64,000 nucleotides of DNA from Mesorhizobium sp. B4-1-3 (GTDB taxonomy: Bacteria; Pseudomonadota; Alphaproteobacteria; Rhizobiales; Rhizobiaceae): the NCBI RefSeq assembly GCF_006439355.1, contig NZ_VFTG01000023.1, positions 1 through 64,000 on the forward strand. Reading direction: 5' to 3'. Below the pieces are notes generated by a model. It worked only from the letters and a program-made list of their open reading frames with translations, made no database searches and had not been told where the DNA came from. Shown piece after piece: positions 1 to 64,000 of the stretch; within the stretch, counting starts at the first letter, position 1; each line of letters opens with the position of its first letter. The translations under genes and the position numbers were made by a program.

Positions 1-616
1 GTCGCCCGAGCACGTCCTCGGCTACCGCGACGATCTCCGCCTGGCGGGCGTCGGCATAGTCCGAAGTGGCCGCAATGCCGTTTGCACCGATCGCCCAGAC
101 CGGCTCGTAGGCGAAAAGGATCGGCGCGCTCTTCTGCGTGACGCCGAGCTTGGAGAGTGCGCCGCGCACCTGCCTGGCGAGAACCTCGCTGGCAAGACCG
201 GCCTCTCGCTCGGCCAATGTCTCGCCAATGCAGATGAGCGGAATGAGGTCGTGGCGCACCGCGGCTTCCGTTTTGAGGCAAACGGTTTCGTCGGTCTCGC
301 CGAAATGCTCGCGGCGCTCGGAATGGCCGAGCTCGACGATATCCAGATTGCAGTCCTTCAGCATCACCGGCGAGATCTCGCCGGTCCATGCGCCTTCGTC
401 AGCCCAGTGCATGTTCTGGGCCCCCACCTTGACCGACGTATCCTTCAGCATCGCCTTGACCTCGCGCGCCGCCGTGAAGGGCGGGATGACGAAGCGCTGG
501 ACACGCGGGTCACCCTCCGGGTCACCAAGCAGCCCGCTGGCAAAGGCGCGCGCCTCCGCGAGCGTCTTGTTCATTTTCCAGCTGGTCCCGATCCAGACTT
601 GCTTCGGCTGCGGCAT
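1..616 (-). CDS. eryH: Triose-phosphate isomerase family protein, EryH-type (3' end cut by window)
   Basis: The first 205 residues of a TIM-barrel isomerase are present; the C-terminus lies beyond base 1. It begins MPQPKQVWIGTSWKMNKT, so the N-terminal catalytic Lys is present. Further in are the LGHSERR motif with the catalytic His and AYEPVWAIG with the catalytic Glu. The ATG lies 8 bases after the eryD stop in a minus-strand ery operon. In Brucella the TpiA-like protein encoded at this position (EryH) isomerises a tetrulose phosphate made from erythritol, so I infer that role rather than glycolytic TPI. A housekeeping-type TPI activity cannot be excluded from sequence alone. Confidence 0.88.
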   Translation of the reverse strand, partial: MPQPKQVWIGTSWKMNKTLAEARAFASGLLGDPEGDPRVQRFVIPPFTAAREVKAMLKDTSVKVGAQNMHWADEGAWTGEISPVMLKDCNLDIVELGHSERREHFGETDETVCLKTEAAVRHDLIPLICIGETLAEREAGLASEVLARQVRGALSKLGVTQKSAPILFAYEPVWAIGANGIAATSDYADARQAEIVAVAEDVLGR

Positions 617-624
617 ATGATGGT

Positions 625-1584
625 TTACTCCGTTGCGCCGACCAGGGCCCGGGCCGTCGGCTCGTCGGTGATAAGGCCCTTCAACCGCGCGCTCTTCAGC
701 ACCGCGCGGACCGCCTCGATTTTTGCGGGGCCGCCGGCGATGGCGATGATGCGGCTTTCCGCTGGCCCGTCCAGCTCGACGGCGAGCGTGCGGGCGGTCA
801 AGGTTGTCTCCAGCACCCGGCCGCGCCTGTCGAAAAAGTGTCCGAGCATTTCGCCGACGCCACCGACAGCGGTGATCTCGGAGATTTCACGCGGCTCGAT
901 CATGCCGGTCGCCACAAGCTGGGCGCCGGCATCCGCCGTGCCAATGCCGACGAATTTCAGTCCCGCCCGGTTCGACATTTCGAATATCTCCCGCACGCCG
1001 CGCTGCGCCAGGAGTACTTCGCGGTCGTCTGCGGAATTGGCGAAAAAGGGGACCGGCATGACGTAGGCCTGTGCGCTGGTCTTTTCGGCGAGTCGGTGCA
1101 TGACGTCGTGCGGATTGGCGGCATAGTTGCGGGTCAGGCCGCCGAGCAGCGAGACGAAGCGGACCCCGGCTGCGTCGAAGCGCGGCAACTGATGCACCGC
1201 GGCGGCGAGCGTGCGACCATGCCCGATACCGATGACCCTGTCTTCGCCGCGCTCCATCTCGCGACGCAGGAAACTGGCGCCCGCCAGCCCCAGCGCCCGC
1301 AGCGGCAAGCCTTCCTCGCCCAGATCCGGCGCAACCTCGCAGAAATCCAGTCCGAACCGATCGCAGAGCTGGTTCTCCAGCAGGACGCATTCGACGATAG
1401 CGCCGTCGATCGAGACTTTCACCGCGCCGTCGGCCACCGCCCGGGCGATCAGACGATGCGCCTTCACCGAAGGCAACCCGAGCCGCTTGGCCACCTCGGC
1501 CTGAGTGAGACCGCCTGCATAGTGCAGCCAGGCGGCGCGGATCGCGAGCGACCCTTCCGCGTCCAGTTTACCCGGTCGTGTCAA
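625..1584 (-). CDS. eryD: SorC/DeoR-family transcriptional regulator EryD
   Basis: This 319-residue protein has an N-terminal helix-turn-helix (about residues 20-55, GGLTQAEVAKRLGLPS) followed by a SorC-type sugar-phosphate-binding domain (IGIGHGRTLAAAV, SLLGG, GIGTAD motifs). EryD proteins repress erythritol genes in Brucella and rhizobia until a pathway intermediate is present; that role is assigned here from family and position. It lies fourth in the operon eryA-eryB-eryC-eryD-eryH, 46 bases after eryC and 8 bases before eryH, so it would be co-transcribed with its targets. The length is normal for the family. Confidence 0.88.
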   Translation of the reverse strand: MTRPGKLDAEGSLAIRAAWLHYAGGLTQAEVAKRLGLPSVKAHRLIARAVADGAVKVSIDGAIVECVLLENQLCDRFGLDFCEVAPDLGEEGLPLRALGLAGASFLRREMERGEDRVIGIGHGRTLAAAVHQLPRFDAAGVRFVSLLGGLTRNYAANPHDVMHRLAEKTSAQAYVMPVPFFANSADDREVLLAQRGVREIFEMSNRAGLKFVGIGTADAGAQLVATGMIEPREISEITAVGGVGEMLGHFFDRRGRVLETTLTARTLAVELDGPAESRIIAIAGGPAKIEAVRAVLKSARLKGLITDEPTARALVGATE

Positions 1585-1630
1585 AACATGCAGTCCTTTA
1601 TCGCGCGTTTGGGCGTCATCGGTAGCCAGC

Positions 1631-2563
1631 TCAGATATTCAGGCTTTGCACGCCGGTGTCGATATGCGGCGCCCAGAAAGCTATGCTCTCGGCGATCTGA
1701 GCGATGACCTGCCGATCCTCCGGCTCACGCTCCTTGAAACTCAGCTCCAGGCAGATCTCGTTCTCGACGGCGCCGCCTTCGGCCAAGGCCTGCAGCAGCG
1801 GCTTGGGTTGGATGCGGCCCCTGCTGTTGAACGCGGCGGTGAAGGGGCGGTGTCCACCCTTGTCCATAAGGCTTTGTTTGATATGGATGATCGGCGACAC
1901 TTTGGGCACCGCGCGCGCCCAGGCATAGGGATCGTAATCATCCGGATCGGCACTGGTCACGTCGCCGTGGTCGATGTCCGCCATCATCCACATCGGCACC
2001 GCCATTTCGGCTTTGGTCAGCCTGTCCTGCAGCTTCAGGCATTCGGCGATCGTCTGGCCGAACTCGCGCCCGATGCTCATCGGTTCCCAGAAGACGTATC
2101 GCAGCCCGGCACCTTTGGCATGCTCCGCCACCTCTGCCCAACAGTCGATGGCGATCCCGATCAGTTCCTCGCGCCGGGCCGGATCGTCATAATCCTTGAA
2201 GGTGAAGATGGCGAACTGGGTGCCGATGCAAACGCCGCCGAGGTCGGCGGTAATGTCGGCGAAAGTTTTGAACCAGTCGACATAGTATCGGCGAACATCG
2301 CGGTCGGGATGGCCGAAATGGTTGAGCCGGCCGTACGGACCGGTCATGCCGCTGGTGATGCGGACGCCGGTGCGCCGCAGGGCCGCCGTCATCTGCCGGG
2401 TCAGCCGCCGGATCACGGGCGCTGGCCAGCTCGGATTGATGAACTCGTGGGTCAGCTGCAGGTCGCGCAGCCTGAGGTCGCGGGCGACCGTCTCGATAAG
2501 GTCGTCCGGCTCGGCAAAGCGATTGACCAACGGGTTAGTGTTCAGCGAAAGTGTCAGCGCCAT
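1631..2563 (-). CDS. eryC: Sugar phosphate isomerase/epimerase EryC
   Basis: This is a 310-residue xylose-isomerase-like TIM-barrel protein. It begins MALTLSLNTNPLVNRFAEPD and contains metal-ligand-type segments such as YVFWEPMSIGREFGQT and MMADIDHGDV. In the Brucella pathway EryC is the tetrulose-4-phosphate racemase/epimerase that feeds EryI. An in-frame GTG at 2614 overlaps the eryB stop and would add 17 residues; the ATG at 2563 is preferred because GGAG sits nine bases upstream and the extension does not look like coding sequence. It lies between eryB and eryD in the operon. Confidence 0.87.
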   Translation of the reverse strand: MALTLSLNTNPLVNRFAEPDDLIETVARDLRLRDLQLTHEFINPSWPAPVIRRLTRQMTAALRRTGVRITSGMTGPYGRLNHFGHPDRDVRRYYVDWFKTFADITADLGGVCIGTQFAIFTFKDYDDPARREELIGIAIDCWAEVAEHAKGAGLRYVFWEPMSIGREFGQTIAECLKLQDRLTKAEMAVPMWMMADIDHGDVTSADPDDYDPYAWARAVPKVSPIIHIKQSLMDKGGHRPFTAAFNSRGRIQPKPLLQALAEGGAVENEICLELSFKEREPEDRQVIAQIAESIAFWAPHIDTGVQSLNI

Positions 2564-2610
2564 GGCGCGTGACTCCGGAACGTGGTTGCGGGTCGAGGTC
2601 GCATCGGATT

Positions 2611-4128
2611 TCACGCGGCCTCGGCCAGGTGCTCGGCGTCAAACCACATGGCGAAGGCGTCCCGTTCGGCCTCGGTGAGATGCAGGTAGTGCTTGGTGCG
2701 CCGCAACAGGATGTCGTCGGGCGTGCGCGCCCATTCCCTGGCGACGAGATAGCGCACCTCCGCCTCGTAGAGCAGGCCGCCGTGATGACGTCCAAGGCCA
2801 TCGAGGCCGGCCGCGTCTTTGACGAGGTCCCTGGCGCGCGCACCGTAGAGCCGCCCATAGTGATGGACGAGATTGCGCGGCATCCACGGATAGGTCTCGC
2901 GCAGACCGTTGGCGAAGGTCTCGTAGTCGGCGTCAGGGATTTCGCCGCCGGGCAGCGGCGCGGTCTCGGTCCAGTCCCCGCCCATCTTCGGGAAAATATG
3001 CTTCAGCCGGTGCATACCGCGCTCGGCCAATTCGCGGAAAGTGGTGATCTTGCCGCCGAAGACGTTGAGCAGCGGCGCGCCGCCGCTCTCGTCGAGGTCG
3101 AAGACATAGTCGCGCGTCACGGCGGAGGGATTGCCCTTGCCGTCATCGAACAGCGGCCGCACGCCGGAGAAGGAGTAGAGCACGTCCTGGCGCCGCAGCT
3201 TCTCCTTGAAATAGCGGTTCACCGCCGCCAGCAAATAGTCGATTTCGGCCTCATCGGCCCTGACGTCCTCGGCGCGGCCGTCATAGGCGATGTCGGTGGT
3301 TCCGATCAGCGCCATGTTCCCCTCGTAGGGATTGATGAAGATGACGCGTTTGTCATGGTTCTGCACCAGATAGGCATTGGCGCCCTGCCAGAACTTTGGC
3401 ACGATGATGTGGCTGCCTTTGACCAGGCGCACATTGCGCGACGAGTTCGATCCCGCGACTCGGCCGATGACATCCGAAACCCACGGACCGGCGGCATTGA
3501 CGAGACAGCGGGCGCGAAAGACGCGTGTTTCCCCCGTCATCGCGTTTCTCGTCGTCACCATCCAGGCGCCATTCTCACAGCGGGCGGAGACGGCAGGCGA
3601 GCGGGTGAGCACCTCGGCCCCGCGTTCGGCGGCGCCGACAGCGTTGAGCACCACCAGCCGCGAATCGTCCACCCAGCAGTCGGAATACTCGAAGCCGCGC
3701 GTATATTGGTCGAGCAACGGCGTTCCTTCCGGATCGCGCTCGAGGTCGAGCGTGCGCGTGCCGGGCAGCCGCTTTCGGCCGCCCAGGTGGTCGTAAAGAA
3801 ACAGGCCGAGCCGCACGAGCCAGGCCGGCCGATCCTGCGGGCTGTGCGGCAGCACGAAGCGCATCGGCCAGATGATATGGGGCGCGGCCTTGAGTAGAAC
3901 CTCGCGCTCGATCAGCGCCTCGCGCACCAGCCGGAACTCGTAATATTCGAGATAGCGCAGACCGCCATGCACGAGCTTGCCGGAGCGCGAGGACGTGCCC
4001 TCGGCAAGGTCGTCCTTTTCGCATAGCACGACCGACAGGCCGCGGCCTGCTGCGTCCCGCGCGATGCCGGCGCCGTTGATGCCGCCGCCGATGACGAAGA
4101 GGTCGACCGTTTTCGGCTCAGGCCCCAT
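2611..4128 (-). CDS. eryB: Erythritol phosphate dehydrogenase EryB (GlpD-like FAD enzyme)
   Basis: This 505-residue FAD-dependent oxidoreductase resembles aerobic glycerol-3-phosphate dehydrogenase. An FAD-binding Rossmann motif VIGGGINGAGIARDAAGRG lies near the N-terminus, followed by GTSSRSGKLVHGG, and the GlpD-type C-terminal segment is present. EryB oxidises erythritol 4-phosphate to a tetrulose phosphate. The start chosen is the ATG at 4128, with AGGAG just upstream; it begins one base after the eryA stop, which points to translational coupling. An open frame continues upstream to 4245 but lies inside eryA. A second GlpD-like gene lies at 14203-15864. Confidence 0.9.
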   Translation of the reverse strand: MGPEPKTVDLFVIGGGINGAGIARDAAGRGLSVVLCEKDDLAEGTSSRSGKLVHGGLRYLEYYEFRLVREALIEREVLLKAAPHIIWPMRFVLPHSPQDRPAWLVRLGLFLYDHLGGRKRLPGTRTLDLERDPEGTPLLDQYTRGFEYSDCWVDDSRLVVLNAVGAAERGAEVLTRSPAVSARCENGAWMVTTRNAMTGETRVFRARCLVNAAGPWVSDVIGRVAGSNSSRNVRLVKGSHIIVPKFWQGANAYLVQNHDKRVIFINPYEGNMALIGTTDIAYDGRAEDVRADEAEIDYLLAAVNRYFKEKLRRQDVLYSFSGVRPLFDDGKGNPSAVTRDYVFDLDESGGAPLLNVFGGKITTFRELAERGMHRLKHIFPKMGGDWTETAPLPGGEIPDADYETFANGLRETYPWMPRNLVHHYGRLYGARARDLVKDAAGLDGLGRHHGGLLYEAEVRYLVAREWARTPDDILLRRTKHYLHLTEAERDAFAMWFDAEHLAEAA

Positions 4129-4129
4129 C

Positions 4130-5743
4130 CTATGCTCCTTGCGGCGTTTCGGCGGCAGCCGTGTTGCGGCGCTGGGCGGCGAGCATGTCCCAGGCTGGCC
4201 CCAGGGCATGGCGTGCCGCGCCGAATGCGGGAAACAGCCCGTCATAGGCGCTCATCAGCGCCGGATCGGGCGCCTCGGCGGGCCCGAGCAGCGGCGTGAC
4301 CCAATCGGCGATGCAGGCGCCCATGTCGGGATAGGCGCCGATGGCGACCGCGGCCATCATCGCGCAGCCGGCGGCACCCGCCTCCTCGCGCGATGAGACG
4401 CGGACCGGCGCGTGAACCGCCGCCGACAGGATGCCGCGCAATCTTTGCGAGCGGGCCGCGCCGCCCGACAGCCGCAGCTCCGATGGCAGGTCGCCCATGG
4501 CAGCGTAGCAGTCGCGCATGGCAAGCCCCAGTCCCTCAATGACGGCACGCACCAAGCTCGGATAGCGATGGTTGACAGACAGGCCAACGAAGCCGGCGCG
4601 GGCGTCGGCGTTGACGAACGGCCCGCGCTCGCCCGCCTCCGAAATATAGGGGTGATAGACGATCTGGCCGGGCTGGCTGTCGCCGAGCCAATGATCGATG
4701 CGGGCGACCAGATCGCGATGACCGGCCTCCTGTCCGAATTCCTTCAGCACATCCGCGGCAAGACCGAGAACCCAGTCGATGTTGAGCGTGGTCGCCATGT
4801 TGGTCTGGACCTGCGTCACCAAATCCGGAACCGGGAGGGTGATGACGTAACCAGAGCCCTCCTTGTTGAGGTGCACGGCGCCCGTCGGCACGGCGCGCAT
4901 GTGGACGCCGGTCGAGCCCACGATCGAGCAGGCGACATCCCCCTCGCCGCCGCAGACCCCGGCGCCGAGCGCGGTCATGACCATATCGACATAACCGAGG
5001 CTGACGGGAGTGCCGGCTTTCAGTCCGGTCTCGGCCGCTGCCGCTCCCGTCAGCGGATGGGTCACCATGGTGCCGTCGATGATCTCGGGCAACAGCTTGC
5101 GCCGGCCGGAAAGGCCTAGCGCCTCGATGACGACGTCGTCGTAGCGGCGGGTACGGAAATTGCCGAAGGTGAAACTTGATTCCGAAGGATCGGTGGCACG
5201 CACGCCGGTCAGGTTCAGATAGAGCCAGTCCTTGCAGTGCAGCGCCACTTCGGCACGGTCGAGAAGCTCGGGCGCGTGGCGGTCCATATGGGCCATCTGA
5301 CTGCCTTGCTGGCAGGTGTTGAGCCCGGTTCCCGTCGCCTCGAAACGGGCACGGCTAAGCGGGCCGGCAGCCAAGCGTTCGACGGTGGGCGCCGCGCGGG
5401 CATCGAGCCACAGCCATGCGTCGGCGACCGGCGTGTCTTGCCGACCGACGAGCCAGGTGCCGTCGCCCTGCGCGGTCACCGCAAGCGCCGCGGTGCGCGC
5501 CACAAGGTTTTCAACCTTGTCGCCGAGCCCTCGAAGCGCAGCGGTGCAGTCGCGCCAAGTCTGGGAGAGCGACTGCGTGGCCGAACCGTCGGCGCCGGAC
5601 GCGTAACGGTTCGGAACCGAAGCGGACGCGATCTGGCGGCCGTTCAGCTCGAAGGCGACCGCCTTGATCACCGACGTGCCGGAATCGATACCTATGATGA
5701 CGTCAGCGCCGGCCACGGATCTCTCCGCTTCCGATGCGACCAT
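4130..5743 (-). CDS. eryA: Erythritol kinase EryA (FGGY family)
   Basis: This is a 537-residue FGGY carbohydrate kinase. It has the N-terminal phosphate-1 motif IGIDSGTSVIKAVAFEL and the C-terminal RLSGGAARSQ segment with an EEAGAAGCAMMAA nucleotide-binding stretch. It would phosphorylate erythritol as the first step of the pathway. It is the first gene of the minus-strand operon and ends one base before eryB. The ATG at 5743 has no adjacent Shine-Dalgarno sequence; a GTG at 5716 is preceded by GGAG with six-base spacing and would give a protein nine residues shorter, so the start is uncertain. The assignment to erythritol rests on the gene set around it. Confidence 0.88.
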   Translation of the reverse strand: MVASEAERSVAGADVIIGIDSGTSVIKAVAFELNGRQIASASVPNRYASGADGSATQSLSQTWRDCTAALRGLGDKVENLVARTAALAVTAQGDGTWLVGRQDTPVADAWLWLDARAAPTVERLAAGPLSRARFEATGTGLNTCQQGSQMAHMDRHAPELLDRAEVALHCKDWLYLNLTGVRATDPSESSFTFGNFRTRRYDDVVIEALGLSGRRKLLPEIIDGTMVTHPLTGAAAAETGLKAGTPVSLGYVDMVMTALGAGVCGGEGDVACSIVGSTGVHMRAVPTGAVHLNKEGSGYVITLPVPDLVTQVQTNMATTLNIDWVLGLAADVLKEFGQEAGHRDLVARIDHWLGDSQPGQIVYHPYISEAGERGPFVNADARAGFVGLSVNHRYPSLVRAVIEGLGLAMRDCYAAMGDLPSELRLSGGAARSQRLRGILSAAVHAPVRVSSREEAGAAGCAMMAAVAIGAYPDMGACIADWVTPLLGPAEAPDPALMSAYDGLFPAFGAARHALGPAWDMLAAQRRNTAAAETPQGA

Positions 5744-6492
5744 GCCTGGATCGGCAACAGGGCAATGTCCGTCTCCTCCTGATTTTTACCGCCCGAAGCC
5801 ACCGGCGAACGGGTGGCGGCGAAAGATAGGCCGTTGCGCACTCCTCCGTAACGGCGCCTACACAGTTCATTCTAAGTTATCACGGAAATAACACAATGCA
5901 TGATTTTTTTTGCAGACAACGAAAATTTTTTCAGCTACGCTTATAACAGTCAGGAGGAACTCGACGATCTGCCTTCCATCGTCTCCGGCATGCGGACGGG
6001 AAAGCGGACAAACGGGCGACCGGATGCTTCAGGCTTGTGTTCAACCTGCGCTGCAGCACAGTACGGCGTGCGCAACAACGATATAAATCAATTGTTTATC
6101 TCCGATAAATTGGCCGCCGCAGCATGTTTCTGCCGTGCCTGCGAGATGGATCATCTCAATGATCGGCCATAGGATCAATCGATGCGCGAGGCTGTTCCGA
6201 GAGATGCCGGTTTGAAAATCGTATGGCTAAAGCCCCCTTTCGACGGTTCACCATCGGCACCGAAGCGGAATTCGGATCTACCATACTTGACGCAAAAGAT
6301 AACACGATTATAACATTACGATCCTAGAATGGACGTCGATGCAGCGGGAGGAAGACGCCGCATCGCCGGTCAAGGGTGGAGGAAATCGATGCAAGCAAGC
6401 GACCCGACCATGCGGCAGCCCTGCGTCGTGCATCCACGCCCATCGTTGCATCGGCCCCTGCCCGCCTCGTTTGATTGCCGGCAAGGCTCTGA
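5744..6492. promoter_or_regulatory. Divergent ery control region, no convincing gene
   Basis: About 750 bases separate eryA from the DUF2291-eryEFG operon, and this stretch is more AT-rich than its surroundings. It holds short inverted or repeated elements that could be regulator sites: GTTAT-N7-ATAAC near 5876-5894, TTATAAC at 5941-5947 and again near 6308-6314, and TTTAT-N5-ATAAA near 6098-6112. A 90-codon plus-strand frame at 5900-6172 has a composition unlike a conserved protein and is not called. EryD is a likely binder, by analogy with other ery loci. Confidence 0.5.
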
Positions 6493-7146
6493 ATGATGAA
6501 TGCCATGTCGACCCCGAAGGCCCCGGCCGCGCCACGCCGCAGTCTCACGATCGCGATCGGTCTCGGCGTCGTGGTCCTTGCCGCGATCGCGCTCGACACG
6601 AAGGTGGTCCGGATCGGATCGTCTGCCGACGTCGGCCAGGAGGCGTTTTCGCCCGACCGGTTCGGCGAAAAGGAGTTCCCGCGCATCCAGGCCTTCGTCG
6701 TCGAGCACGCCGTCAACGCCGCCACCTTCGGACCGGCGGTGATGGCCGACAAGAACGCGGCCGCCAAGCAATACGGAACCGCCTCGTCGACGGGCGCGAT
6801 CATCCCGATCAGGCTGACGGCGGTGGCGGGCGAAGCGAAATCCGGCGTCTACGAACTCAAGGCCGACGGCGTACCGGCCGACATCCATATTCGGGTGCAG
6901 GCCGGCCCGGCCATCAACGGCACCGATCTGCGCGATGCGACGGGTGACATCGTCTTCGGCAAGTTCAAGAACCAGATCGAATACCAGGACGCCGGCTCAG
7001 GCATCAACCGCGCCATGAAGAAGGCGACCCTCGACGCTATCGACACCGCCGGCCTCTCCGGCAAGACGCTGGAGATCTTCGGCGTCTTCCGCCTCATCAA
7101 CCCTAAGAACTGGCTGATCACGCCGGTGAAGGTCACCGTCAAATGA
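6493..7146 (+). CDS. DUF2291 family membrane-anchored protein
   Basis: This 217-residue protein has one N-terminal hydrophobic segment (SLTIAIGLGVVVLAAIAL, about residues 17-34) followed by a periplasmic domain. It contains the conserved DUF2291 stretch around DIHIRVQAGPAINGTDLRDA and ends FGVFRLINPKNWLITPVKVTVK-like. DUF2291 proteins are encoded next to sugar/polyol ABC importers in proteobacteria; their function is not established. The stop overlaps the start of the ATPase gene (ATGA), so it is the first gene of the import operon. I infer an accessory role in polyol uptake. Confidence 0.8.
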   Translation: MMNAMSTPKAPAAPRRSLTIAIGLGVVVLAAIALDTKVVRIGSSADVGQEAFSPDRFGEKEFPRIQAFVVEHAVNAATFGPAVMADKNAAAKQYGTASSTGAIIPIRLTAVAGEAKSGVYELKADGVPADIHIRVQAGPAINGTDLRDATGDIVFGKFKNQIEYQDAGSGINRAMKKATLDAIDTAGLSGKTLEIFGVFRLINPKNWLITPVKVTVK

Positions 7147-8681
7147 GCGATGCCGCGACCTCCCGGCCGGCCGGCGAAGTGGTTCTGGCGGCGCGCAACA
7201 TCGCCAAGTCCTATAACGGCGTGAGGGCGCTGAAGGGCGTCAATTTCGACATCCACCGCGGTCAGGTGACGACGCTGTTCGGCGAGAACGGCGCCGGCAA
7301 GTCGACGCTGATGAAGATCCTCTCCGGCGTGGTGCAGCCGACCTCCGGCGAGATCGTTCTCGACGGCCAGCCCATCGTGTTCTCCTCCTCCACCGACGCG
7401 CGGAACCACGGCATCTCGATCATTCATCAGGAGCTTAGCCTCGCGCCCAATCTGTCGGTTCGCGACAACATCTTCATGGGGCGCGAGATCACCGGCCCGA
7501 CCGGCGTCAACTACGCCGAGGAGGAACGCCAGGTCCGCAGGCTGCTGGCGGAACTCGAGGAGGACATCGATCCACTCACCCCTGTCGAGGAACTGCGCCT
7601 CGGACAGCAGCAGATCGTCGAGATCGCCCGCGCGCTTTCGGTCGACAGCCGTATCCTCATCATGGACGAACCGACATCGGCGCTTTCCGCCACCGAGGTC
7701 GAGGTGCTCTTCAGCGTAATCCGCGACCTGACCGCCAAGGGTGTGTCGATCGTCTACATCTCGCATCATCTGGAGGAGGCGCTGCAGATCACAGATCATG
7801 CCGTGGTGCTGCGGGACGGCAACATGACCGCCTACGCGCCGCGCGCCGATATCGACCTCGAATGGATCGTGCGCAACATGGTCGGCGAGAACTATGATCT
7901 GGGCAGTCCGCCGACCGGCCATGATTTCGGTCCGGTCATGCTCTCGATCCGCGAACTGACCGTGCCGGATCCGGCCGGCGGCGGCTACAACGTCGTCGAT
8001 CGCATGTCGCTCGACGTCAGGGCCGGCGAGATCGTCTGCATCTATGGCCTGATGGGGGCCGGCAGGACGGAACTGCTCGAGACCGTCGCCGGCAAGCTGA
8101 GTGCGACGTCCGGCGAGATCGTGCTCGAGGGCAAAGAGATTTCCCACCTCCCCATCGGCGAGCGCATCTCCCGCGGCCTTGCGCTCGTGCCCGAGGATCG
8201 CCAGCGCTACGGTCTCGTCCAGACGATGTCGGTCGGGCAGAATCTTTCGCTCGCCTCGATCATGGAATTCACGCGCGGGATCTTCACCTCAGTCAAGCTC
8301 GAGCGGGCGCTGGTCCAGAAATCGATCCGGGACGTGACGGTCAAGACCGATGGACCGGACGTGCCGATCGGGTCGCTGTCCGGCGGTAACCAGCAGAAGG
8401 TGGTCATCGGCAAGATGCTCGCCACCGATCCTAAGGTCATCCTGCTGGATGAACCCAGCCGCGGCATCGATATCGGCGCCAAGGCCGAGGTGTTCCGGAT
8501 TCTGGCTCACCACGCGGCGGCCGGGCAGGCCGTCGTGTTCACGACATCGGAAGTCAACGAATGCCTGTCGATAGCCCACCGCATTATCATCATGCGGCGC
8601 GGGCGGATCTCGGCCGAGTTCACATCGGACATCACCAAGGAAAAGATCATGGCCGCCTCGGGCGAGGCCATGGCGGCCTGA
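7143..8681 (+). CDS. eryE: Erythritol ABC transporter ATP-binding protein (two nucleotide-binding domains)
   Basis: This 512-residue protein has the duplicated ABC architecture of sugar importers of the ribose/CUT2 class. The first half has Walker A FGENGAGKST, signature LRLGQQQIVEIAR and Walker B ILIMDEPTSAL. The second half has a degenerate Walker A YGLMGAGRTE, signature LSGGNQQKV and Walker B ILLDEPSRGID. The gene is translationally coupled to the DUF2291 gene and is followed 21 bases later by the permease. Erythritol specificity is inferred from the adjacent catabolic operon and the known rhizobial eryEFG arrangement. Confidence 0.88.
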   Translation: MSDAATSRPAGEVVLAARNIAKSYNGVRALKGVNFDIHRGQVTTLFGENGAGKSTLMKILSGVVQPTSGEIVLDGQPIVFSSSTDARNHGISIIHQELSLAPNLSVRDNIFMGREITGPTGVNYAEEERQVRRLLAELEEDIDPLTPVEELRLGQQQIVEIARALSVDSRILIMDEPTSALSATEVEVLFSVIRDLTAKGVSIVYISHHLEEALQITDHAVVLRDGNMTAYAPRADIDLEWIVRNMVGENYDLGSPPTGHDFGPVMLSIRELTVPDPAGGGYNVVDRMSLDVRAGEIVCIYGLMGAGRTELLETVAGKLSATSGEIVLEGKEISHLPIGERISRGLALVPEDRQRYGLVQTMSVGQNLSLASIMEFTRGIFTSVKLERALVQKSIRDVTVKTDGPDVPIGSLSGGNQQKVVIGKMLATDPKVILLDEPSRGIDIGAKAEVFRILAHHAAAGQAVVFTTSEVNECLSIAHRIIIMRRGRISAEFTSDITKEKIMAASGEAMAA

Positions 8682-8702
8682 GCGGAGCACGGGGAAAGAA
8701 TA

Positions 8703-9758
8703 ATGACGCAGCCGAGCGCCAATGGCATCTCTTCCCCGGCCGCGGCCGTGAGGGGGACGACAATCAGCCCTATCAAGCTCTTGCTGAAGGGCCGCGCCTT
8801 CTTCGCGCTGATCGCCATCATCATCGTCTTCTCGTTTCTGTCGCCGAACTACCTCACCGTCTCAAACCTGCTGATCATGTCTTCGCATGTCGCCATCTAC
8901 GGGATCCTGGCGATCGGCATGCTGGTGGTGATCCTGAGTGGCGGCATCGACCTGTCGGTGGGCTCGATCCTGGCGCTGTGCGGCGTGGTTGCCGGCGCGC
9001 TGATGCAGGGTGTCAAACTGACGCCGCTCGGTGTCATCCTGTTTCCACCTGTATGGGCGGTGGTCGTGCTGACCTGCGCGCTCGGCGCCTTGCTCGGCGC
9101 GCTCAACGGCATCCTCATCGCCTGGTTCAGGGTGCCCGCCTTCGTCACCACGCTGGGCGTCATGTACATGGCGCGCGGCATCGCGCTGCTGCAGACCAAC
9201 GGCCTCACTTACAACAACCTCGCCGGCCGGCCGGAGCTCGGCAACACCGGTTTCGACTGGCTGGGCTTCAACCGGCTATTCGGGGTGCCGATCAGTGTGC
9301 TGGTCCTGGCCGCCCTCGCCGTGCTGACCGGGCTGATGCTCAGCCGCTCCTCCTTCGGCCGCTGGCTCTATGCCGCGGGCGGCAACGAGAACGCAGCCGA
9401 TCTGTCGGGCGTGCCTGTCAAGCGGGTCAAGATCACGGTTTACACACTCTCCGGAATCCTGTCGGCCATCGCCGGCCTGGTGCTCTCTTCGCAGTTGACG
9501 TCGGCCGGGCCGACCGCCGGCACCACCTACGAGCTGACCGCGATCGCGGCGGTCGTCATCGGAGGCGCCGCGCTGACCGGCGGCCGCGGCACGGTGCGCG
9601 GCACCATGCTTGGTGCCTTCGTCATCGGCTTTCTTTCGGACGGCCTCGTCATCATCGGCGTGTCTTCCTATTGGCAGACCGTCTTCACCGGCGCCGTCAT
9701 CGTGCTCGCAGTGCTCATGAACACCATCCAATACGGGGCCCGCGGCATCCGACAGTGA
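8703..9758 (+). CDS. eryF: Erythritol ABC transporter permease
   Basis: This 351-residue integral membrane protein belongs to the RbsC/BPD_transp_2 family. Multiple hydrophobic helices are visible, with the family segment LVVILSGGIDLSVGSILAL at about residues 77-95 and GGAALTGGRGTVRGTMLGA near residue 290. It forms the inner-membrane channel working with EryE and EryG. A start with a Shine-Dalgarno-like GGGGAAAG sits just upstream of the ATG. Confidence 0.88.
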   Translation: MTQPSANGISSPAAAVRGTTISPIKLLLKGRAFFALIAIIIVFSFLSPNYLTVSNLLIMSSHVAIYGILAIGMLVVILSGGIDLSVGSILALCGVVAGALMQGVKLTPLGVILFPPVWAVVVLTCALGALLGALNGILIAWFRVPAFVTTLGVMYMARGIALLQTNGLTYNNLAGRPELGNTGFDWLGFNRLFGVPISVLVLAALAVLTGLMLSRSSFGRWLYAAGGNENAADLSGVPVKRVKITVYTLSGILSAIAGLVLSSQLTSAGPTAGTTYELTAIAAVVIGGAALTGGRGTVRGTMLGAFVIGFLSDGLVIIGVSSYWQTVFTGAVIVLAVLMNTIQYGARGIRQ

Positions 9759-9874
9759 CGCCGCGCCCCGCCCAAGAGCTTCTCCGGGACCGCAAGGAGA
9801 CTGTGCCGGAAAGAAGGCCGAGACAAATCGGCAACCGCAATCCGAAACCGCAATCTGTAGAGGGAGTGAGAGAA

Positions 9875-10822
9875 ATGATCGATAAGACCAGAAGGATCCT
9901 GTTGGTCGCCGCCGCGGCGCTGCCGTTGATGGCAAGCCAATCCTGGGCGGCCGGCTTGATCAGCATCATCGTGACCGATCCGGCCAATCCCTATTGGCTC
10001 ACCGAAGGCCAAGTCGCCAAGGCCACGGCCGAGAGCCTCGGCTACACCGCCAATGTCAGCGCCCACAAGGGCGACACCAATACCGAAAGCACGATGATCG
10101 ACACCGCCATCACCAACAAGTCGGTGGCAATCATCCTCGACCCAGCCAATGCCGACGGTTCGATCGGCGCGGTCAAGAAGGCAATCGCCGCCAACATCCC
10201 AGTCTTCCTGGTCAACGCCGAGATCAACCAGGACGGTCTCGCCAAGGCGCAGCTTGTCTCCAACAACGCCCAGGGCGCCGCGATCGGCGCGCAGCAGTGG
10301 GTCGAGGCGATCGGTGACAAGGGCAACTATGTCGAGCTGTTCGGCAATCCGGCCGACAACAACGCGGCGACGCGCTCGAACGGCTACGAAACCGTGCTCA
10401 CCCAGTATCCGGATCTCAAGAAGGTCGGCAAGGAAGTGGCCAACTGGGACCGCACCCAGGGCTACCAGAAAATGCAGTCGCTGCTGCAGGCCCATCCCGA
10501 CATCGTCGGCGTCATTTCCGGCAATGACGAGATGGCCCTCGGCGCCATAGCGGCGCTGAAAGAAGCCGGCAAGCTCTCCCAGGTGAAGGTCGGCGGCTTC
10601 GACGGCTCGCCGGACGCGGTCGCCGCCGTCAAGTCGGGCGAGATGCAGTACACGGTGCTGCAGCCGGTGGCGGTCTTCTCGGCCGAAGCCGTGAAGCAGG
10701 CCGACAAGTTCATCAAGACCGGCTCCACAGGTGCTGCCTCCGAGAAGCAGCTTTTCGACTGCGCCCTGATCACCAAGGACAATGTCGACAAGTACACCGG
10801 GCCGTTCACGCTCTCCCAGTGA
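9875..10822 (+). CDS. eryG: Erythritol ABC transporter substrate-binding protein
   Basis: This 315-residue periplasmic binding protein belongs to the ribose-binding (Peripla_BP_4) class. A Sec signal peptide occupies about residues 1-26 (ILLVAAAALPLMASQSWAA). It is followed by the binding lobe with SIIVTDPANPYW and the hinge-region motif AIISGNDEMALGAIAALK-like. The ATG at 9875 is preferred because GAGGGAGTGAGAG lies just upstream and because it yields a proper signal peptide; the open frame extends far upstream through the permease gene. A strong terminator follows directly. Confidence 0.88.
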   Translation: MIDKTRRILLVAAAALPLMASQSWAAGLISIIVTDPANPYWLTEGQVAKATAESLGYTANVSAHKGDTNTESTMIDTAITNKSVAIILDPANADGSIGAVKKAIAANIPVFLVNAEINQDGLAKAQLVSNNAQGAAIGAQQWVEAIGDKGNYVELFGNPADNNAATRSNGYETVLTQYPDLKKVGKEVANWDRTQGYQKMQSLLQAHPDIVGVISGNDEMALGAIAALKEAGKLSQVKVGGFDGSPDAVAAVKSGEMQYTVLQPVAVFSAEAVKQADKFIKTGSTGAASEKQLFDCALITKDNVDKYTGPFTLSQ

Positions 10823-10834
10823 ACCTCCGGACTG

Positions 10835-10861
10835 GGGCGCGCGGCGTTGCGCGCCCTTTTT
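10835..10861 (+). terminator. Rho-independent terminator after eryG
   Basis: A perfect 8-bp stem GGGCGCGC / GCGCGCCC with loop GGCGTT is followed directly by five T. It begins 12 bases after the eryG stop and would close the DUF2291-eryEFG transcript. Confidence 0.9.
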
Positions 10862-10965
10862 CATGCCGCGCAAAGGCATTCGATGCGCAAAACCCTGCCC
10901 GCCCTAGAGGTGCCCGCTTGCCATCGGCGCCAGATATGCGAATGGCATCGGCAGGAGAGGCTTGG

Positions 10966-11832
10966 ATGACAGATCGCGAGATTCGGCCCGAGCAGGCCTT
11001 GAAGGCCCTTGCCGGGGAACAGGTGCCCGCCGACAGCCGCCACGCGCGCCAGCTGGCGCGCCGCCGGATGATTGCCGAGGCCGTCATGGCCGAGGGCACG
11101 ATGCGCATCGAGGATCTCACCGAGCGCTTCGGCATCAGCCTGATGACCGCGCATCGCGATTTGGATGAACTGGTCGAGAAGGGATTGCTGCGCAAGACGC
11201 GCGGCATCGTCTCAGCCGCCCCGACCAGCCTCATCGAATCGAGCGATGCCTACCGCTCGTCGCGCCAGGCGGCGGAGAAGCGCGCGATCGCGCAGGCAGC
11301 CGCGGCCTTCCTGGAACCTGGCCAGGCGGTCTTTTTCGACGATTCCACCACCGTACTGCAGCTCGTCCCGCACCTTGCCGCGCGCGTGCCGCTGACGGCG
11401 ATCACCAATTCCATCACCCTGATGAACGCGCTCAAGGACACGCGCGACCTGACGCTGCTCGGGCTCGGCGGCCAGTTCTACAACTGGTGCAATGCCTTCA
11501 TGGGGCCGGTGACGGTCACGGAGATCCGGCGGCTGCGGGCCGATCGCGTCTTCATGTCAATGTCGGCCATCACCGATGGCATGGTGTTCCACCAGTCGCC
11601 AGAAATGGTCGAGACCAAGCGCGCCATGCTCGACAGCGCCGCCATGTGTATCCTGCTGGCCGATCACACCAAATTCGAGCGCCGGGCGCTACATGCCATG
11701 TGCGCGCTGAACGAGTTCGACGTCATCATCGTCGACGACGGAACCCCACCCCGGCAGATCGAGGAGATGAAGGCTGGCGGCATGACGGTCGTCATCGCCG
11801 CCGCGCGACAAGAAGATGTTACAGTCGCCTGA
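10966..11832 (+). CDS. DeoR-family transcriptional regulator
   Basis: This 288-residue protein has an N-terminal DeoR helix-turn-helix (about residues 35-85, TMRIEDLTERFGISLMTAHRDL) followed by a DeoRC sugar-phosphate sensor domain with FFDDSTTVLQLVP. The start ATG at 10966 follows GGAGAGG. It lies between the eryG terminator and the second polyol kinase, in the same direction. It may control the kinase operon downstream, the ery importer, or both. A DeoR-type regulator called EryR has been reported in rhizobial erythritol loci, but I cannot tell whether this is the same gene. A paralogue lies at 13439-14206. Confidence 0.82.
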   Translation: MTDREIRPEQALKALAGEQVPADSRHARQLARRRMIAEAVMAEGTMRIEDLTERFGISLMTAHRDLDELVEKGLLRKTRGIVSAAPTSLIESSDAYRSSRQAAEKRAIAQAAAAFLEPGQAVFFDDSTTVLQLVPHLAARVPLTAITNSITLMNALKDTRDLTLLGLGGQFYNWCNAFMGPVTVTEIRRLRADRVFMSMSAITDGMVFHQSPEMVETKRAMLDSAAMCILLADHTKFERRALHAMCALNEFDVIIVDDGTPPRQIEEMKAGGMTVVIAAARQEDVTVA

Positions 11833-11842
11833 TTGTAACATC
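11815..11842. promoter_or_regulatory. Inverted repeat, putative DeoR operator before kinase operon
   Basis: Perfect 9-base arms GATGTTACA and TGTAACATC are separated by 10 bases, followed by a third half-like copy GATGTTAA at 11847-11854. The repeat spans the stop codon of the DeoR gene and lies about 75 bases before the kinase start, a suitable place for an operator of one of the two neighbouring DeoR proteins. Confidence 0.5.
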
Positions 11843-11915
11843 CGTTGATGTTAATTTCACATGATGCTATGCGAGAACCTCAGGAGATGCACGCGACGTG
11901 CATGGCGAGGAACGC

Positions 11916-13442
11916 ATGGCCTGTCTGCTGGGGATCGATAGCGGCCTGACCGTCACCAAGGCGGTCGTTTTCGACGAGGCCGGCGCGCCGCTGGCCGCGG
12001 CCCGCCGTCGCTTGCCGCAGATCATCTCCGAGCCGCGTCATGTCGAGCGCGACATGGACGAGCTGTGGCGCGCCGCCGCCGAGGCGATCGCGGAAGCGCT
12101 CTCCGGCTGCGGCAGGCCGAGCTCGGACATTGCTGCCGTCGCCGCCACCGCGCATGGCGACGGGCTCTATATGCTGGGTCGCGACCGCCGGCCGCTCGGA
12201 CACGGCATCCTGTCGCTGGACAGCCGGGCCGGAGACGTCGCCGCCCGCTGGCAGACCGACGGTACGGCCGCCAAGGCGTTGTCGCGGACCGGCCAGACGC
12301 CGCACGCCTCGGCGCCATCTTCGCTGCTGGCCTGGATGCGCGAGCGCGAGCCGCAGCGCTTTGCCCGCATCGGCCATGTGCTTGCTTGCAAGGACTGGCT
12401 GCGCTTCTGCCTCACGGGAAGCCTGGGCACCGACCTCACCGAGGCCAGCACCTCGTTCACAGCCGTCGACAGCCAGGCCTACGCGCCGGACATCCTGCCG
12501 ATCTTCGGTCTCGAAGCGCTCGGCGATGCGCTGCCGCCGGCGGCGCGGCCGGACGAAATCGTCGGGGCCGTCACGGCGCAGGCGGCCCGATCCACTGGCC
12601 TGCTTGCCGGCACCCCGGTCGTGGCCGGCCTGCACGATGTGACCGCTTCGGCGCTCGGCATCGGCGGCTATGCCGAAGGTGTAGTCGCCATCGTTGCCGG
12701 CACCTATTCGATCAACGAGATGGTCTCCACCGCGCCGCGCATCGACGCCCGCTGGTTCTGCCGCAACGGCTTGAAGCTCGGCGAATGGAACAACATGTCG
12801 ATCTCGCCCGCATCGGCGGCGAATTACGACTGGTTTCTCGACACGCTGTGCGGTTCCGAGCGGGCGACGGCCGAAACCGAAGGACGCTCGATCCATGCCA
12901 TCGTCGGTCCGGAAATCGAGGCGGCGTTGGCGCGGCCCTCGACGCTGCTCTTCCATCCTTATCTGTTCGGCTCGCCGCATGGCCCGGCCGCCAGCGCCGG
13001 CTTCCTCGGGCTGCGCGGCTGGCATGACCGCGGCGACATGCTGCTTGCGGTGATCGAGGGCATAGCCTTCAACCATCGCGTCCACGTCGATGCGCTGCGC
13101 GAAGGTTTTGCCCCGCGCGAGGCGCGGCTGACCGGCGGGATTTCCCGCAACCCTGTCTTCGCGCAGATCTTTGCCGATGTGCTCGGCATGCCGATCACGG
13201 TGACCGAGACCGAAGAAGCCGCCGCATGGGGTGCTGCGCTCTGTGCCGGCGCCGGCGTCGGCCTGTTCGCCTCGCCGCGGCACGATCCGCGCGACGTCGC
13301 AGCGCTTGGCCGCACCTACCGGCCCTCCCCCGAGCGCAGCGCCGCCATGGACAAGCGCTACCGGCTGCACTGCGACATCGCTGACCGCCTGGCGCAAGCC
13401 TGGCCGTCGATCGAAGCGCTGGCGGAAGGGGGGGAGCGATGA
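11916..13442 (+). CDS. FGGY-family carbohydrate kinase (second polyol/ketose kinase)
   Basis: This 508-residue FGGY kinase begins MACLLGIDSGLTVTKAVVFDE, the phosphate-1 motif, and ends with the RLTGGISRNPVFAQ and EEAAAWGAALCAGA nucleotide-binding segments. It is only distantly similar to EryA. The ATG at 11916 has GAGG six bases upstream; a GTG at 11898 is the alternative. It overlaps the next regulator gene by ATGA. Together with the downstream GlpD-like dehydrogenase it suggests phosphorylation then oxidation of a polyol. The substrate is unknown; xylulose/lyxose-type kinases are the nearest class I recognise. Confidence 0.82.
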   Translation: MACLLGIDSGLTVTKAVVFDEAGAPLAAARRRLPQIISEPRHVERDMDELWRAAAEAIAEALSGCGRPSSDIAAVAATAHGDGLYMLGRDRRPLGHGILSLDSRAGDVAARWQTDGTAAKALSRTGQTPHASAPSSLLAWMREREPQRFARIGHVLACKDWLRFCLTGSLGTDLTEASTSFTAVDSQAYAPDILPIFGLEALGDALPPAARPDEIVGAVTAQAARSTGLLAGTPVVAGLHDVTASALGIGGYAEGVVAIVAGTYSINEMVSTAPRIDARWFCRNGLKLGEWNNMSISPASAANYDWFLDTLCGSERATAETEGRSIHAIVGPEIEAALARPSTLLFHPYLFGSPHGPAASAGFLGLRGWHDRGDMLLAVIEGIAFNHRVHVDALREGFAPREARLTGGISRNPVFAQIFADVLGMPITVTETEEAAAWGAALCAGAGVGLFASPRHDPRDVAALGRTYRPSPERSAAMDKRYRLHCDIADRLAQAWPSIEALAEGGER

Positions 13443-14206
13443 ACGCGGACAATCGCCGGCAGGACATTGCCGACTATGTCATCCAGCATGGCGAGGCGCG
13501 CATCGACGAGCTCGTGACGGCATTCGGCGTCTCGCGCATGACCATCCATCGCCACGTCGACGAGCTGGCGCGCCAGGGTGTGCTGCGCAAGCTGCACGGC
13601 GCGGTGAGCGCGCAGCCGTCCGGCGTCTATGAAAGCCTCTTCCGTTTCCGCGAGACGCATGCGGCGGCGGCCAAGCGGGCGCTTGCCCGCGCGGCCCTGG
13701 CCGAGATCGAGCCGGGTCAAGTCGTGTTGCTCGACGATTCGACCACCGCCAACGCGCTCGGCCCGCTCCTGCCGCGGATCGCGCCGCTGACTGTCGTCAC
13801 CAACAGCCTGTCGCTGGCGGAGCAACTGGCGGACAAGGACGAGCTGAAGCTGATCCTGCTCGGCGGCGAATACCATCCGACCTACAATGCCTTCATTGGC
13901 CATATTTGCGAGAACGCGCTGCAGAAGATCAGGGTCAATCTGCTCCTCTGTTCCGCTTCGGCGATCGACAAGACGGCGACGCTGATCCAGGACCCGCAGG
14001 TGGTGCGCGTGAAGCAGGCGATGGCCGCGGCGGCCGCGCGCAGCGTGCTGCTCATCGATTCCTCCAAGTTCGGCAAGTTAGCGCTGCACCTGTTTGCGGA
14101 CCTCACGGACTTCGACCTGGTGCTCAGCGACGACGGCCTTCCCGAAGAGGTCGCCGGCAACCTGAAGGCGGCCGGGGTCAATCTCAAGATCGTGCCGGTG
14201 CAATGA
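13439..14206 (+). CDS. DeoR-family transcriptional regulator
   Basis: This 255-residue regulator has an N-terminal helix-turn-helix (about residues 5-55, RIDELVTAFGVSRMTIHRHVD) and a DeoRC domain with LLDDSTTANALGPLLP. Its start and stop overlap the kinase and the dehydrogenase (ATGA at both ends), so the three genes form a coupled operon. It is a paralogue of the protein at 10966-11832; the two share the layout and the VFFDDSTT/VLLDDSTT sensor motif. Autoregulation of this operon is likely. Confidence 0.82.
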   Translation: MNADNRRQDIADYVIQHGEARIDELVTAFGVSRMTIHRHVDELARQGVLRKLHGAVSAQPSGVYESLFRFRETHAAAAKRALARAALAEIEPGQVVLLDDSTTANALGPLLPRIAPLTVVTNSLSLAEQLADKDELKLILLGGEYHPTYNAFIGHICENALQKIRVNLLLCSASAIDKTATLIQDPQVVRVKQAMAAAAARSVLLIDSSKFGKLALHLFADLTDFDLVLSDDGLPEEVAGNLKAAGVNLKIVPVQ

Positions 14207-15864
14207 CCGGGACGACACGCGATGTCGATGTCCTCATCATCGGCGCCGGCATCAACGGCGCCGGCCTGTTTCGCGATCTGTGCGAACAGGGTCTCAAGGT
14301 CGCGATCGTCGACAAGGCTGATTTCGGTTCCGGCACCAGCGCTGCGCCGTCGCGGCTGATCCATGGCGGCATCAAATATCTCGAAACGGGTGAGCTGGGC
14401 CTCGTCGCGCAATCGACGCTGGAGCGCAACCTTTTGCTGCGCAATGCCCCGCACGCCGTGCGCCCGCTGCCGACCGTCATCCCGATCTTTTCCTGGTTGA
14501 CCGGCATCGGAGCCGCGCTGCGCACCCTTTTCGGCAGCACGACCGCGCCGCGCAGCCGTGGCGCACTGCTGATCAAGATCGGCCTTGCCATGTATGACTT
14601 CTACGGCGCCCGGCGCCGCGTCATGCCCCGGCACAGCATGTGGTCGAAGGCGCGGGCGCTGAGCGAGATCCCGCCTTTGACACCGGGCATCGTCGCCGCC
14701 GGCACCTATTATGACGCCACCGTCCGTCATCCCGAGCGGCTGGTGCTTGAACTTCTCCAGGATGGCGTCAGGGCCAGCCCTCAATCTATGGCTCTCAACT
14801 ACGCGCAGCTGCTGGGCAGCGACGGCAGCGTTGTGCGCTTCGCACTGCCCGACGGCGGCGAGTTGGGCTTCCGGCCACGCATCGTCGTCAATGCGGCTGG
14901 GCCATGGATCGACCATGTCAACGCGGCGCTCGGCGCGCCGTCTCGGCTGATCGGCGGCACCAAGGGCTCGCACATCGTGCTCGACCATCCCGAGCTGCTG
15001 CAGGCGCTGAACGGCCGCATGATCTATTTCGAGGCCAATGACGGCCGCATATGCCTGGTGTTCGACTATCTCGGCCGGGCACTGGTCGGCTCGACCGACA
15101 CCCGCGCCGCCGATCCCGACGCGGTACGCTGCGAGGATGATGAAATCGACTATTTCCTGGCAAGCTTGCGCGAGCTCCTGCCCGGCCTTGCCTTTGAGCG
15201 CGAGCAGATCGTCTATGCCTATTCCGGCATCCGCCCGCTGCCGGCATCGGACGGCACTGCGCCGGGCCTGATCAGCCGTGACCACTCGGCGCCCGTCATG
15301 GAAAGCGAGGGCGACCGGACCTGGCCGATCATCTCATTGGTAGGTGGCAAGTGGACGACCTTCCGCGGTTTCGCCGAGGAGGTGGCGGACATGCTCTTGT
15401 CCAGGCTTGGCCAGCCCAGGCGGGTGAGCACGCAAAGCCTCGCCATCGGCGGTGGCCGCGACTTTCCGGCCGATGCAGCCGCGCATGCCCGCTGGATCTC
15501 CGTGGTCACAGCTGAGACAGGCGCGTCGCCGGCCCGCGCGGAAGCAATGCTCGACCGCTACGGAACGACGGCCCGTGTCATTCTAGCGCACGAAGCTCAA
15601 CGGCAGGCGCAACCGCTCGCCGACTCATTCGAATACACGCAGGCGGAAATTGATTGGCTGGCGCGCAACGAACGTGTCATCCACCTAGCAGACATCGTCA
15701 TGCGACGAACGGCGCTGGCGATCACGGGCCGGCTCAATCGCAGCAGCCTTGCACAAATTGCCGACACGGCAGCGGCCGCGCTGAAGTGGAACGCCGAACG
15801 GCTTGAGAGGGAGCTGGAAGCGACTTCAAAGGAACTCACGGAGCGGCACCGATTTTGCCTTTGA
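14203..15864 (+). CDS. GlpD-like FAD-dependent polyol phosphate dehydrogenase
   Basis: This 553-residue protein belongs to the glycerol-3-phosphate dehydrogenase family. The FAD site VLIIGAGINGAGLFRDLCEQG lies at about residues 9-29, followed by SAAPSRLIHGGIKYLE, a VNAAGPWIDHV segment and a GlpD C-terminal helical domain (ISLVGGKWTTFRGFAEE). It is divergent from EryB and slightly longer. The start overlaps the regulator stop by ATGA. As the last gene of the kinase-DeoR cassette it would oxidise the kinase product, passing electrons to quinone. Whether the substrate is glycerol phosphate, a tetritol phosphate or another polyol phosphate is open. Confidence 0.82.
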   Translation: MTGTTRDVDVLIIGAGINGAGLFRDLCEQGLKVAIVDKADFGSGTSAAPSRLIHGGIKYLETGELGLVAQSTLERNLLLRNAPHAVRPLPTVIPIFSWLTGIGAALRTLFGSTTAPRSRGALLIKIGLAMYDFYGARRRVMPRHSMWSKARALSEIPPLTPGIVAAGTYYDATVRHPERLVLELLQDGVRASPQSMALNYAQLLGSDGSVVRFALPDGGELGFRPRIVVNAAGPWIDHVNAALGAPSRLIGGTKGSHIVLDHPELLQALNGRMIYFEANDGRICLVFDYLGRALVGSTDTRAADPDAVRCEDDEIDYFLASLRELLPGLAFEREQIVYAYSGIRPLPASDGTAPGLISRDHSAPVMESEGDRTWPIISLVGGKWTTFRGFAEEVADMLLSRLGQPRRVSTQSLAIGGGRDFPADAAAHARWISVVTAETGASPARAEAMLDRYGTTARVILAHEAQRQAQPLADSFEYTQAEIDWLARNERVIHLADIVMRRTALAITGRLNRSSLAQIADTAAAALKWNAERLERELEATSKELTERHRFCL

Positions 15865-16219
15865 ATAGCCGAGCTCCCATTGACATTTGATTTCGACGAT
15901 TGAGCCGGCTTTGACAGACCACGCTTAATGTCCAACTAGCGCGGTGAGGGCGTGACGGAGGTCTGCCGCTCGGCGGCGTACTCGGAGGGGCCGATCTCAA
16001 CCAGCACCTGTGCAACCGCCGTTTGCCGTTCGTCACCGCGAGGTCCGCTTTCAGCTATCGGCTGATCCCTGACTCCATGGCTGATGTCGGCCCAAAGCCG
16101 GCTTCGCTTCACATTCTGAAGGGAACTGAGCACGACCAGGCGCACTTGACTCTCACCGCTTGATCCTGAACAAATAGAGAACATGCTTATATACGCTTTC
16201 ATGGAGGTCAACGACCATC
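15865..16219. other. Intergenic region upstream of imuA
   Basis: These 355 bases separate the polyol cassette from the mutagenesis operon. Apart from the LexA box at 16168-16182, no gene is firmly supported. A minus-strand frame of about 88 codons (15939-16202, starting MKAYISMFSIC) is open but runs through the LexA box and has no recognisable family; it may be a remnant of a gene. Confidence 0.4.
16168..16182 (+). promoter_or_regulatory. LexA (SOS) box upstream of imuA
   Basis: GAACAAATAGAGAAC is an exact GAAC-N7-GAAC direct repeat, the alphaproteobacterial LexA site read on either strand as GTTC-N7-GTTC. It lies 37 bases before the imuA start, where a repressor would block transcription of imuA-imuB-dnaE2. 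Confidence 0.85.
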
Positions 16220-16972
16220 TTGCGGCCGGAGCCCGCCATAGACGACTTGCGCGCACGAATCGAAAAGATCGAGGGCCGGAGCCGGCGCGCCAGATCGGTG
16301 CTTCCTTTCGGGGTCGCCGAGCTGGATGCGCGACTCCCGGGTGGCGGACTGGCGCTCGGCGCGCTGCATGAAATCGCGGGCGGCGGAAACGGCGCGATCG
16401 ATGGCGCGGCCGCGGCGCTGTTCGCGGGCGGTGTGGCCGCACGCACGCGCGGCAAGGTCTTGTGGTGCATTACCCGGCCTGACCTGTTCGCGCCGGCGCT
16501 GGCGCAGGCAGGCCTGAAGCCGGACCGCGTCATCTATGTCGAGGCCGGCGACGACAAGACGATCCTCGCCTGCATGGAAGAAGGCATCCGGCATGGCGGT
16601 TTGGGCGCGGTCGTCGGTGAAGTCGCGCGACTGACCATGACGGCCTCGCGGCGGCTGCAGCTTGCCGCCGAAGAAGCCCACACGATCGGGATCGCGCTGC
16701 GAAGATGGCGGCGGCAATCGGAGGCGGCCGATTTCGGCCAGCCGACGGCAGCCATGACCCGCTGGCGCATCTCGGTCCTGCCCTCGGCGCCGCTGCCCGT
16801 GCCCGGCGTCGGCCGGCACCGATGGCTCGTCGAATTGATCCGCGCCCGCGCGGGTGAAAGTGCCGATTTCGAATTGGAGGCGTGCGATGGCACGGGTCGT
16901 CTCGCTGTTCCTGCCGACCTGGCCGACCGACAAGGCGCGGCGCAAGGCCGGCAACGCAGCGCCACCGGCTGA
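16220..16972 (+). CDS. imuA: ImuA, RecA-like accessory protein of translesion mutagenesis
   Basis: This 250-residue protein belongs to the ImuA/SulA-related family. It begins with an acidic N-terminus followed by VLPFGVAELDARLPGGGLALGAL, the RecA-like opening of the family, and contains VLWCITRPDLFAPALAQAGL. ImuA works with ImuB and DnaE2 in SOS-induced mutagenic synthesis. The start is a TTG at 16220 with GGAGG twelve bases upstream, which is long spacing, so the start is uncertain. The 3' end overlaps imuB by 86 bases. The LexA box upstream indicates damage induction. Confidence 0.85.
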   Translation: MRPEPAIDDLRARIEKIEGRSRRARSVLPFGVAELDARLPGGGLALGALHEIAGGGNGAIDGAAAALFAGGVAARTRGKVLWCITRPDLFAPALAQAGLKPDRVIYVEAGDDKTILACMEEGIRHGGLGAVVGEVARLTMTASRRLQLAAEEAHTIGIALRRWRRQSEAADFGQPTAAMTRWRISVLPSAPLPVPGVGRHRWLVELIRARAGESADFELEACDGTGRLAVPADLADRQGAAQGRQRSATG

Positions 16973-18407
16973 GGTCCCGCTCGTCCTGATCGGCCGCGAC
17001 AAGAATAGGCGCGTGGTGCTCGCGGCCGATGCCGCAGCACTCGCCGCAGGCTTGCGGCCCGGCATGCCCGTGACGAAGGCGCAGGTGCTGGTGCCGAGCC
17101 TTGCGATCCAGGACGCTGATCCAGAAGCGGACGCCGAGGCGCTCGAGCGGCTCGCCGTCTGGATGCTTCGATTTGCACCGATCGTCGCGCCCGATCCGCC
17201 CGACGGGATCGTCATCGACACGACAGGCGCCGACCATCTCCATGGCGGCGAGGCCGCCATGCTGGAGGGCATGGTCGGGCGTCTGGCGATGTCCGGCATC
17301 ATCGCCCGCGCGGCAATCGCGGACAGCTGGGGCGCGGCGCATGCTCTTGCCCGGTATGGCGGCCAACTTATCCGCATCGCGCCGGCTGGCCACGGCCCAT
17401 CCATTGTGGAACCGCTGGCGCTCGAGGCGCTGCGGATCGCGCCTTCGACGGCGGCCGAACTGCGCAGGCTCGGCTTCCAACGGATCGGCGATCTCCTGAG
17501 ACAGCCGCGCGCGCCGCTTGCCCTGCGCTTCGGCCCGGAGATCGGCCGCCGCATCGATCAGGCTCTTGGCAACACTGCCGAGCCTATCGATCCGGTGCGC
17601 CCGCCTGATATCGTCGAAATCCGCCGAGCCTTCGCCGAGCCGATCGGCGCGGCCGAGACAATAGCGCGCTACATCGGCAAGCTCGTCGCCCAGCTCTGCA
17701 AGATAATGGAGCAGCGCGGCCTCGGCGCGCGCCGGCTCGATCTCATCTGCCATCGCGTCGACAGCCAGGCCGAGGCGGTCCGTGTCGGCATGGCGATGCC
17801 CGTCCGGGACGCCAAGCGGCTGACCCGGCTGCTTTGCGACAAGGTCGAGACCATCGCGCCCGGCTTCGGCATCGAGATGATGATCCTGGCCGCGACATCG
17901 GCCGAACCCCTGGAGCGCAGCCAGGCCGTGAGTTCCCTCGCCGAGGAGACCGTGCCCGACGTGTCCGATCTCATCGATACGCTGGTAAACCGGGTCGGCA
18001 AGCGCGCCGTCTACCGGCTTGCGCCTGTCGCCAGCGACGTGCCGGAGCGTTCGGTAAGCAAGATCCCGGCGATGGCGGCCGATACCGGCGCGGGCTGGCC
18101 CGGCCACTGGCCACGGCCGGCGCGCCTGCTTCCGCAGCCGGACCCGATCGAGACGGTGGCGCTGTTGCCCGACCATCCACCGGTGTCCTTCACCTGGCGC
18201 GGGGTGGGCCGGCGCGTGAAGCGCGCGGACGGCCCGGAGCGGGTCTTCGGCGAATGGTGGAAACGCGACGCCGAGCTCGTGGCGGTGCGCGATTATTTCC
18301 GGGTCGAGGACGACGCCGGCGAACGCTATTGGCTCTATCGCGCTGGCGACGGCGAGGATGCGGCGACGGGCTCGCACCGGTGGTTCCTGCATGGGGTGTT
18401 CGGATGA
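16887..18407 (+). CDS. imuB: ImuB, catalytically inactive Y-family polymerase homologue
   Basis: This 506-residue protein resembles DinB but lacks the catalytic acidic residues. Where DinB has DMDAFYASVE it has [10 protein letters not shown], and the SLDE region reads [12 protein letters not shown]. That loss is normal for ImuB, which acts as a beta-clamp-binding adaptor for DnaE2. The ATG at 16887 follows GGAGG with suitable spacing. The stop overlaps the dnaE2 start (ATGA). It is the second gene of the LexA-controlled operon. Confidence 0.88.
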
Positions 18408-21400
18408 ACGGCGTCCGTTATGCCGAGCTGCAGGTCACCTCGCATTTCAGCTTCCTGCGCGGCGCCTCCTCGGCCGAGGAGCTGTTTTCGCAGGCGGCAC
18501 TTCTCGGTATCGAGGCGCTCGCCGTTGTCGACCGCAACAGCCTCGCCGGCATTGTGCGCGCCCACGAGGCTGCCAGGACAACCGGGGTGCGTCTCATCGT
18601 GGGTTGCCGCCTCGACCTCACCGACGGCATGTGGCTGCTCGCCTACCCGACCGACCGCGACGCCTATTCCCGGCTGTGCCGGCTGCTCTCGCTCGGCAAG
18701 GGACGCGCCGGCAAGGGAAAATGCCATCTCGATTGGAGCGATGTCGTCGCCTATGGCGAAGGTCTGATCGCGGTGCTCCTGCCCGATCTGGCCGATGAGA
18801 CGCTGGCGCTGCGCCTCAGGCATCTGCGAAAGGCATTCGACGATCGCGCCTATATGGCGCTGACGCTCAGGCGCCGGCCCAACGACCAGCTTCGCATCCA
18901 CGACCTGGCCGCGCTTGCCCTCAGGATGAAAGTGCCGAGCGTCGTCACCAACGACGTGCTCTTCCATGAGCCGGGCCGCCGGATCCTGCAGGACGTCGTC
19001 ACCGCAATCAGGCACAACGTCACCATCGACGCGCTTGGCGAGCGCCGCGAGCGGCATGCCGACCGTCACCTAAAGCCGCCGCGGGAAATGCACCGGCTTT
19101 TTGCACGCTACCCGGAAGCGCTGGCGCGCACGACCGAGATTGCCGACCGCTGCCGGTTCTCTCTCGACGAGCTTGCCTACCAATATCCGGAGGAGCGCGA
19201 CGATCCTTCGCTGACACCGCATCAGGCGCTCGAAAAGCTGACATGGCAGGGCGCCGCGACGCGCTACCCGGAAGGCGTGCCGGACAGCGTCGCCCGCTCG
19301 CTGCGCCACGAATTGCGGCTGATCGAGAAGCTTGGCTACGCACCCTATTTCCTGACCGTGAATTCGATCGTGCGTTTCGCGCGCTCGAAGGACATCCTTT
19401 GCCAGGGCCGCGGCTCCGCCGCCAATTCGGCAGTCTGCTACGTGCTGGGCATCACCTCGATCGATCCCGGGCGCAACGATCTGTTGTTCGAGCGTTTCGT
19501 CTCCGAGGAGCGCCGAGAGCCGCCCGACATCGACGTCGATTTCGAGCATGAGCGGCGCGAGATCGTCATGCAGTGGGTGTTCGACACCTATGGACGCGAC
19601 CACGCAGCATTGTGCTCGACGGTGGTGCGCTACCGCACCAAGGGCGCGCTGCGCGATGTCGGCAAGGCGCTCGGCCTGCCGGAGGATCTCATCCGCACGC
19701 TCTCCGGCCAGGTCTGGGGCTGGTCCGAGGAGGGCGTCGAACAGCGGCATGTCGAGGAACTCAATCTCAACCTCGCCGATCGCCGCCTGCGACTGACGCT
19801 GGACCTCGCGCGTCAGTTGATGGGCGCGCCGCGTCACCTCAGCCAGCACCCGGGCGGCTTCGTGCTCACCCGTGACCGTCTCGACGATCTGGTGCCCATC
19901 GAACCGGCGAGCATGAAGGACCGGCAGGTGATCGAATGGGACAAGGACGATATCGACGCGCTCAGATTCATGAAGGTCGACGTGCTGGCGCTCGGCATGC
20001 TGACCTGCATGAAGAAGGGCCTCGATCTCCTCGCCGACTGCAAGGACATACGCCTCGACATTGCCACCATCCCGGCGGAGGATCCGCGCACCTACGCCAT
20101 GATCAGGAAAGCCGATACGCTCGGCACTTTCCAGATCGAGAGCCGGGCACAGATGTCGATGCTGCCGCGGCTGAAGCCAAGGACTTTTTACGATCTCGTG
20201 GTGCAGGTCGCGATCGTGCGCCCAGGGCCGATCCAGGGCGACATGGTCCATCCCTATCTGCGCCGCCGGGAAGGCATCGAGCCGGTGCATTACCCAAGGC
20301 CCGAGCTCGAGAAAGTGCTCGGCAAGACGCTCGGCGTGCCGCTGTTCCAGGAGCAGGCGATGCGGGTTGCCATCGAATGCGCCGGCTTCACACCGGGCGA
20401 AGCGGACATGCTTCGCAAGTCGATGGCCACCTTCAAGTTCAGCGGCGGCGTCTCGTCCTTCAAGGCGAAACTGATCGACGGGATGGTCGACAACGGCTAC
20501 GAGCGCGCCTTCGCCGAGCAGACCTTCAAGCAACTCGAAGGCTTCGGCTCCTACGGTTTTCCCGAGAGCCACGCCGCCTCCTTCGCGCTGATCGCCTATG
20601 CCTCGGCCTGGCTCAAATGCTGGCACCCCGACGTCTTTTGTGCGGCGCTGTTGAACAGCCAGCCGATGGGCTTCTACGCGCCGGCGCAGATCGTACGCGA
20701 CGCCGCCGCGCACGGGATCGAGATCCGGCCGGCCTGCGTCAACGCCTCGCGCTGGGACTGCACGCTCGAGCCTGTTTCCGGTGACGGACACTTCGCTGTA
20801 CGGCTGGGGTTGCGCATGGTGCGCGGTCTGGCAAATGCCCATGCAAGCATGATCGTCGCTAAGCGCGCCGACCAGCCGTTCGCCAGCGTCGACGATCTGT
20901 GGCGCCGCGCTGGCGTGCCGCAGGCAGCACTCGTCCAGCTCGCCGAGGCGGACGCGTTCCGGCCAGCACTTGGTCTGGCGCGGCGCGAGGCGCTGTGGGC
21001 GATCAAGGCGCTGCGCGACGAGCCCCTGCCCCTGTTCGCGGCCGCATCGGCCCGTGAGCCCGAGTTGGTGCCCGAGATCAACGAACCGGCGGTGACGCTT
21101 CGGCCGATGACGGCCGGCGGCGAGGTCGTGGAGGACTACCGCCATATCGGCCTGACGCTGCGCAGCCATCCGATCTCTTTCCTGCGCGAAGATCTTCGCC
21201 GTCGCCGCATCGTTTCTTGCGCCGAGGCGATGGAGGCTCGCGACGGCCAATGGCTGGAAGCGGCAGGCATAGTGCTCGTCCGCCAGCGCCCGGGCTCGGC
21301 CAAGGGCGTGATGTTCATCACCCTTGAGGACGAGACCGGCATCGCGAATCTGGTCGTTTGGGCCAAAGTGTTCGAGCAGCACCGGCGCACCGTTCTGTCG

Positions 21401-21676
21401 GCAGGCATGGTCGCGGCAAGGGGCCGCATCCGGCGTGAGGGCGAAGTGGTCCACCTCGTGGTTCGCAAGATCAGCGATCTATCAGCCGAGCTCGCCAGCG
21501 TCGGCGAACGCGAGGGCAGCTTTCCCGTGCCGCACGCCCGCGGCGACCAGGTGCGCAATGGCGGCTCGGGCCCCGATCCGCGCGAGCTGCCGCCTAAGGG
21601 GCTGCGCAGCCGCGACATCTACATACCCGACCTCCACATCGACAACATCAAGGTCAAGACGCGGGATTTCAGGTGA
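18404..21676 (+). CDS. dnaE2: Error-prone DNA polymerase III alpha subunit DnaE2 (ImuC)
   Basis: This 1090-residue C-family polymerase starts [20 protein letters not shown], the PHP domain. It carries the palm motifs [15 protein letters not shown] and [13 protein letters not shown] (catalytic Asp pair) around residues 340-385, and a C-terminal OB-fold segment with [18 protein letters not shown]. It is the polymerase of the ImuA-ImuB-DnaE2 mutasome. The length is typical for DnaE2, shorter than replicative DnaE. The ATG overlaps the imuB stop; an open frame reaches upstream through imuB but is not coding. Confidence 0.93.
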
Positions 21677-21772
21677 AACGCCGAATTTCTCGCCGGCTCA
21701 GGATCGCAAATCGCACCAGAGCGTTACAGGTCCACGTCTTGACAGCGCAGCTATGGAACAGGGGAGACGATA

Positions 21773-21958
21773 ATGGCGGACAATAAATCGAAGCGAGGCG
21801 CCGCAGACCGTCGACAGATCTCTGGAGGCGAAGGCTATGAGATCAACTATTTCGCCCGCAAGCACGGTATCAGCAGAGAGCAGGCCGAAGCCCTGATCAA
21901 GCAGGTCGGCAACGACCGCGACAAGCTCAATGCCGCCGCGGAGAAACTGAAGAAATAG
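21773..21958 (+). CDS. DUF3606 domain small protein
   Basis: This 61-residue basic protein contains YEINYFARKHGISREQAEAL, the conserved DUF3606 core, and a lysine-rich end. The function of the family is unknown. It follows dnaE2 by 96 bases in the same direction, with AGGGGAGACGATA before the ATG as ribosome-binding site. DUF3606 genes often lie near DNA repair genes in rhizobia, but that is from memory. Confidence 0.75.
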   Translation: MADNKSKRGAADRRQISGGEGYEINYFARKHGISREQAEALIKQVGNDRDKLNAAAEKLKK

Positions 21959-22013
21959 GCTGCGGATTGCGAATGGCGCATCGGGCGGTTGGGTTGTGTT
22001 TGAGTGAGGTCAG

Positions 22014-23924
22014 GTGAGCAAGTCAGCTTTGCGTCGGCCCACAACCAAAGGATCTGCAACTCCCCTTGCCAAGCCAGTCTCGCGCGGCGCAGCCGAACTC
22101 GCGCCGCCCACGTTCCGGCCGGTCCAGCTTGCAAAACTGGTGGACACGGTTCCCCCTGGCGACCGCTGGATCCACGAGATGAAATACGATGGCTACCGCA
22201 TTCTCGTCGCCGTGGGCGGTGGCGAGGCGCGCGCCTACACGCGCTCTGGCCTGGACTGGTCCGGCCGTTTTCCGTCCATTTTGGCGGAGGCCCGCAAGCT
22301 CAAGGTTCGCTCCGCCCTGATCGACGGAGAGGCGGTTGTCATGGACACGGAGGGTCGATCCAGCTTCCAGGCGCTGCAGAACGCATTGAAGGGCGCCCCC
22401 GCGAGCATCGATTTTTATGCCTTCGACCTGCTCCAGCTCGACGGGGAAGACCTGACCAGGCTGCCGCTCCTGGAGCGAAAGGAGAAACTGGAGACGATCC
22501 TGCCGGCAAAGAGCCCCATACTTCGCTACTCCGATCACATCCAGGGCCGCGGGGAAGAGTTGCTGAACCGCTTCTGCGACGCCGGCCTCGAGGGGGTGAT
22601 CTCGAAGCTGGCGGATTCGGACTATGTCGGCGCCCGCGATGGAAGCTGGCTGAAGATCAAGTGCGTCAAGCGTCAGGAATTCGTGCTTGTCGGCTGGACG
22701 CCGTCAGACAAGGATCGCGCGTTTCGATCGCTGATCCTCGGCATCCATGACGGCGGAAAGCTGCGCTATGCCGGCAAGGTCGGGACCGGTTTCGATGCCG
22801 CCGGGATGGCCCGGCTGATGAAGACCATGGCGCCGCTCGAGCAGAAGGCCGCCACGGTCGAAGCACCGCGCGCCGAGGTCCGCGGCGCGCACTGGCTGCG
22901 TCCCAGGCTTGTCGCCGAGATCGCCTTCACCGAGATGACCAATGAAGGAACACTGCGCCATCCAAGCTATCTCGGCCTGCGCGAAGACAAGAAGCCGGAA
23001 GCGGTTGTGCTCGAGACGGAACACCGCACAGCGACCCTGCCGCCGCCGGCGACAAACGCGGTCGCGATCAGCAATCGCGCCCGCGTCATCTACCCCGAAT
23101 CCAACATCACCAAGGGACAGCTTGCCGATTATTATTCCGACGTTGCCGCGATCATGCTTCCCTGGGCCGGCAGCAGGCCGATCAGCCTGGTCCGCTGCCC
23201 GCAGGGGCGCGCCAAGAAATGCTTTTTCCAGAAGCATGACGCCGGCAGCTTCGGCGACAAGGTCCATCACGTCGGGATCACGGAAAAGGATGGCCATGAG
23301 GAGCCCTACCTTTGCATCGACGATGCCGAGGGGCTTTTAACCTGTGTCCAGATGGGAACGGTCGAATTCCATGGATGGGGAGCGCGCATCGAAGACGTCG
23401 AGAAGGCCGACCGCCTTGTGTTCGACCTCGACCCCGACGAGGCACTGGATTTCGAGGCGGTCCGCGCTGCCGCATTCCAGTTCCGGGATATTCTGAAATC
23501 CATTGGGTTGACCTCCTTCCCGATGCTGACGGGCGGCAAGGGCGTACATGTGATCGCCCCGCTCGCGCCGCAAGCCGAATGGCCCGAGGTAAAGGCCTTC
23601 GCCTCCGGGCTTGCTCAGGCGGTCGCGCAGACCGACCCCAGCCACTTCACGGCGGTGATGTCGAAGGCCAAACGCAAGGGGCGGATCTTCGTCGACTATC
23701 TGCGCAACCAGCGCGGCGCCACGGCAATCATGCCTTATAGCGCCAGGTCGCGGCCGGGTGCCCCGGTCGCAGCACCTGTCACCTGGGCGGAGATGAAGAC
23801 GATCGATGCGCCCTCGCATTTCCATGTCGGCGACGCGCCCGAATTGAAGAAGCGCGCCGCATCGAGGGCCCTCGCGGACTGGGGCAGGGCCGATCAGTTC
23901 CTGCCGGACCTCATGAAGCCATGA
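22014..23924 (+). CDS. ligD: ATP-dependent DNA ligase LigD, ligase-polymerase form without phosphoesterase domain
   Basis: This 636-residue protein has an N-terminal adenylation domain with the nucleotide-accepting Lys in HEMKYDGYR (Lys57). An OB fold follows, and a C-terminal primase-type polymerase domain from about residue 345 carries VFDLDPDEALDF near residue 470. The 3'-phosphoesterase domain of classic LigD is absent. LigD seals double-strand breaks with Ku in bacterial NHEJ; no ku gene is in this window. The start is GTG with GAGGTCAG just before it. The stop overlaps the xthA start by ATGA. Confidence 0.9.
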   Translation: MSKSALRRPTTKGSATPLAKPVSRGAAELAPPTFRPVQLAKLVDTVPPGDRWIHEMKYDGYRILVAVGGGEARAYTRSGLDWSGRFPSILAEARKLKVRSALIDGEAVVMDTEGRSSFQALQNALKGAPASIDFYAFDLLQLDGEDLTRLPLLERKEKLETILPAKSPILRYSDHIQGRGEELLNRFCDAGLEGVISKLADSDYVGARDGSWLKIKCVKRQEFVLVGWTPSDKDRAFRSLILGIHDGGKLRYAGKVGTGFDAAGMARLMKTMAPLEQKAATVEAPRAEVRGAHWLRPRLVAEIAFTEMTNEGTLRHPSYLGLREDKKPEAVVLETEHRTATLPPPATNAVAISNRARVIYPESNITKGQLADYYSDVAAIMLPWAGSRPISLVRCPQGRAKKCFFQKHDAGSFGDKVHHVGITEKDGHEEPYLCIDDAEGLLTCVQMGTVEFHGWGARIEDVEKADRLVFDLDPDEALDFEAVRAAAFQFRDILKSIGLTSFPMLTGGKGVHVIAPLAPQAEWPEVKAFASGLAQAVAQTDPSHFTAVMSKAKRKGRIFVDYLRNQRGATAIMPYSARSRPGAPVAAPVTWAEMKTIDAPSHFHVGDAPELKKRAASRALADWGRADQFLPDLMKP

Positions 23925-24724
23925 GGATCGCCACCTACAACGTCAACGGCGTCAACGGCCGCCTGCCGGTGCTGCTGCGCTGGCTTAAAGAGGCAGCGCC
24001 GGACATTGCCTGTCTGCAGGAACTCAAGGCGCCGCAGGAGAAGTTCCCGGAAGTGCCAATCCGCGACCTCGGCTATGACGTGATCTGGCACGGCCAGAAA
24101 AGCTGGAACGGCGTCGCGATCCTGAGCCGGGTCGGCAACATCCACGAAACGCGGCGCGGCCTCCCCGGCGACCCCGACGACAGCCATAGCCGCTACATCG
24201 AAGCAGCAGTCAACGGCATCCTGATCGGATGCCTTTATCTTCCGAATGGCAATCCAAGGCCCGGCCCGAAATTCGACTATAAGCTGCGTTGGTTCGACCG
24301 CCTCATCGACCACGCAGCCGAACTCGTCGCGTCCAAACAGCCGGTGGTGCTGGCGGGCGATTTCAACGTCATGCCGACCGAACTCGATGTCTATAAGCCC
24401 GAGCGTTGGCTGGATGATGCGCTGTTCGCGCCCGAGGCGCGCGCCGCCTACGCGACGCTGCTCGAACAAGGCTGGATCGACGCACTGCGCGTGCGTCATC
24501 CCGGTGAGAAGATCTACACGTTCTGGGATTATTTCCGCAACGCCTTCGGCCGCAACGCAGGCCTGCGCATCGACCACCTTCTCGTGAGCCCGTCGCTCAG
24601 GAAGCGGCTGATCGACGCCCAGGTCGACGTCGAGGTACGCGGCTGGGAAAAGAGCAGCGATCACGCGCCGGTCTGGATCGAGCTCTCGGGAAAGGCACCG
24701 CCTCGCGGCCGCTCGAAGGCCTGA
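23921..24724 (+). CDS. xthA: Exodeoxyribonuclease III family AP endonuclease
   Basis: This 267-residue exonuclease-endonuclease-phosphatase fold protein begins MRIATYNVNGVNGRLP. It has the metal-binding Glu in CLQELKAP, the GDFNVMP motif, and the C-terminal RIDHLLVSP and SSDHAPVWIEL motifs. It would cleave abasic sites and trim 3' blocks. The start overlaps the ligD stop, so ligase and end-processing nuclease are translationally coupled. Confidence 0.9.
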   Translation: MRIATYNVNGVNGRLPVLLRWLKEAAPDIACLQELKAPQEKFPEVPIRDLGYDVIWHGQKSWNGVAILSRVGNIHETRRGLPGDPDDSHSRYIEAAVNGILIGCLYLPNGNPRPGPKFDYKLRWFDRLIDHAAELVASKQPVVLAGDFNVMPTELDVYKPERWLDDALFAPEARAAYATLLEQGWIDALRVRHPGEKIYTFWDYFRNAFGRNAGLRIDHLLVSPSLRKRLIDAQVDVEVRGWEKSSDHAPVWIELSGKAPPRGRSKA

Positions 24725-24873
24725 CGAACGAATGAGCCCCGGTCGCGGCTACGGGTTGGTTGCTCTCCAATGATGAAACCTTCGCGATGTATAGCTGCGG
24801 CACTGACAGGCTTGGTGCGCCCTAAATGCCTACGCCCACGTCGCGGCCGCATTCAGCAGCGCGCCGCCCCACG

Positions 24874-25464
24874 TCACCCGACCTGCTCCACGATCAGCGT
24901 CCCAGCCTGAAGCGGCTTGATCAGCGATTTGGCGGATACCGACGGATCAAGCCAGCTCGCCCAATCCTTGCGCTCCAGGATCACGATCTGCCGATCGTGA
25001 TATGGCGCGATATCGGGACCGGGTTCCATCGTGAGCATGGTGAACGCCTGCCCGACATCACTGGTCTCGCGCCAGATCCCGGCGATGCAGAAGATCGGCT
25101 CGTCGCGCTTGGTGAAGAGCCACTTGTCCTTGCGCTTCTTGCCCTTCTCTGCCGGTTCGGTGAATTCGTAAAATCCATCGGCTGGTATCAGGCAGCGGTT
25201 CGAGGCGAACTCGCGACCGTCCGAGCGGAAATTGTAGACCGGCCTCTTGTTCGGTCCAGGCCAGCTCCACCGGCGCTGAACAAGGTCACCCTCGCCGCTC
25301 GCGCCATCGACCGGGCGGATCATCGGCCCGACATCCGTTATCTTGATGTCCTCGCGCGCCTGGATGTTCGGCGTTCCTTCACTGAAGCGGATCTTGATCT
25401 TGAGATCGGCGAAATCCTCCACGATCGAGGCGACATCCACCATCAGTCGATAATCATTGCACAT
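24874..25464 (-). CDS. yedK: SRAP/HMCES-family abasic-site processing protein (YedK)
   Basis: This 196-residue SRAP domain protein begins MCNDYRLMV, placing the catalytic Cys at position 2. The abasic-site motif Asn-Arg (VYNFRSDGREF), the Glu in ADGFYEF and the His in APYHDRQIVIL are all visible. SRAP proteins form a covalent thiazolidine link with abasic sites in single-stranded DNA and so shield them. It is transcribed away from a second SRAP gene, with a LexA box at 25501-25515 between the two starts. It is convergent with xthA. Confidence 0.9.
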   Translation of the reverse strand: MCNDYRLMVDVASIVEDFADLKIKIRFSEGTPNIQAREDIKITDVGPMIRPVDGASGEGDLVQRRWSWPGPNKRPVYNFRSDGREFASNRCLIPADGFYEFTEPAEKGKKRKDKWLFTKRDEPIFCIAGIWRETSDVGQAFTMLTMEPGPDIAPYHDRQIVILERKDWASWLDPSVSAKSLIKPLQAGTLIVEQVG

Positions 25465-25500
25465 GTCTCACCTGTCACTGCGGCATTGCGCGGCGGATTC

Positions 25501-25515
25501 GTTCCTGTTATGTTC
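25501..25515 (+). promoter_or_regulatory. LexA (SOS) box between divergent SRAP genes
   Basis: GTTCCTGTTATGTTC is an exact GTTC-N7-GTTC site. It lies 36 bases upstream of the yedK start on the minus strand and 8 bases upstream of the plus-strand SRAP start, so one LexA dimer could repress both. Confidence 0.82.
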
Positions 25516-25523
25516 TTTTGACC

Positions 25524-26030
25524 ATGAGCGCAACAGTTTTCGATTCCGACAGCCCGCGCGATGAACCCCGCCTCATCATAAGGCGCTACGGCGGCGATGT
25601 TGAGATGCTCAAGCTGCCGTGGGGACTTCAACCGAAGGAACCAGGCGGGCGCCCTTTCACGGTGGTGCGCGCAGAGGACCGGTCATTCCCGAGCCATCGC
25701 TGCCTCGTGCCGGCGTCCGAATTCCGGCACCGAAGCCAGGGGAAGAACTACAGCTTTCGCCTCGCCAGCGGTGACTGGTTCTATTTCGCCGGCATCTGGC
25801 GGCCGGCGGGCCGCGATTGGCCGGAAGCCTACGCAATCCTGACGATCCGGGCCAATGACGACATCGCGCCTTATCATGATCGCCAGATGGCGGTGCTGCG
25901 CCGAGACCAGCGCTCGGCGTGGCTGGACATGACGCGCCCAGAACACGAAGTGCTTCGTCCCCTTCCCAAGGACAGTTTTCGGATTTCCCGTCTTCATCAA
26001 GGCCGCGCGCAGGCTGAGTTTGCAATCTGA
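25524..26030 (+). CDS. Divergent SRAP-domain protein lacking catalytic Cys2
   Basis: This 168-residue protein shares the C-terminal half of SRAP domains: HRCLVPASEF, FYFAGIWRP and IAPYHDRQMAVL, which keep the Glu and His. Its N-terminus reads MSATVFDSDSP, so the Cys at position 2 is absent, and the Asn-Arg pair is replaced by FTVVRAED. Covalent linking to abasic sites is therefore not expected. The ATG at 25524 is chosen; a TTG at 25518 adds two residues and no Cys. It lies head-to-head with yedK around a LexA box and 54 bases before dinB, with which it is probably co-transcribed. Confidence 0.8.
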   Translation: MSATVFDSDSPRDEPRLIIRRYGGDVEMLKLPWGLQPKEPGGRPFTVVRAEDRSFPSHRCLVPASEFRHRSQGKNYSFRLASGDWFYFAGIWRPAGRDWPEAYAILTIRANDDIAPYHDRQMAVLRRDQRSAWLDMTRPEHEVLRPLPKDSFRISRLHQGRAQAEFAI

Positions 26031-26084
26031 GTTGTAGATCCGGTAGCACGAAGCACATGTCCTGACGAAACGCACTGCAGGCAT

Positions 26085-27170
26085 ATGGCCCCTGACCGCA
26101 GCGCCGACCAGCGTAAGATCATCCATGTCGACATGGATGCGTTCTACGCGTCGGTCGAACAGCGCGACAATCCGGACCTGCGCGGCAGGCCGCTTGCCGT
26201 TGGCGGGGCCGCCGCGCGTGGCGTGGTGGTTGCCGCAAGCTACGAGGCTCGCGCTTTCGGCGTTCGCTCCGCGATGCCGTCCGTCACGGCAAAGCGCAAA
26301 TGCCCCGAGCTGGTCTTCGTGCCGCCCCGCTTCGACATTTACCGGTCGGTCTCGGCCCAGATCCGCGAGGTGTTTGCCGAACACACCGATCTCATCGAAC
26401 CGCTCTCGCTCGACGAGGCCTATCTCGACGTGACGCAGAACAGGCTCAACATTTCGTCCGCCGCGACGATCGCCGAGATGATCAGGGCGAAGATCCTGCT
26501 GGTGACCGGTCTCACCGCTTCCGCCGGCATCTCTTACAACAAGTTCCTCGCCAAGATGGCGTCCGACCAGAACAAGCCAAACGGCCAGTTCGTGATCACG
26601 CCCCGCCATGGGCCGGCCTACGTGGAGACGTTGCCGGTCAAGAAATTTCATGGTGTCGGTCCCGCGACCGCCGCCAAGATGGAGGCGCTGGGCATTGAGA
26701 CCGGCGCCGATCTCAAGGACCGCTCGCTTGCCTTCCTGCAGCAGCATTTCGGCAAGTCGGGGCTCTGGTATTATCAGATCGCGCGCGCCATCGACGAGCG
26801 AGCGGTCGAGCCGGATCGGCCGCGCAAATCGATCGGCGCCGAGGATACGTTCGCAGCCGATATCTTCGAGTTCGCTGCAGCAAGCGCCGAACTTAGGCCG
26901 CTGACAGCCAAGGTCTGGGCACACTGCGAAGGCAAGGGCATCCGCGGCCGGACGATCACGCTGAAGGTCAAATTTGCCGATTTCCAGCAGATCACGCGCA
27001 GTCGCACCGTGTCGGTGCCAATCGAGCTCTCTGAGCTCGACCGTCTTGCAGCCGATCTCCTGAGGTCGGTATTTCCAGTACAGAAGGGGATCCGGCTGCT
27101 GGGCGTCACGCTTTCGTCGCTAGGCGATGTGTTCCCGCCGGAACAACGGCAACTTCGGTTCGAACTTTAG
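26085..27170 (+). CDS. dinB: DNA polymerase IV (Y-family translesion polymerase)
   Basis: This 361-residue DinB has the catalytic motif HVDMDAFYASVEQRD at about residues 14-28, SLDEAYLDVT with Asp110/Glu111, and a helix-hairpin-helix segment GVGPATAAKMEALGI. The acidic residues lost in ImuB are intact here. No separate LexA box lies in the 54-base gap before it, so SOS control probably comes through the upstream SRAP gene. Confidence 0.92.
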   Translation: MAPDRSADQRKIIHVDMDAFYASVEQRDNPDLRGRPLAVGGAAARGVVVAASYEARAFGVRSAMPSVTAKRKCPELVFVPPRFDIYRSVSAQIREVFAEHTDLIEPLSLDEAYLDVTQNRLNISSAATIAEMIRAKILLVTGLTASAGISYNKFLAKMASDQNKPNGQFVITPRHGPAYVETLPVKKFHGVGPATAAKMEALGIETGADLKDRSLAFLQQHFGKSGLWYYQIARAIDERAVEPDRPRKSIGAEDTFAADIFEFAAASAELRPLTAKVWAHCEGKGIRGRTITLKVKFADFQQITRSRTVSVPIELSELDRLAADLLRSVFPVQKGIRLLGVTLSSLGDVFPPEQRQLRFEL

Positions 27171-27410
27171 GACGGCCGCGAAAAGAAACGCGGCAGCCCA
27201 GCTCTGCGGATCAGCCCGCGTGTTGTCGCCGATGTCCATTTCCGGAAACGGAGCTGTTCGAGCGAGCTTGTCGCCAAGACGCGCCTCAGATGTGGCGACC
27301 GAGACGCCCAGAACCTGCAATTCACGTGTAGTGCCATGGCGCAACACAAAGAGGTGGCGCCACATAAATGCCCCCTGCTGCCCGCGGCGCAGAAGCGTGT
27401 TTCTTTTCGG

Positions 27411-27644
27411 TCAGTGGACTGCCTTCTTTTTGTCAGTAGCCTTGGGCTGCCCTGATTTGCCCTTTGCGGCAGCGTCTTTCGAGTGGGCCGACATCGCCGG
27501 AGCGGCGCCGGTCTTTTTGGCAGATGTCGACGTGGCAGCGGCCTTCTTCGGAGCCGCCTGCTCCGGCGCCCCCTTTTTTGCAGGCCTCTTTTTCGGCTCC
27601 TCCTTGGAAGAGAAAATGCCGGTAATGCTGTCAAGGATGGACAT
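27411..27644 (-). CDS. Small lysine/alanine-rich protein
   Basis: This 77-residue protein begins MSILDSITGIFSSKEEPKK and is otherwise a run of Lys, Ala and Pro (PAKKGAPEQAAPKKAAA), probably disordered and possibly nucleic-acid binding. The ATG at 27644 has AGAGGG at the right distance; an upstream in-frame start at 27707 is unlikely. I do not recognise a characterised family. Histone-like low-complexity tails are common in high-GC bacteria, so the function is open. Confidence 0.6.
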   Translation of the reverse strand: MSILDSITGIFSSKEEPKKRPAKKGAPEQAAPKKAAATSTSAKKTGAAPAMSAHSKDAAAKGKSGQPKATDKKKAVH

Positions 27645-27882
27645 GGTTTTGCCCTCTGTTGAATTTGATAAAACAATACCGACTGCCGGGAAATTGTTCC
27701 ATGTCAATCAGCTTCCGCTAATGGAGCAGCAATCACCTCGTGATATTAATTGAATTCGAATGATTGCGTAGAGTTCGGACGCGTAAGCCAGCCGGCGGAG
27801 GTCTCCGTCGAAAGCGCCTGCGTCCCTCCTCTCGAAAGCATCCGAGCCGTAACGAAACGCTTGGCGCGTGCGCAAGGTCCGC

Positions 27883-28536
27883 TCATGCAATGTCTCCATA
27901 GGCGGCATCATGGAAGGCAATCTCCAGCGCCTGGACGCGGCCGAAGACGGCGCTGAGCCGAGCCTGCCCTGCATCATCGAGGCTGGCACCCCCCTGATCG
28001 ACCTGCTGCCTCAGCCATCCAGCCTGCTTGGCGAAGGTATCGCCGGCGTGCATGGCGATCCACTCCTTGAGCAGGGGATCGGCGATTGTCGCGGCGGCGA
28101 CACGCTTCGACCAGGTCCAGTACATCCATTCCGCCGCAAACATCGCAACGATGATGTCGAGGAACGCTCCCTTCTCGGCTATGTCCAGCATCCCGGAGCA
28201 GAACGCCTTCACGCGCGGATCGCTTAGATCGAAGGTGCTGGGACCGATGGCACGGGCCGCCAGTGTCCTTTCGAAATAGGCGATCTGCTGGTTGGCAAGA
28301 TCGTCCAGCACGGCGATCAGCCAGCGCTTCTGTTCGATGCGGCTGGCCTTGGCGGTGGCAAGTGCGAAGATGGAGATGGCCGTATCCACGAAGGCGCCCT
28401 CGTAGACCAGATAGCGGTCGAACACCTCGCACGGCAGAAGACCGCCTTCGATTTCCGTGGTGAAGCGGTGGCGAACCATGGCGTCGAAGACGGCCTCGTT
28501 TTCGCGCAAAATGCGCTCCGATAGCGTTTCGCCCAT
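27883..28536 (-). CDS. TenA-like protein
   Basis: This 217-residue all-helical protein of the TenA/THI-4 family begins MGETLSERILRENEAVF. It contains LPCEVFDRYLVYEGAFVDTAI and FAAEWMYWTWSKRV. Characterised TenA proteins hydrolyse aminopyrimidines derived from thiamine. The Cys typical of TenA_C in the latter segment is not visible, so it is nearer the TenA_E type or has another role. The start ATG at 28536 is 4 bases after the BtpA-family stop with GAGGGG just before, so the two are coupled. Confidence 0.75.
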   Translation of the reverse strand: MGETLSERILRENEAVFDAMVRHRFTTEIEGGLLPCEVFDRYLVYEGAFVDTAISIFALATAKASRIEQKRWLIAVLDDLANQQIAYFERTLAARAIGPSTFDLSDPRVKAFCSGMLDIAEKGAFLDIIVAMFAAEWMYWTWSKRVAAATIADPLLKEWIAMHAGDTFAKQAGWLRQQVDQGGASLDDAGQARLSAVFGRVQALEIAFHDAAYGDIA

Positions 28537-28540
28537 CCCC

Positions 28541-29383
28541 TCAGGCTCCCAGAGCCGGCTCGGCCGCGGCGCGGAAGGCACGTACGCGCTCGATGTCGAC
28601 CGGATTCCACCACACGCCGCCTGACTTCAGCGACGAGGCGACGATGACGCCACTTGTGCGCTTGAGGATCTCTACGACATTAGTCTTGTCCACGCCCGAG
28701 CCGACCAGCAGCGGCAGTTGCGTGGCGGCGGCGATCTCCTCGATTTCCTCGATGGTCGCCGCATTGCCGGTCCGCTGGCCGGTGGCGATTACGCCGTCGG
28801 CATCAAAAAAGGCGAGGTCGCGCGTCAACTCGGCAATGGTGCGATCGGCGACGATGGCGTGGCTGCCGTGCTTGACGTGGCTGTCGGCGAAGACCTTGAT
28901 GTGCTCGGCCCTAAGAAGGGAACGATAACGCATGGCCTCCGCCGCGCGGCCTTCCATGAAGCCCTCATTGGCGACATAGGCGTTTGCCCATTGGTTCACA
29001 CGGATGAACTTCGCGCCTCCCGCCAGCGCGATGGCAAAGGCCGGTATTGGTGCGTTGGCAAGCACATTGATGCCAAGCGGCACGCCGACGGCACGCGCGA
29101 TGCGATCGGTGACGATCGACATGAAAGCAGCCGTCTCATAGCCGATGTCCTCAGGCTTGGAGAATGGCACGTCGCCATGGTTTTCGATCATCAGACCATG
29201 CATTCCGCCGTCGATAAGGGCTTCGGCATCTCGCATGCAGGTATCGTAGATTGTTTCCATATCCGCGCCGCGATAACGGGGGGCACCGGGGAAAGCCGGG
29301 CAATGAATCATGCCGATCAGCGCCTTGTCGCGCCCGAATATTTCCCTTATGGCGCTGGCGGAATTGTCCGAGATTTGCTGCAT
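28541..29383 (-). CDS. BtpA/SgcQ family TIM-barrel protein
   Basis: This 280-residue protein contains ALIGMIHCPAFPGAPRYRG, GGMHGLMIENHGDVPF, IGINVLANAPIPAFAIA and DGVIATGQRTG, the pattern of the BtpA family. BtpA itself was linked to photosystem I stability, while SgcQ-type members sit in sugar operons and are thought to be enzymes, possibly nucleosidase-like; the activity is unproven. The ATG at 29383 is preceded by GAAGGAC; a start at 29410 would overlap the divergent kinase. It heads a two-gene transcript with the tenA-like gene. Confidence 0.8.
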   Translation of the reverse strand: MQQISDNSASAIREIFGRDKALIGMIHCPAFPGAPRYRGADMETIYDTCMRDAEALIDGGMHGLMIENHGDVPFSKPEDIGYETAAFMSIVTDRIARAVGVPLGINVLANAPIPAFAIALAGGAKFIRVNQWANAYVANEGFMEGRAAEAMRYRSLLRAEHIKVFADSHVKHGSHAIVADRTIAELTRDLAFFDADGVIATGQRTGNAATIEEIEEIAAATQLPLLVGSGVDKTNVVEILKRTSGVIVASSLKSGGVWWNPVDIERVRAFRAAAEPALGA

Positions 29384-29408
29384 TTCAAAGTCCTTCGGAA
29401 GAGTGTTC

Positions 29409-30308
29409 ATGCATGCGTATGTCATAGGCAATGTGGCGGTCGACGAGACCATCCGGGTCGAACAGTGGCCATCGGCCGGTGCCTCGATCTTCGGCAACCA
29501 TGGCTCCAGCGATCTCGGCGGAAAGGGCGCAAACCAAGCGGTGGTCATGGCACGCTGCGGCCTCGGCACCACCCTCGTGACGCCGGTGGGTGTGGATTTC
29601 CGCGCCCAGAGCATTGCCGAGCGGCTTGCCGCCGAGCCAGTCGAATGCCGGCTCCTGCGACAGGACGGCCGGAGCAGCGACTTCTCCATCATATTCACAA
29701 CTCCCGACGGAGAGAACGCCATCGTGACCACGACGGACGCGGCCGAGAACCTTCGGCTCGAGGACGCGCTGCTTGCCATCCGCGAAGCACAGCCGGGCGA
29801 CCTGGCGGTCTTGCAGGGCAATCTGAGCGAGGCGACGACAGAGGCGCTGTTGCGCGAAGCGCGCCGGCGCAGCATCGTCACAGCCTTCAACCCCTCGCCG
29901 CTCAGACCCTCCTTCCAGGATCTGTGGCCGCTGGTGGACATCGCCTTCCTCAATGCCGGGGAGGCGATGGCGCTGACCGGCGCGTCGAGCGAGGCGGCCG
30001 CCGCCGTGCTGCATGCGCGCGGGGTCCGCGATGTGGTGCTGACGCTCGGCGCAGATGGCGCCCTGCTCAGCGGCGGCAGTGCCCCGCTGCGGGTGCCCGC
30101 GGTGCCCGCAAACGTCGTCGACACCACCGGCGCGGGGGATACGTTTATGGGCGTAACCCTGGCCTCCGCGTTCCTGCGTGGCGCCCGCCTTGACGAACTG
30201 GCGCTGACCCACGCGGCGCGAGCGAGCGCACTTACCGTGTCGCGGAAAGGCACGCTGGGCGCCTTTCCAAGCGTGGAGGAAATGAGAGCGATCCTGGCGC
30301 AACTTTGA
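29409..30308 (+). CDS. PfkB/ribokinase-family carbohydrate kinase
   Basis: This 299-residue kinase begins MHAYVIGNVAVDETIRVEQ. It has the N-terminal substrate motif LGGKGANQAVVMARCG and the C-terminal anion-hole and catalytic motif VVDTTGAGDTFMGV with the catalytic Asp. It would phosphorylate a sugar or nucleoside. It is divergent from the BtpA-family gene with only 25 bases between starts, and convergent with the amidotransferase-like gene at a 2-base gap, so it is embedded head-on in the LacI-controlled locus. GGAAGAG precedes the ATG. Confidence 0.87.
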   Translation: MHAYVIGNVAVDETIRVEQWPSAGASIFGNHGSSDLGGKGANQAVVMARCGLGTTLVTPVGVDFRAQSIAERLAAEPVECRLLRQDGRSSDFSIIFTTPDGENAIVTTTDAAENLRLEDALLAIREAQPGDLAVLQGNLSEATTEALLREARRRSIVTAFNPSPLRPSFQDLWPLVDIAFLNAGEAMALTGASSEAAAAVLHARGVRDVVLTLGADGALLSGGSAPLRVPAVPANVVDTTGAGDTFMGVTLASAFLRGARLDELALTHAARASALTVSRKGTLGAFPSVEEMRAILAQL

Positions 30309-30310
30309 GG

Positions 30311-31084
30311 TCAGCGCTCGGCGGTCAGCCAGCCGAGAATGTTCTTCCACAGCCTGCCATAGCCTTCCCAGGCACAGAAGGCCGGCGACAGCCAGTGCGG
30401 GCCGATGTCAGAGGTCCAGGCCGCCGTGCGACCCTTGCCGTAGCTGCCGACCACAAGCAGGGGGAAGCCACCCTGGTCCTGCGGCAGCCGGGCAAGCAAC
30501 TCGACGTGCGAATCCGAGCGAAGTTCAACCTCGTTGACGCCAAGCAGCGGCGGCCAGGCTTGGCCGGTCAGCCCCGCCATGACCGGATGATCCCTGCCGA
30601 TGATCTCGGCTACCGTGCCCTCGGGTATCTCGACGCGATCGTCATAGGGCAAGCAGGTGACAGGCAGTGTGTCTTCCACCGGCGTGCGGCGCCAGCGGGC
30701 CTTGCCGTCGATGCCCTGGAAAGAGAAGTAGCCGCCGACCATGAGCAGACCGCCGCCCTTCTCAACCCAGGCCTTGAGCAGTTTCAGCCGGTTCGGCACG
30801 GTGCGCGAATGCAGCCACACCTCGGGCGGCAGAAGCAGCGAATTTGCTCCGATATCGGATAGGATGATGCCGTCATAAATGTCCAGCCCCGCCATCTCGA
30901 AGGGCAACTTCTCCACCGCTTCGTGCGCCGGCATGTAAGTCAGCTCATAGTCTGAGCCTTGAAGCGCCTTTACCAGCGGCTCGGCGCCAAGATGGAAGGT
31001 GACCGAGCCGAATTGGTCGAAGCCCTTGTAGTGAGTGGCTGAACTTACCCAGCTTTCGCCGACCAGGAGAACCTTCTTTGCCAT
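30311..31084 (-). CDS. Class I glutamine-amidotransferase-like protein
   Basis: This 257-residue protein begins MAKKVLLVGESWVSSATHYKG. A flavodoxin-like fold is suggested by YDGIILSDIGANSLLLPP, LLKAWVEKGGGLLMVGGY and VVGSYGKGRTAAWTSDIG. It fits the cytoplasmic GATase1-like family found beside sugar transporters. The nucleophile-elbow Cys of true amidotransferases is not evident (SDIGAN in its place), so the activity is unknown. The start ATG is at 31084, 43 bases after the phosphotriesterase-family gene, as the last member of the LacI operon. Confidence 0.72.
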   Translation of the reverse strand: MAKKVLLVGESWVSSATHYKGFDQFGSVTFHLGAEPLVKALQGSDYELTYMPAHEAVEKLPFEMAGLDIYDGIILSDIGANSLLLPPEVWLHSRTVPNRLKLLKAWVEKGGGLLMVGGYFSFQGIDGKARWRRTPVEDTLPVTCLPYDDRVEIPEGTVAEIIGRDHPVMAGLTGQAWPPLLGVNEVELRSDSHVELLARLPQDQGGFPLLVVGSYGKGRTAAWTSDIGPHWLSPAFCAWEGYGRLWKNILGWLTAER

Positions 31085-31127
31085 GTCGTCTTTCGCTTTC
31101 TTCAGTGGGAAATTGGCGCCTTCATGG

Positions 31128-32198
31128 TCACGCCGACGCGTCGAAGACCGAGCGCGGATTGTCATGCACGAGCCGCTTCAGCGCGGCCTCCGCCACGCCA
31201 TGTCGCCGCAGGCGCGGAAGGAAGTGCTTCGGCACGTAGGCATAGCCGTTGCCGCCATAATGGGTGAGCATCATCTTCAGGAACACGTCGTGAGAGATCA
31301 GGATGCGATCCAAATAACCGGCGTCGATCAAGCGCACGATGCCGCACGCCGCCTCGTCGTCGCTCGGACACTGCACCTGCTGGTCGGCATAAAAGAAATC
31401 CATGCCGATCATGTCGTATGCGATGAAGGCGCCGCGAGCGGCCAATGACGATTGGTAGGCGAAATCGGCATGCGAGGGGTTCATGTGGCACAGCACCGTG
31501 TGGCGCAGCTCCGCCCCCTCCTCCTCGACGATGTCGAGCACCTTATGGCCGAAACGGAACCAGCCGGGCAGATGCACCATCAGCGGCAGCCCTGTCAGCT
31601 GCTGGGCGCGTGCGGCTCCGCGCAGCGACTTCTCTTCGCTTCTTGTAAAATCGGCAGAAACGCCAATCTCGCCGATCAACCCGATCCTCACTCCGCTGCC
31701 GTCAACGCCGTCTACCGCCTCGCGCACGATCTCGGCGGCGATATCGTCGGCTGACATCGACGCCACCTTGGCCGGTTGGGAGGATGCGAGGTAGTAGCCG
31801 GCGCCCATGACGATGTTGAGCCCGCTCGCCGCCGAGATCCGGCGCATGGCCAGAGGGTCGCGACCGATGCCCTGGCAGGTGGGCTCGACCACCGTGCGCC
31901 CGCCGACGGCGGCGAACTGCTTCAGTTCCTCTACTGCCAGGGGCTCGTCGTCCAGCGTGATGTTGTGGCGGTTGACGAAAGGATCCTGGCGCAGCTCCGA
32001 CAGTATCTCCATGCACACGAACCCGCCGGCCAGATATTGCCGCTCCGGCTCCTTGGGCCTGTTCCACCAGCAAAGGCAATCGTTGAGCACATGCTCGTGC
32101 ATGAGCGTCATGCCAAGGTCGGCGGCGGCGACCGGGCCGGCCACCGTCATCACCTTGCCCGAGCGCACATGCGCCTCGGAGAGCGGTGCGGTCGTCAT
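31128..32198 (-). CDS. Phosphotriesterase-family metal-dependent hydrolase
   Basis: This 356-residue amidohydrolase-fold protein has metal ligands visible as TLMHEHVL (HxH), a bridging acidic residue in GLIGEIGVS, His in CHMNPSH and the Asp of ISHDVFLK. Members act as lactonases, esterases or phosphodiesterases; the native substrate here is unknown. The start overlaps the permease stop by ATGA. Its place directly behind a sugar importer suggests ring opening of an imported lactone or cleavage of an imported ester. Confidence 0.83.
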   Translation of the reverse strand: MTTAPLSEAHVRSGKVMTVAGPVAAADLGMTLMHEHVLNDCLCWWNRPKEPERQYLAGGFVCMEILSELRQDPFVNRHNITLDDEPLAVEELKQFAAVGGRTVVEPTCQGIGRDPLAMRRISAASGLNIVMGAGYYLASSQPAKVASMSADDIAAEIVREAVDGVDGSGVRIGLIGEIGVSADFTRSEEKSLRGAARAQQLTGLPLMVHLPGWFRFGHKVLDIVEEEGAELRHTVLCHMNPSHADFAYQSSLAARGAFIAYDMIGMDFFYADQQVQCPSDDEAACGIVRLIDAGYLDRILISHDVFLKMMLTHYGGNGYAYVPKHFLPRLRRHGVAEAALKRLVHDNPRSVFDASA

Positions 32199-33208
32199 TT
32201 TGCTTTGCCTCCCGCTTTGCCCGGCAGCCGGAACTTGGCGTTGAAGATGCGGGTGTTCAGCCAGATGGCGATCAGGATGATCGCGCCAGTGACGATCTGG
32301 GTGAAGAAGGGTGAAATGTGCATCAGGATAAGGCCATTGCCGATCACGGCGATGGTGAGCGTACCGAGCAGGGTGCCAAGGATGGTGCCGCGCCCACCCA
32401 TCAGCGAGGTGCCGCCAAGGACAACGGCTGCGATCACTTGCAGTTCGAAGCCGACGGCCGCGTTGGACGAACCCGAGCCAAGACGAGCGGCAATAAGCAG
32501 GCCAGCGACGGCGCAGGAAATACCCGAGATCATGTAGACCGAAGCGATGACCCAGCGCGCCGGCATGCCGACGCGACGCGCCGCTTCCATGTTGGAGCCG
32601 ACGGCCACCACCTGCCGTCCGTAGCGGGTCGAGCGGATCGTGACATAGCCGACGATGGCGACGACCACAGCAATGAGTGCGGGAACGGGGATGCCGAGGA
32701 TTTCGCCGCGGCCCAACATGAGGAAGCCTGGAGCGTTCTCGATCGGGATCGAATAGCCCTGGGTCAGATACAGAGCCAGCCCGCGCAGGATGGAAAGGCC
32801 GGCGAGCGTGACGATGAAGGCTGGCACGTCCTGATAGGCGACGAACCACCCTTGCCCGAGACCCATAAATGCGCCGAGCACCAGCATGGCCAGCACCGTG
32901 GCGGGCCATGGCAGGCCTGCAGCCACCAGGATGGCAGCAAGGGCATTGACCAATGCCACCTGGGAGCCGACCGACAGGTCGATGCCAGCCGTGATGATGA
33001 CGAAGGTCATCGCCACCGCGACGATCAAGATGGGCGCGGCCTGTCGCAGAATGTTGAGAATGTTGCCAACGGTGAGAAAGGTGCTCGTGCCGACGGCAAA
33101 GAAGACGATGCAAGCGAAGAAGAAGATCGCGATGGAGAGGATCTGGGCGTTTTCAGTGAGGAAGTCGGCCCATGGCGAGCCTTTCGCTCTTTCGGTGTAG
33201 ACGGTCAT
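32195..33208 (-). CDS. Sugar ABC transporter permease (RbsC type)
   Basis: This 337-residue multi-helix membrane protein has the family segments MTFVIITAGIDLSVGSQVAL and LGGTSLMGGRGTILGTLLG. It pairs with the ATPase upstream (overlapping ATGA) and the binding protein at 34014-34973. The substrate is unknown. Confidence 0.87.
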   Translation of the reverse strand: MTVYTERAKGSPWADFLTENAQILSIAIFFFACIVFFAVGTSTFLTVGNILNILRQAAPILIVAVAMTFVIITAGIDLSVGSQVALVNALAAILVAAGLPWPATVLAMLVLGAFMGLGQGWFVAYQDVPAFIVTLAGLSILRGLALYLTQGYSIPIENAPGFLMLGRGEILGIPVPALIAVVVAIVGYVTIRSTRYGRQVVAVGSNMEAARRVGMPARWVIASVYMISGISCAVAGLLIAARLGSGSSNAAVGFELQVIAAVVLGGTSLMGGRGTILGTLLGTLTIAVIGNGLILMHISPFFTQIVTGAIILIAIWLNTRIFNAKFRLPGKAGGKAK

Positions 33209-34017
33209 TGATGTGCGCCTTCTCCGACGATGAGCTTGACGATGTCTTCGAGGTCCGTTTCACCGATGCGGCGCTCGGCAACCTTGGCGCCTTCATACAT
33301 GACGGCGATGCGGTCGCAGACGCGAAACAGGTCCTGAAGGCGATGGGTGATGAGGATGACCGAAACGCCGCGCGCCTTGACGCGGTTGATCAGCGCCAGC
33401 ACTGCTTCGACTTCCGCTACGGCGAGCGCCGAGGTGGGCTCGTCCATGATCAGCACCTTCGGGTTGAAGGCAGCCGCGCGGGCTATGGCGATTGCCTGCC
33501 GCTGACCGCCGGATAGCTTCTCCACCTTGGCAGTAAGGCGAGGAATGCGGATCTCAAGCGCCTCCAGCATGCCGCGTGCGCCTTCGAGCATGGCGTTGTG
33601 ATCGAGGAAGGGCCCCTTCGTGCGCTCTCGCCCAAGAAAGAGATTGCCTACCACGTCGATATGATCGCACAGGGAAAGGTCCTGAAAGACCATCTCAATG
33701 TTGCGCGCACGCGCGTCCGCCGGCCCCGAGAGCACCACCGGCTGGCCTTCTATGGTGATGGTGCCGCCATCGGGAATGTAGGTGCCCGATATGATCTTGG
33801 TCAGCGTCGACTTGCCGGCCGCGTTGTCGCCGACCAGACCGAGACACTCACCCGGATAGATGTCGAGATCGACACCCCGAAGCGCCTGGTGCGAGCCGAA
33901 GGTCTTGACGATGCCGCGCAACGAGACCCGCGGCGCGGCACCGTCGGGGAGCCCGCCGGCAGGCCGGGGGGAAGTCCCCCCGGCGGCGGCAGACATTGTG
34001 GCCCGCTGCTGGCTCAT
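33205..34017 (-). CDS. Sugar ABC transporter ATP-binding protein, single domain (FrcA type)
   Basis: This 270-residue protein has Walker A GLVGDNAAGKST, signature KLSGGQRQAIAIARA and Walker B VLIMDEPTSAL. Most ribose-class importers have a fused double ATPase as in EryE; the single-domain form matches fructose-type FrcA of rhizobia. The start ATG at 34017 overlaps the binding-protein stop. The first 28 residues are poorly conserved and contain a perfect GC-rich hairpin at 33963-33984, so translation may begin later, for example at an in-frame TTG near MRGIVKTFG. Confidence 0.86.
   Translation of the reverse strand: MSQQRATMSAAAGGTSPRPAGGLPDGAAPRVSLRGIVKTFGSHQALRGVDLDIYPGECLGLVGDNAAGKSTLTKIISGTYIPDGGTITIEGQPVVLSGPADARARNIEMVFQDLSLCDHIDVVGNLFLGRERTKGPFLDHNAMLEGARGMLEALEIRIPRLTAKVEKLSGGQRQAIAIARAAAFNPKVLIMDEPTSALAVAEVEAVLALINRVKARGVSVILITHRLQDLFRVCDRIAVMYEGAKVAERRIGETDLEDIVKLIVGEGAHQ
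33963..33984 (-). repeat. Perfect GC-rich hairpin near the start of the ABC ATPase gene
   Basis: Arms GCCGGGGGG and CCCCCCGGC (9 bp) enclose the loop AAGT on the plus strand. The hairpin lies about 30 bases after the binding-protein stop and has no T tract. Such structures after a binding-protein gene often stabilise its mRNA or reduce downstream translation. Confidence 0.6.
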
Positions 34018-34973
34018 TTGAAGACGGCCCGGTATGGCTCGACATTGTCCTTGGTGACGATCGTCACGGGCACCGCGACGTTCTTATCCACGCTGCCGCC
34101 CTTGGTGATGGTGTCGAGCGCTTTTACCGCGGCCTCGCCCATGCCGGCAGGGTCCTGCTGCACGACCGCCGCCACGTAGCCCTTGTCGATGCCCGCGATT
34201 GCTTGCGCGGTCAGGTCCCAGCCGAAGATCTTGATCTGGTCCTGCTTGCCCTGGCTCTCCACGGCCGCGATAGCACCGAGCAGCGCCGGTTCGCCAGTGG
34301 CGTAGATGGCGTTCATGTCGGGATTGCCGGTGATCAGATTTTCAGCAGCGGCAAGGGCCGTGTCCTGCACGTTCTGGCCATCGACCACCGCGACCGTTTC
34401 GATTCCGTCCTTGCCCTTGATGGCGTCCTCGAAGCCCTTCTGCCGCACGTTCTGGATATAGGAGTTGAGGGCGCCGACGATCCCGATCTTGGCCTTGCCA
34501 CCCATGTTGGCCTTAACATAGTCGAGGAAATGCGCACCCATGTCGGCACCGGCCTTGGCGTTATCGACGCCGATCTGCGCTTTTTGCGGACCCTTGGGCA
34601 GGATGGCGTCGATCGCCACCACCGGAATTTTGGCGTCCGCCGCCTGGTTGACAGCCGCCATGATGCCGTTGACGTCGATCGCCACGACAATAAGGCCGTT
34701 CACCTTCTGCTGGATGTAGGTCTCGATGGCGCTGTTTTGGGCCGCGGCGTCGTTGTTGGCGTTGAAGATGACCAGCTTGGCGCCGAGGGCGTCGGCCGCC
34801 TTCTGTGCGCCTTGGTTGATCTGGTTGAAGAACAGGGCCTGCTGGTTGATCTGCACCAGGGCGTAGGTCTTTTGGTCTTGCGCCACGGCAGGCGAAACCG
34901 CCCCGGCGAAGAGGCCTAGTGCGGTAAAGCCGATGGCTGCGGCGAAGGTTCTGCGGGTAGTGGTCAAGGTCAT
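34014..34973 (-). CDS. Sugar ABC transporter substrate-binding protein
   Basis: This 319-residue periplasmic binding protein belongs to the ribose class. The N-terminus MTLTTTRRTFAAAIGF carries a TRRTF pattern that could be a twin-arginine signal, cleaved near SPAVAQDQ. The mature part includes LVQINQQALFFNQINQGAQ and IYATGEPALLGAIAAVES. The ATG at 34973 has GGAGGA at ideal spacing. It is the first structural gene after lacI (40-base gap). The ligand is unknown; fructose or ribose-like sugars are typical. Confidence 0.86.
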   Translation of the reverse strand: MTLTTTRRTFAAAIGFTALGLFAGAVSPAVAQDQKTYALVQINQQALFFNQINQGAQKAADALGAKLVIFNANNDAAAQNSAIETYIQQKVNGLIVVAIDVNGIMAAVNQAADAKIPVVAIDAILPKGPQKAQIGVDNAKAGADMGAHFLDYVKANMGGKAKIGIVGALNSYIQNVRQKGFEDAIKGKDGIETVAVVDGQNVQDTALAAAENLITGNPDMNAIYATGEPALLGAIAAVESQGKQDQIKIFGWDLTAQAIAGIDKGYVAAVVQQDPAGMGEAAVKALDTITKGGSVDKNVAVPVTIVTKDNVEPYRAVFK

Positions 34974-35013
34974 ATTCGATTCTCCTCCGTGAAGTTTTTC
35001 TTCCATTGCCGAC

Positions 35014-36036
35014 TTAACGTTTCGCGGGCGGGGCAACGGATTCCCGCACCACGATCTCGACTGGCATCAGTTCCTGCGGCGCCGGCGACGCGAGATCTTG
35101 CCAATTCGTTTCGAGAAGCAGCGCCAGCGACCGTCTGCCGATGTCCCGCACGGGCTGGCGTATGGCCGTCACCGACGGCGCGAAGAGATGAAAGGGCGCG
35201 ACGTCGTCGAACCCAACAATGGAGACGTCGCCTGGAACCGAGATGCCTTGCGCGCGGAACACCTCGATCATCCCGATGGTGATCTCGTCCGATGTGGCGA
35301 AGATCGCGGTGCCCGGCATGCCATCGGCGATGAAGCGGCGGGCGGCTTCGCGGCCGAACTCGACGGTGTAGTTTCCGCGATAGGTCGCCGGCACGATGTC
35401 CTCGCCCCAATGCTCGTGCAGCGCGCGGCGCAAGCCGTCGAAGCGTCGGCGGCCGCTGATCATCTCCTCCTGGCTGCCGGCAAACAGCACGTCGCGATGT
35501 CCATGCGCGGCGAGGTGGCGACCAGCGAGGTAGCCGCCCTGTTCGTTGTCGCAGAACAGCTTCGGCACATCCGCACCCGGCACATCCTCGTCGGCGATGA
35601 CGACCTTGCCGACCTGATTGATGTGCGTCGCGAGTTGGCCTTCATCGGCATGGTTTGTGACGAAGATCAGCCCGTCCACATGCTTGCGCTCGATCAACTC
35701 CAGATAAGCTACCTCGCGGCCGGTTCGGTTGAGCGTGGCAAAGAGGGAGACTGCAAGATCGCGGCTGTCGGCTTCCGCCTCGACCGCAGCCACGAAGGTG
35801 GCGAAGAACGGATTGGCGATATCGGGCACGACCAGGCCGATCGTGTCCGAGCGGCCGCGGCTGAGGCGACGCGCATGCGGGTTGGGCCTGTAGTTCAGGT
35901 CGCGGATTGCATCCTCGATGCGCTTGCGGGTCGTTTCGGGAAGAGAGAGCGAGCCATTGAGCAGGCGCGAGACGGTCGCGACGGAAACGCCGGCTGCCCC
36001 GGCGACGTCCTTCAGGCTGGCGGTTTTGTCGCTCAT
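35014..36036 (-). CDS. LacI-family transcriptional repressor
   Basis: This 340-residue protein has the LacI helix-turn-helix at residues 7-35 (SLKDVAGAAGVSVATVSRLLN), the hinge helix NPHARRLSRGRSDTIGLVVPD, and a periplasmic-binding-like sensor ending in MPVEIVVRES. It is the first gene of the minus-strand operon lacI-SBP-ATPase-permease-PTE-GATase. Two LacI-type operators lie directly upstream (36062-36086), so it probably represses its own operon until a ligand from the transported compound is present. Confidence 0.9.
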   Translation of the reverse strand: MSDKTASLKDVAGAAGVSVATVSRLLNGSLSLPETTRKRIEDAIRDLNYRPNPHARRLSRGRSDTIGLVVPDIANPFFATFVAAVEAEADSRDLAVSLFATLNRTGREVAYLELIERKHVDGLIFVTNHADEGQLATHINQVGKVVIADEDVPGADVPKLFCDNEQGGYLAGRHLAAHGHRDVLFAGSQEEMISGRRRFDGLRRALHEHWGEDIVPATYRGNYTVEFGREAARRFIADGMPGTAIFATSDEITIGMIEVFRAQGISVPGDVSIVGFDDVAPFHLFAPSVTAIRQPVRDIGRRSLALLLETNWQDLASPAPQELMPVEIVVRESVAPPAKR

Positions 36037-36061
36037 GCCGTTCCCCTGCTAGAGCGTCTTG

Positions 36062-36086
36062 TAAAGCGCTTTAGTAAAGCGCTATA
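36062..36086. promoter_or_regulatory. Tandem LacI-type operators
   Basis: TAAAGCGCTTTA at 36062-36073 is a perfect 12-bp palindrome with the central CG typical of LacI-family sites. One base later, TAAAGCGCTATA at 36075-36086 is a near-copy. They lie 26-50 bases upstream of the lacI start. Confidence 0.8.
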
Positions 36087-36316
36087 CCATCCGGGAAGAG
36101 CGGCGGTTTGTCAAGCCTCTGTCGCCAAAGTTGGTGAGAGCGTTTGCGGCTTTTGGCTAGCGCGGCATAACGGTCATGGGGCCAATTGACCCCCGCCGGA
36201 GGCCAAGGAGGATTCAGATTTCATCGTTGCCAAACCTGCGACCAAATCGTCGATCTCAAAGACATTCGCCAGGTTATGTGGCACCAGGGGGATCATGAGC
36301 CGCTTGAGACGGACGC

Positions 36317-36544
36317 CTAGTCCGGAATGCGTCGATAGCGGAAATGACTGCGAATATGGTTGTTGAAAAACCGGCCTTTGACAAAGGCCGACCGGAACGC
36401 GGCGTAAGTCTCTGGCGGAACCTCCTCGAAGTCGTAGCGCTTGCCGCTGGCAACGAACCAGACGGACAAGACTCTACTTGCCGCATCGTATTCGGTTTTC
36501 TCGATCGAGGTGGACGGCATGGCGCACCACGCTGGTTTGCTCAT
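36317..36544 (-). CDS. KTSC-domain small protein
   Basis: This protein of up to 75 residues matches the KTSC domain: STSIEKTEYDAASRVLSVWF, then KRYDFEEVPPETYAAF and a C-terminal FFNNHIRSHFRYRRI. The KTSC function is unknown, though the domain is found alone or beside nucleic-acid enzymes. The start may be 36544 or the ATG at 36520, which gives MPSTSIEK and fits the domain better. No clear Shine-Dalgarno sequence supports either. Confidence 0.72.
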   Translation of the reverse strand: MSKPAWCAMPSTSIEKTEYDAASRVLSVWFVASGKRYDFEEVPPETYAAFRSAFVKGRFFNNHIRSHFRYRRIPD

Positions 36545-36599
36545 CGCAAACGGTCGGAATGCCGCTTTTGTTTCAGAAACACGAACCTATAACGCCGGC

Positions 36600-36818
36600 A
36601 TGAAGACGATAGCGACGTACGATTCGGCTGCCGGGACCTTCACGCTGGAGAAGGGCGTCTGGCGAGGAACATTCCCGGTCGCGGACTTGCCGAAGTGGCT
36701 GAACTTCTATCGCCAGCAGATGGAGCGGTATCCAGCGCATGCAGGCAACTACGCGCATGATGTGGAAGCGCTCGAAGCATTGGCGGCCGAACTCCGCAGT
36801 CGGTCAGCCTGTGGATAG
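36600..36818 (+). CDS. Hypothetical small protein
   Basis: This 72-residue frame begins MKTIATYDSAAGTFTLEKG, with PVADLPKWLNFYRQQMERYP later. The protein-like composition suggests a real gene, but I know no family. The frame is open upstream to 36441 (an ATG at 36519 overlaps the divergent KTSC start). Its stop lies inside a 26-base element repeated at 37117-37142. Confidence 0.45.
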   Translation: MKTIATYDSAAGTFTLEKGVWRGTFPVADLPKWLNFYRQQMERYPAHAGNYAHDVEALEALAAELRSRSACG

Positions 36819-36834
36819 TAACCGCCTATTCACC
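36809..36834. repeat. Degenerate 26-base direct repeat, copy 1
   Basis: CTGTGGATAGTAACCGCC followed by TATTCACC matches copy 2 at 37117-37142 at 23 of 26 positions. Both copies lie at or just after the stop of a small plus-strand gene. Confidence 0.6.
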
Positions 36835-36923
36835 TACCCCGGCGCACGGAGCCCATACTGACTGAGAGTCCGGAACAAGGCCTCGCGATCATCGTTGGTC
36901 GGTGACCGATCGGAGCGCAGTGC

Positions 36924-37115
36924 ATGAAAAGCTATGTGGTGGAGACAATGGCCGGTGAAGTCGTGACAGCCCATCGAATAGTGACAGCCGAAACGCCGCT
37001 GGACGCCGCCAGAATCGGAACCGGCCGCGAGGTCCATGAGAGACGCGACGAGATGGAGTGGGTGCGAGTGACCGAAGAGGCCGACGCAGCCGTGTTTTGG
37101 TTCGCTTTCAAATGA
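36924..37115 (+). CDS. Hypothetical small protein
   Basis: This 63-residue protein begins MKSYVVETMAGEVVTAHRI and ends DAAVFWFAFK. GGAGC lies eight bases before the ATG. There is no recognised family; the pattern suggests a small beta-rich protein. It lies between the two copies of a 26-base repeat in an accessory stretch. Confidence 0.55.
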   Translation: MKSYVVETMAGEVVTAHRIVTAETPLDAARIGTGREVHERRDEMEWVRVTEEADAAVFWFAFK

Positions 37116-37116
37116 T

Positions 37117-37142
37117 CTGTGGATAGTTACCGCCCGTTCACC
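37117..37142. repeat. Degenerate 26-base direct repeat, copy 2
   Basis: CTGTGGATAGTTACCGCC followed by CGTTCACC; see the copy at 36809-36834. The pair may mark duplication of a small-gene unit. Confidence 0.6.
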
Positions 37143-37576
37143 ACGTCACCGCATGGTCATTGAAGGCACCAACGGCGTGCCTAGTCTGGTCTTGCCTCAA
37201 TTGAGACGCGCCCCCGCCCAAAGCTGGCGGCCGACGCTTTCATGTTACGGACCCCAAATCCCAAGTATGCGTCGGCCGCCGGTCTTTTTCGACGAATAAA
37301 GGCGCCGAATGAAGCGATCGGTCGCTTCAGGCTGTTTTGGGCTCGATACGGCGACAACTGCGCGGCGCGCTAGACCCTGCGCCGCTCGCCTCAAGATGTC
37401 CACGGCGTTTGCATGCCGCAGGTTGAGGGCCACCTGTAATCTTATTGCGGCGAGCAAAATTGTCACAGGAATAGATGAATCCGCATGGTTCATGCGGCAT
37501 ACAACAAATGTTAATGCCGATTGTTCCTGAGTAGAAGAACCGATATGGCGCACGGTTAACGAGGGGCTCAGGGGCG
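37143..37576. other. Gene-poor stretch
   Basis: These 434 bases hold no gene I can support. A minus-strand frame at 37245-37553 is open but has no recognisable features. The end of the stretch contains GAGGGGCTCAGGGG, the ribosome-binding region for the next small gene. Confidence 0.35.
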
Positions 37577-37768
37577 ATGAAGATGCGGCACAACGGTTTT
37601 GCCACGCCGGAACAGCTGGCGATACTTACCGAAGCCCTTAAGGAACTTGGAGCCGAACTCCCGCTGGACAGCCCCGAGCGCGAGACGCTGGCAGCGGAAA
37701 TCATGACGCTGTTTGAGAACGGGATTGAAACGGTGGACGAGTTAAAGGCAGCGCTGTCCAACGCATGA
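37577..37768 (+). CDS. Hypothetical small helical protein
   Basis: This 63-residue protein contains TPEQLAILTEALKELGAEL and IMTLFENGIETVDELKAALSN, reading as amphipathic helices. GAGGGGCTCAGGGG precedes the ATG. It ends exactly at the A-rich arm of the terminator shared with the convergent peptide operon. There is no known function. Confidence 0.6.
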   Translation: MKMRHNGFATPEQLAILTEALKELGAELPLDSPERETLAAEIMTLFENGIETVDELKAALSNA

Positions 37769-37799
37769 AAAAAGCCCGCCGGGCGGTGAGCCGACGGGC
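37768..37799 (-). terminator. Rho-independent terminator of the RiPP-like peptide operon
   Basis: On the minus strand GCCCGTCGG and CCGGCGGGC form a 9-bp stem with one G-U pair and an 8-base loop, followed by TTTTTT. It ends the transcript of the two peptide genes at 37823-38085 and may also serve the convergent gene ending at 37768. Confidence 0.8.
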
Positions 37800-37822
37800 C
37801 TCAAATTTTCAGTCCTTAGCCA

Positions 37823-37915
37823 TCATCCGATGGCAGGCGGTACCGACGGTCCAGCAACGATGGCAGAAAGCTTGGCCTTGCGAACAAGAACGGGCTTTTC
37901 ATAGGTCTTTTTCAT
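37823..37915 (-). CDS. 30-residue RiPP-precursor-like peptide
   Basis: The reverse strand encodes a 30-residue peptide beginning MKKTYEKPVLVRKAKLSAIV and ending with a short Gly/Pro/Ser-rich tail (AGPSVPPAIG). The YEKPxLxRxxxLSxV pattern resembles the leader part of lasso-type and other proteobacterial RiPP precursors, and similar peptides are annotated as putative RiPP precursors in Mesorhizobium. GGAGAG lies six bases before the ATG. It is 17 bases downstream of a small secreted peptide gene and is followed by a strong terminator. No maturation enzyme is next to it. The coding assignment is good; the RiPP assignment is inference. Confidence 0.68.
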   Translation of the reverse strand: MKKTYEKPVLVRKAKLSAIVAGPSVPPAIG

Positions 37916-37932
37916 CAAATCTCTCCAGAGCT

Positions 37933-38085
37933 TTAATTGCCGCCGGGCCGGCTATCCGCGGAACGATCACCGCAGCGCGATCCGTCGGAGGCCGTGTCAT
38001 AGTCATGTTGGCAGTTTCCAGCAAACGATGCCGTCGAGGCACCCAGCGCGCTGACTAACAGCGCGATGAACATAAAGATTCGCAT
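37933..38085 (-). CDS. 50-residue secreted Cys-containing peptide
   Basis: The reverse strand encodes a 50-residue protein with a signal peptide MRIFMFIALLVSALGASTAS and predicted cleavage near SFAG. A mature part of about 27 residues follows (NCQHDYDTASDGSRCGDRSA and then DSRPGGN), containing two Cys. Small proteins with a TASDGSRCGDRxADxRPGG-like tail are, from memory, widespread in rhizobia and of unknown function. AAGGGGG lies before the ATG. It heads a two-gene operon with the RiPP-like peptide. Confidence 0.72.
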   Translation of the reverse strand: MRIFMFIALLVSALGASTASFAGNCQHDYDTASDGSRCGDRSADSRPGGN

Positions 38086-38176
38086 TCAAACCCCCTTATT
38101 GGTTGCGCGGCTAAGTTGAACTTGTCCGGCGGCGGGGTCAAGCCAGGGTTTATTTCCGCCGCTGTTCGTCGACACA

Positions 38177-38206
38177 AAGAAAACCCGCCGGCCGGAGCCA
38201 GCGGGT
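38177..38206 (-). terminator. Hairpin terminator for the minus-strand small-gene pair
   Basis: CCCGCCGGC and GCCAGCGGG form a 9-bp stem with one mismatch and loop CGGA, and the next outer bases also pair. On the minus strand it is followed by TTTCTTTG. It lies about 70 bases after the stop of the gene at 38277-38570. Confidence 0.65.
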
Positions 38207-38276
38207 GAGGTAAAGGGTTGGAATGACCAGGAGCCAACCTGGCAATTCTCAAGTCGGCAAGCGCCAAAAGGTTCCG

Positions 38277-38570
38277 TCAGGGCACGCCTTGCTTACGCCT
38301 CAGTTCGTCGACCCCGCGCTTCATGTCTTGGATGACGTCGCGGGCTCCACACACGGCGCCGAAGTACTGACGGAGTTCGCTCAGCTGGCGGTTGAAGTCG
38401 GCGGCTGGCCGGTGGGTCGCCCGATTCCGCTCCACCCATTCGTTTCGCGTCGCGCTACCAGCTCGCAGGTCACGATGGCCCTCGACTCCGCGCTGGGCGC
38501 GCCAGTCCAATTCCTGACACGACACGGTAGTGGCGAGATCCTTGAAGTTCTGCGATGTCTGCTTGTTCAT
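38277..38570 (-). CDS. Hypothetical protein, predicted helical
   Basis: This 97-residue protein begins MNKQTSQNFKDLATTVSCQE and ends DVIQDMKRGVDELRRKQGVP, with charged helical stretches. It overlaps the upstream membrane-protein gene by ATGA and is followed by a terminator, which supports it being real. There is no recognised family. The pair could be one ancestral membrane-anchored coiled-coil protein split by a frameshift. Confidence 0.45.
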   Translation of the reverse strand: MNKQTSQNFKDLATTVSCQELDWRAQRGVEGHRDLRAGSATRNEWVERNRATHRPAADFNRQLSELRQYFGAVCGARDVIQDMKRGVDELRRKQGVP

Positions 38571-38773
38571 CTCGATGATCGAGCCATTAGGTCGGTCGTC
38601 GCATCGCGGATCGGCAGATAGGCGAGGCCGCCAAGCATCGCGGCGAAGATCAGCGCCAAACCAAGCGGCTCCCAGTGGCTCGATGCGCTCGGCGAGCGTG
38701 CGAAGTTCAGGCTGTTGAACCGTACGCCGCCGAGTTGCACGCGCGACGATGGGCTCAAGACAAAAGGGGCCAT
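38567..38773 (-). CDS. Hypothetical small membrane protein
   Basis: This 68-residue protein has one clear transmembrane segment (LGLALIFAAMLGGLAYLPI, about residues 37-55) near the C-terminus. It overlaps the next gene by ATGA and lies 17 bases upstream of the lysR stop, in the same direction as lysR. The function is unknown. Confidence 0.42.
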   Translation of the reverse strand: MAPFVLSPSSRVQLGGVRFNSLNFARSPSASSHWEPLGLALIFAAMLGGLAYLPIRDATTDLMARSSR

Positions 38774-38790
38774 CTGCAGCGCCGGTCCCT

Positions 38791-39702
38791 TTAGTCGCTG
38801 TCGGGTCTTGAAAATGCGGCGATGATCGCCTCGAGCGACACGTTCAACGCGCCGGAGAACGTGCGGCCCTTCTGCCAGACCGCGACATAGTGATAAAGCC
38901 CCGACGGTTCCACGGGCCTCGCTTCGAGGTGAAAGGCAGCGTACTCGCGCGCGATGATCTCATTGGTTATCGCAATGCCGAGGCCCGCCGAGACATATCC
39001 GGCCTCGTGACCGTTGCAATCGAACTCGACCAGTATGTCGGGCTCCGCGCCGGCGAAGCGCAGGGCATTGAAATTCATCTGGTGGGCAGCGAATTGTGGA
39101 TCGATATCGACGATGGTCTCGCCGGCGAGATCCTCGGCATCGACGTGGGCCTGGCTCGAAAACCGGTGGCCGGGAGGAAAGATGCAGACGTTGCGCGCCG
39201 ATCCGAGCGGGGCCCATTCGAACAGGCGCGGGTCGAGCGGCAATCTCGAGATGCCGAGATCGGCGCGGCCGGCCAGGATGTGCTCGCCGATCTGGTCGTA
39301 GCTGCCCGAGATGGAACGCACATTCGAGGCGGTCCTGGCATGGATGATGGCAACCACCTTCGGCAGGGTGACGAAACCGAAGACCGATGGGGCGGCGATC
39401 GCGATCCGCTGCTTTTCTTCATTCTTCATCGCGAAGATGGATGCTTCCAGCCGCCCGAGCGACGTCAGCGCCATTTCGACGTTGCGCAGCAACTCCCAGG
39501 CCTCGAGCAGCGGCACGATGCGGTTGGCGGACCGTTTGAAAAGGGTGAGGCCGATGGTCGCCTCGAGCTGCTTGACATGCTGGCTAACGGCGGGCTGGCT
39601 GATGCCGAGCTCGGCAGCGGCCCGTCGTGTCGAGCCGGTTCGAAGAACGGCGCGAAAGACTTGCAACTGACGGAACTTGAAGCCGCCTGGCAGCAATTCC
39701 AT
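38791..39702 (-). CDS. LysR-family transcriptional regulator
   Basis: This 303-residue LysR protein has the N-terminal winged helix GFKFRQLQVFRAVLRTGSTR then AAELGISQPAVSQHVKQLE (about residues 7-50) and a co-inducer domain with AGRADLGISRLPLDP. It resembles opine/amino-acid regulators such as NocR/OccR in domain pattern. The ATG at 39702 has GGAAGGAG at the right distance; the frame is open further upstream to 39903 but without coding character. It is divergent from the small XRE regulator and the amino-acid importer, which it may control. Confidence 0.87.
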   Translation of the reverse strand: MELLPGGFKFRQLQVFRAVLRTGSTRRAAAELGISQPAVSQHVKQLEATIGLTLFKRSANRIVPLLEAWELLRNVEMALTSLGRLEASIFAMKNEEKQRIAIAAPSVFGFVTLPKVVAIIHARTASNVRSISGSYDQIGEHILAGRADLGISRLPLDPRLFEWAPLGSARNVCIFPPGHRFSSQAHVDAEDLAGETIVDIDPQFAAHQMNFNALRFAGAEPDILVEFDCNGHEAGYVSAGLGIAITNEIIAREYAAFHLEARPVEPSGLYHYVAVWQKGRTFSGALNVSLEAIIAAFSRPDSD

Positions 39703-39824
39703 TGCCTGCGCTCCTTCCAACGGGTGGGCCGAGCCCTTTGCGGTCGCTGCCTGGCAGACGCTGGGCCAAGACCTGCGGACGCCGCGCCTGAGATCATGCG
39801 CGATCCCGGAACGCTGTATAATAT

Positions 39825-39840
39825 AGTCACTATAGTGACT
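39825..39840. promoter_or_regulatory. 16-bp perfect palindrome between lysR and XRE genes
   Basis: AGTCACTATAGTGACT is exactly self-complementary. It lies 35 bases before the XRE-regulator start and about 120 bases upstream of lysR, next to AT-rich TATAATATA. It is a good candidate operator for the XRE protein. Confidence 0.7.
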
Positions 39841-39875
39841 GGTAAAGCTGAAGATTTGCTTATCGCTATGCGCGC

Positions 39876-40097
39876 ATGCGCCTGGCGGAGATTTTTGGAG
39901 CAAACGTTCGCAGGGTCCGCCTGAAGCGCGGAATGACCCTGGAGTCGCTGGCGACCGAAGCGGGCCTCGCCTACAGCTATATGGGCGGCATCGAACGCGG
40001 GCAGAAAAACCCTAGCCTGGACGTGGCCGAGAGGATCGCCAAGGCGCTGGAGTGCGATCCCGTCAATCTCCTCCGCATGACCTCAGCAGACAAATAG
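39876..40097 (+). CDS. Small XRE-family transcriptional regulator
   Basis: This 73-residue protein consists of one HTH_XRE domain (VRRVRLKRGMTLESLATEAG, then YMGGIERGQKNPSLDVAERI). It probably binds the palindrome just upstream and represses itself. This size is typical of controller proteins (C proteins) of restriction systems and of small phage-like repressors; no restriction genes are adjacent. Confidence 0.85.
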   Translation: MRLAEIFGANVRRVRLKRGMTLESLATEAGLAYSYMGGIERGQKNPSLDVAERIAKALECDPVNLLRMTSADK

Positions 40098-40483
40098 CCG
40101 GCTCCAAGATCAGGAGCCCGCCCCTCGATCGCCTCCATCCCCAAATAGCGGAGACCAGCGCGCGGGCCGGGCCCGCGCATAGGCTTTGCTCGTCAGGCTT
40201 GCAAAGCGCCGGCTGCCTTTCTTTGCGGCGCAACGCCGGTCGAGCGACCGTCGCACAGCGAAAATCTCTCCCAGTTTAAACCTCAGGCTATAATGATCGC
40301 TTATAGCAAAAATTATAAAATTTATAGATTGAACGCCTATGAGGCGGGTCATAGCATAATACTAATCCGCCGATTAACCCAGAATTATTTGGGATAAAAA
40401 CCACAATCACAGGTATGCCTGCCAGTTTTGACATTCACGACGGCGGCATGCTTTAGCGTATTGCACTTCAAGGAAAACGCCCG
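40098..40483. other. Intergenic region before the amino-acid importer
   Basis: This is a stretch of 386 bases without a supported gene. Its second half is markedly AT-rich (AATTATAAAATTTATAGATT near 40308-40329), unlike the surroundings, and probably holds the importer promoter. Confidence 0.4.
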
Positions 40484-41143
40484 ATGGGTGGTTTTACTGC
40501 TCAATTTGCTGTCGCCCTCACCGTCACCATCAGCCTTGGGCTGATCAGCGGCTGCCTGGGCACGGCCGCCGGATTGCTTCTGGCGATCTCGAGAGGCATG
40601 ACGCACCCGCCGCTCGCCCGCATCGTGACGGCCTACACCACGATTGTGCGGGGCGTGCCTGAGCTTCTCATCATCCTGCTCATCTATTTCGGCGGGACCA
40701 CGCTCGCGAGCAGGCTGGCCGGGCGCTATGTCGAGGTGAACGCGTTCAGTGCCGGTGTCATCGCGCTTTCGGTGGTTTTCAGCGGCTATGCGACCGAAGT
40801 GTTCCGAGGCGCGATTGCCGCGGTGCCCGCCGGCCAGACCGAAGCTGCCAAGGCGCTTGGCCTGGGCGCCTGGCAGCGCTGGCTTCTCGTCATCGGCCCG
40901 CAGATGCTGCGGCTGGCGCTGCCGGCCTATGGCAACCTCTGGATCTCGCTGTTCAAGGACACCGCACTCGTCTCGATCGTCGGCCTGACCGACATCATGC
41001 GCGTCGCCTATGTCGGGGCCGGGTCGCTGCGCGCGCCGTTGACCTTCTATCTGGCGGCATCAGCCCTCTACCTGTCGCTGACCACCCTCACCCTTTTGTC
41101 GATCCGCGTCGCGGAGCGGCGCTATCCCGCTCTTGGCCATTAG
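40484..41143 (+). CDS. Polar amino acid/opine ABC transporter permease (HisQ type)
   Basis: This 219-residue permease has the EAA-loop segment AAKALGLGAWQRWLLVIGPQ and IVRGVPELLIILLIYFG, characteristic of His/Arg/octopine importers (HisQ/OccQ). Five hydrophobic helices are visible. The next gene starts 13 bases later. No ATPase gene accompanies the operon in this window. Confidence 0.86.
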   Translation: MGGFTAQFAVALTVTISLGLISGCLGTAAGLLLAISRGMTHPPLARIVTAYTTIVRGVPELLIILLIYFGGTTLASRLAGRYVEVNAFSAGVIALSVVFSGYATEVFRGAIAAVPAGQTEAAKALGLGAWQRWLLVIGPQMLRLALPAYGNLWISLFKDTALVSIVGLTDIMRVAYVGAGSLRAPLTFYLAASALYLSLTTLTLLSIRVAERRYPALGH

Positions 41144-41156
41144 GAGGGCGCGCGCC

Positions 41157-41906
41157 ATGAATTTCGGTCTGATGCTCGAGGCGGTCGCTGTCCTGCCTTC
41201 GGGCATCGCGCTGACGCTGACCCTGACTGTGCTTTCGTTGACCGCCGGATTTCTTCTGTCGGTGCCGCTGGCCTTCGTGCGCGCCTTCGGGCGTCCGGGC
41301 TTCTCGGGCGCGGCGCTGGCCTACACCTATGTCGTTCGCGGCACGCCGATGCTGGTGCAGCTCTTCCTGATCTATTACGGCCTCGGCCAGATCGAGGCGG
41401 TGCGGGCAAGCGTCTTCTGGGTGGTGCTGCGCGACCCCTTCTGGTGCGCGCTGCTTGCTTTTTCGCTGAACAGCGCCGCCCACACGACGGAGATCCTGGC
41501 GCGCGGTCTCCAGTCGGTGCCGAGGGGCGTCATCGAAGCGGCCTCATCGCTCGGGCTGAAGCGTCTCCAGACTGCCCGTCTGGTCACCTTCCCGATCGCC
41601 TTCCGGATCTCGCTCCCGGCATATGGTAACGAGGTGGTGGGCATGATCAAGGGCTCGTCGCTGGCGAGCACCGTGACGCTGCTCGAGATCACAGGCATGG
41701 CCAGGCAGATGGTTTCGACGACCTTCGCGCCCTACGAGATCTTCATCGTCGCCGGAGCGATCTACCTGCTGTTGACGTCGATTGCCGTGAAAGCAACGCA
41801 ATTCCTGGAACGCAGGCTTTCGACAGAGCGGCCGCCAGCACAGCGGTCGAGATCACGATGGCGCCCGCCCCTGCCCGGCCAAGGCCTCACAACGCCGCTA
41901 CCCTGA
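41157..41906 (+). CDS. Polar amino acid/opine ABC transporter permease (HisM type)
   Basis: This 249-residue permease contains YVVRGTPMLVQLFLIYYGLG and the EAA loop EAASSLGLKRLQTARLVTFP. It ends with a basic, proline-rich tail (PAQRSRSRWRPPLPG). GGAGGG precedes the ATG. It pairs with the HisQ-type protein to form the channel. Confidence 0.86.
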   Translation: MNFGLMLEAVAVLPSGIALTLTLTVLSLTAGFLLSVPLAFVRAFGRPGFSGAALAYTYVVRGTPMLVQLFLIYYGLGQIEAVRASVFWVVLRDPFWCALLAFSLNSAAHTTEILARGLQSVPRGVIEAASSLGLKRLQTARLVTFPIAFRISLPAYGNEVVGMIKGSSLASTVTLLEITGMARQMVSTTFAPYEIFIVAGAIYLLLTSIAVKATQFLERRLSTERPPAQRSRSRWRPPLPGQGLTTPLP

Positions 41907-41960
41907 CGGCGCGCCGCTCCAGAAGCTCCACCCAAGTCCAAATCATAGAAGAGGTGCATC

Positions 41961-42809
41961 ATGCGCATACCCCTGGCTATTGCTGCCGCTATCGCAGCGC
42001 TGACGCCGGCCTTCCCGGCCAGCGCAGAGAGCGAACGCGTCGTAACCATCGCCTCCGAAGGCGCCTCGCCGCCCTGGGACGGAACAGACGACAAGGGCGA
42101 GCTCTATGGCTACGACATCGATGTCGGCCGAGAGCTTTGCCGCCGCATCGCGATCAAATGCACGTTCGTGCCGCAGGACTGGGACGGGATCATCCCGGCG
42201 CTGCTGGTGGGCAAGTTCGACGTCATCATGTCGGGCATGGCGATCACCGAGAAGCGCAAGCAGTCGATCGCCTTCTCCGTCCCCTACGCCAGCGGCTTCA
42301 ACCAGTTCGTGGTGCGCAAGGAGCTCGGTCTCGATCCCGGCGACACCGGTCAGAAGATCAATCTGTCGATCATCGGGGACAAGGAGAAGGCTGCGATCGA
42401 ACGCCTGCGCTCGACGCTCGGGGGAAAGGCGATCGCGGTGCTGCGCTCGTCGAATTCGGAAGCGGTGGTGAAGCAGCTCATGGGCGATGTCGTGACGATC
42501 CGCAGCTATGACAGCCTGGACAATATGAAGCTCGACCTTGCAGCCGGCCGGGTCGACGGCGGCCTTGCCGACTATTTCACGTGGCGGGATTTCCTGGAGA
42601 CGCCGTCAGGTTCGGGGGCAGCGTTCTTCGGCCCCGAACTGAAGGGCGGCCTGTGGGGACCTGGCGTCGGCGCCGGCATGCGCAAGGACGACACCGAGCT
42701 GCTCACCAAGTTCAACGAGGCGATAGAGGCCGCGACGAAGGACGGGACGATCAAGGCGCTCAGCCTGAAATGGTTCAAGACCGACATCTCGCCGGCGGCC
42801 TCGAACTGA
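41961..42809 (+). CDS. Amino acid ABC transporter substrate-binding protein
   Basis: This 282-residue SBP_bac_3 family protein has the signal peptide MRIPLAIAAAIAALTPAFPA. The mature part contains GYDIDVGRELCRRIAIKC, WDGIIPALLVGKFDVIMSGM and ITEKRKQSIAFSVPYASGF, all diagnostic of the lysine-arginine-ornithine/histidine class. A positively charged amino acid or an opine is a likely ligand. It follows the two permeases and precedes a CapA-like gene. Confidence 0.87.
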   Translation: MRIPLAIAAAIAALTPAFPASAESERVVTIASEGASPPWDGTDDKGELYGYDIDVGRELCRRIAIKCTFVPQDWDGIIPALLVGKFDVIMSGMAITEKRKQSIAFSVPYASGFNQFVVRKELGLDPGDTGQKINLSIIGDKEKAAIERLRSTLGGKAIAVLRSSNSEAVVKQLMGDVVTIRSYDSLDNMKLDLAAGRVDGGLADYFTWRDFLETPSGSGAAFFGPELKGGLWGPGVGAGMRKDDTELLTKFNEAIEAATKDGTIKALSLKWFKTDISPAASN

Positions 42810-42884
42810 GCCTGCGCCGAACCCACACCCGACGCGGCGCCGGCTTCTAACCCGGCCCGCCCTCCCCTCCTTGAAGGTAAATTC

Positions 42885-44138
42885 ATGAAAGACCAGTTCT
42901 GCGCCGTCTTGACCGGCCAATCCCTGATCACGCGTGACGTCCGCGATGTCAAAGACGAGTGCTTCGCAGCCGTCATCGACTTCCTGCGCCAGGGCGATGT
43001 CGTGTTCACCAATTTCGAGTCGACCATCCTCGGCAATCATGGCGGCTGGGCGACCAAGGGCAGGTATTTCGGCTATTCCAGGGCCGAGGTGCTCGATACA
43101 TTGCAGGCGTTAGGCTTCAACGCGCTCGCGCTTGCCAACAACCACGCCTTCGATCTCGGCGCCGGCGGGATTCTCTCGACGCTTGAAGAAGTGGACCGCC
43201 GCGGCTTCCTTCATGCCGGCATCGGCACCGACGGGACCAGCGCCCGCAAGCCAGGCCGCCAGCATCTCGGCGGGCGAGAGGTCGCGCTTCTTGCGCTCGA
43301 TGCGGGGCCCGGCCCCGCAAGCATGTATGCCGAAGACCGCACCGCGTTCCGCCCTGCCCGCCCAGGCGTGAACCGACTCAAAACCGTGCGCAAGATCGGG
43401 GTGCCGGACGGGCATCTGCGCAGGCTGGCAAGGCTCGGCGAACATCTGCAGTGCTCGGCCTTCGAGCTCACCAACTACGCGCAGCCGGAGGATCCGCTGG
43501 AGGTGACGGCTGGCAAGGAGATCAATTTTTACGGCACCGTGTTCACGCAAGCCGCCGACTTCGGCCGGCTGATCGAGATCGATCCGGAGAGTGCGGACGC
43601 CCATTTGTCAGCGATCCGGCGAGCGGCAGCGCAGGGCGATTTCGTGATCGCCTACCTGCATCACCATCATTGGGAGCCAAGCTGGCAGGACGTGCCGCGC
43701 TGGGTGCGAAACTTCGCCCGGACCTGCATCGATGCCGGCGCCAGCCTCTTCGTCAGCCACGGCGCTCCGGTTCTCCAGGCGATGGAAATCTACAACGGCT
43801 CGGCGATCTTCTACGGGTTGGGCAACTTCCTCTTCCACGTCCACGCCGACGAAACCGAGTGGGATCCGCCGGAAGTCTGGCAAAGCATCGTCGCCGCCTG
43901 CCGCTATGATGCGGGCAACAGCCTCACGGAGATAGATCTTCTGCCCGTCACGATCGGCGCAGAGCCTCAGTCTCCCGGATCGGCGATAGGCAGCCTGGTG
44001 CCAGTCGCTGCCATGGGTGGCACAGCTCGGGAAATCCTCGAGGGATTCGCCAGGCGCTCGCGTGCATTCGGCGTCGAGATCGACATACACTCGGCCCGCG
44101 GCCGCATCGAAATCCCTGCCGCCAGAAAATTCGCCTGA
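42885..44138 (+). CDS. CapA (PGA_cap) family metallophosphatase-like protein
   Basis: This 417-residue protein of the poly-gamma-glutamate synthesis CapA fold has the family motifs VVFTNFESTIL, LALANNHAFDLG, VIAYLHHHHWEPSW, VSHGAPVLQAME and IFYGLGNFLF. There is no signal peptide, unlike CapA proteins of capsule operons, so a cytoplasmic hydrolase is likely. It lies 75 bases behind an amino-acid binding-protein gene; I infer that it processes the imported compound, perhaps a gamma-glutamyl or phosphorylated conjugate. Confidence 0.82.
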   Translation: MKDQFCAVLTGQSLITRDVRDVKDECFAAVIDFLRQGDVVFTNFESTILGNHGGWATKGRYFGYSRAEVLDTLQALGFNALALANNHAFDLGAGGILSTLEEVDRRGFLHAGIGTDGTSARKPGRQHLGGREVALLALDAGPGPASMYAEDRTAFRPARPGVNRLKTVRKIGVPDGHLRRLARLGEHLQCSAFELTNYAQPEDPLEVTAGKEINFYGTVFTQAADFGRLIEIDPESADAHLSAIRRAAAQGDFVIAYLHHHHWEPSWQDVPRWVRNFARTCIDAGASLFVSHGAPVLQAMEIYNGSAIFYGLGNFLFHVHADETEWDPPEVWQSIVAACRYDAGNSLTEIDLLPVTIGAEPQSPGSAIGSLVPVAAMGGTAREILEGFARRSRAFGVEIDIHSARGRIEIPAARKFA

Positions 44139-44153
44139 CAGCGCCAGCCGGCG

Positions 44154-44741
44154 TCACGACATCCGGCGATCGGCTGACGAAGTCTTGCCCGCCGCCTCGT
44201 CATCGCCCTCCTTATCGGGCAACGCCAACTCCTCCCCCAGCGCCGCGATCAGCGAAGCGACGCGGCCGCGAACGCGCGGTGGAAGGTTCATCAGCCCCTC
44301 GATCAGGTGTCTCCCCTCGGCACTGGCGATGAACTCCAGGCGCTCATCGACAGGCAAGGGCCGCGCCCGATCGCGGCTCTCGTCATTTCCGGCCAGGCCT
44401 TCGAAGAAGCGGCTGACGGGAACGCCGAGCGAGATGGCGATCTCGTAGAGCATCGAGGCACTGACGCGATTGCGCGCATTCTCGTATTTCTGGAGCTGCT
44501 GGAAACTGATGCCGATCGCCCGTGCGAGCTGGCCCTGCGAGACGTCGGACTGGACGCGGACCGTCGCAATCTGCCTGCCGACATGCCGATCGGCGGGATG
44601 AGGGTCGTTCTCGGCTGCGGACCTTCGCGTTGTCCGAAGCAGGACGGGACGTTGCGGTTTCAACAATGCCTTGCGACGCTCCAAACTGTTCCGCCGAGAA
44701 GACGTCTGCCGCGATTCGCGCAGAAGTCTCGCTCTCGGCAA
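44154..44741 (-). CDS. XRE-family regulator (rhizobial type)
   Basis: This frame of up to 195 residues has an HTH_XRE domain around residues 55-110 (GQLARAIGISFQQLQKYENA, NRVSASMLYEIAISLGVPVS) and an acidic C-terminus. It matches the common rhizobial regulator type with HVGRxIATVRVQSD before the helix-turn-helix. The first 45 residues are basic and unlike that type, so the true start is probably internal or the 5' end is altered. It is divergent from another small XRE gene and converges with capA. Confidence 0.75.
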   Translation of the reverse strand: MPRARLLRESRQTSSRRNSLERRKALLKPQRPVLLRTTRRSAAENDPHPADRHVGRQIATVRVQSDVSQGQLARAIGISFQQLQKYENARNRVSASMLYEIAISLGVPVSRFFEGLAGNDESRDRARPLPVDERLEFIASAEGRHLIEGLMNLPPRVRGRVASLIAALGEELALPDKEGDDEAAGKTSSADRRMS

Positions 44742-44767
44742 TCAGCAAATCAGACAGCCACATAATA

Positions 44768-44800
44768 CACCTTATGAGGCCTAAAATAACCCTATAGGTG
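44768..44800. promoter_or_regulatory. Inverted repeat between divergent XRE genes
   Basis: CACCT at 44768-44772 and AGGTG at 44796-44800 are outer arms of an imperfect inverted repeat that also pairs TATGAGG-like with CCCTATA-like bases. It lies between the two regulator starts and may be a shared operator. Confidence 0.4.
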
Positions 44801-44832
44801 GCAAAGACCCTGCCCCTGCCGTTTGTGGACGC

Positions 44833-45069
44833 ATGGTCAGTCCACGACAGATTCGAGCCGCGCGGGCTTTGCTCGGTTGGTCGCAGCAGGAGCTTGCCGA
44901 CAAGGCGATCGTCTCGCTCAACGCGCTGGCTCGTCTGGAGAACGGCAAGGTCGATTCCCGGGTCAGCACGATGCAGGCCATCGAAGCAGCCCTGACCAGG
45001 GCCGGCGTCGAGTTCTTGCCCGTTGGACAAAAGGGCGAGGGTGTTCGCCTCCTCGATCCTCAGGCTTGA
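44833..45069 (+). CDS. Small XRE-family regulator
   Basis: This 78-residue protein begins MVSPRQIRAARALLGWSQQE and continues LADKAIVSLNALARLENGKV, a complete HTH_XRE domain of the type found as antitoxin-like or standalone regulators in rhizobia. A C-terminal EFLPVGQKGEGVRLL strand pair completes the domain. It overlaps the end of the convergent gene by 10 bases. Confidence 0.82.
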   Translation: MVSPRQIRAARALLGWSQQELADKAIVSLNALARLENGKVDSRVSTMQAIEAALTRAGVEFLPVGQKGEGVRLLDPQA

Positions 45070-45623
45070 GTGCCCAGCCCCATCTGCTGGTCGATCCTGA
45101 CGATATCCTCCAATACCGAGCGGATCTGCGGCCATGGAAACTCGGGATCGTCCTGTGAAGGCTGCCCTTCCCTCAGGATCGCATCGAGCTTGGCCGCCAC
45201 TTCGGGAAGGGACTTGGCCGGGGTCCTGGAGAGCATCTCGAGCAAATCCGCAGCACGGCCCGCCGCCTCGCGCTCAGCCTGCAACGTCGCCGAGTATCCA
45301 ATTTCGCAATCGGCAGTATCCCAGCGAGCCTGACAAGCCGCCTTCTCGCCATCAGACGACTGAACGCTCGCGCAAGGAAGTCCAACCGTTTCGATCAGTT
45401 TGCGCTCCAGGCACTGCTGCTGACGGCAAAGTCTCTGAGCCTCCTCATAAGCATCCTGCCATTTCCACCATAGGGCTTCCGCAGGCCCGGTCTGCTGGCG
45501 TCTATTCGGATCTCTGCCGGCAAAGGAATTTCGGATTGATCTCGCAATTGCACTTGCCATGCCGACAACAGCTCTCCTGTGGGTGACGAGAGGCAAAGTC
45601 GTGGTATTGTCGGAATCAGCCAT
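45060..45623 (-). CDS. Hypothetical protein (rhizobial)
   Basis: This 187-residue protein begins MADSDNTTTLPLVTHRRAVV, with a weakly hydrophobic segment and then charged helices (WWKWQDAYEEAQRLCRQQQC, LQAEREAAGRAADLLEML). The MADSDNTTTLP-like start recurs in Mesorhizobium hypothetical proteins in my memory, often near phage or accessory regions; the function is unknown. Confidence 0.65.
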   Translation of the reverse strand: MADSDNTTTLPLVTHRRAVVGMASAIARSIRNSFAGRDPNRRQQTGPAEALWWKWQDAYEEAQRLCRQQQCLERKLIETVGLPCASVQSSDGEKAACQARWDTADCEIGYSATLQAEREAAGRAADLLEMLSRTPAKSLPEVAAKLDAILREGQPSQDDPEFPWPQIRSVLEDIVRIDQQMGLGTQA

Positions 45624-45657
45624 GATCCGAGCTCCAGACAGCTTGGGTTGTGGTTAG

Positions 45658-45689
45658 GCCGAACGATGTGTTGGAGCACATCGTTCGGC
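45658..45689. repeat. Perfect 13-bp-stem hairpin
   Basis: GCCGAACGATGTG and CACATCGTTCGGC enclose the loop TTGGAG. It lies 35 bases upstream of the hypothetical gene at 45060-45623 and upstream of the RHH gene. There is no T tract, so it is not a standard terminator; a protein-binding site, an RNA structure or a REP-like element are the options. Confidence 0.7.
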
Positions 45690-45720
45690 TGCGCAGAGGC
45701 AACCACGGATTACGTACATA

Positions 45721-45733
45721 CCGTACATTACGG
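45721..45733. promoter_or_regulatory. Short palindrome before the RHH gene
   Basis: CCGTA-CAT-TACGG has perfect 5-bp arms and sits within repeats of GTACAT (TACGTACATACCGTACAT). It ends 9 bases before the preferred TTG start of the ribbon-helix-helix protein and may be its operator. Confidence 0.4.
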
Positions 45734-45742
45734 ACATCGCCC

Positions 45743-45910
45743 TTGTCAAATACTCCGGAACCGGTCGAGACTAAAACCGAACGCTTCGAGTTGCGGCTCT
45801 CGACCGACTTGCTCAGTCGCATTGACGAATGGCGTCGCGCTCAACCAGATCTCCCCAGCAGATCTGAAGCGTTCCGGCGACTTGTGGAGGCTGGTCTAGC
45901 TGCAAAATAG
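45743..45910 (+). CDS. Ribbon-helix-helix DNA-binding protein
   Basis: The protein is 55 residues from a TTG start (MSNTPEPVETKTERF) and ends with the RHH pattern ERFELRLSTDLLSRIDEWRR and SRSEAFRRLVEAGL. The frame is open upstream to a GTG at 45650, but that extension runs through a perfect hairpin and a palindrome, so the short form is preferred. It resembles CopG/ParD-like antitoxin or autoregulator folds; no partner toxin is evident. Confidence 0.65.
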   Translation: MSNTPEPVETKTERFELRLSTDLLSRIDEWRRAQPDLPSRSEAFRRLVEAGLAAK

Positions 45911-46363
45911 CCTGGCCACACACCGATGCTGGATGAAGGCGTCTCCGGACGATCGCGATCCACTCTGAGGAATCAATTTCCCGAGCGGCGATGCAGGCAG
46001 GCAAAGTTAACGCCCGCTGGTCGCCTAAACTGGCGGATGCTACTGTTAGCCCGGCCAGTTCCAGACTGCCCTTTATGCGACTTTAGGCGCACAAATCATG
46101 AACAAAGGCTGCAATCGGGTTAAGCGGCTAGAACTCCTCCTGATCGACGAGTTCACATCGTGCTTGACATTAGGCTCACCCCCGCCCGTAATTGGTGTCT
46201 CGAACGCCAAGAACGGTCCAAATGGCCGGTTAACAAGCCCCCCGAGACAACGACCGTGCAAGGGATAGCCATACAAATCTCTGCCGCCTTTGCTTCGGTA
46301 CTACCTAGTTGACTGAGACAAATGCTTGTTGACAATGACTTGGCGTAGATTCCTTATATAAAC
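45911..46363. other. Intergenic region at the left edge of the defence island
   Basis: This stretch of 453 bases has no supported gene; frames on either strand are short and without family features. It ends with the promoter-like elements in front of the ABC-3C operon. No integrase, att repeat or tRNA was seen. Confidence 0.45.
46329..46358 (+). promoter_or_regulatory. Promoter of the ABC-3C operon
   Basis: TTGACA (46329-46334) and CTTATA (46353-46358) are spaced 18 bases apart, close to a sigma-70 consensus. Transcription would begin near 46365, almost on top of the most upstream GTG at 46364. Confidence 0.6.
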
Positions 46364-47512
46364 GTGGTGGGCGACTCAGAAACCTTGACTGCGGATCACG
46401 ACGCTGCCGCGCCGTCGGAGGACGGCGCGGCAGCGGATTTTGTCGAGACAGAGCCAGCCCCGCCTAGCCTTACGATGCTCTCACCAACGCAGGTGCAGAG
46501 CGGGCCACCTATCGAACCTTTGGTCCGCATCGTCACCTACGATCCGGCGCAGTGGGAGACCTTCATCGAAGAGTGGGTCTCGTCTCTCAAGACGAAGTAT
46601 CACAAGGTACTGCGTTACACCGGCGCGAACGATCGCGGTATCGATGTCGCAGGCTTCGCTGACAAGAACTATTTGCAAGGGGTTTGGGACAATTACCAGT
46701 GCAAGCACTACCGCGACGCCATCACGCCAGGTACCGCATGGCCAGAAATCGGCAAGATGCTCTGGCACTCGTTTAACGGTGAATTTGTTCCGCCCCGCGC
46801 CTACTACTTCGTCGCCCCGCGCGGGACCGGGACTACGCTCACGCAGTTCCTCACTAATGCGCCGGCGTTGAAGGCGGCACTAACCGAGGCTTGGCCCAAG
46901 GCCGTCGCCGACAAAATCACCGCCACGCAGTCTGTAAAGCTCGAAGGCAAGTTCGCGGAATATGTCGGCGCTTTCGACTTCTCGATATTTCAGCCGATGT
47001 CACCCCGCGAAGTGATCGAGCAACATCGCGCCACGCCCTATTTCATCGCTCGCTTCGGCGGCGGCTTGCCGCCCCGCCCCGTCGTAGGTGCACCTCCAAC
47101 AGACCTGGGGGAACATGAGAGCGTCTATGTCGCCCGTCTTCTCGCCGCCTACGCCGATCATACCAAAACGAATGTTCCCGATCTTGCCGCGCTGAAGGCG
47201 TGGAAACCGCTCGAAGATCATTTCAAGCGGCAGCGCGAGTGCTTCTACCATGCCGAAGCTTTGCGCGTTTTTGTTCGGGACAAGGTGGAACCCGGCACCT
47301 TCGAGGGGTTGCAGGAAGAAATCTACCATGGTGTAGCGGACACCGCCGATAGTGACCATGCTGACGGGTTTGAGCGAGTTAAGGCTGTAACACAGGCGGC
47401 GCAGGACGTTCCGCTCGACGCCCACCCACTGGGTGCGAGCGCACTTGTGAAAGACAAGCGAGGCATTTGCCATCAGCTCGCTAATGAAGACCGACTCAAA
47501 TGGACGAAATAG
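46364..47512 (+). CDS. ABC-3C system effector with restriction-endonuclease domain
   Basis: The protein is up to 382 residues. A restriction-endonuclease-like domain spans about residues 55-130, with GANDRGIDVAGF (Asp94) and NYQCKHY (Gln112-x-Lys114), a QxK variant of the PD-(D/E)xK site. The C-terminal region (DADGFERVKAVTQ-like, ending GICHQLANEDRLKW) fits the CTD of ABC three-component conflict systems. It would cleave nucleic acid when released by the ATPase partner. The start is uncertain because the promoter overlaps the GTG at 46364; an ATG at 46475 would keep the nuclease domain. It overlaps the next gene by 13 bases. Confidence 0.78.
   Translation: MVGDSETLTADHDAAAPSEDGAAADFVETEPAPPSLTMLSPTQVQSGPPIEPLVRIVTYDPAQWETFIEEWVSSLKTKYHKVLRYTGANDRGIDVAGFADKNYLQGVWDNYQCKHYRDAITPGTAWPEIGKMLWHSFNGEFVPPRAYYFVAPRGTGTTLTQFLTNAPALKAALTEAWPKAVADKITATQSVKLEGKFAEYVGAFDFSIFQPMSPREVIEQHRATPYFIARFGGGLPPRPVVGAPPTDLGEHESVYVARLLAAYADHTKTNVPDLAALKAWKPLEDHFKRQRECFYHAEALRVFVRDKVEPGTFEGLQEEIYHGVADTADSDHADGFERVKAVTQAAQDVPLDAHPLGASALVKDKRGICHQLANEDRLKWTK
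46403..46434 (+). repeat. Perfect 14-bp-stem hairpin in the 5' end of the ABC-3C effector gene
   Basis: GCTGCCGCGCCGTC and GACGGCGCGGCAGC enclose the loop GGAG. It lies about 40 bases after the predicted transcription start, within the low-complexity first 25 codons of the effector. The loop itself is a Shine-Dalgarno-like GGAG. Confidence 0.7.
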
Positions 47513-48003
47513 CCCGCGACCAGTTTTCGTTGACGTTCAACGGCCCGCTCGAGGCTGGCGTTCGCGCGGTCGCTGTGTTGGGCGCAGCCTTTCCGCGCGC
47601 CTATGACATTCAGCGGCTCACGGCGTTCGACTATCTGCTGGTGCGAACGCATCAATTAGGCGGACCCGACGACCTGCATCCAGGGACGCCGATCCAGACG
47701 CCGGCAACTGAAGTCCGACGCCGGGTGGTTCAGGACGCCCTGCATCTGATGATGACGCGCGATCTGGTCACGCGGGTCGTCAACGAAAAGGGGATCTCTT
47801 ATCGGGCAGGTGAGGGTGCCGCGATGTTTCTCGATTCATTGCGTACGCCCTATATCGCAGCGTTGAAGGACCGGGCTGACTGGCTCGTCTACCATCTTGC
47901 GGATTACACAGACTTTGCGCTCGATGCGTTGATGCGCAAATTCTTCGACACTTGGGTTGTAGAGTTCCAGAACGTCGAACGCAGCCTCGGTGCAAGCGCA
48001 TGA
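47500..48003 (+). CDS. ABC-3C middle component
   Basis: This 167-residue protein begins MDEIARDQFSLTFNGPLEAG and contains AFDYLLVRTHQLGGPDDLHP and LHLMMTRDLVTRVVNEKGIS. Its size, position between effector and ATPase, and winged-helix-like pattern match the middle components (MC) described for ABC-3C systems. It probably bridges the effector CTD and the ATPase. It overlaps both neighbours (13 bases upstream, ATGA downstream). Confidence 0.75.
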   Translation: MDEIARDQFSLTFNGPLEAGVRAVAVLGAAFPRAYDIQRLTAFDYLLVRTHQLGGPDDLHPGTPIQTPATEVRRRVVQDALHLMMTRDLVTRVVNEKGISYRAGEGAAMFLDSLRTPYIAALKDRADWLVYHLADYTDFALDALMRKFFDTWVVEFQNVERSLGASA

Positions 48004-49862
48004 AAAAAGGTCTGCGCCTGCGGCATCTCAGTTTTCACGGACCGACGCGAGAACTGGCTACTATTCCGTTCCGTCCGGGACTCAACGTCATCCATGGCGC
48101 TTCGAACACCGGAAAGTCCTTCATCGTCGATGCCATCGATTTCATGCTCGGCGGCAAAGGGCCGCTTCGCGATATTCCGGAGCGGGTGGGTTACGACCTG
48201 ATACTGCTCGCGATGGACACGCTGGAAGGGGATCAGTTCACGCTGGTTCGAAGTACCGAAGGCGGCGCGTTTCGTCTCTTCGAAGGCCTCTATTCCGAGA
48301 AGCTCCCCGTGGGTGAAGGCACGCCGCTTGCCGATGTCCATAGCGACCGGAACGAGGAAAACCTTTCGGCCTACCTGCTGGCAAAGCTCGACCTCGCCCA
48401 TAAGCGAGTGAGACGGAACAAGCGCGGCGACACCAACAGCCTCAGCTTCCGTAATCTTGCGCGCCTGGTGATCATCAACGAGGAAGAGATCATCCAGCAG
48501 CGCTCGCCGCTGTCCGATGGCAACTACACGGCAGACACGACGAACACCTCCGTCTTCAAGCTGCTGCTAACGGGCGTCGACGATTCTGCACTCGCGACCG
48601 CGCAGCCGCGCACCCCCGAAGAACAAAGTCGCAGCGCCCAGCTCGACCTGCTTGATCAATTGATAGAAAGTCACCGCCGCCAGGTCAAAGAACTGGCCGG
48701 ACCGCCGGACGAGCTGGAAGGCCAGCGCGAGCGGCTTGGCGAGTCCATGCGATCTCAGGGCGAGCTTCTTGCCGTCTCCGAAACAGAATTCAAGGACGCC
48801 GCCGCGCGCCGCAGGGACATCGCGCGTCGCGTCGAAGACGGAAGAGACCGGCTGACAGAGATCACCGCGCTGCTGGAGCGCTTCACATTGCTCGACGCGC
48901 ACTACCGTTCCGATACGGAAAGGCTTCGCGGCATCGAAGAAGCAGGCAGCCTTTTCGGTGCTCTCGGTGCCGGCATCTGTCCGTTCTGCGGCTCGGCGCC
49001 CGAACATCATCGCAAGGCCGAATGCGATTTTGATGTGGACAAGGCAGTTGTCGCCGCACAGTCCGAGATACGCAAGATCGAAGTGCGTCAACGCGAATTG
49101 ACGCAGACGATCGCAACATTGCGCAAGGAAGCCGTGAGCTTCGAGCGCCGGCTTCCGGTGCTCGAAGAGCAGCTTGCAACCGTATCCGGCGAGATCGACC
49201 GGGTAGTCGCGCCCAATTTGCGTCAGCTTAGAACCGCCTATAGACAATTGGCGGACAAGGATGGCGAGGTCCGCGAGGCGCTCGCGATTTATCGCGGCCT
49301 ATCGGATCTTGAACAGCGCAAGGCCGCCCTAGAACGGGAGGGCGAAGCATCCGTCGATAGTGGAAACAGCCTCGCTGACGTCGACTTGCCGAGCACGACG
49401 GCGGACAAATTTGCCGGTGTAGTGCTCTCCACCCTAGTGGCTTGGCATTTCCCCGAGATCGACCGCGTTCACTTCGAAGCGAAGACGCGGGACCTTGTTA
49501 TCAACGGCAAGAACCGGACCTCTTTCGGAAAGGGCCTTCGTGCCATCACGCAGGCGGCTTTCACGGTCAGCCTTCTCCAATATTGCCGGCAATTTGAAAC
49601 TCCGCATCCAGGTTTCGTCGTCCTTGACTCCCCGCTGCTTTCCTACCGTGAGCCGGAAGGAGACGGCGACGATCTTAGCGGTACTGATCTGAACTCGCAT
49701 TTTTTCAAGTTTCTTGCAGGCTTGCCGGAAGACAGGCAGGTCCTAGTCATCGAAAACACCGATCCTCCTGCCGATATTCGGGCATCGGAGCAAGCGGTCG
49801 AATTCACGAAGAAAGAAGGCCTTGGTCGCTACGGGTTCTTTCCGATCGTTCCCGCGCGGTAG
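48000..49862 (+). CDS. ABC-3C ATPase (DUF3732, Rad50/SMC-like)
   Basis: This 620-residue SMC-type ABC ATPase has Walker A HGASNTGKSFIVDAIDF at residues 33-40. A central coiled coil carries a zinc-hook-like ICPFCGSAPEHH (about residues 325-336), and Walker B FVVLDSPLLSYREPE lies near residue 540. DUF3732 is the ATPase family of ABC-3C systems. It is expected to sense invading or damaged nucleic acid and release the nuclease effector. The ATG overlaps the middle-component stop. Confidence 0.85.
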   Translation: MKKGLRLRHLSFHGPTRELATIPFRPGLNVIHGASNTGKSFIVDAIDFMLGGKGPLRDIPERVGYDLILLAMDTLEGDQFTLVRSTEGGAFRLFEGLYSEKLPVGEGTPLADVHSDRNEENLSAYLLAKLDLAHKRVRRNKRGDTNSLSFRNLARLVIINEEEIIQQRSPLSDGNYTADTTNTSVFKLLLTGVDDSALATAQPRTPEEQSRSAQLDLLDQLIESHRRQVKELAGPPDELEGQRERLGESMRSQGELLAVSETEFKDAAARRRDIARRVEDGRDRLTEITALLERFTLLDAHYRSDTERLRGIEEAGSLFGALGAGICPFCGSAPEHHRKAECDFDVDKAVVAAQSEIRKIEVRQRELTQTIATLRKEAVSFERRLPVLEEQLATVSGEIDRVVAPNLRQLRTAYRQLADKDGEVREALAIYRGLSDLEQRKAALEREGEASVDSGNSLADVDLPSTTADKFAGVVLSTLVAWHFPEIDRVHFEAKTRDLVINGKNRTSFGKGLRAITQAAFTVSLLQYCRQFETPHPGFVVLDSPLLSYREPEGDGDDLSGTDLNSHFFKFLAGLPEDRQVLVIENTDPPADIRASEQAVEFTKKEGLGRYGFFPIVPAR

Positions 49863-50059
49863 GCCTCATAGCCAACCCTGGTCGCCAGGCACCGGCACAA
49901 CAATGCAGTAGCTGCCAACGGGCGATCTTGTAGATCACAAGCTTGGCAAGATCGGACCGTATTTCGGTGGTGGCTTTTAGCGCAGTGCTGGAATTTTGAA
50001 CGTAGGATCAACCGCCAATTGTTGTAATGCCGAAAGCTGCCATCGACATGTCAGCAATG

Positions 50060-51193
50060 TCAGCCAGCCGGCGGCCAAACTTCGGATGCCTTTCTCGATC
50101 CCCACGGGATCTCATAGCCAGGTAGTGTCCAGACACTGTCGTGGAGGATTGGATCAACTCCAGGCTCTCTCCGGCCGAAGAGATTGATGCGCCAGCCCTT
50201 GCGGCCTGTCGAGGCGTCGTAACGCCGCTTCGGCACGAACTCCGCAGCCCACCATTTCCAGGTCATGGAATTGTGAATCGGGAGATCACGGTTTTCAGCG
50301 TCGAGGGCGATTTGATGAAGTAAGGCGCCTTTAGCCGCGTCCTCCACGAGAAGCCCATGCTTCTCCGCCTCCTCAATCATCCAGCCCAATGCGATGCGCG
50401 ACAGTCCGCTTTGGGCTTCCTTATAGCCACCACCGACGTCAGCATGGGCGCCGGCGAACCAGATCTGCCGAATGTCCTGCCCCTCAGGCGTTGCGGCAAG
50501 GTTGGTGCGAAAGAATGCTCGCTTCTCATCCAAAGCGACGGCATGACGGAGGACCGCGATATCAGGATTGTCGTACGTATATGGCAGAGCCGTGGGTGAA
50601 CCGATCCACCCAACTGAACTGACCGTGTCCCAGACACCGACAAAATGCGGCCGGCAGTTTTGGGTCGCTAGCTCCTGTCTGAAGTCCGCTGCAAGCTTGA
50701 AGTAAGCGTCTCGACGGTCAGTGTTGTCGCGCGCTTTGTCGATTGCCCAGAACATGTCCACCAAATAGGGAACCATCGCATCATTGCCCGGCATCAAAAG
50801 GCCGTACATCTTGATCAGGGCGACCAGCACACGTGCAGTGTACGCGCCGCGGCTGAAGCCGAAAACGAACAGCTGATCACCCGGGCGGAAATACGTCATG
50901 ACAAAGATATAGGCATCGACGATGTCACGCTTCAGCCCGTAGCCGATGGCAAGCCCGGCAAGCTTGGCAACCTTGGCACCAAGACCTGTTACAAATCCGG
51001 GCGGAGCCTTGGTACCGATGCCTGGATGATAATAGACAAGCTGACGATCACGATCCTTACGGAGAATGCGACACAGCTTAGCAACGTTGGTGCGGTCCTC
51101 GCTGAACTGATTGGAGGTCCCGTCGCAGCAGATGACAAGATTTCGACTGCCGGCCAGCGGATCTGCCAGAGGACGGGCTGGCTCACTGTTCAT
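50060..51193 (-). CDS. DUF2235 alpha/beta-hydrolase (Tle1-like lipase fold)
   Basis: This 377-residue protein begins with NLVICCDGTSNQFSEDRTNV, the DUF2235 signature. It has the nucleophile elbow FGFSRGAYTAR (Ser114) and the WFAGAHADVGGGY segment (His and Asp candidates, about residues 245-257). The fold is that of type VI phospholipase effectors (Tle1), but here there is no VgrG or immunity gene. It is the third gene of a compact operon, overlapping the MBL gene by ATGA. Lipid or membrane damage as effector output is an inference. Confidence 0.85.
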   Translation of the reverse strand: MNSEPARPLADPLAGSRNLVICCDGTSNQFSEDRTNVAKLCRILRKDRDRQLVYYHPGIGTKAPPGFVTGLGAKVAKLAGLAIGYGLKRDIVDAYIFVMTYFRPGDQLFVFGFSRGAYTARVLVALIKMYGLLMPGNDAMVPYLVDMFWAIDKARDNTDRRDAYFKLAADFRQELATQNCRPHFVGVWDTVSSVGWIGSPTALPYTYDNPDIAVLRHAVALDEKRAFFRTNLAATPEGQDIRQIWFAGAHADVGGGYKEAQSGLSRIALGWMIEEAEKHGLLVEDAAKGALLHQIALDAENRDLPIHNSMTWKWWAAEFVPKRRYDASTGRKGWRINLFGRREPGVDPILHDSVWTLPGYEIPWGSRKASEVWPPAG

Positions 51194-52476
51194 GACAAAT
51201 CCAGGGAAGTTTCGTGGAAGAGTTCGTTGCCCTTCAGACTTTGCGTTGTGAAGAGCGCACTTTGGTGTTCAAGCGCCTGCACCAATGTTTGGCGGGGAAC
51301 CTCAGTGCGCCGTTCTTCGTCCCCATGCTTGTGAGCCATGGTGGACATCAGAGTTTGGAGCCGCCCCGGGTTGCCCTCAACAGACCTTTGCTCGAAGAGC
51401 TCCCAGAGCGATTTCGGTGTCGCGTTTAGGCTTCCGTGATGGCCAACCTTGTAGAGATCGACCTTCTTGAGCTTCTCTCGCACGGCAGCCTGACTTAGCG
51501 CAAAGGACCAGTTCTCTATCTGAGCATCGCCTGGGAAGAGAAGGCTCTTCGACCCGCAGCGAAACAGCAGAATCAGGCTCGTGTTGTTCAGCACACTGTC
51601 TAGGATGCGCACCAGTCTCAACATCTGGTCGGCGCGCAAGCGCTTCGCTTGACGAATGATCCAGCGCGCATCGATCGGGAAATGGCCAGCGGTCTTTTCA
51701 GCCGTAAAATCGGGGAACAGTGGAGCGACCCGTTGCGCTTTCGTTGGACCGAGGGACGAAGCGGCATGCGCCATGAGATGCCAGAATTCGTCCTGGTCGC
51801 GGCTGCGCTGCTTGGTGATACTGTCCGACTGCTCGATTGAGGGTGGCCCCAAAATGTCGATCTTGACCCCGGGAAGCAGGCCTTCAAGCGCGGTCTTGTC
51901 GCCAGCTTTCGCATATTCGCGGGTAGCCGACATCGTCATTAGGTTTTCGACGGCTTCTAGATTTGCGAGATTGTTCTCGCCCATGAAGGAAAGTTCCTGG
52001 CGAAGCGCAGGCGACAGATAGCGGACGCGCTTAACCTCACTGAGGATCGCGCCAGCCACCTGTTGCATGGCGGCCAGTGACGAAACGTGGTGAGCCGAGA
52101 GCGATACTCCTCGCGGCAACGGACCCTTGGCGTCCACGGCTAGTTCCGGATCCTCTGTCCACGGCTGTAAAACAAGTTCTGGTCTCAGGTCCGCGATCGT
52201 CTTTCCCGATGATGGTCTGTGCTTCTTCGTCCCAAAGCCGGAAATGTGGTCCTTGTGGCGGTGGGTGGCGACGACCGCTAGTCTCTCGTCGTTTGTCCGT
52301 ACGGCGATGTTGTTGGCGATCAGTTCGAGTTGGTTTTTCGGGACCCCGTCAGGCAATCCGGTCGAACCGAAATCGACGAGCACATGCCGCTTCTCGTTCG
52401 GATATTCGAACGAGAGCAGGAAGCAGTCGCCGAAACCCACTTGATAGGAGGTGATGACTACACGGCTGGGCTTCAT
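51190..52476 (-). CDS. MBL-fold (ComEC-like) metallo-hydrolase
   Basis: This 428-residue protein has the metal motif ATHRHKDHISGF (His72, His74, Asp76, His77), a FPGDAQ segment and KVGHHGS near residues 350-358. It opens with TSYQVGFGDCFLLSF, as in the ComEC/Rec2-type MBL domains often found in bacterial conflict operons. Transmembrane channel segments of true ComEC are absent, so it is a soluble hydrolase, possibly a nuclease or nucleotide hydrolase. Start and stop overlap both neighbours. Confidence 0.83.
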   Translation of the reverse strand: MKPSRVVITSYQVGFGDCFLLSFEYPNEKRHVLVDFGSTGLPDGVPKNQLELIANNIAVRTNDERLAVVATHRHKDHISGFGTKKHRPSSGKTIADLRPELVLQPWTEDPELAVDAKGPLPRGVSLSAHHVSSLAAMQQVAGAILSEVKRVRYLSPALRQELSFMGENNLANLEAVENLMTMSATREYAKAGDKTALEGLLPGVKIDILGPPSIEQSDSITKQRSRDQDEFWHLMAHAASSLGPTKAQRVAPLFPDFTAEKTAGHFPIDARWIIRQAKRLRADQMLRLVRILDSVLNNTSLILLFRCGSKSLLFPGDAQIENWSFALSQAAVREKLKKVDLYKVGHHGSLNATPKSLWELFEQRSVEGNPGRLQTLMSTMAHKHGDEERRTEVPRQTLVQALEHQSALFTTQSLKGNELFHETSLDLS

Positions 52477-54200
52477 CAGACCCTCTCTTGTACACCGCTA
52501 CGGGCAAGGTGCAGAGCGGAGAAATTCCCTGCTTTTTTCGTGTCCAAAAGGCCTTGCTTCCAGAGATAAGCGAGCCGATCCTCTTGTCGCTTCCTGTCAC
52601 CCCGATCCTTCAAAAGATGATTGGCAATCTGATACTTTAGCTGGCCATATTCGTCGAAGACCAGCGTTCCGCCGCCAAGCAGCCGCAGAGAACGCCACGA
52701 TTCTATGCCATTTGGTACTTCGACTTTAAAGTCCGAACGAAGCTCGCCGGCCGTGACCGTCAGGACCTGCACATACTCAGCGATCGTCTCGCGCAAAACG
52801 AAACCGTCGGGCGCGATGCGCACGCTCGGGCGTACCGATTGCACCTCGATATAACCGATGTCGCCAATCTTTAGCGTTCTTCGGTTTTCCCAGATGAAGC
52901 GGAAGACCTCCTCGTTGTCCCGTAGCATCGAATCGAAATGTGTCCGGCTGTAAACCATCTCGTCGTCGCAGCGCAGCCAAGTGCCGTCTGTGGAAGCCCG
53001 TCCACTTGGGAGGATGCCGAAGGCCTCGAAGTTCGCCAGCAACGCGTCTCGATAGCCGTAGCGATCGTCAGGAACGACCTCGCGGTCAACGGTCAAAAGG
53101 GCAGAGAGATAGTCAGAAAATGAAAGATCGGTGGGTGGGCAATAGTCGACGGCACGAATGGCCATGGTCAGAAGATGGTCTGCCGCACGCGCACCCTCCT
53201 CTATCACCAGTGACCTGTCCTTCTGCCCGTTGACGATCGTACCGATGCGGCTCAGGCGACTGATCCATATGTCGAGAAATGACCGCAACATGGCGGCAAC
53301 GAGCAGTTCGCCGCGTTTGTGGACCTCCTGGTATGCTGGATCGTCGATGTAATTCCTGCCGGGCGGCAACGTGATCGAATGGCGAAGTGCGGAACCTCGG
53401 ACGCCACTTAGTTCTTGCCCCATTTCGTCTGCTAGGCGGAAGAGGACCGAGTTGGCGAGCGTGTCCCTTTCGAGCAGCGCTTGGTCGATCAATGCCCCCG
53501 CAGCTGCTCCATCGAGTGCCGCACCGACGACATCAGGAATCGCAAAGATGGAAAGGAGCGCGACAACGTCTGCTAGACCCTCATGAAATGCGCCCTGATC
53601 GGGCGCAGACGGCTCTAGATACCGCGAGCGCAGTCCATCAAGGATTGCGTGAGTAGTCTCGTGAGCAATGACATCATGCGACAAACAGGAAAAAACTGTA
53701 TGCGTTTTGCCCTGTTTGTCGGGAAAGCTTTCAAAATACCCGAAGAACAACGACCGATCGTCGCGTGAGTAAAAAGCGTTTGGCTCAGCGAATGCGTGAG
53801 GCAAGATGTTGAGTTGATGGCCCTCGCACCCCCATTGCACTCGGCGGCCAAGAGCGAACTCGAAGCGCGCCAGAATGCGCATGGCAATAGCATAGACATT
53901 CTGTGCATGAAAACGCGGATCGGAGAGTAGCGTTTCGTCCGGCGCGTTCTCATACGGGTCGGTATATTCGCCTTCGAGCCCGGACGGCAGGCTCGCTGGC
54001 CGATACAGGGCATTAGCGGTCACATCATAGTCTACAACCACGACCCTATAGCCGCGTGGACCCGGCAACAGTTCTTCGGCGGGAACATCAATCGATGCTC
54101 TGACAATTCGATTATCTACTTTGACGGATGGATCTTGGGCAATGATTGACAACTGCCGGCTACTACGAAGGCTATGTCGCGTCCCCTTCACATTGCGCAT
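52476..54200 (-). CDS. Gluzincin-type metallopeptidase
   Basis: This 574-residue protein has the zinc-protease motif VIAHETTHAILDG (HExxH, about residues 180-184) and a third ligand in FHEGLADVVALL (Glu near 207), the gluzincin pattern. No signal peptide is visible, so it should act inside the cell. The C-terminal half has no recognised domain. The start ATG at 54200 (MRNVKGTRHSLRSSRQ) is preferred over 54251. Its stop overlaps the MBL start by one base. It is the first gene of the operon and may be the sensor or activator that cleaves a partner. Confidence 0.8.
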   Translation of the reverse strand: MRNVKGTRHSLRSSRQLSIIAQDPSVKVDNRIVRASIDVPAEELLPGPRGYRVVVVDYDVTANALYRPASLPSGLEGEYTDPYENAPDETLLSDPRFHAQNVYAIAMRILARFEFALGRRVQWGCEGHQLNILPHAFAEPNAFYSRDDRSLFFGYFESFPDKQGKTHTVFSCLSHDVIAHETTHAILDGLRSRYLEPSAPDQGAFHEGLADVVALLSIFAIPDVVGAALDGAAAGALIDQALLERDTLANSVLFRLADEMGQELSGVRGSALRHSITLPPGRNYIDDPAYQEVHKRGELLVAAMLRSFLDIWISRLSRIGTIVNGQKDRSLVIEEGARAADHLLTMAIRAVDYCPPTDLSFSDYLSALLTVDREVVPDDRYGYRDALLANFEAFGILPSGRASTDGTWLRCDDEMVYSRTHFDSMLRDNEEVFRFIWENRRTLKIGDIGYIEVQSVRPSVRIAPDGFVLRETIAEYVQVLTVTAGELRSDFKVEVPNGIESWRSLRLLGGGTLVFDEYGQLKYQIANHLLKDRGDRKRQEDRLAYLWKQGLLDTKKAGNFSALHLARSGVQERV

Positions 54201-54732
54201 GCGTACCCCCTTCCGCAAGACAAGATGGCGATAAACTTCCAAGAAAAGCAACTATCAAACTACGCGCCGATCGCGACAAACTCCTCCACGCGGAAAGTCC
54301 TGGAGGGACACCAAGACGCTCTTTGCAGCCACTGTCGGGAATCCAGCCGGGACCTTCGCAATCGACCGCGATTACCTTTTTTGCCGCCGTCGACCCAGCC
54401 GGATGGTTCCGACGACACAGCATAATCTTCTCCCGAGGCGTCGGAGCTGACTGCGGTTTTGGTGCCAGTCAGCGCCCAATTTCTGCAACAGCAAGACAGC
54501 CCAGCAAAAGCGTGGCCCTAGTGCCGATAGAGTTGTCTAGCATTTGCGAACTCCATCATTTACTGCCGCAGTCTAAGGCCGACTGCATATCCGAATGCGA
54601 AAACACATATTTCTGTTCATAACCATCAAAATCGACCAAATTCATCCTTTCTGATTCGCCTTTTCAGACTCGCCATTATTAGATGCAGACCGCACATGGA
54701 AAGTACCTCTCAACTCTCTACGACACTGGGAT
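54201..54732. promoter_or_regulatory. Divergent control region of two defence modules
   Basis: These 532 bases lie between the metallopeptidase operon (minus) and the helicase-HEPN pair (plus). Open frames here (for example 54146-54622 plus and 54172-54423 minus) lack family features and are not called. The right part near 54590-54690 is AT-rich and probably holds the helicase promoter. Confidence 0.45.
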
Positions 54733-57700
54733 ATGAGCCTATTTCCTGCTTGGCGTGGCACGCTTAAATTTCCAGCACTGCCAGATCGCGGCCTGAAGGT
54801 CGGCGGCAATCGCATCGTTCAGCGCGTCTTTGGCGGCGCTTCCACGAAGGCACAAATCTCACCGTCACAGATCAAGGGGCACGATCTCATCACTACGGAG
54901 CTCAGTCCTCCGTATCGCGAGATTCTCTTTCGCCGAAAGGGTGCGCGCCGGGTATCCACCCCGCTGCCCGTGGTCGCGGCACCGAGCGTCGACGAGCCCG
55001 ACAACCTTCCTGAGACCTTTGAGATCCAATGGGATTCCCAAGGCGAATTGGCGACATACGCCGACACGCCGGAAAGGGTCCTGCAGTCATGGATCAACAG
55101 ATTCGATTTTCGGATCGAGGACGAGGAGCACGACCTCCCGGGCTTGCGCACCCCGCAGATCGGCGCACTGCACGCTATCTCCGCCCACTTTGCAGTCGGC
55201 TCCAGTTTTGAACCAGCCACCGTCGTCCTTCCGACGGGCACCGGCAAAACAGAAACCATGCTAGCAACGCTCGTCTACCGACGGCTTGGACGCACACTCG
55301 TCCTCGTTCCCAGTGATACACTGCGAAGCCAAATCGCTGGCAAGTTCATTAGCCTTGGCATTCTGCCCATGGCCCAGGTCATCACGCACGACCTCGCCAA
55401 GCCTCGTGTCGCAATTATCACCACTGGCATAAGGTCGGCGGATGAACTGAAATCGATCATCCAGAACGCAAACGTGATCGTTGCCCTTCCGAACGTCCTC
55501 GACGCTTCGGACGCCGCGGTAGTCCGCCGTCTTGCAGACGCATGCTCGGATCTTATCGTCGATGAGGCCCACCACATCACTGCCAGCACATGGCAGAGTG
55601 TTCGGGAGCACTTCGCTGCAAAGCGTATTCTCCAATTCACCGCAACGCCGTTCCGGCGTGATGGCAAGCGCATCGATGGCAAAATCATCTTCAACTACAA
55701 GCTCGGTGATGCCCAGGCCGCCGGCTATTACCGCCCTATAAACCTCAAAACGATCGAAGAATACGGGGACGAGCAAGCCCGCGATGTCGCAATTGCCAAT
55801 GAAGCCATTGCGACGCTCCGCCATGACCGGAACGACCTGAAGCTCGATCACCTGCTGATGGCGCGGACGTCGTCAAAGAACCGGGCCGAAGCGGTGGGCC
55901 GCATCTACCAGCGTCTCGCTCCGGACCTCAAACCGGTCGTCGTATACTCTGGTCCCGGGCGCAGCTTGATCAATCGCGAGGCTATGGCCCAACTCTTCGA
56001 TCGAGGAGCCGACGGAGCCCGGATCGTCATCTGCGTTGACATGCTGGGGGAAGGGTTCGACCTGCCGTACCTCAAGGTCGCGGCCCTTCACGACACGCAT
56101 AAGTCGCTGGCCGTGACACTTCAGTTCATCGGCCGATTCACCCGAAAAGGTCCCGCTGACAAAATTGGCGAGGCGACGGTCGTGACCAATGTTGCCGACC
56201 CCAATGCAGAAGCAAAACTCGCCGACCTCTACGCAGAAGGAGCCGACTGGGATCTGCTCATTAAGCGCTTGAGCGAGGAGAGAATTGCGCAAGAGTTGCG
56301 GCTGCAGGACGTGGTGCTTGCCCTCAAGGAGTCTGGTGATCTCCATGCCAACCTTTCGCTTTGGAACCTCCGGCCGGCGCTTTCAGCACAGCTCTTCCGG
56401 ACGAGATGCGAGGATTGGAAACCACTGGCCTTCGCGTCGGTGCTTCAGAAAGACTCAGAGAGTTGGTACGCGCTCAGTGAAAAGGACGCCGTTCTGGTCG
56501 CCGTAGTATGCCGTTCTAGTGAAGTGACCTGGGGCAACTACCAGAATGTGTACGACACAATCTACGACCTCTTGATTCTCAAGTGGGATAAGGTTGCTGG
56601 AGCGCTTTGCCTCTTCGCGAGCGACTACGACGCGTTACGGTCCGAGAAGCTCGCCAAGGCGGTCACGAACGACGAGACAACGCTGGTGTCGGGTACGCCA
56701 ATCTTCAACATTCTCAACAATGTCGAGCTGCCGCTAGTGAAGAGCCTTGGTTCGTCGCGTATCGGTGCAATCAGCTTCACCTCGTATTTTGGGCCAAACG
56801 TCACGGAAGGTCTCGCAAGTATCGAGAAGGCTGAATCCTCGCTAAACAACCTCGCCTGCCTTGGATACGAGGACGGAGAGCGCGTCCTCTGGGGAGGGAC
56901 TCAGCGCCGCGGAAAGGTGTGGCAGCAAAAGTCCGGCACAATATCCGACTGGATAGAGTGGACCGCCGCGACGTGGGCGAAGGTCTCGTCCGAAGTTGAG
57001 AGCGAGAGCAACGTCGTGCGCGACTTCCTTCGCCCGGAAAGACTGACGAAGTCGTACTCCGCATGGCCGATATCGGCTCAATGGGGTGAGCAGGCGCAAA
57101 TGCGTTTCAACGACCGGCAGTTTGTCATCTTTGGTTCGTCTGAAGTCCCTGCTTTTGCCGTTGATCTAAATCTCGGTGATGTCGGATCGAACGGCGAAAT
57201 CGTCTTCCGTATCGAAAGCGACGGCGCGACATCCGAATATGCCCTCGTTATCAGCGAGGGGATTCCAGGCGGCTACCGCCACGACCATATTTCCGGCCCC
57301 CCGCTCCGATTCCGTCACGGCACGCTGCCGGCGGTCCCGCTGGAAGAATATCTCCAGAAGGACCCATTCATCGTCCGCTACGCAGACGGGACATACTCTT
57401 ACAACTGCTACCACATTCCAGTGAAGCTGGACGTGGGGCTTTACCAGCGTGACAAGCTTGAAGCGTGGACCTGGGATGGCATCGAGCTCAACAAGGAATC
57501 GATGCACAAAGCAGGCGACCGGAAGACCATCCAGTTCCGGACATTCGAGCAGATTAAGGGAGAGTTTGACGTCATCTTCAACGATGACGGTCACGGGGAG
57601 GCAGCTGACCTCGTATGTTTGAAAGACGTCGACGACAATACGATCAAGTTATGCCTCGTCCACTGCAAGGGCGCTCATGAGGCGCGGGTGTCACAGGATA

Positions 57701-58029
57701 TCCGGAACTTCTACATCGTATGCGGCCAAGCACAAAAGAGCATCCTAGCAAAGCATGCCGGGCTTCCGACACTCTATCACGATCTGAAAAGGCGGCAGGA
57801 AACCTGGGTTCGCGAAGGCCATAACCGCTTCCTGAAGGGCGAGATGAAAGGCCTTTCTTACTTCAAGGAAAAGTCGCGCCGCGCGAGACTTGAGTTCGAG
57901 ATGATCATTGTCCAGCCAGGGGGCTCGGTTGCCTCCATCACCGATGACGCTTTGCGGCTGCTGGCAACAACCGAACTGTATCTGCTCAAGACCACTCAGG
58001 CGAAATTCCGGGTCGTGCTCTCGCCCTAA
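54733..58029 (+). CDS. Large SF2 DEAH helicase with C-terminal nuclease-like domain
   Basis: This 1098-residue protein has Walker A LPTGTGKTETM (169-173), the DEAH box LIVDEAHH (277-280), motif III FTATPFRRDG, and the C-terminal helicase motifs CVDMLGEGFDLPYLKVAA and LQFIGRFTRKG. Beyond the helicase, about 500 residues include an AADLVCLK...LVHCKGAH stretch near residues 955-978 that fits a PD-(D/E)xK-like site (Asp and xCK). I do not match it to a named defence family. It is followed without a gap by the HEPN gene. Confidence 0.82.
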   Translation: MSLFPAWRGTLKFPALPDRGLKVGGNRIVQRVFGGASTKAQISPSQIKGHDLITTELSPPYREILFRRKGARRVSTPLPVVAAPSVDEPDNLPETFEIQWDSQGELATYADTPERVLQSWINRFDFRIEDEEHDLPGLRTPQIGALHAISAHFAVGSSFEPATVVLPTGTGKTETMLATLVYRRLGRTLVLVPSDTLRSQIAGKFISLGILPMAQVITHDLAKPRVAIITTGIRSADELKSIIQNANVIVALPNVLDASDAAVVRRLADACSDLIVDEAHHITASTWQSVREHFAAKRILQFTATPFRRDGKRIDGKIIFNYKLGDAQAAGYYRPINLKTIEEYGDEQARDVAIANEAIATLRHDRNDLKLDHLLMARTSSKNRAEAVGRIYQRLAPDLKPVVVYSGPGRSLINREAMAQLFDRGADGARIVICVDMLGEGFDLPYLKVAALHDTHKSLAVTLQFIGRFTRKGPADKIGEATVVTNVADPNAEAKLADLYAEGADWDLLIKRLSEERIAQELRLQDVVLALKESGDLHANLSLWNLRPALSAQLFRTRCEDWKPLAFASVLQKDSESWYALSEKDAVLVAVVCRSSEVTWGNYQNVYDTIYDLLILKWDKVAGALCLFASDYDALRSEKLAKAVTNDETTLVSGTPIFNILNNVELPLVKSLGSSRIGAISFTSYFGPNVTEGLASIEKAESSLNNLACLGYEDGERVLWGGTQRRGKVWQQKSGTISDWIEWTAATWAKVSSEVESESNVVRDFLRPERLTKSYSAWPISAQWGEQAQMRFNDRQFVIFGSSEVPAFAVDLNLGDVGSNGEIVFRIESDGATSEYALVISEGIPGGYRHDHISGPPLRFRHGTLPAVPLEEYLQKDPFIVRYADGTYSYNCYHIPVKLDVGLYQRDKLEAWTWDGIELNKESMHKAGDRKTIQFRTFEQIKGEFDVIFNDDGHGEAADLVCLKDVDDNTIKLCLVHCKGAHEARVSQDIRNFYIVCGQAQKSILAKHAGLPTLYHDLKRRQETWVREGHNRFLKGEMKGLSYFKEKSRRARLEFEMIIVQPGGSVASITDDALRLLATTELYLLKTTQAKFRVVLSP

Positions 58030-59658
58030 GTGCGACGTCACCCGACTGCGGATGAAAAAGTGAAAGCGATGATCGCGAAGCCTGGCTTCGAAGACCTGAA
58101 CAAGTTTTGCGAGCGCAGCCTCACGAAGATGAACGACGCTGAGGCGATCGCGCACATTGGGCAGTTGATCGACGACTCGTTTGACGCGTCCTTTGAGCGC
58201 GGCGCCAAGCGTGCGCTCTATCTGCTGGACGAATTATCCAATCGTGGACTCGACGATACCCCCGGCGCTTTGATCGAATACTTCAGAGCCAATGCTTGGG
58301 CGACACTGTCGAATATAGCGAACGTCCGACGATCTTGGTCCTGGGAGGCGCCCGAGAGGCAGGCGGAAATGCTTGCTCTGTCGCGTGCCTCAAACCATCC
58401 TGGCTTCGCGGGCCTCGATAAGGTCCGGCGATGCCAAATTCTCACCAACCACGCGAACCTCCTCCACGAGGTCGGCCGTTCGATCGATGCGATCGCTATC
58501 TGGGATGCCGCTCTGAAGATCATCCCAAGCTTCGCAATGGCGAGCGGCAACCGCGGCTCTGGACTCAAAAGCTATGCTGGCATGGTAGTCGATAACCGCG
58601 AGCGCGCGATCCTGTCTCTACACGCATTCGACGGCCTTTGTTCGACGGTGTCCGAGGGTGCAGTCTATGATTCAGCCGATCCACAACCCGCACTCGCCCA
58701 TTTCGCGAACCTAGCGACGGAACTCGCTGCGGCCGTCAATATCGACGCGGTCCGGGAGATGCAGGACTTAGATCGTGGCGATGAGGGTCGGTCGAAGTCC
58801 GAACGTGCCTATCGTCGCTGGTGCCTTAGGCACCGGCTCTTCCTGTGCCCCTTGAACGATCTCGGACCGCATTTGGCCGCAGCGACCGACGACCTAATGC
58901 TGCCGCCCCTAACCGAAAAATTCGGCGAACGCCCCGACGGCCATCTACCTCCTCCGATCATCAGCTTCTTCAGTCAGATGAAGCAGGAATATGCCTCCGC
59001 GCGCTTTATGCTATTCGAGGGGATGAGCAGCACGAGCGTCCATTTCTCTGACCGCGGCGTCGCGCTCACCGACACGCTTGACTATCCCCTATATTCATTA
59101 GCCAGCGAGCGGGTCCGCACGGCCTTTCGCACCGCCTATTCGCTGCTCGACAAGGTCGCCTTTCTCGTTGATCGCTACTGGGGTCTAGGCAAGGTGCCAT
59201 ACAGGATCAGCTTCAAGAACGTGTGGATGGTCGAGAACAAGGCGCGCTTGCTGCCACAGTTCGAGAAGCTGAACAATCTGCCACTGCGCGGCCTGTTCTG
59301 GTTGTCAAAAGAGCTGTTTGACGATCAACTCAAGCAGACCACAGCGGCCGATGCCCGGGAGCTGCACGGCATCCGCAATGCGCTGGAGCACACCTATCTG
59401 CGGGTGAGCGAAGGTTGGGCCAAGCCATTCGTGATCAAAGGGACGAGCAACAATGGCTTCGGTATCGCCATCGGAAGCGACGAACTCGAAGCCAAGGCGG
59501 TCCGCGTCATGCAGATGGCGCGATCGGCACTATTCTACATATCCTTCGCGATCGGCGTCGAAGAGCGGAAGAAGCAACTTGCGAAGCCCGGCCAGCTGGC
59601 TGGCTCGATGCCGCTCTATGGTCTCGACGACAGACGGAAGCGGCGCGATCCATCATAA
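58030..59658 (+). CDS. LA2681-type HEPN domain protein (predicted RNase effector)
   Basis: The protein is up to 542 residues. The N-terminal half is helical and TPR-like (ILTNHANLLHEVGRSIDAIA and WDAALKIIPSFAMASGNRGS). The C-terminal half holds a HEPN domain with the catalytic pattern RELHGIRNALEH (R-N-x3-H, about residues 443-455). This arrangement fits the LA2681 HEPN family. Intact RNxxxH predicts an RNase that would act on tRNA or mRNA. The GTG start directly follows the helicase stop without a clear Shine-Dalgarno sequence; an internal ATG at 58069 is an alternative. Confidence 0.8.
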   Translation: MRRHPTADEKVKAMIAKPGFEDLNKFCERSLTKMNDAEAIAHIGQLIDDSFDASFERGAKRALYLLDELSNRGLDDTPGALIEYFRANAWATLSNIANVRRSWSWEAPERQAEMLALSRASNHPGFAGLDKVRRCQILTNHANLLHEVGRSIDAIAIWDAALKIIPSFAMASGNRGSGLKSYAGMVVDNRERAILSLHAFDGLCSTVSEGAVYDSADPQPALAHFANLATELAAAVNIDAVREMQDLDRGDEGRSKSERAYRRWCLRHRLFLCPLNDLGPHLAAATDDLMLPPLTEKFGERPDGHLPPPIISFFSQMKQEYASARFMLFEGMSSTSVHFSDRGVALTDTLDYPLYSLASERVRTAFRTAYSLLDKVAFLVDRYWGLGKVPYRISFKNVWMVENKARLLPQFEKLNNLPLRGLFWLSKELFDDQLKQTTAADARELHGIRNALEHTYLRVSEGWAKPFVIKGTSNNGFGIAIGSDELEAKAVRVMQMARSALFYISFAIGVEERKKQLAKPGQLAGSMPLYGLDDRRKRRDPS

Positions 59659-59697
59659 GTCGGTTCAAGCCCATGGTGTTCGAAGCATCTTAGTCAG

Positions 59698-62600
59698 TCA
59701 TGCTACCCTCGAATACCTGATGGCAGCGACGGTTCGTAGGTCGTCAAGATGCACTTGGGTAAAGCGCAACTGTGTTTCGGCTCCCGCGAGCTCGACCACG
59801 ATTTCTGGTGTCGACGCCTCCGCGAGTTTGGTGCGAAGTTCCGAGTCTGTGATGGCATTGGCGTGCCGCCACTTTGCAGCGCAAACCGGACACAATGCGA
59901 GGTGATTTTCAGCGTGCTCCTGTTCGAGCGAATCCAAACATTCGACCGCCTCAAAATACGGAGAACCGTCAGGCCGGTTAAAGGGCATTTTGTTGTGACA
60001 GCCCTGGCAGACCATCTCAGAGAGCGAGTTTGTATAATGGTCCTCAAGATAGGTTCGCGCGAGCGTGCGCGTCTCTGAGTTGCTTGTACGGACGCTGCGC
60101 TCTCGGGCTTCGTAGGTCTTTTGAGGAGACGTTAGGGCACGCGCTGCTAGTCGTTCGGCCCGCCGGCCAGGATTGCCCGTCTCACGCTGTGGAAACTCTA
60201 CTGGCTCATATGCGCGGCTGTTGATGCTGCGGACCATCTCAGCACTCAAAGCGGCCAGTGCGCCTGGGGAGAGGCCGCCGAGCTGCTCAACCAGCTCCGC
60301 TGAAAGTCCTATCAACTCGCCAGCCTGCTGGCGCGCCTTGGCCTTCTCGCCGCGCTGGCGATCCTGCTCTCCAAACCCAATCGACCTAAGCCAATCTTCA
60401 TTCCCACCTATTGCGTATCCCTTGGCGAGATCGACCGCAGTAATTTCACTTGGCCTGCGCAGGCTCCCGTCCTTAGTAGGGATCCAAGCCATATCGCGTA
60501 GGATAGTCGCCATCGAGGACAGCCGCCTGCGCGCCTCATACTGCTGGTTTGGCGAAAATCGTGCGACCATCGCCGCCGCTCCCGCGTGCCGGGCCGCATC
60601 CCAGACCAGCTTCGAAATCGCCGGGTCACGACGTTCAAGCAACTCTGCCAATTGATCGATTCGGTAGTCGACGTCCACGCCGGTTCCAGTGTGTCGCGCT
60701 GACCCCCAGCCAGACTTCAACTCAGACCAACGCGGGTGAGCGTATGGAATCATCGACGACACAACCGTCAGACTGTCCTCAACGCCGCATCGTTCGAGGA
60801 ACGCCAAGAGGTCTTTGCGTGGGAGAATCTTGTAGCCCTCCCACAGCGCCTCCAAGCCCCGCCCTTCTATGCTCCCATCGTAGATCCGAGAAAGACCCGA
60901 CTCGAGAAAGGGCGAACCCAGGTAGACTTCGCCAGCGCAGTGATACGCTGCTTCGGCGCCAGCTCGGACAAACTTGACCCCGGCGAACGGACCCACGTCT
61001 TCCGTTTCCTTCCACCAGCGTAGGAAGCGGCGCATATGCTGAAGGTGCTGTTCGCGGTTGGGCCGCTGCGCTTCTCCTTTGTATTTCGTTCGAATGATTG
61101 CGTTGAGATAGGCGCGTTCATCGAGATCGCGAACTCCCATACGACGAAGGAATTGCTCCACATCCTTCCCGCGACCACGGCCAACCCTGATGAGGCTACG
61201 CTTAACCAGGAACAATTCACCCTGGTCGGTTTCGGAATCGAGCTCGCTCTCAACTGGCGCAAGCACCGCATGCCGCGGAGAATGGCGGCGGCCATCCTCG
61301 AGCTTTACAAACTTCATGTCGGAGATTGACGGCGCCGACCGTTGAACCTTCTGCGCGGCCTCTAAGGCCAAGTAGAAATGTTGAAGTTGCTCGTCGGTCA
61401 GCGCGTCGAACCAGATAAGCCCGCGCTGGCGCCATTGTTTGTCGCGCTCGATGAAAAGACCCTGCACACCAAAGACGTGCCGAAATGACGAAAAAAAGTC
61501 TGTGAGGCCGAAGTCCTCGATCTTGAGCGTGTTAATGAAGGCATCGGCGCGGCCATTCTTCAGTGCCGCGATGATCCAGCGTCGACCGGGCTTGTCGCAA
61601 AACTCGCCAAGCCCGGTTTCACCGAGCAGATCTCTGAGGTCTGCCGGGCCGCGAATTCCGCCAACCGACGTGGCGAACCCGCCGCTCTGGACGGGGATAA
61701 GTTCTTCCTCCGCAAACTTGGTAACGATCTTCGCCAGGATCGGAGCGAACGCGGCAGGAAGTTCATCCGAGGCATTGGGCAGCAAGTCGAGCACGCTGCG
61801 CTTCAGCATCCCACGGTCGCGCAGATCCGGCAGAGCGTCGGCGACCATCCCAGCGACCGCTTCGATCAATTCGGCATTCCAAGGATCGTCGCGTTTGATG
61901 TTGCCGCGATTGTCCGTGAGCTGAAAAGGACCATGGATCGTAAAGTGCAGGCCGGTCAGCTCCTCGGTTTCAAAAAACACCATCAGCTTTGTCGGGGCGT
62001 CCTCGGCTATCAGGTCGCCGGCGCCGTTAAGCCGGAATGCGGCCTTCACCTCGTACTGCTTGCGATCTTCGCTATACTCGACCGCGCGCGCTAGAACATA
62101 GTACCTGTCCAGACGCCCTGAACCGTCGGGTAACAGTGAGCTTATTGATCGAATTGACCCTGGTCCGTCACTGACCTCGGCCTCCCCCTTGCTTTCCCCA
62201 TCGGTCCATTCGAGTCGCTTGATATGCCGAAGAAAGAGCAACGCCCGCGCTCCCGACTTCGCGAGACCCTCTCGCGCATGGGTCAGCGCGAGCTCAGCCC
62301 GGTCAGCACGGAGCGGCAGGATGATTTGCGTCGTCGCCTCGCGGTGCGTCGTTTCGATCAACTTTGGGACAACGAGATTCTCGATCGCGAATGCCAGTGA
62401 CTCGTCTTCGATCAGTGAGTGGACCTCAGGCCGCTCGGTCACAACGTAGACAGATTTGAAGCCGATCCCGAAGCAACCGATCTTGTGGCCATCGTCAAGC
62501 TTCGTGGTGTTTCCGATACCGGTAATGCCCTCGATATCGTCACGATCGAATGGCCGGCCATCATGTTCGAACACGATGCGGGTTGGTTCGAGGCGAAAGC

Positions 62601-62787
62601 GGACCCAACTCGCCTCGGCATCTTCGGCATTCTGTAGCAGTTCGAAGATGAAGTGGCTGGGATCGGCATACTTGTCGACGGTCGCATTCCAGATACCGCG
62701 ATCAAAGTTATTCTCGTGACTCGCCGAAACCCAGCGCTGACGCCTTGCGCACAGGTTGTTGAGCCAATCGTGAAACGGCGCGCCCAT
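59698..62787 (-). CDS. Sacsin-type HATPase protein with C-terminal zinc-finger domain
   Basis: This 1029-residue protein has an N-terminal sacsin/Hsp90-like ATP-binding domain: HFIFELLQNAEDAEASWVRF, VFEHDGRPFDRDDIEGITGI and GCFGIGFKSVYV. A long middle follows, and the C-terminus carries two CxxC pairs (MVCQGCHNKMPF and CPVCAAKW), resembling an HNH/zinc-ribbon module. Sacsin-type proteins occur with SNF2 helicases in several defence loci. The ATG at 62787 begins one base after the helicase stop; a start at 62844 would overlap it. Confidence 0.82.
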   Translation of the reverse strand: MGAPFHDWLNNLCARRQRWVSASHENNFDRGIWNATVDKYADPSHFIFELLQNAEDAEASWVRFRLEPTRIVFEHDGRPFDRDDIEGITGIGNTTKLDDGHKIGCFGIGFKSVYVVTERPEVHSLIEDESLAFAIENLVVPKLIETTHREATTQIILPLRADRAELALTHAREGLAKSGARALLFLRHIKRLEWTDGESKGEAEVSDGPGSIRSISSLLPDGSGRLDRYYVLARAVEYSEDRKQYEVKAAFRLNGAGDLIAEDAPTKLMVFFETEELTGLHFTIHGPFQLTDNRGNIKRDDPWNAELIEAVAGMVADALPDLRDRGMLKRSVLDLLPNASDELPAAFAPILAKIVTKFAEEELIPVQSGGFATSVGGIRGPADLRDLLGETGLGEFCDKPGRRWIIAALKNGRADAFINTLKIEDFGLTDFFSSFRHVFGVQGLFIERDKQWRQRGLIWFDALTDEQLQHFYLALEAAQKVQRSAPSISDMKFVKLEDGRRHSPRHAVLAPVESELDSETDQGELFLVKRSLIRVGRGRGKDVEQFLRRMGVRDLDERAYLNAIIRTKYKGEAQRPNREQHLQHMRRFLRWWKETEDVGPFAGVKFVRAGAEAAYHCAGEVYLGSPFLESGLSRIYDGSIEGRGLEALWEGYKILPRKDLLAFLERCGVEDSLTVVSSMIPYAHPRWSELKSGWGSARHTGTGVDVDYRIDQLAELLERRDPAISKLVWDAARHAGAAAMVARFSPNQQYEARRRLSSMATILRDMAWIPTKDGSLRRPSEITAVDLAKGYAIGGNEDWLRSIGFGEQDRQRGEKAKARQQAGELIGLSAELVEQLGGLSPGALAALSAEMVRSINSRAYEPVEFPQRETGNPGRRAERLAARALTSPQKTYEARERSVRTSNSETRTLARTYLEDHYTNSLSEMVCQGCHNKMPFNRPDGSPYFEAVECLDSLEQEHAENHLALCPVCAAKWRHANAITDSELRTKLAEASTPEIVVELAGAETQLRFTQVHLDDLRTVAAIRYSRVA

Positions 62788-62788
62788 G

Positions 62789-64000
62789 TCAGTGTTCCAC
62801 CCGAAGCGTTCCTGAAGCGACGCGCCGAGGAAGGATATCGGCACGTCGCTCCGCTGCGGCTAAATCCTCAAGCGCTTCGTGGCGATCGGCGTTCGCCCGC
62901 GCAAGCTGGCCCGCCCGCATGCGCCGGATGCGATCTTCTGAGGCTGCGGCGAGCTGCTCCTCGAGGATTGCAACACGCGCCCGGTGACTGGCCTCGAGGC
63001 TGTCGCGCCTGAAACGTGCAATCTCAGCGGCCTCGGCGACATGCGCTGCGCGTCGGCGTGTCCAGAGTTCGTGGTGCCAGCTTTCGAGCCCCTCGATTGT
63101 CGCACTGTCCGGCGGTGCGACGTCCGATGCATCGGCCGCTGCGGTAAAGATATCCATGAAGGCGGCGGCGACAGCCGGATCCTCCACAACGGGAACGAGC
63201 ATTGCATCCTCCCGAAGGCCGCGCATTTGCCATTGGTAGATCGCAAATGGATGGTCGCCGACCGGGAGCGCCGGATCGTTCACACGCAATGTAACCATGA
63301 CTTCCTCATCGCGGGCGAACGAGCGGGCTGCAGCCTGGGTGAGGGGATGGACAGGCGTGATGAACGCCAGCGAGCGATCGTCGTTTGCGGCTTCGCGATC
63401 GAAGGTCAATGCGAGGGTTTGCTGATCGCCCCGGAGCCAGGTCTCCCACTCCCGGTCAGCAAGGCTGAGTCGGGTGCCACGGGCGCGAGGCGGAACAAGC
63501 CTGCGACGGGCATCGGCAGCGAGCCGAAGGCTCTTGACCGGGCCCTGACCACTGATTGGGTTGCGGCCAACGTCCAGCGCACGCTCAAGATGGAGACCGA
63601 CCAAACGCTCAATCGCGGCCGGCTCGAGCCAGCGGCTCGACGCCTCGGCAATTTCATCGTTCATGCGCGAGCGTTCAATGCGAACGCCAAACAGCTCTGC
63701 CTCGCGTTCCTCCAACGCGTCGGTTTCGATGACCTGGCGAATTTCATTGTCAGCGAGCTGTTGAAGGCGCGCCTGCCGCTCCTCATCGGTGAGGAGAAAG
63801 TCGTCGGCCACCGCCTGAAGCCGGCCGGCGATCTCACCGAGGATCGCCTCGCTGCCTCCGATCGCGCGCTCGAACACCCCTATGCGCAACAGGCAGCGCT
63901 GGAAGATGTCAAAGTCCACCGTGCCGGGCGTCACGAAATTATAGATCGCGACTGTCTGGCTGGATTGCCCATAACGATCGATACGCCCGATGCGCTGCTC
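62789..64000 (-). CDS. SNF2/SF2-type helicase, C-terminal part (5' end beyond window)
   Basis: The last 403 codons of a helicase lie at the right edge. The reading frame enters with EQRIGRIDRYGQSSQTVAIYN, helicase motif VI. A long C-terminal region follows (VIETDALEEREAELFGVRIE), ending in coiled coil (RARVAILEEQLAAASEDRIR). It is coupled to the sacsin-type gene by a one-base gap. Related SNF2 proteins occur in DISARM-like and other defence loci; the missing part prevents firm assignment. Confidence 0.78.
   Translation of the reverse strand, partial: EQRIGRIDRYGQSSQTVAIYNFVTPGTVDFDIFQRCLLRIGVFERAIGGSEAILGEIAGRLQAVADDFLLTDEERQARLQQLADNEIRQVIETDALEEREAELFGVRIERSRMNDEIAEASSRWLEPAAIERLVGLHLERALDVGRNPISGQGPVKSLRLAADARRRLVPPRARGTRLSLADREWETWLRGDQQTLALTFDREAANDDRSLAFITPVHPLTQAAARSFARDEEVMVTLRVNDPALPVGDHPFAIYQWQMRGLREDAMLVPVVEDPAVAAAFMDIFTAAADASDVAPPDSATIEGLESWHHELWTRRRAAHVAEAAEIARFRRDSLEASHRARVAILEEQLAAASEDRIRRMRAGQLARANADRHEALEDLAAAERRADILPRRVASGTLRVEH

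Follow-up and report, generated by a model that had tools for sequence, protein, structure and literature searches.

A 30-residue open reading frame (ORF) on a contig of Mesorhizobium sp. B4-1-3 raises the question of whether it encodes the precursor of a RiPP and, if so, which enzymes would mature a product whose gene has no maturase in its vicinity. In the window, the whole stretch of 64,000 nucleotides that was analysed, two ORFs follow each other on the minus strand where the original prediction had located them, one encoding a 50-residue peptide of the secreted type (37933–38085) and, directly downstream with a spacing of 17 nt, the 30-residue one (37823–37915, ATG to stop; MKKTYEKPVLVRKAKLSAIVAGPSVPPAIG). 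The latter has a good Shine–Dalgarno sequence, GGAGAG (37921–37926, minus strand), sitting 5 nt ahead of its ATG, and a GC-rich hairpin with a T run resembling an intrinsic terminator lies beyond it (about 37765–37801, minus strand), both features having been noticed in the original prediction as well. A −35-like box, CTTGAC (38137–38142, minus strand), is located ahead of the 50-aa ORF and hence upstream of both frames. Based on the alignment of 63 peptides described below, residues 1–21 (MKKTYEKPVLVRKAKLSAIVA; 37853–37915, minus strand) constitute a leader with a YxxPxL motif of the RRE-binding type, followed by the core GPSVPPAIG (37826–37852, minus strand), whose serine codon at 37844–37846 would be the site of the proposed modification.

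The 30-residue frame and its surroundings

Comparison of the window with Rfam yielded zero families at the gathering score, and ARAGORN found no tRNA in it. No maturase was found near the 30-aa ORF either: the window lies on contig C16, and the only lasso-B2-type matches of the genome are on contigs C7 and C45.

The 50-aa secreted-type peptide, which includes the sequence part C...DGSRCGDRSADSRPGG, was matched in 24 of the 146 genomes of the genus at E up to 0.01, with some of these matches being weak and two containing stops. Of 20 loci scanned, two have it in the neighbourhood of a family peptide, and the window is one of these. The pair is therefore not a conserved unit, and the idea of a two-peptide operon acting as a functional unit had to be given up, as the 50-aa peptide is missing from most of the genomes searched and seldom stands beside a family peptide. 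It looks incidental, and its ORF is probably outside the conserved system.

Judged from its conservation at the amino-acid level, the 30-aa ORF is real and conserved. Two paralogues in its own genome, with 93% identity over 29 residues (E 4.9e-12) and 82% identity over 28 residues (E 2.4e-8), place the frame beyond chance, and the relatives described below bear out the conservation that the original prediction presupposed. What that reading overlooked is that the ORF is one of many dispersed copies. Its view that frames of this length are too short for routine gene calling finds a first hint in three matching Mesorhizobium plasmid records, for which the gene table, itself incomplete, lists nothing at the place in two cases and a 'hypothetical protein' in the third.

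The closest relative of the window copy is a copy on contig C2 of the same genome, 93% identical over 91 nt, which together with a small-gene block (36192–37122) repeated near other copies points to a recent duplication. This block contains a KTSC-domain ORF (PF13619; 36317–36544, minus strand), a 125-aa ORF (36441–36818) and a 63-aa ORF (36924–37115), and recurs with 79–87% identity near peptide copies on the own C2 as well as in G008 and G004. The LysR gene of the window was matched in 40 of the 146 genomes of the genus; among 12 fetched matches, a peptide was present in the 1.5-kb flanks only at that of the own genome and at 0 of the 11 from other genomes, so that the window site is not common to those 11 genomes.

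A dispersed peptide family

The own genome contains ten family places, comprising eight intact genes with starts and two degenerate copies, one without a start and one without the first leader residues. A search of 41 genomes gave family matches in 18 of the 25 genomes of the genus and in 0 of the 16 from other families of the order. A profile of 50 members detected peptides at E up to 1e-4 in 101 of the 146 genomes of the genus, the positive genomes having 1 to 27 copies each; as no more than 56 candidates per genome were scored, these copy numbers are lower bounds. The copies are distributed over different contigs, occurring singly or in small tandem groups.

TTGAC is present within 120 nt upstream of 48 of 63 copies (mononucleotide shuffles: mean 5.5, maximum 13), for which reason most family copies look individually promoted. 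Terminator-like hairpins follow 20 of the 63, compared with 3 in one shuffle, leaving most copies without a terminator by the same test, whereas a Shine–Dalgarno sequence precedes 62 of the 63 under a loose criterion with no control set. Next to an exonuclease-like gene, a peptide recurs at the same site in eight genomes (L003, L013, L018, L049, L056, L057, L059 and L060; ten loci, two of them overlapping others), and some dispersed copies, such as those at this site, may thus be of old origin and in synteny.

Constant leader and variable core

The analysis of leader and core was based on 63 distinct peptides, i.e., all matches with E under 1e-5 except the L010 copy, which has no start codon; the degenerate copy on C2 (L004) was excluded with its E of 0.0079, and 2 of the 63 are without a standard start at the aligned position. 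Their leaders follow the pattern KKxYxxPxL...LS...A and are under purifying selection, with a pN/pS of 0.39 over all pairs, a crude value given that synonymous sites are near saturation. Pro8 is invariant (63/63) on all four codons, whereas Leu16 and Ala21 are each retained in 62 of the 63 peptides, on five and four codons, respectively, confirming the codon-preserving substitutions among relatives that the original prediction implied. The RRE-binding motif of the YxxPxL type is present, with Tyr in 62 and Pro in 63 of the 63 peptides and Leu, Phe, Val or Trp two residues after this Pro in every one. Leader position −2 is occupied by Thr (28), Val (27), Ala (5) or Ile (3); in PMC10368454, lasso leaders are described as keeping Thr at −2, with Ile being able to serve as well. 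The NCBIfam models lasso_leader_L3 (NF033521) and lasso_cyano (NF033528) match 23 and 35 of 50 family members, respectively, at E up to 1, the window peptide remaining under both cut-offs (13.5 vs 19 bits and 13.2 vs 33 bits).

Mean pairwise identity is 0.61 for the leader and 0.17 for the first six core residues, the cores being variable in sequence and 5–15 residues long. Serine was nevertheless present in all 63 distinct cores, encoded by TCN as well as AGY codons, with its first occurrence at core position 1–6 and at position 4–5 in 41 of them. In 2000 random shuffles of the core residues, 15.4 cores were without Ser on average and 6 at minimum, compared with the observed 0 of 63, a comparison to be taken as a guide and not as a true probability, since the peptides are related by descent. 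One core subfamily carries paired cysteines around the Ser (CPISQC, CPISHPC and CAPSNPC; loci L019, L025, L026, L027, L038 and L054).

Two loci with B2-type proteins

The own genome has two loci with B2-type proteins, on separate contigs; in genomes with both on one contig, the two B2 genes are 12–33 kb apart. Locus 2, on contig C45 (locus L067), encodes the PqqD-type RRE protein B1 (L067:6107–6394; PF05402, 43 bits, cut-off 23), a B2 Cys protease (L067:6394–6825; NF033537, 68 bits, cut-off 33), an HprK-like kinase (L067:6822–7802) and an NTP_transf_5 nucleotidyltransferase (NTase; L067:8801–9826). A formyltransferase-like protein and one adjoining family peptide complete the locus, which is without a cyclase. 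This cyclase-less B1-B2-HprK-NTase cassette on another contig fits the distant maturase that had been postulated for a RiPP-precursor-like peptide in the original prediction.

The kinase scores under the curated cut-offs (34 of 200 bits for TIGR04352, 22 of 33 for PF07475), and its P-loop residues and DD pair are invariant across 13 kinases. Likewise, the Cys and His of B2 are invariant in 80 rows and the DxD of the NTase in 79 rows from the named loci. A model of B1, obtained with 13 sequences (mean pLDDT 83), matches the TbiB1– and TfuB1–leader complexes with TM-scores of 0.76–0.88 and Foldseek E-values of 2e-5 to 2e-4, and a PDB sequence search with B2, kinase and NTase resulted in zero matches at E up to 0.1. 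Comparing the neighbours of the cassette with 15 reference proteins, no exporter was recognised; the ABC protein of the lasso cluster gave only matches of low identity, kilobases from the cassette in some loci.

Locus 1, on contig C7 (locus L069), is a complete lasso cluster embedded in a polysaccharide locus and comprising B1, B2, a cyclase (NF033535, 775 bits, cut-off 525), an HprK-like kinase and an ABC transporter. It carries its own precursor (L069:10275–10427, minus strand) with a classical leader and a core Asp9. This precursor is nearly unchanging (MEQNVEKxEYExPSLTVHGSIETITQGG...LTFS), and the same one was also found at L071, L074, L079, L082, L084 and L086. In G086 (C1:628774–630671), the lasso cyclase match is split in two pieces, which suggests a broken or frameshifted gene.

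Co-occurrence of cassette and peptides across the genus

The kinase of locus 2 served as the marker for the cassette in the count of 146 genomes, the other cassette genes being seen in the fetched loci; absence of a cyclase homologue was called at E 1e-150, and part of the negatives in the presence table was obtained by subtraction from the positive lists. The kinase was found in 97 and the locus-1 cyclase in 102 of the 146 genomes. All 97 kinase-positive genomes have at least 3 peptides, with a range of 3–27, and 4 of the 49 kinase-negative ones keep one peptide each. This holds for the 91 genomes with both kinase and cyclase, each having at least 3 peptides, and the 38 genomes with neither have zero. 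The six genomes with the kinase and no cyclase homologue contain 6–15 copies (G055, G071 and G142, 6 each, the G142 assembly being 79% complete; G085 and G109, 7 each; G145, 15). The 11 genomes with the cyclase and no kinase contain zero peptides in seven cases and one in the other four (G058, G138, G151 and G059, the last being weak at 9e-5). As kinase-only genomes keep their peptides and cyclase-only genomes have none or one, the peptides go with the cyclase-less cassette, and the dispersal of the copies makes a joint loss with the cassette hard to explain by physical linkage.

An rpoB tree was used that covers 80 genomes selected from those whose rpoB match is complete or nearly so, namely 40 of the 97 kinase-positive and 40 of the 49 negative ones. 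The cassette changes at least 8 times on this tree, and among the 6 independent pairs located on supported branches, the peptides went along with the cassette 5.2 times on average and the opposite way 0 times. The corresponding sign test is weak (median p 0.0625), rendering the independent-pair result suggestive rather than conclusive.

Linkage in cis and in other genera

Of 297 genomes of the family, 20 have a relative of the kinase with an E of 1e-20 or lower; they belong to 10 of 109 genera, one of which is the own genus. Thirteen of the 15 matched loci from other genera were fetched; in nine of these, B1-B2-kinase-NTase is accompanied by family peptides (E under 1e-3), including arrays of 10, 5, 5, 5 and 4, one contains weak peptides and three contain none. 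Among 7 further loci fetched from the genus, 4 have a cis peptide. The search for a maturase elsewhere in the genome, as advised by the original prediction, thus led to a cassette whose occurrence in the genus parallels that of the peptide family and which, in other genera, has family peptides of its own in cis.

From a scan of named genomes, 80 of 102 relatives were retained, comprising 57 Mesorhizobium loci and 23 other loci, the latter being records not named Mesorhizobium, of which at least one (L260 = G018) belongs to the genus. M. ciceri WSM1271, a laboratory strain, also carries the cassette (locus L224). A peptide lies no more than 7 kb from the cassette at 22 of the 57 Mesorhizobium and 16 of the 23 other loci, leaving 35 of the 57 without a cis peptide, and a cyclase was found over this range at 0 of the 57 and 1 of the 23. 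The holders of cis peptides include Aquibium, Ahrensia, Oricola indica, Ancylobacter koreensis, Prosthecomicrobium pneumaticum, Chelativorans and Roseovarius. The dispersal in Mesorhizobium may go back to ancestral arrays in cis that became scattered, arrays of this kind being still seen in other genera.

The cores of the cis peptides were counted after leaving out one of 82 hits that is without the motif. Ser is present in 26 of 26 Mesorhizobium cis cores and in 46 of 53 distinct cores from the other loci, where the remaining seven carry Thr and no Ser, so that Ser or Thr occurs in 53 of 53. Shuffling of the latter set left 13.7 cores without Ser on average (minimum 6) and 5.6 without Ser and Thr (minimum 0); the seven Ser-less cores lie at the low edge of these shuffles, and many of the 53 are array sisters. 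As far as these sequences indicate, the Ser rule is clearest in Mesorhizobium. Asp or Glu at core positions 7–9 occurs in 1 of the 26 Mesorhizobium cis cores and in 10 of the 53 from other loci.

Proposed maturation and alternative explanations

We consider it likely that the 30-aa ORF encodes a trans-acting precursor for the distant, cyclase-less, lasso-derived cassette and that this yields a linear, Ser-modified RiPP. The RRE protein B1 would bind the YxxPxL leader, the HprK-like kinase would phosphorylate the conserved Ser of the short core, the NTP_transf_5 protein may add another group, and the B2 Cys protease would cut after Ala21, releasing a linear product of 5–15 residues with no macrolactam being made. 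One cassette would in this way serve 3–27 scattered minigenes per genome, whose leaders are nearly constant and whose cores vary. The position of the cut follows the logic of lasso B2 proteins, whereas RRE binding, phosphorylation of the core Ser and the possible nucleotidyl transfer are proposed by analogy with the Linear Polyphosphorylated Peptides (LPPs; PMC13381572), an analogy by which the product is probably a linear, Ser-phosphorylated RiPP. According to the same article, LppK of the Bacillota system does not phosphorylate a Thr placed at its target site; with 7 of the 53 other-genus cores having Thr and no Ser, the kinase may here differ in specificity or act on another residue. The wider picture, in which a cyclase-less alphaproteobacterial branch of the lasso machinery uses one trans cassette to turn 3–27 scattered, mostly self-promoted minigenes per Mesorhizobium genome into a combinatorial, genome-wide repertoire of short, linear peptides with a modified Ser, is in our judgement evenly balanced between true and false. 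The peptides produced might have a role in signalling or in decorating the envelope.

Among the alternatives, the ORFs could encode unmodified small proteins, e.g., regulators or signals, in which the leader-like part is itself functional and the correlation with the cassette reflects a shared niche. This correlation is indeed partly phylogenetic, with 8 changes over 80 genomes, but the RRE-type motif in the leader, the arrays adjoining the cassette in several genera and the retention of the core Ser amid the variation (identity 0.61 for the leader, 0.17 for the first six core residues) render this explanation unlikely. We regard it as very unlikely that a repetitive or mobile element merely carries the copies along as passengers, which duplicate without a role at the product level: the window copy does resemble a recent duplicate, its neighbouring block is repeated near other copies and the flanks of the LysR-gene matches from 11 other genomes contain zero peptides, but the leader is under selection, the Ser is kept with both types of codon and the scattered copies are missing where the cassette is missing. 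Least probable is the reading as ordinary lasso precursors served by the complete cluster on C7 (B1-B2-C-HprK-ABC), for although the leaders bear a lasso-type motif, weakly match both lasso models and share the genome with a true, cyclase-containing cluster, only 3 of the 63 cores have Asp or Glu at positions 7–9, the window core is acid-free, the C7 cluster owns a precursor with Asp9, and the peptides stay in the six cyclase-less genomes and number 0–1 in the 11 having a cyclase and no cassette kinase. The lasso product entertained in the original prediction was consequently rejected on core acidity and on the partition of cyclase and cassette across genomes, the cassette itself having no cyclase.

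Relation to known peptide systems

The trans-acting precursor that we favour has a parallel in the prochlorosins, where one ProcM acts on many distal precursors with a constant leader and a variable core. Both systems combine a single maturation system with many scattered precursors of this build, whereas the prochlorosins differ in their lanthipeptide chemistry, with enzymes and a leader that are unrelated to the present family. RiPP mining usually seeks precursors beside maturases; as most precursors here are located elsewhere and have under 40 codons, they would be apt to escape both gene callers and cluster-based tools. A literature search over CC-licensed PMC articles found no paper on this Mesorhizobium peptide system. 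If the proposed maturation is true, linear kinase-modified RiPPs extend past Bacillota, lasso-type RRE and B2 proteins work without a cyclase, and a legume-symbiont genus owns an unrecognised library of small peptides.

LPPs (Popov et al. 2026, PMC13381572) are stated by their authors to be restricted to Bacillota, with an RRE, an HprK-like kinase and an NTP transferase acting on a linear precursor and the kinase phosphorylating core Ser3. The likeness comprises a discrete RRE of the lasso B1/PqqD type, an HprK-like kinase and an NTP transferase in the core set, the absence of a macrolactam cyclase from both the LPP clusters and this cassette, a YxxP leader preceding a variable core with Ser near its start (Ser3 in LPPs), and the frequent presence of lasso clusters in the same genome. 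The protease is signal-peptidase-I-like in LPPs and a B2 Cys protease in this cassette, and LPP precursors number 1–3 per cluster with 35–200 aa, compared with 3–27, mostly dispersed, of about 26–36 aa here. Compared by eye, the family shares only YxxP with the LPP motif YxxPxVLxHQxIxFETxxS, and the MsbA-like exporter of the LPP core set has no counterpart recognised in this cassette with the 15 reference proteins. With another leader motif, another protease in the cassette and an occurrence outside the stated LPP range, the peptide system is LPP-like in its working and not LPP.

Phosphorylated lasso peptides of the paeninodin/pseudomycoidin type, as covered in PMC13381572, share B1, B2, HprK-like kinase and nucleotidyltransferase with the cassette; they have in addition an asparagine-synthetase-like cyclase and an acidic core ring residue, both of which are missing here. 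By core acid and cyclase, the peptide family falls outside the definition of a lasso peptide.

In a separate observation, a cyclase-type gene was found together with the cassette and a family peptide at one Roseovarius locus (L281), making this locus a possible intermediate.
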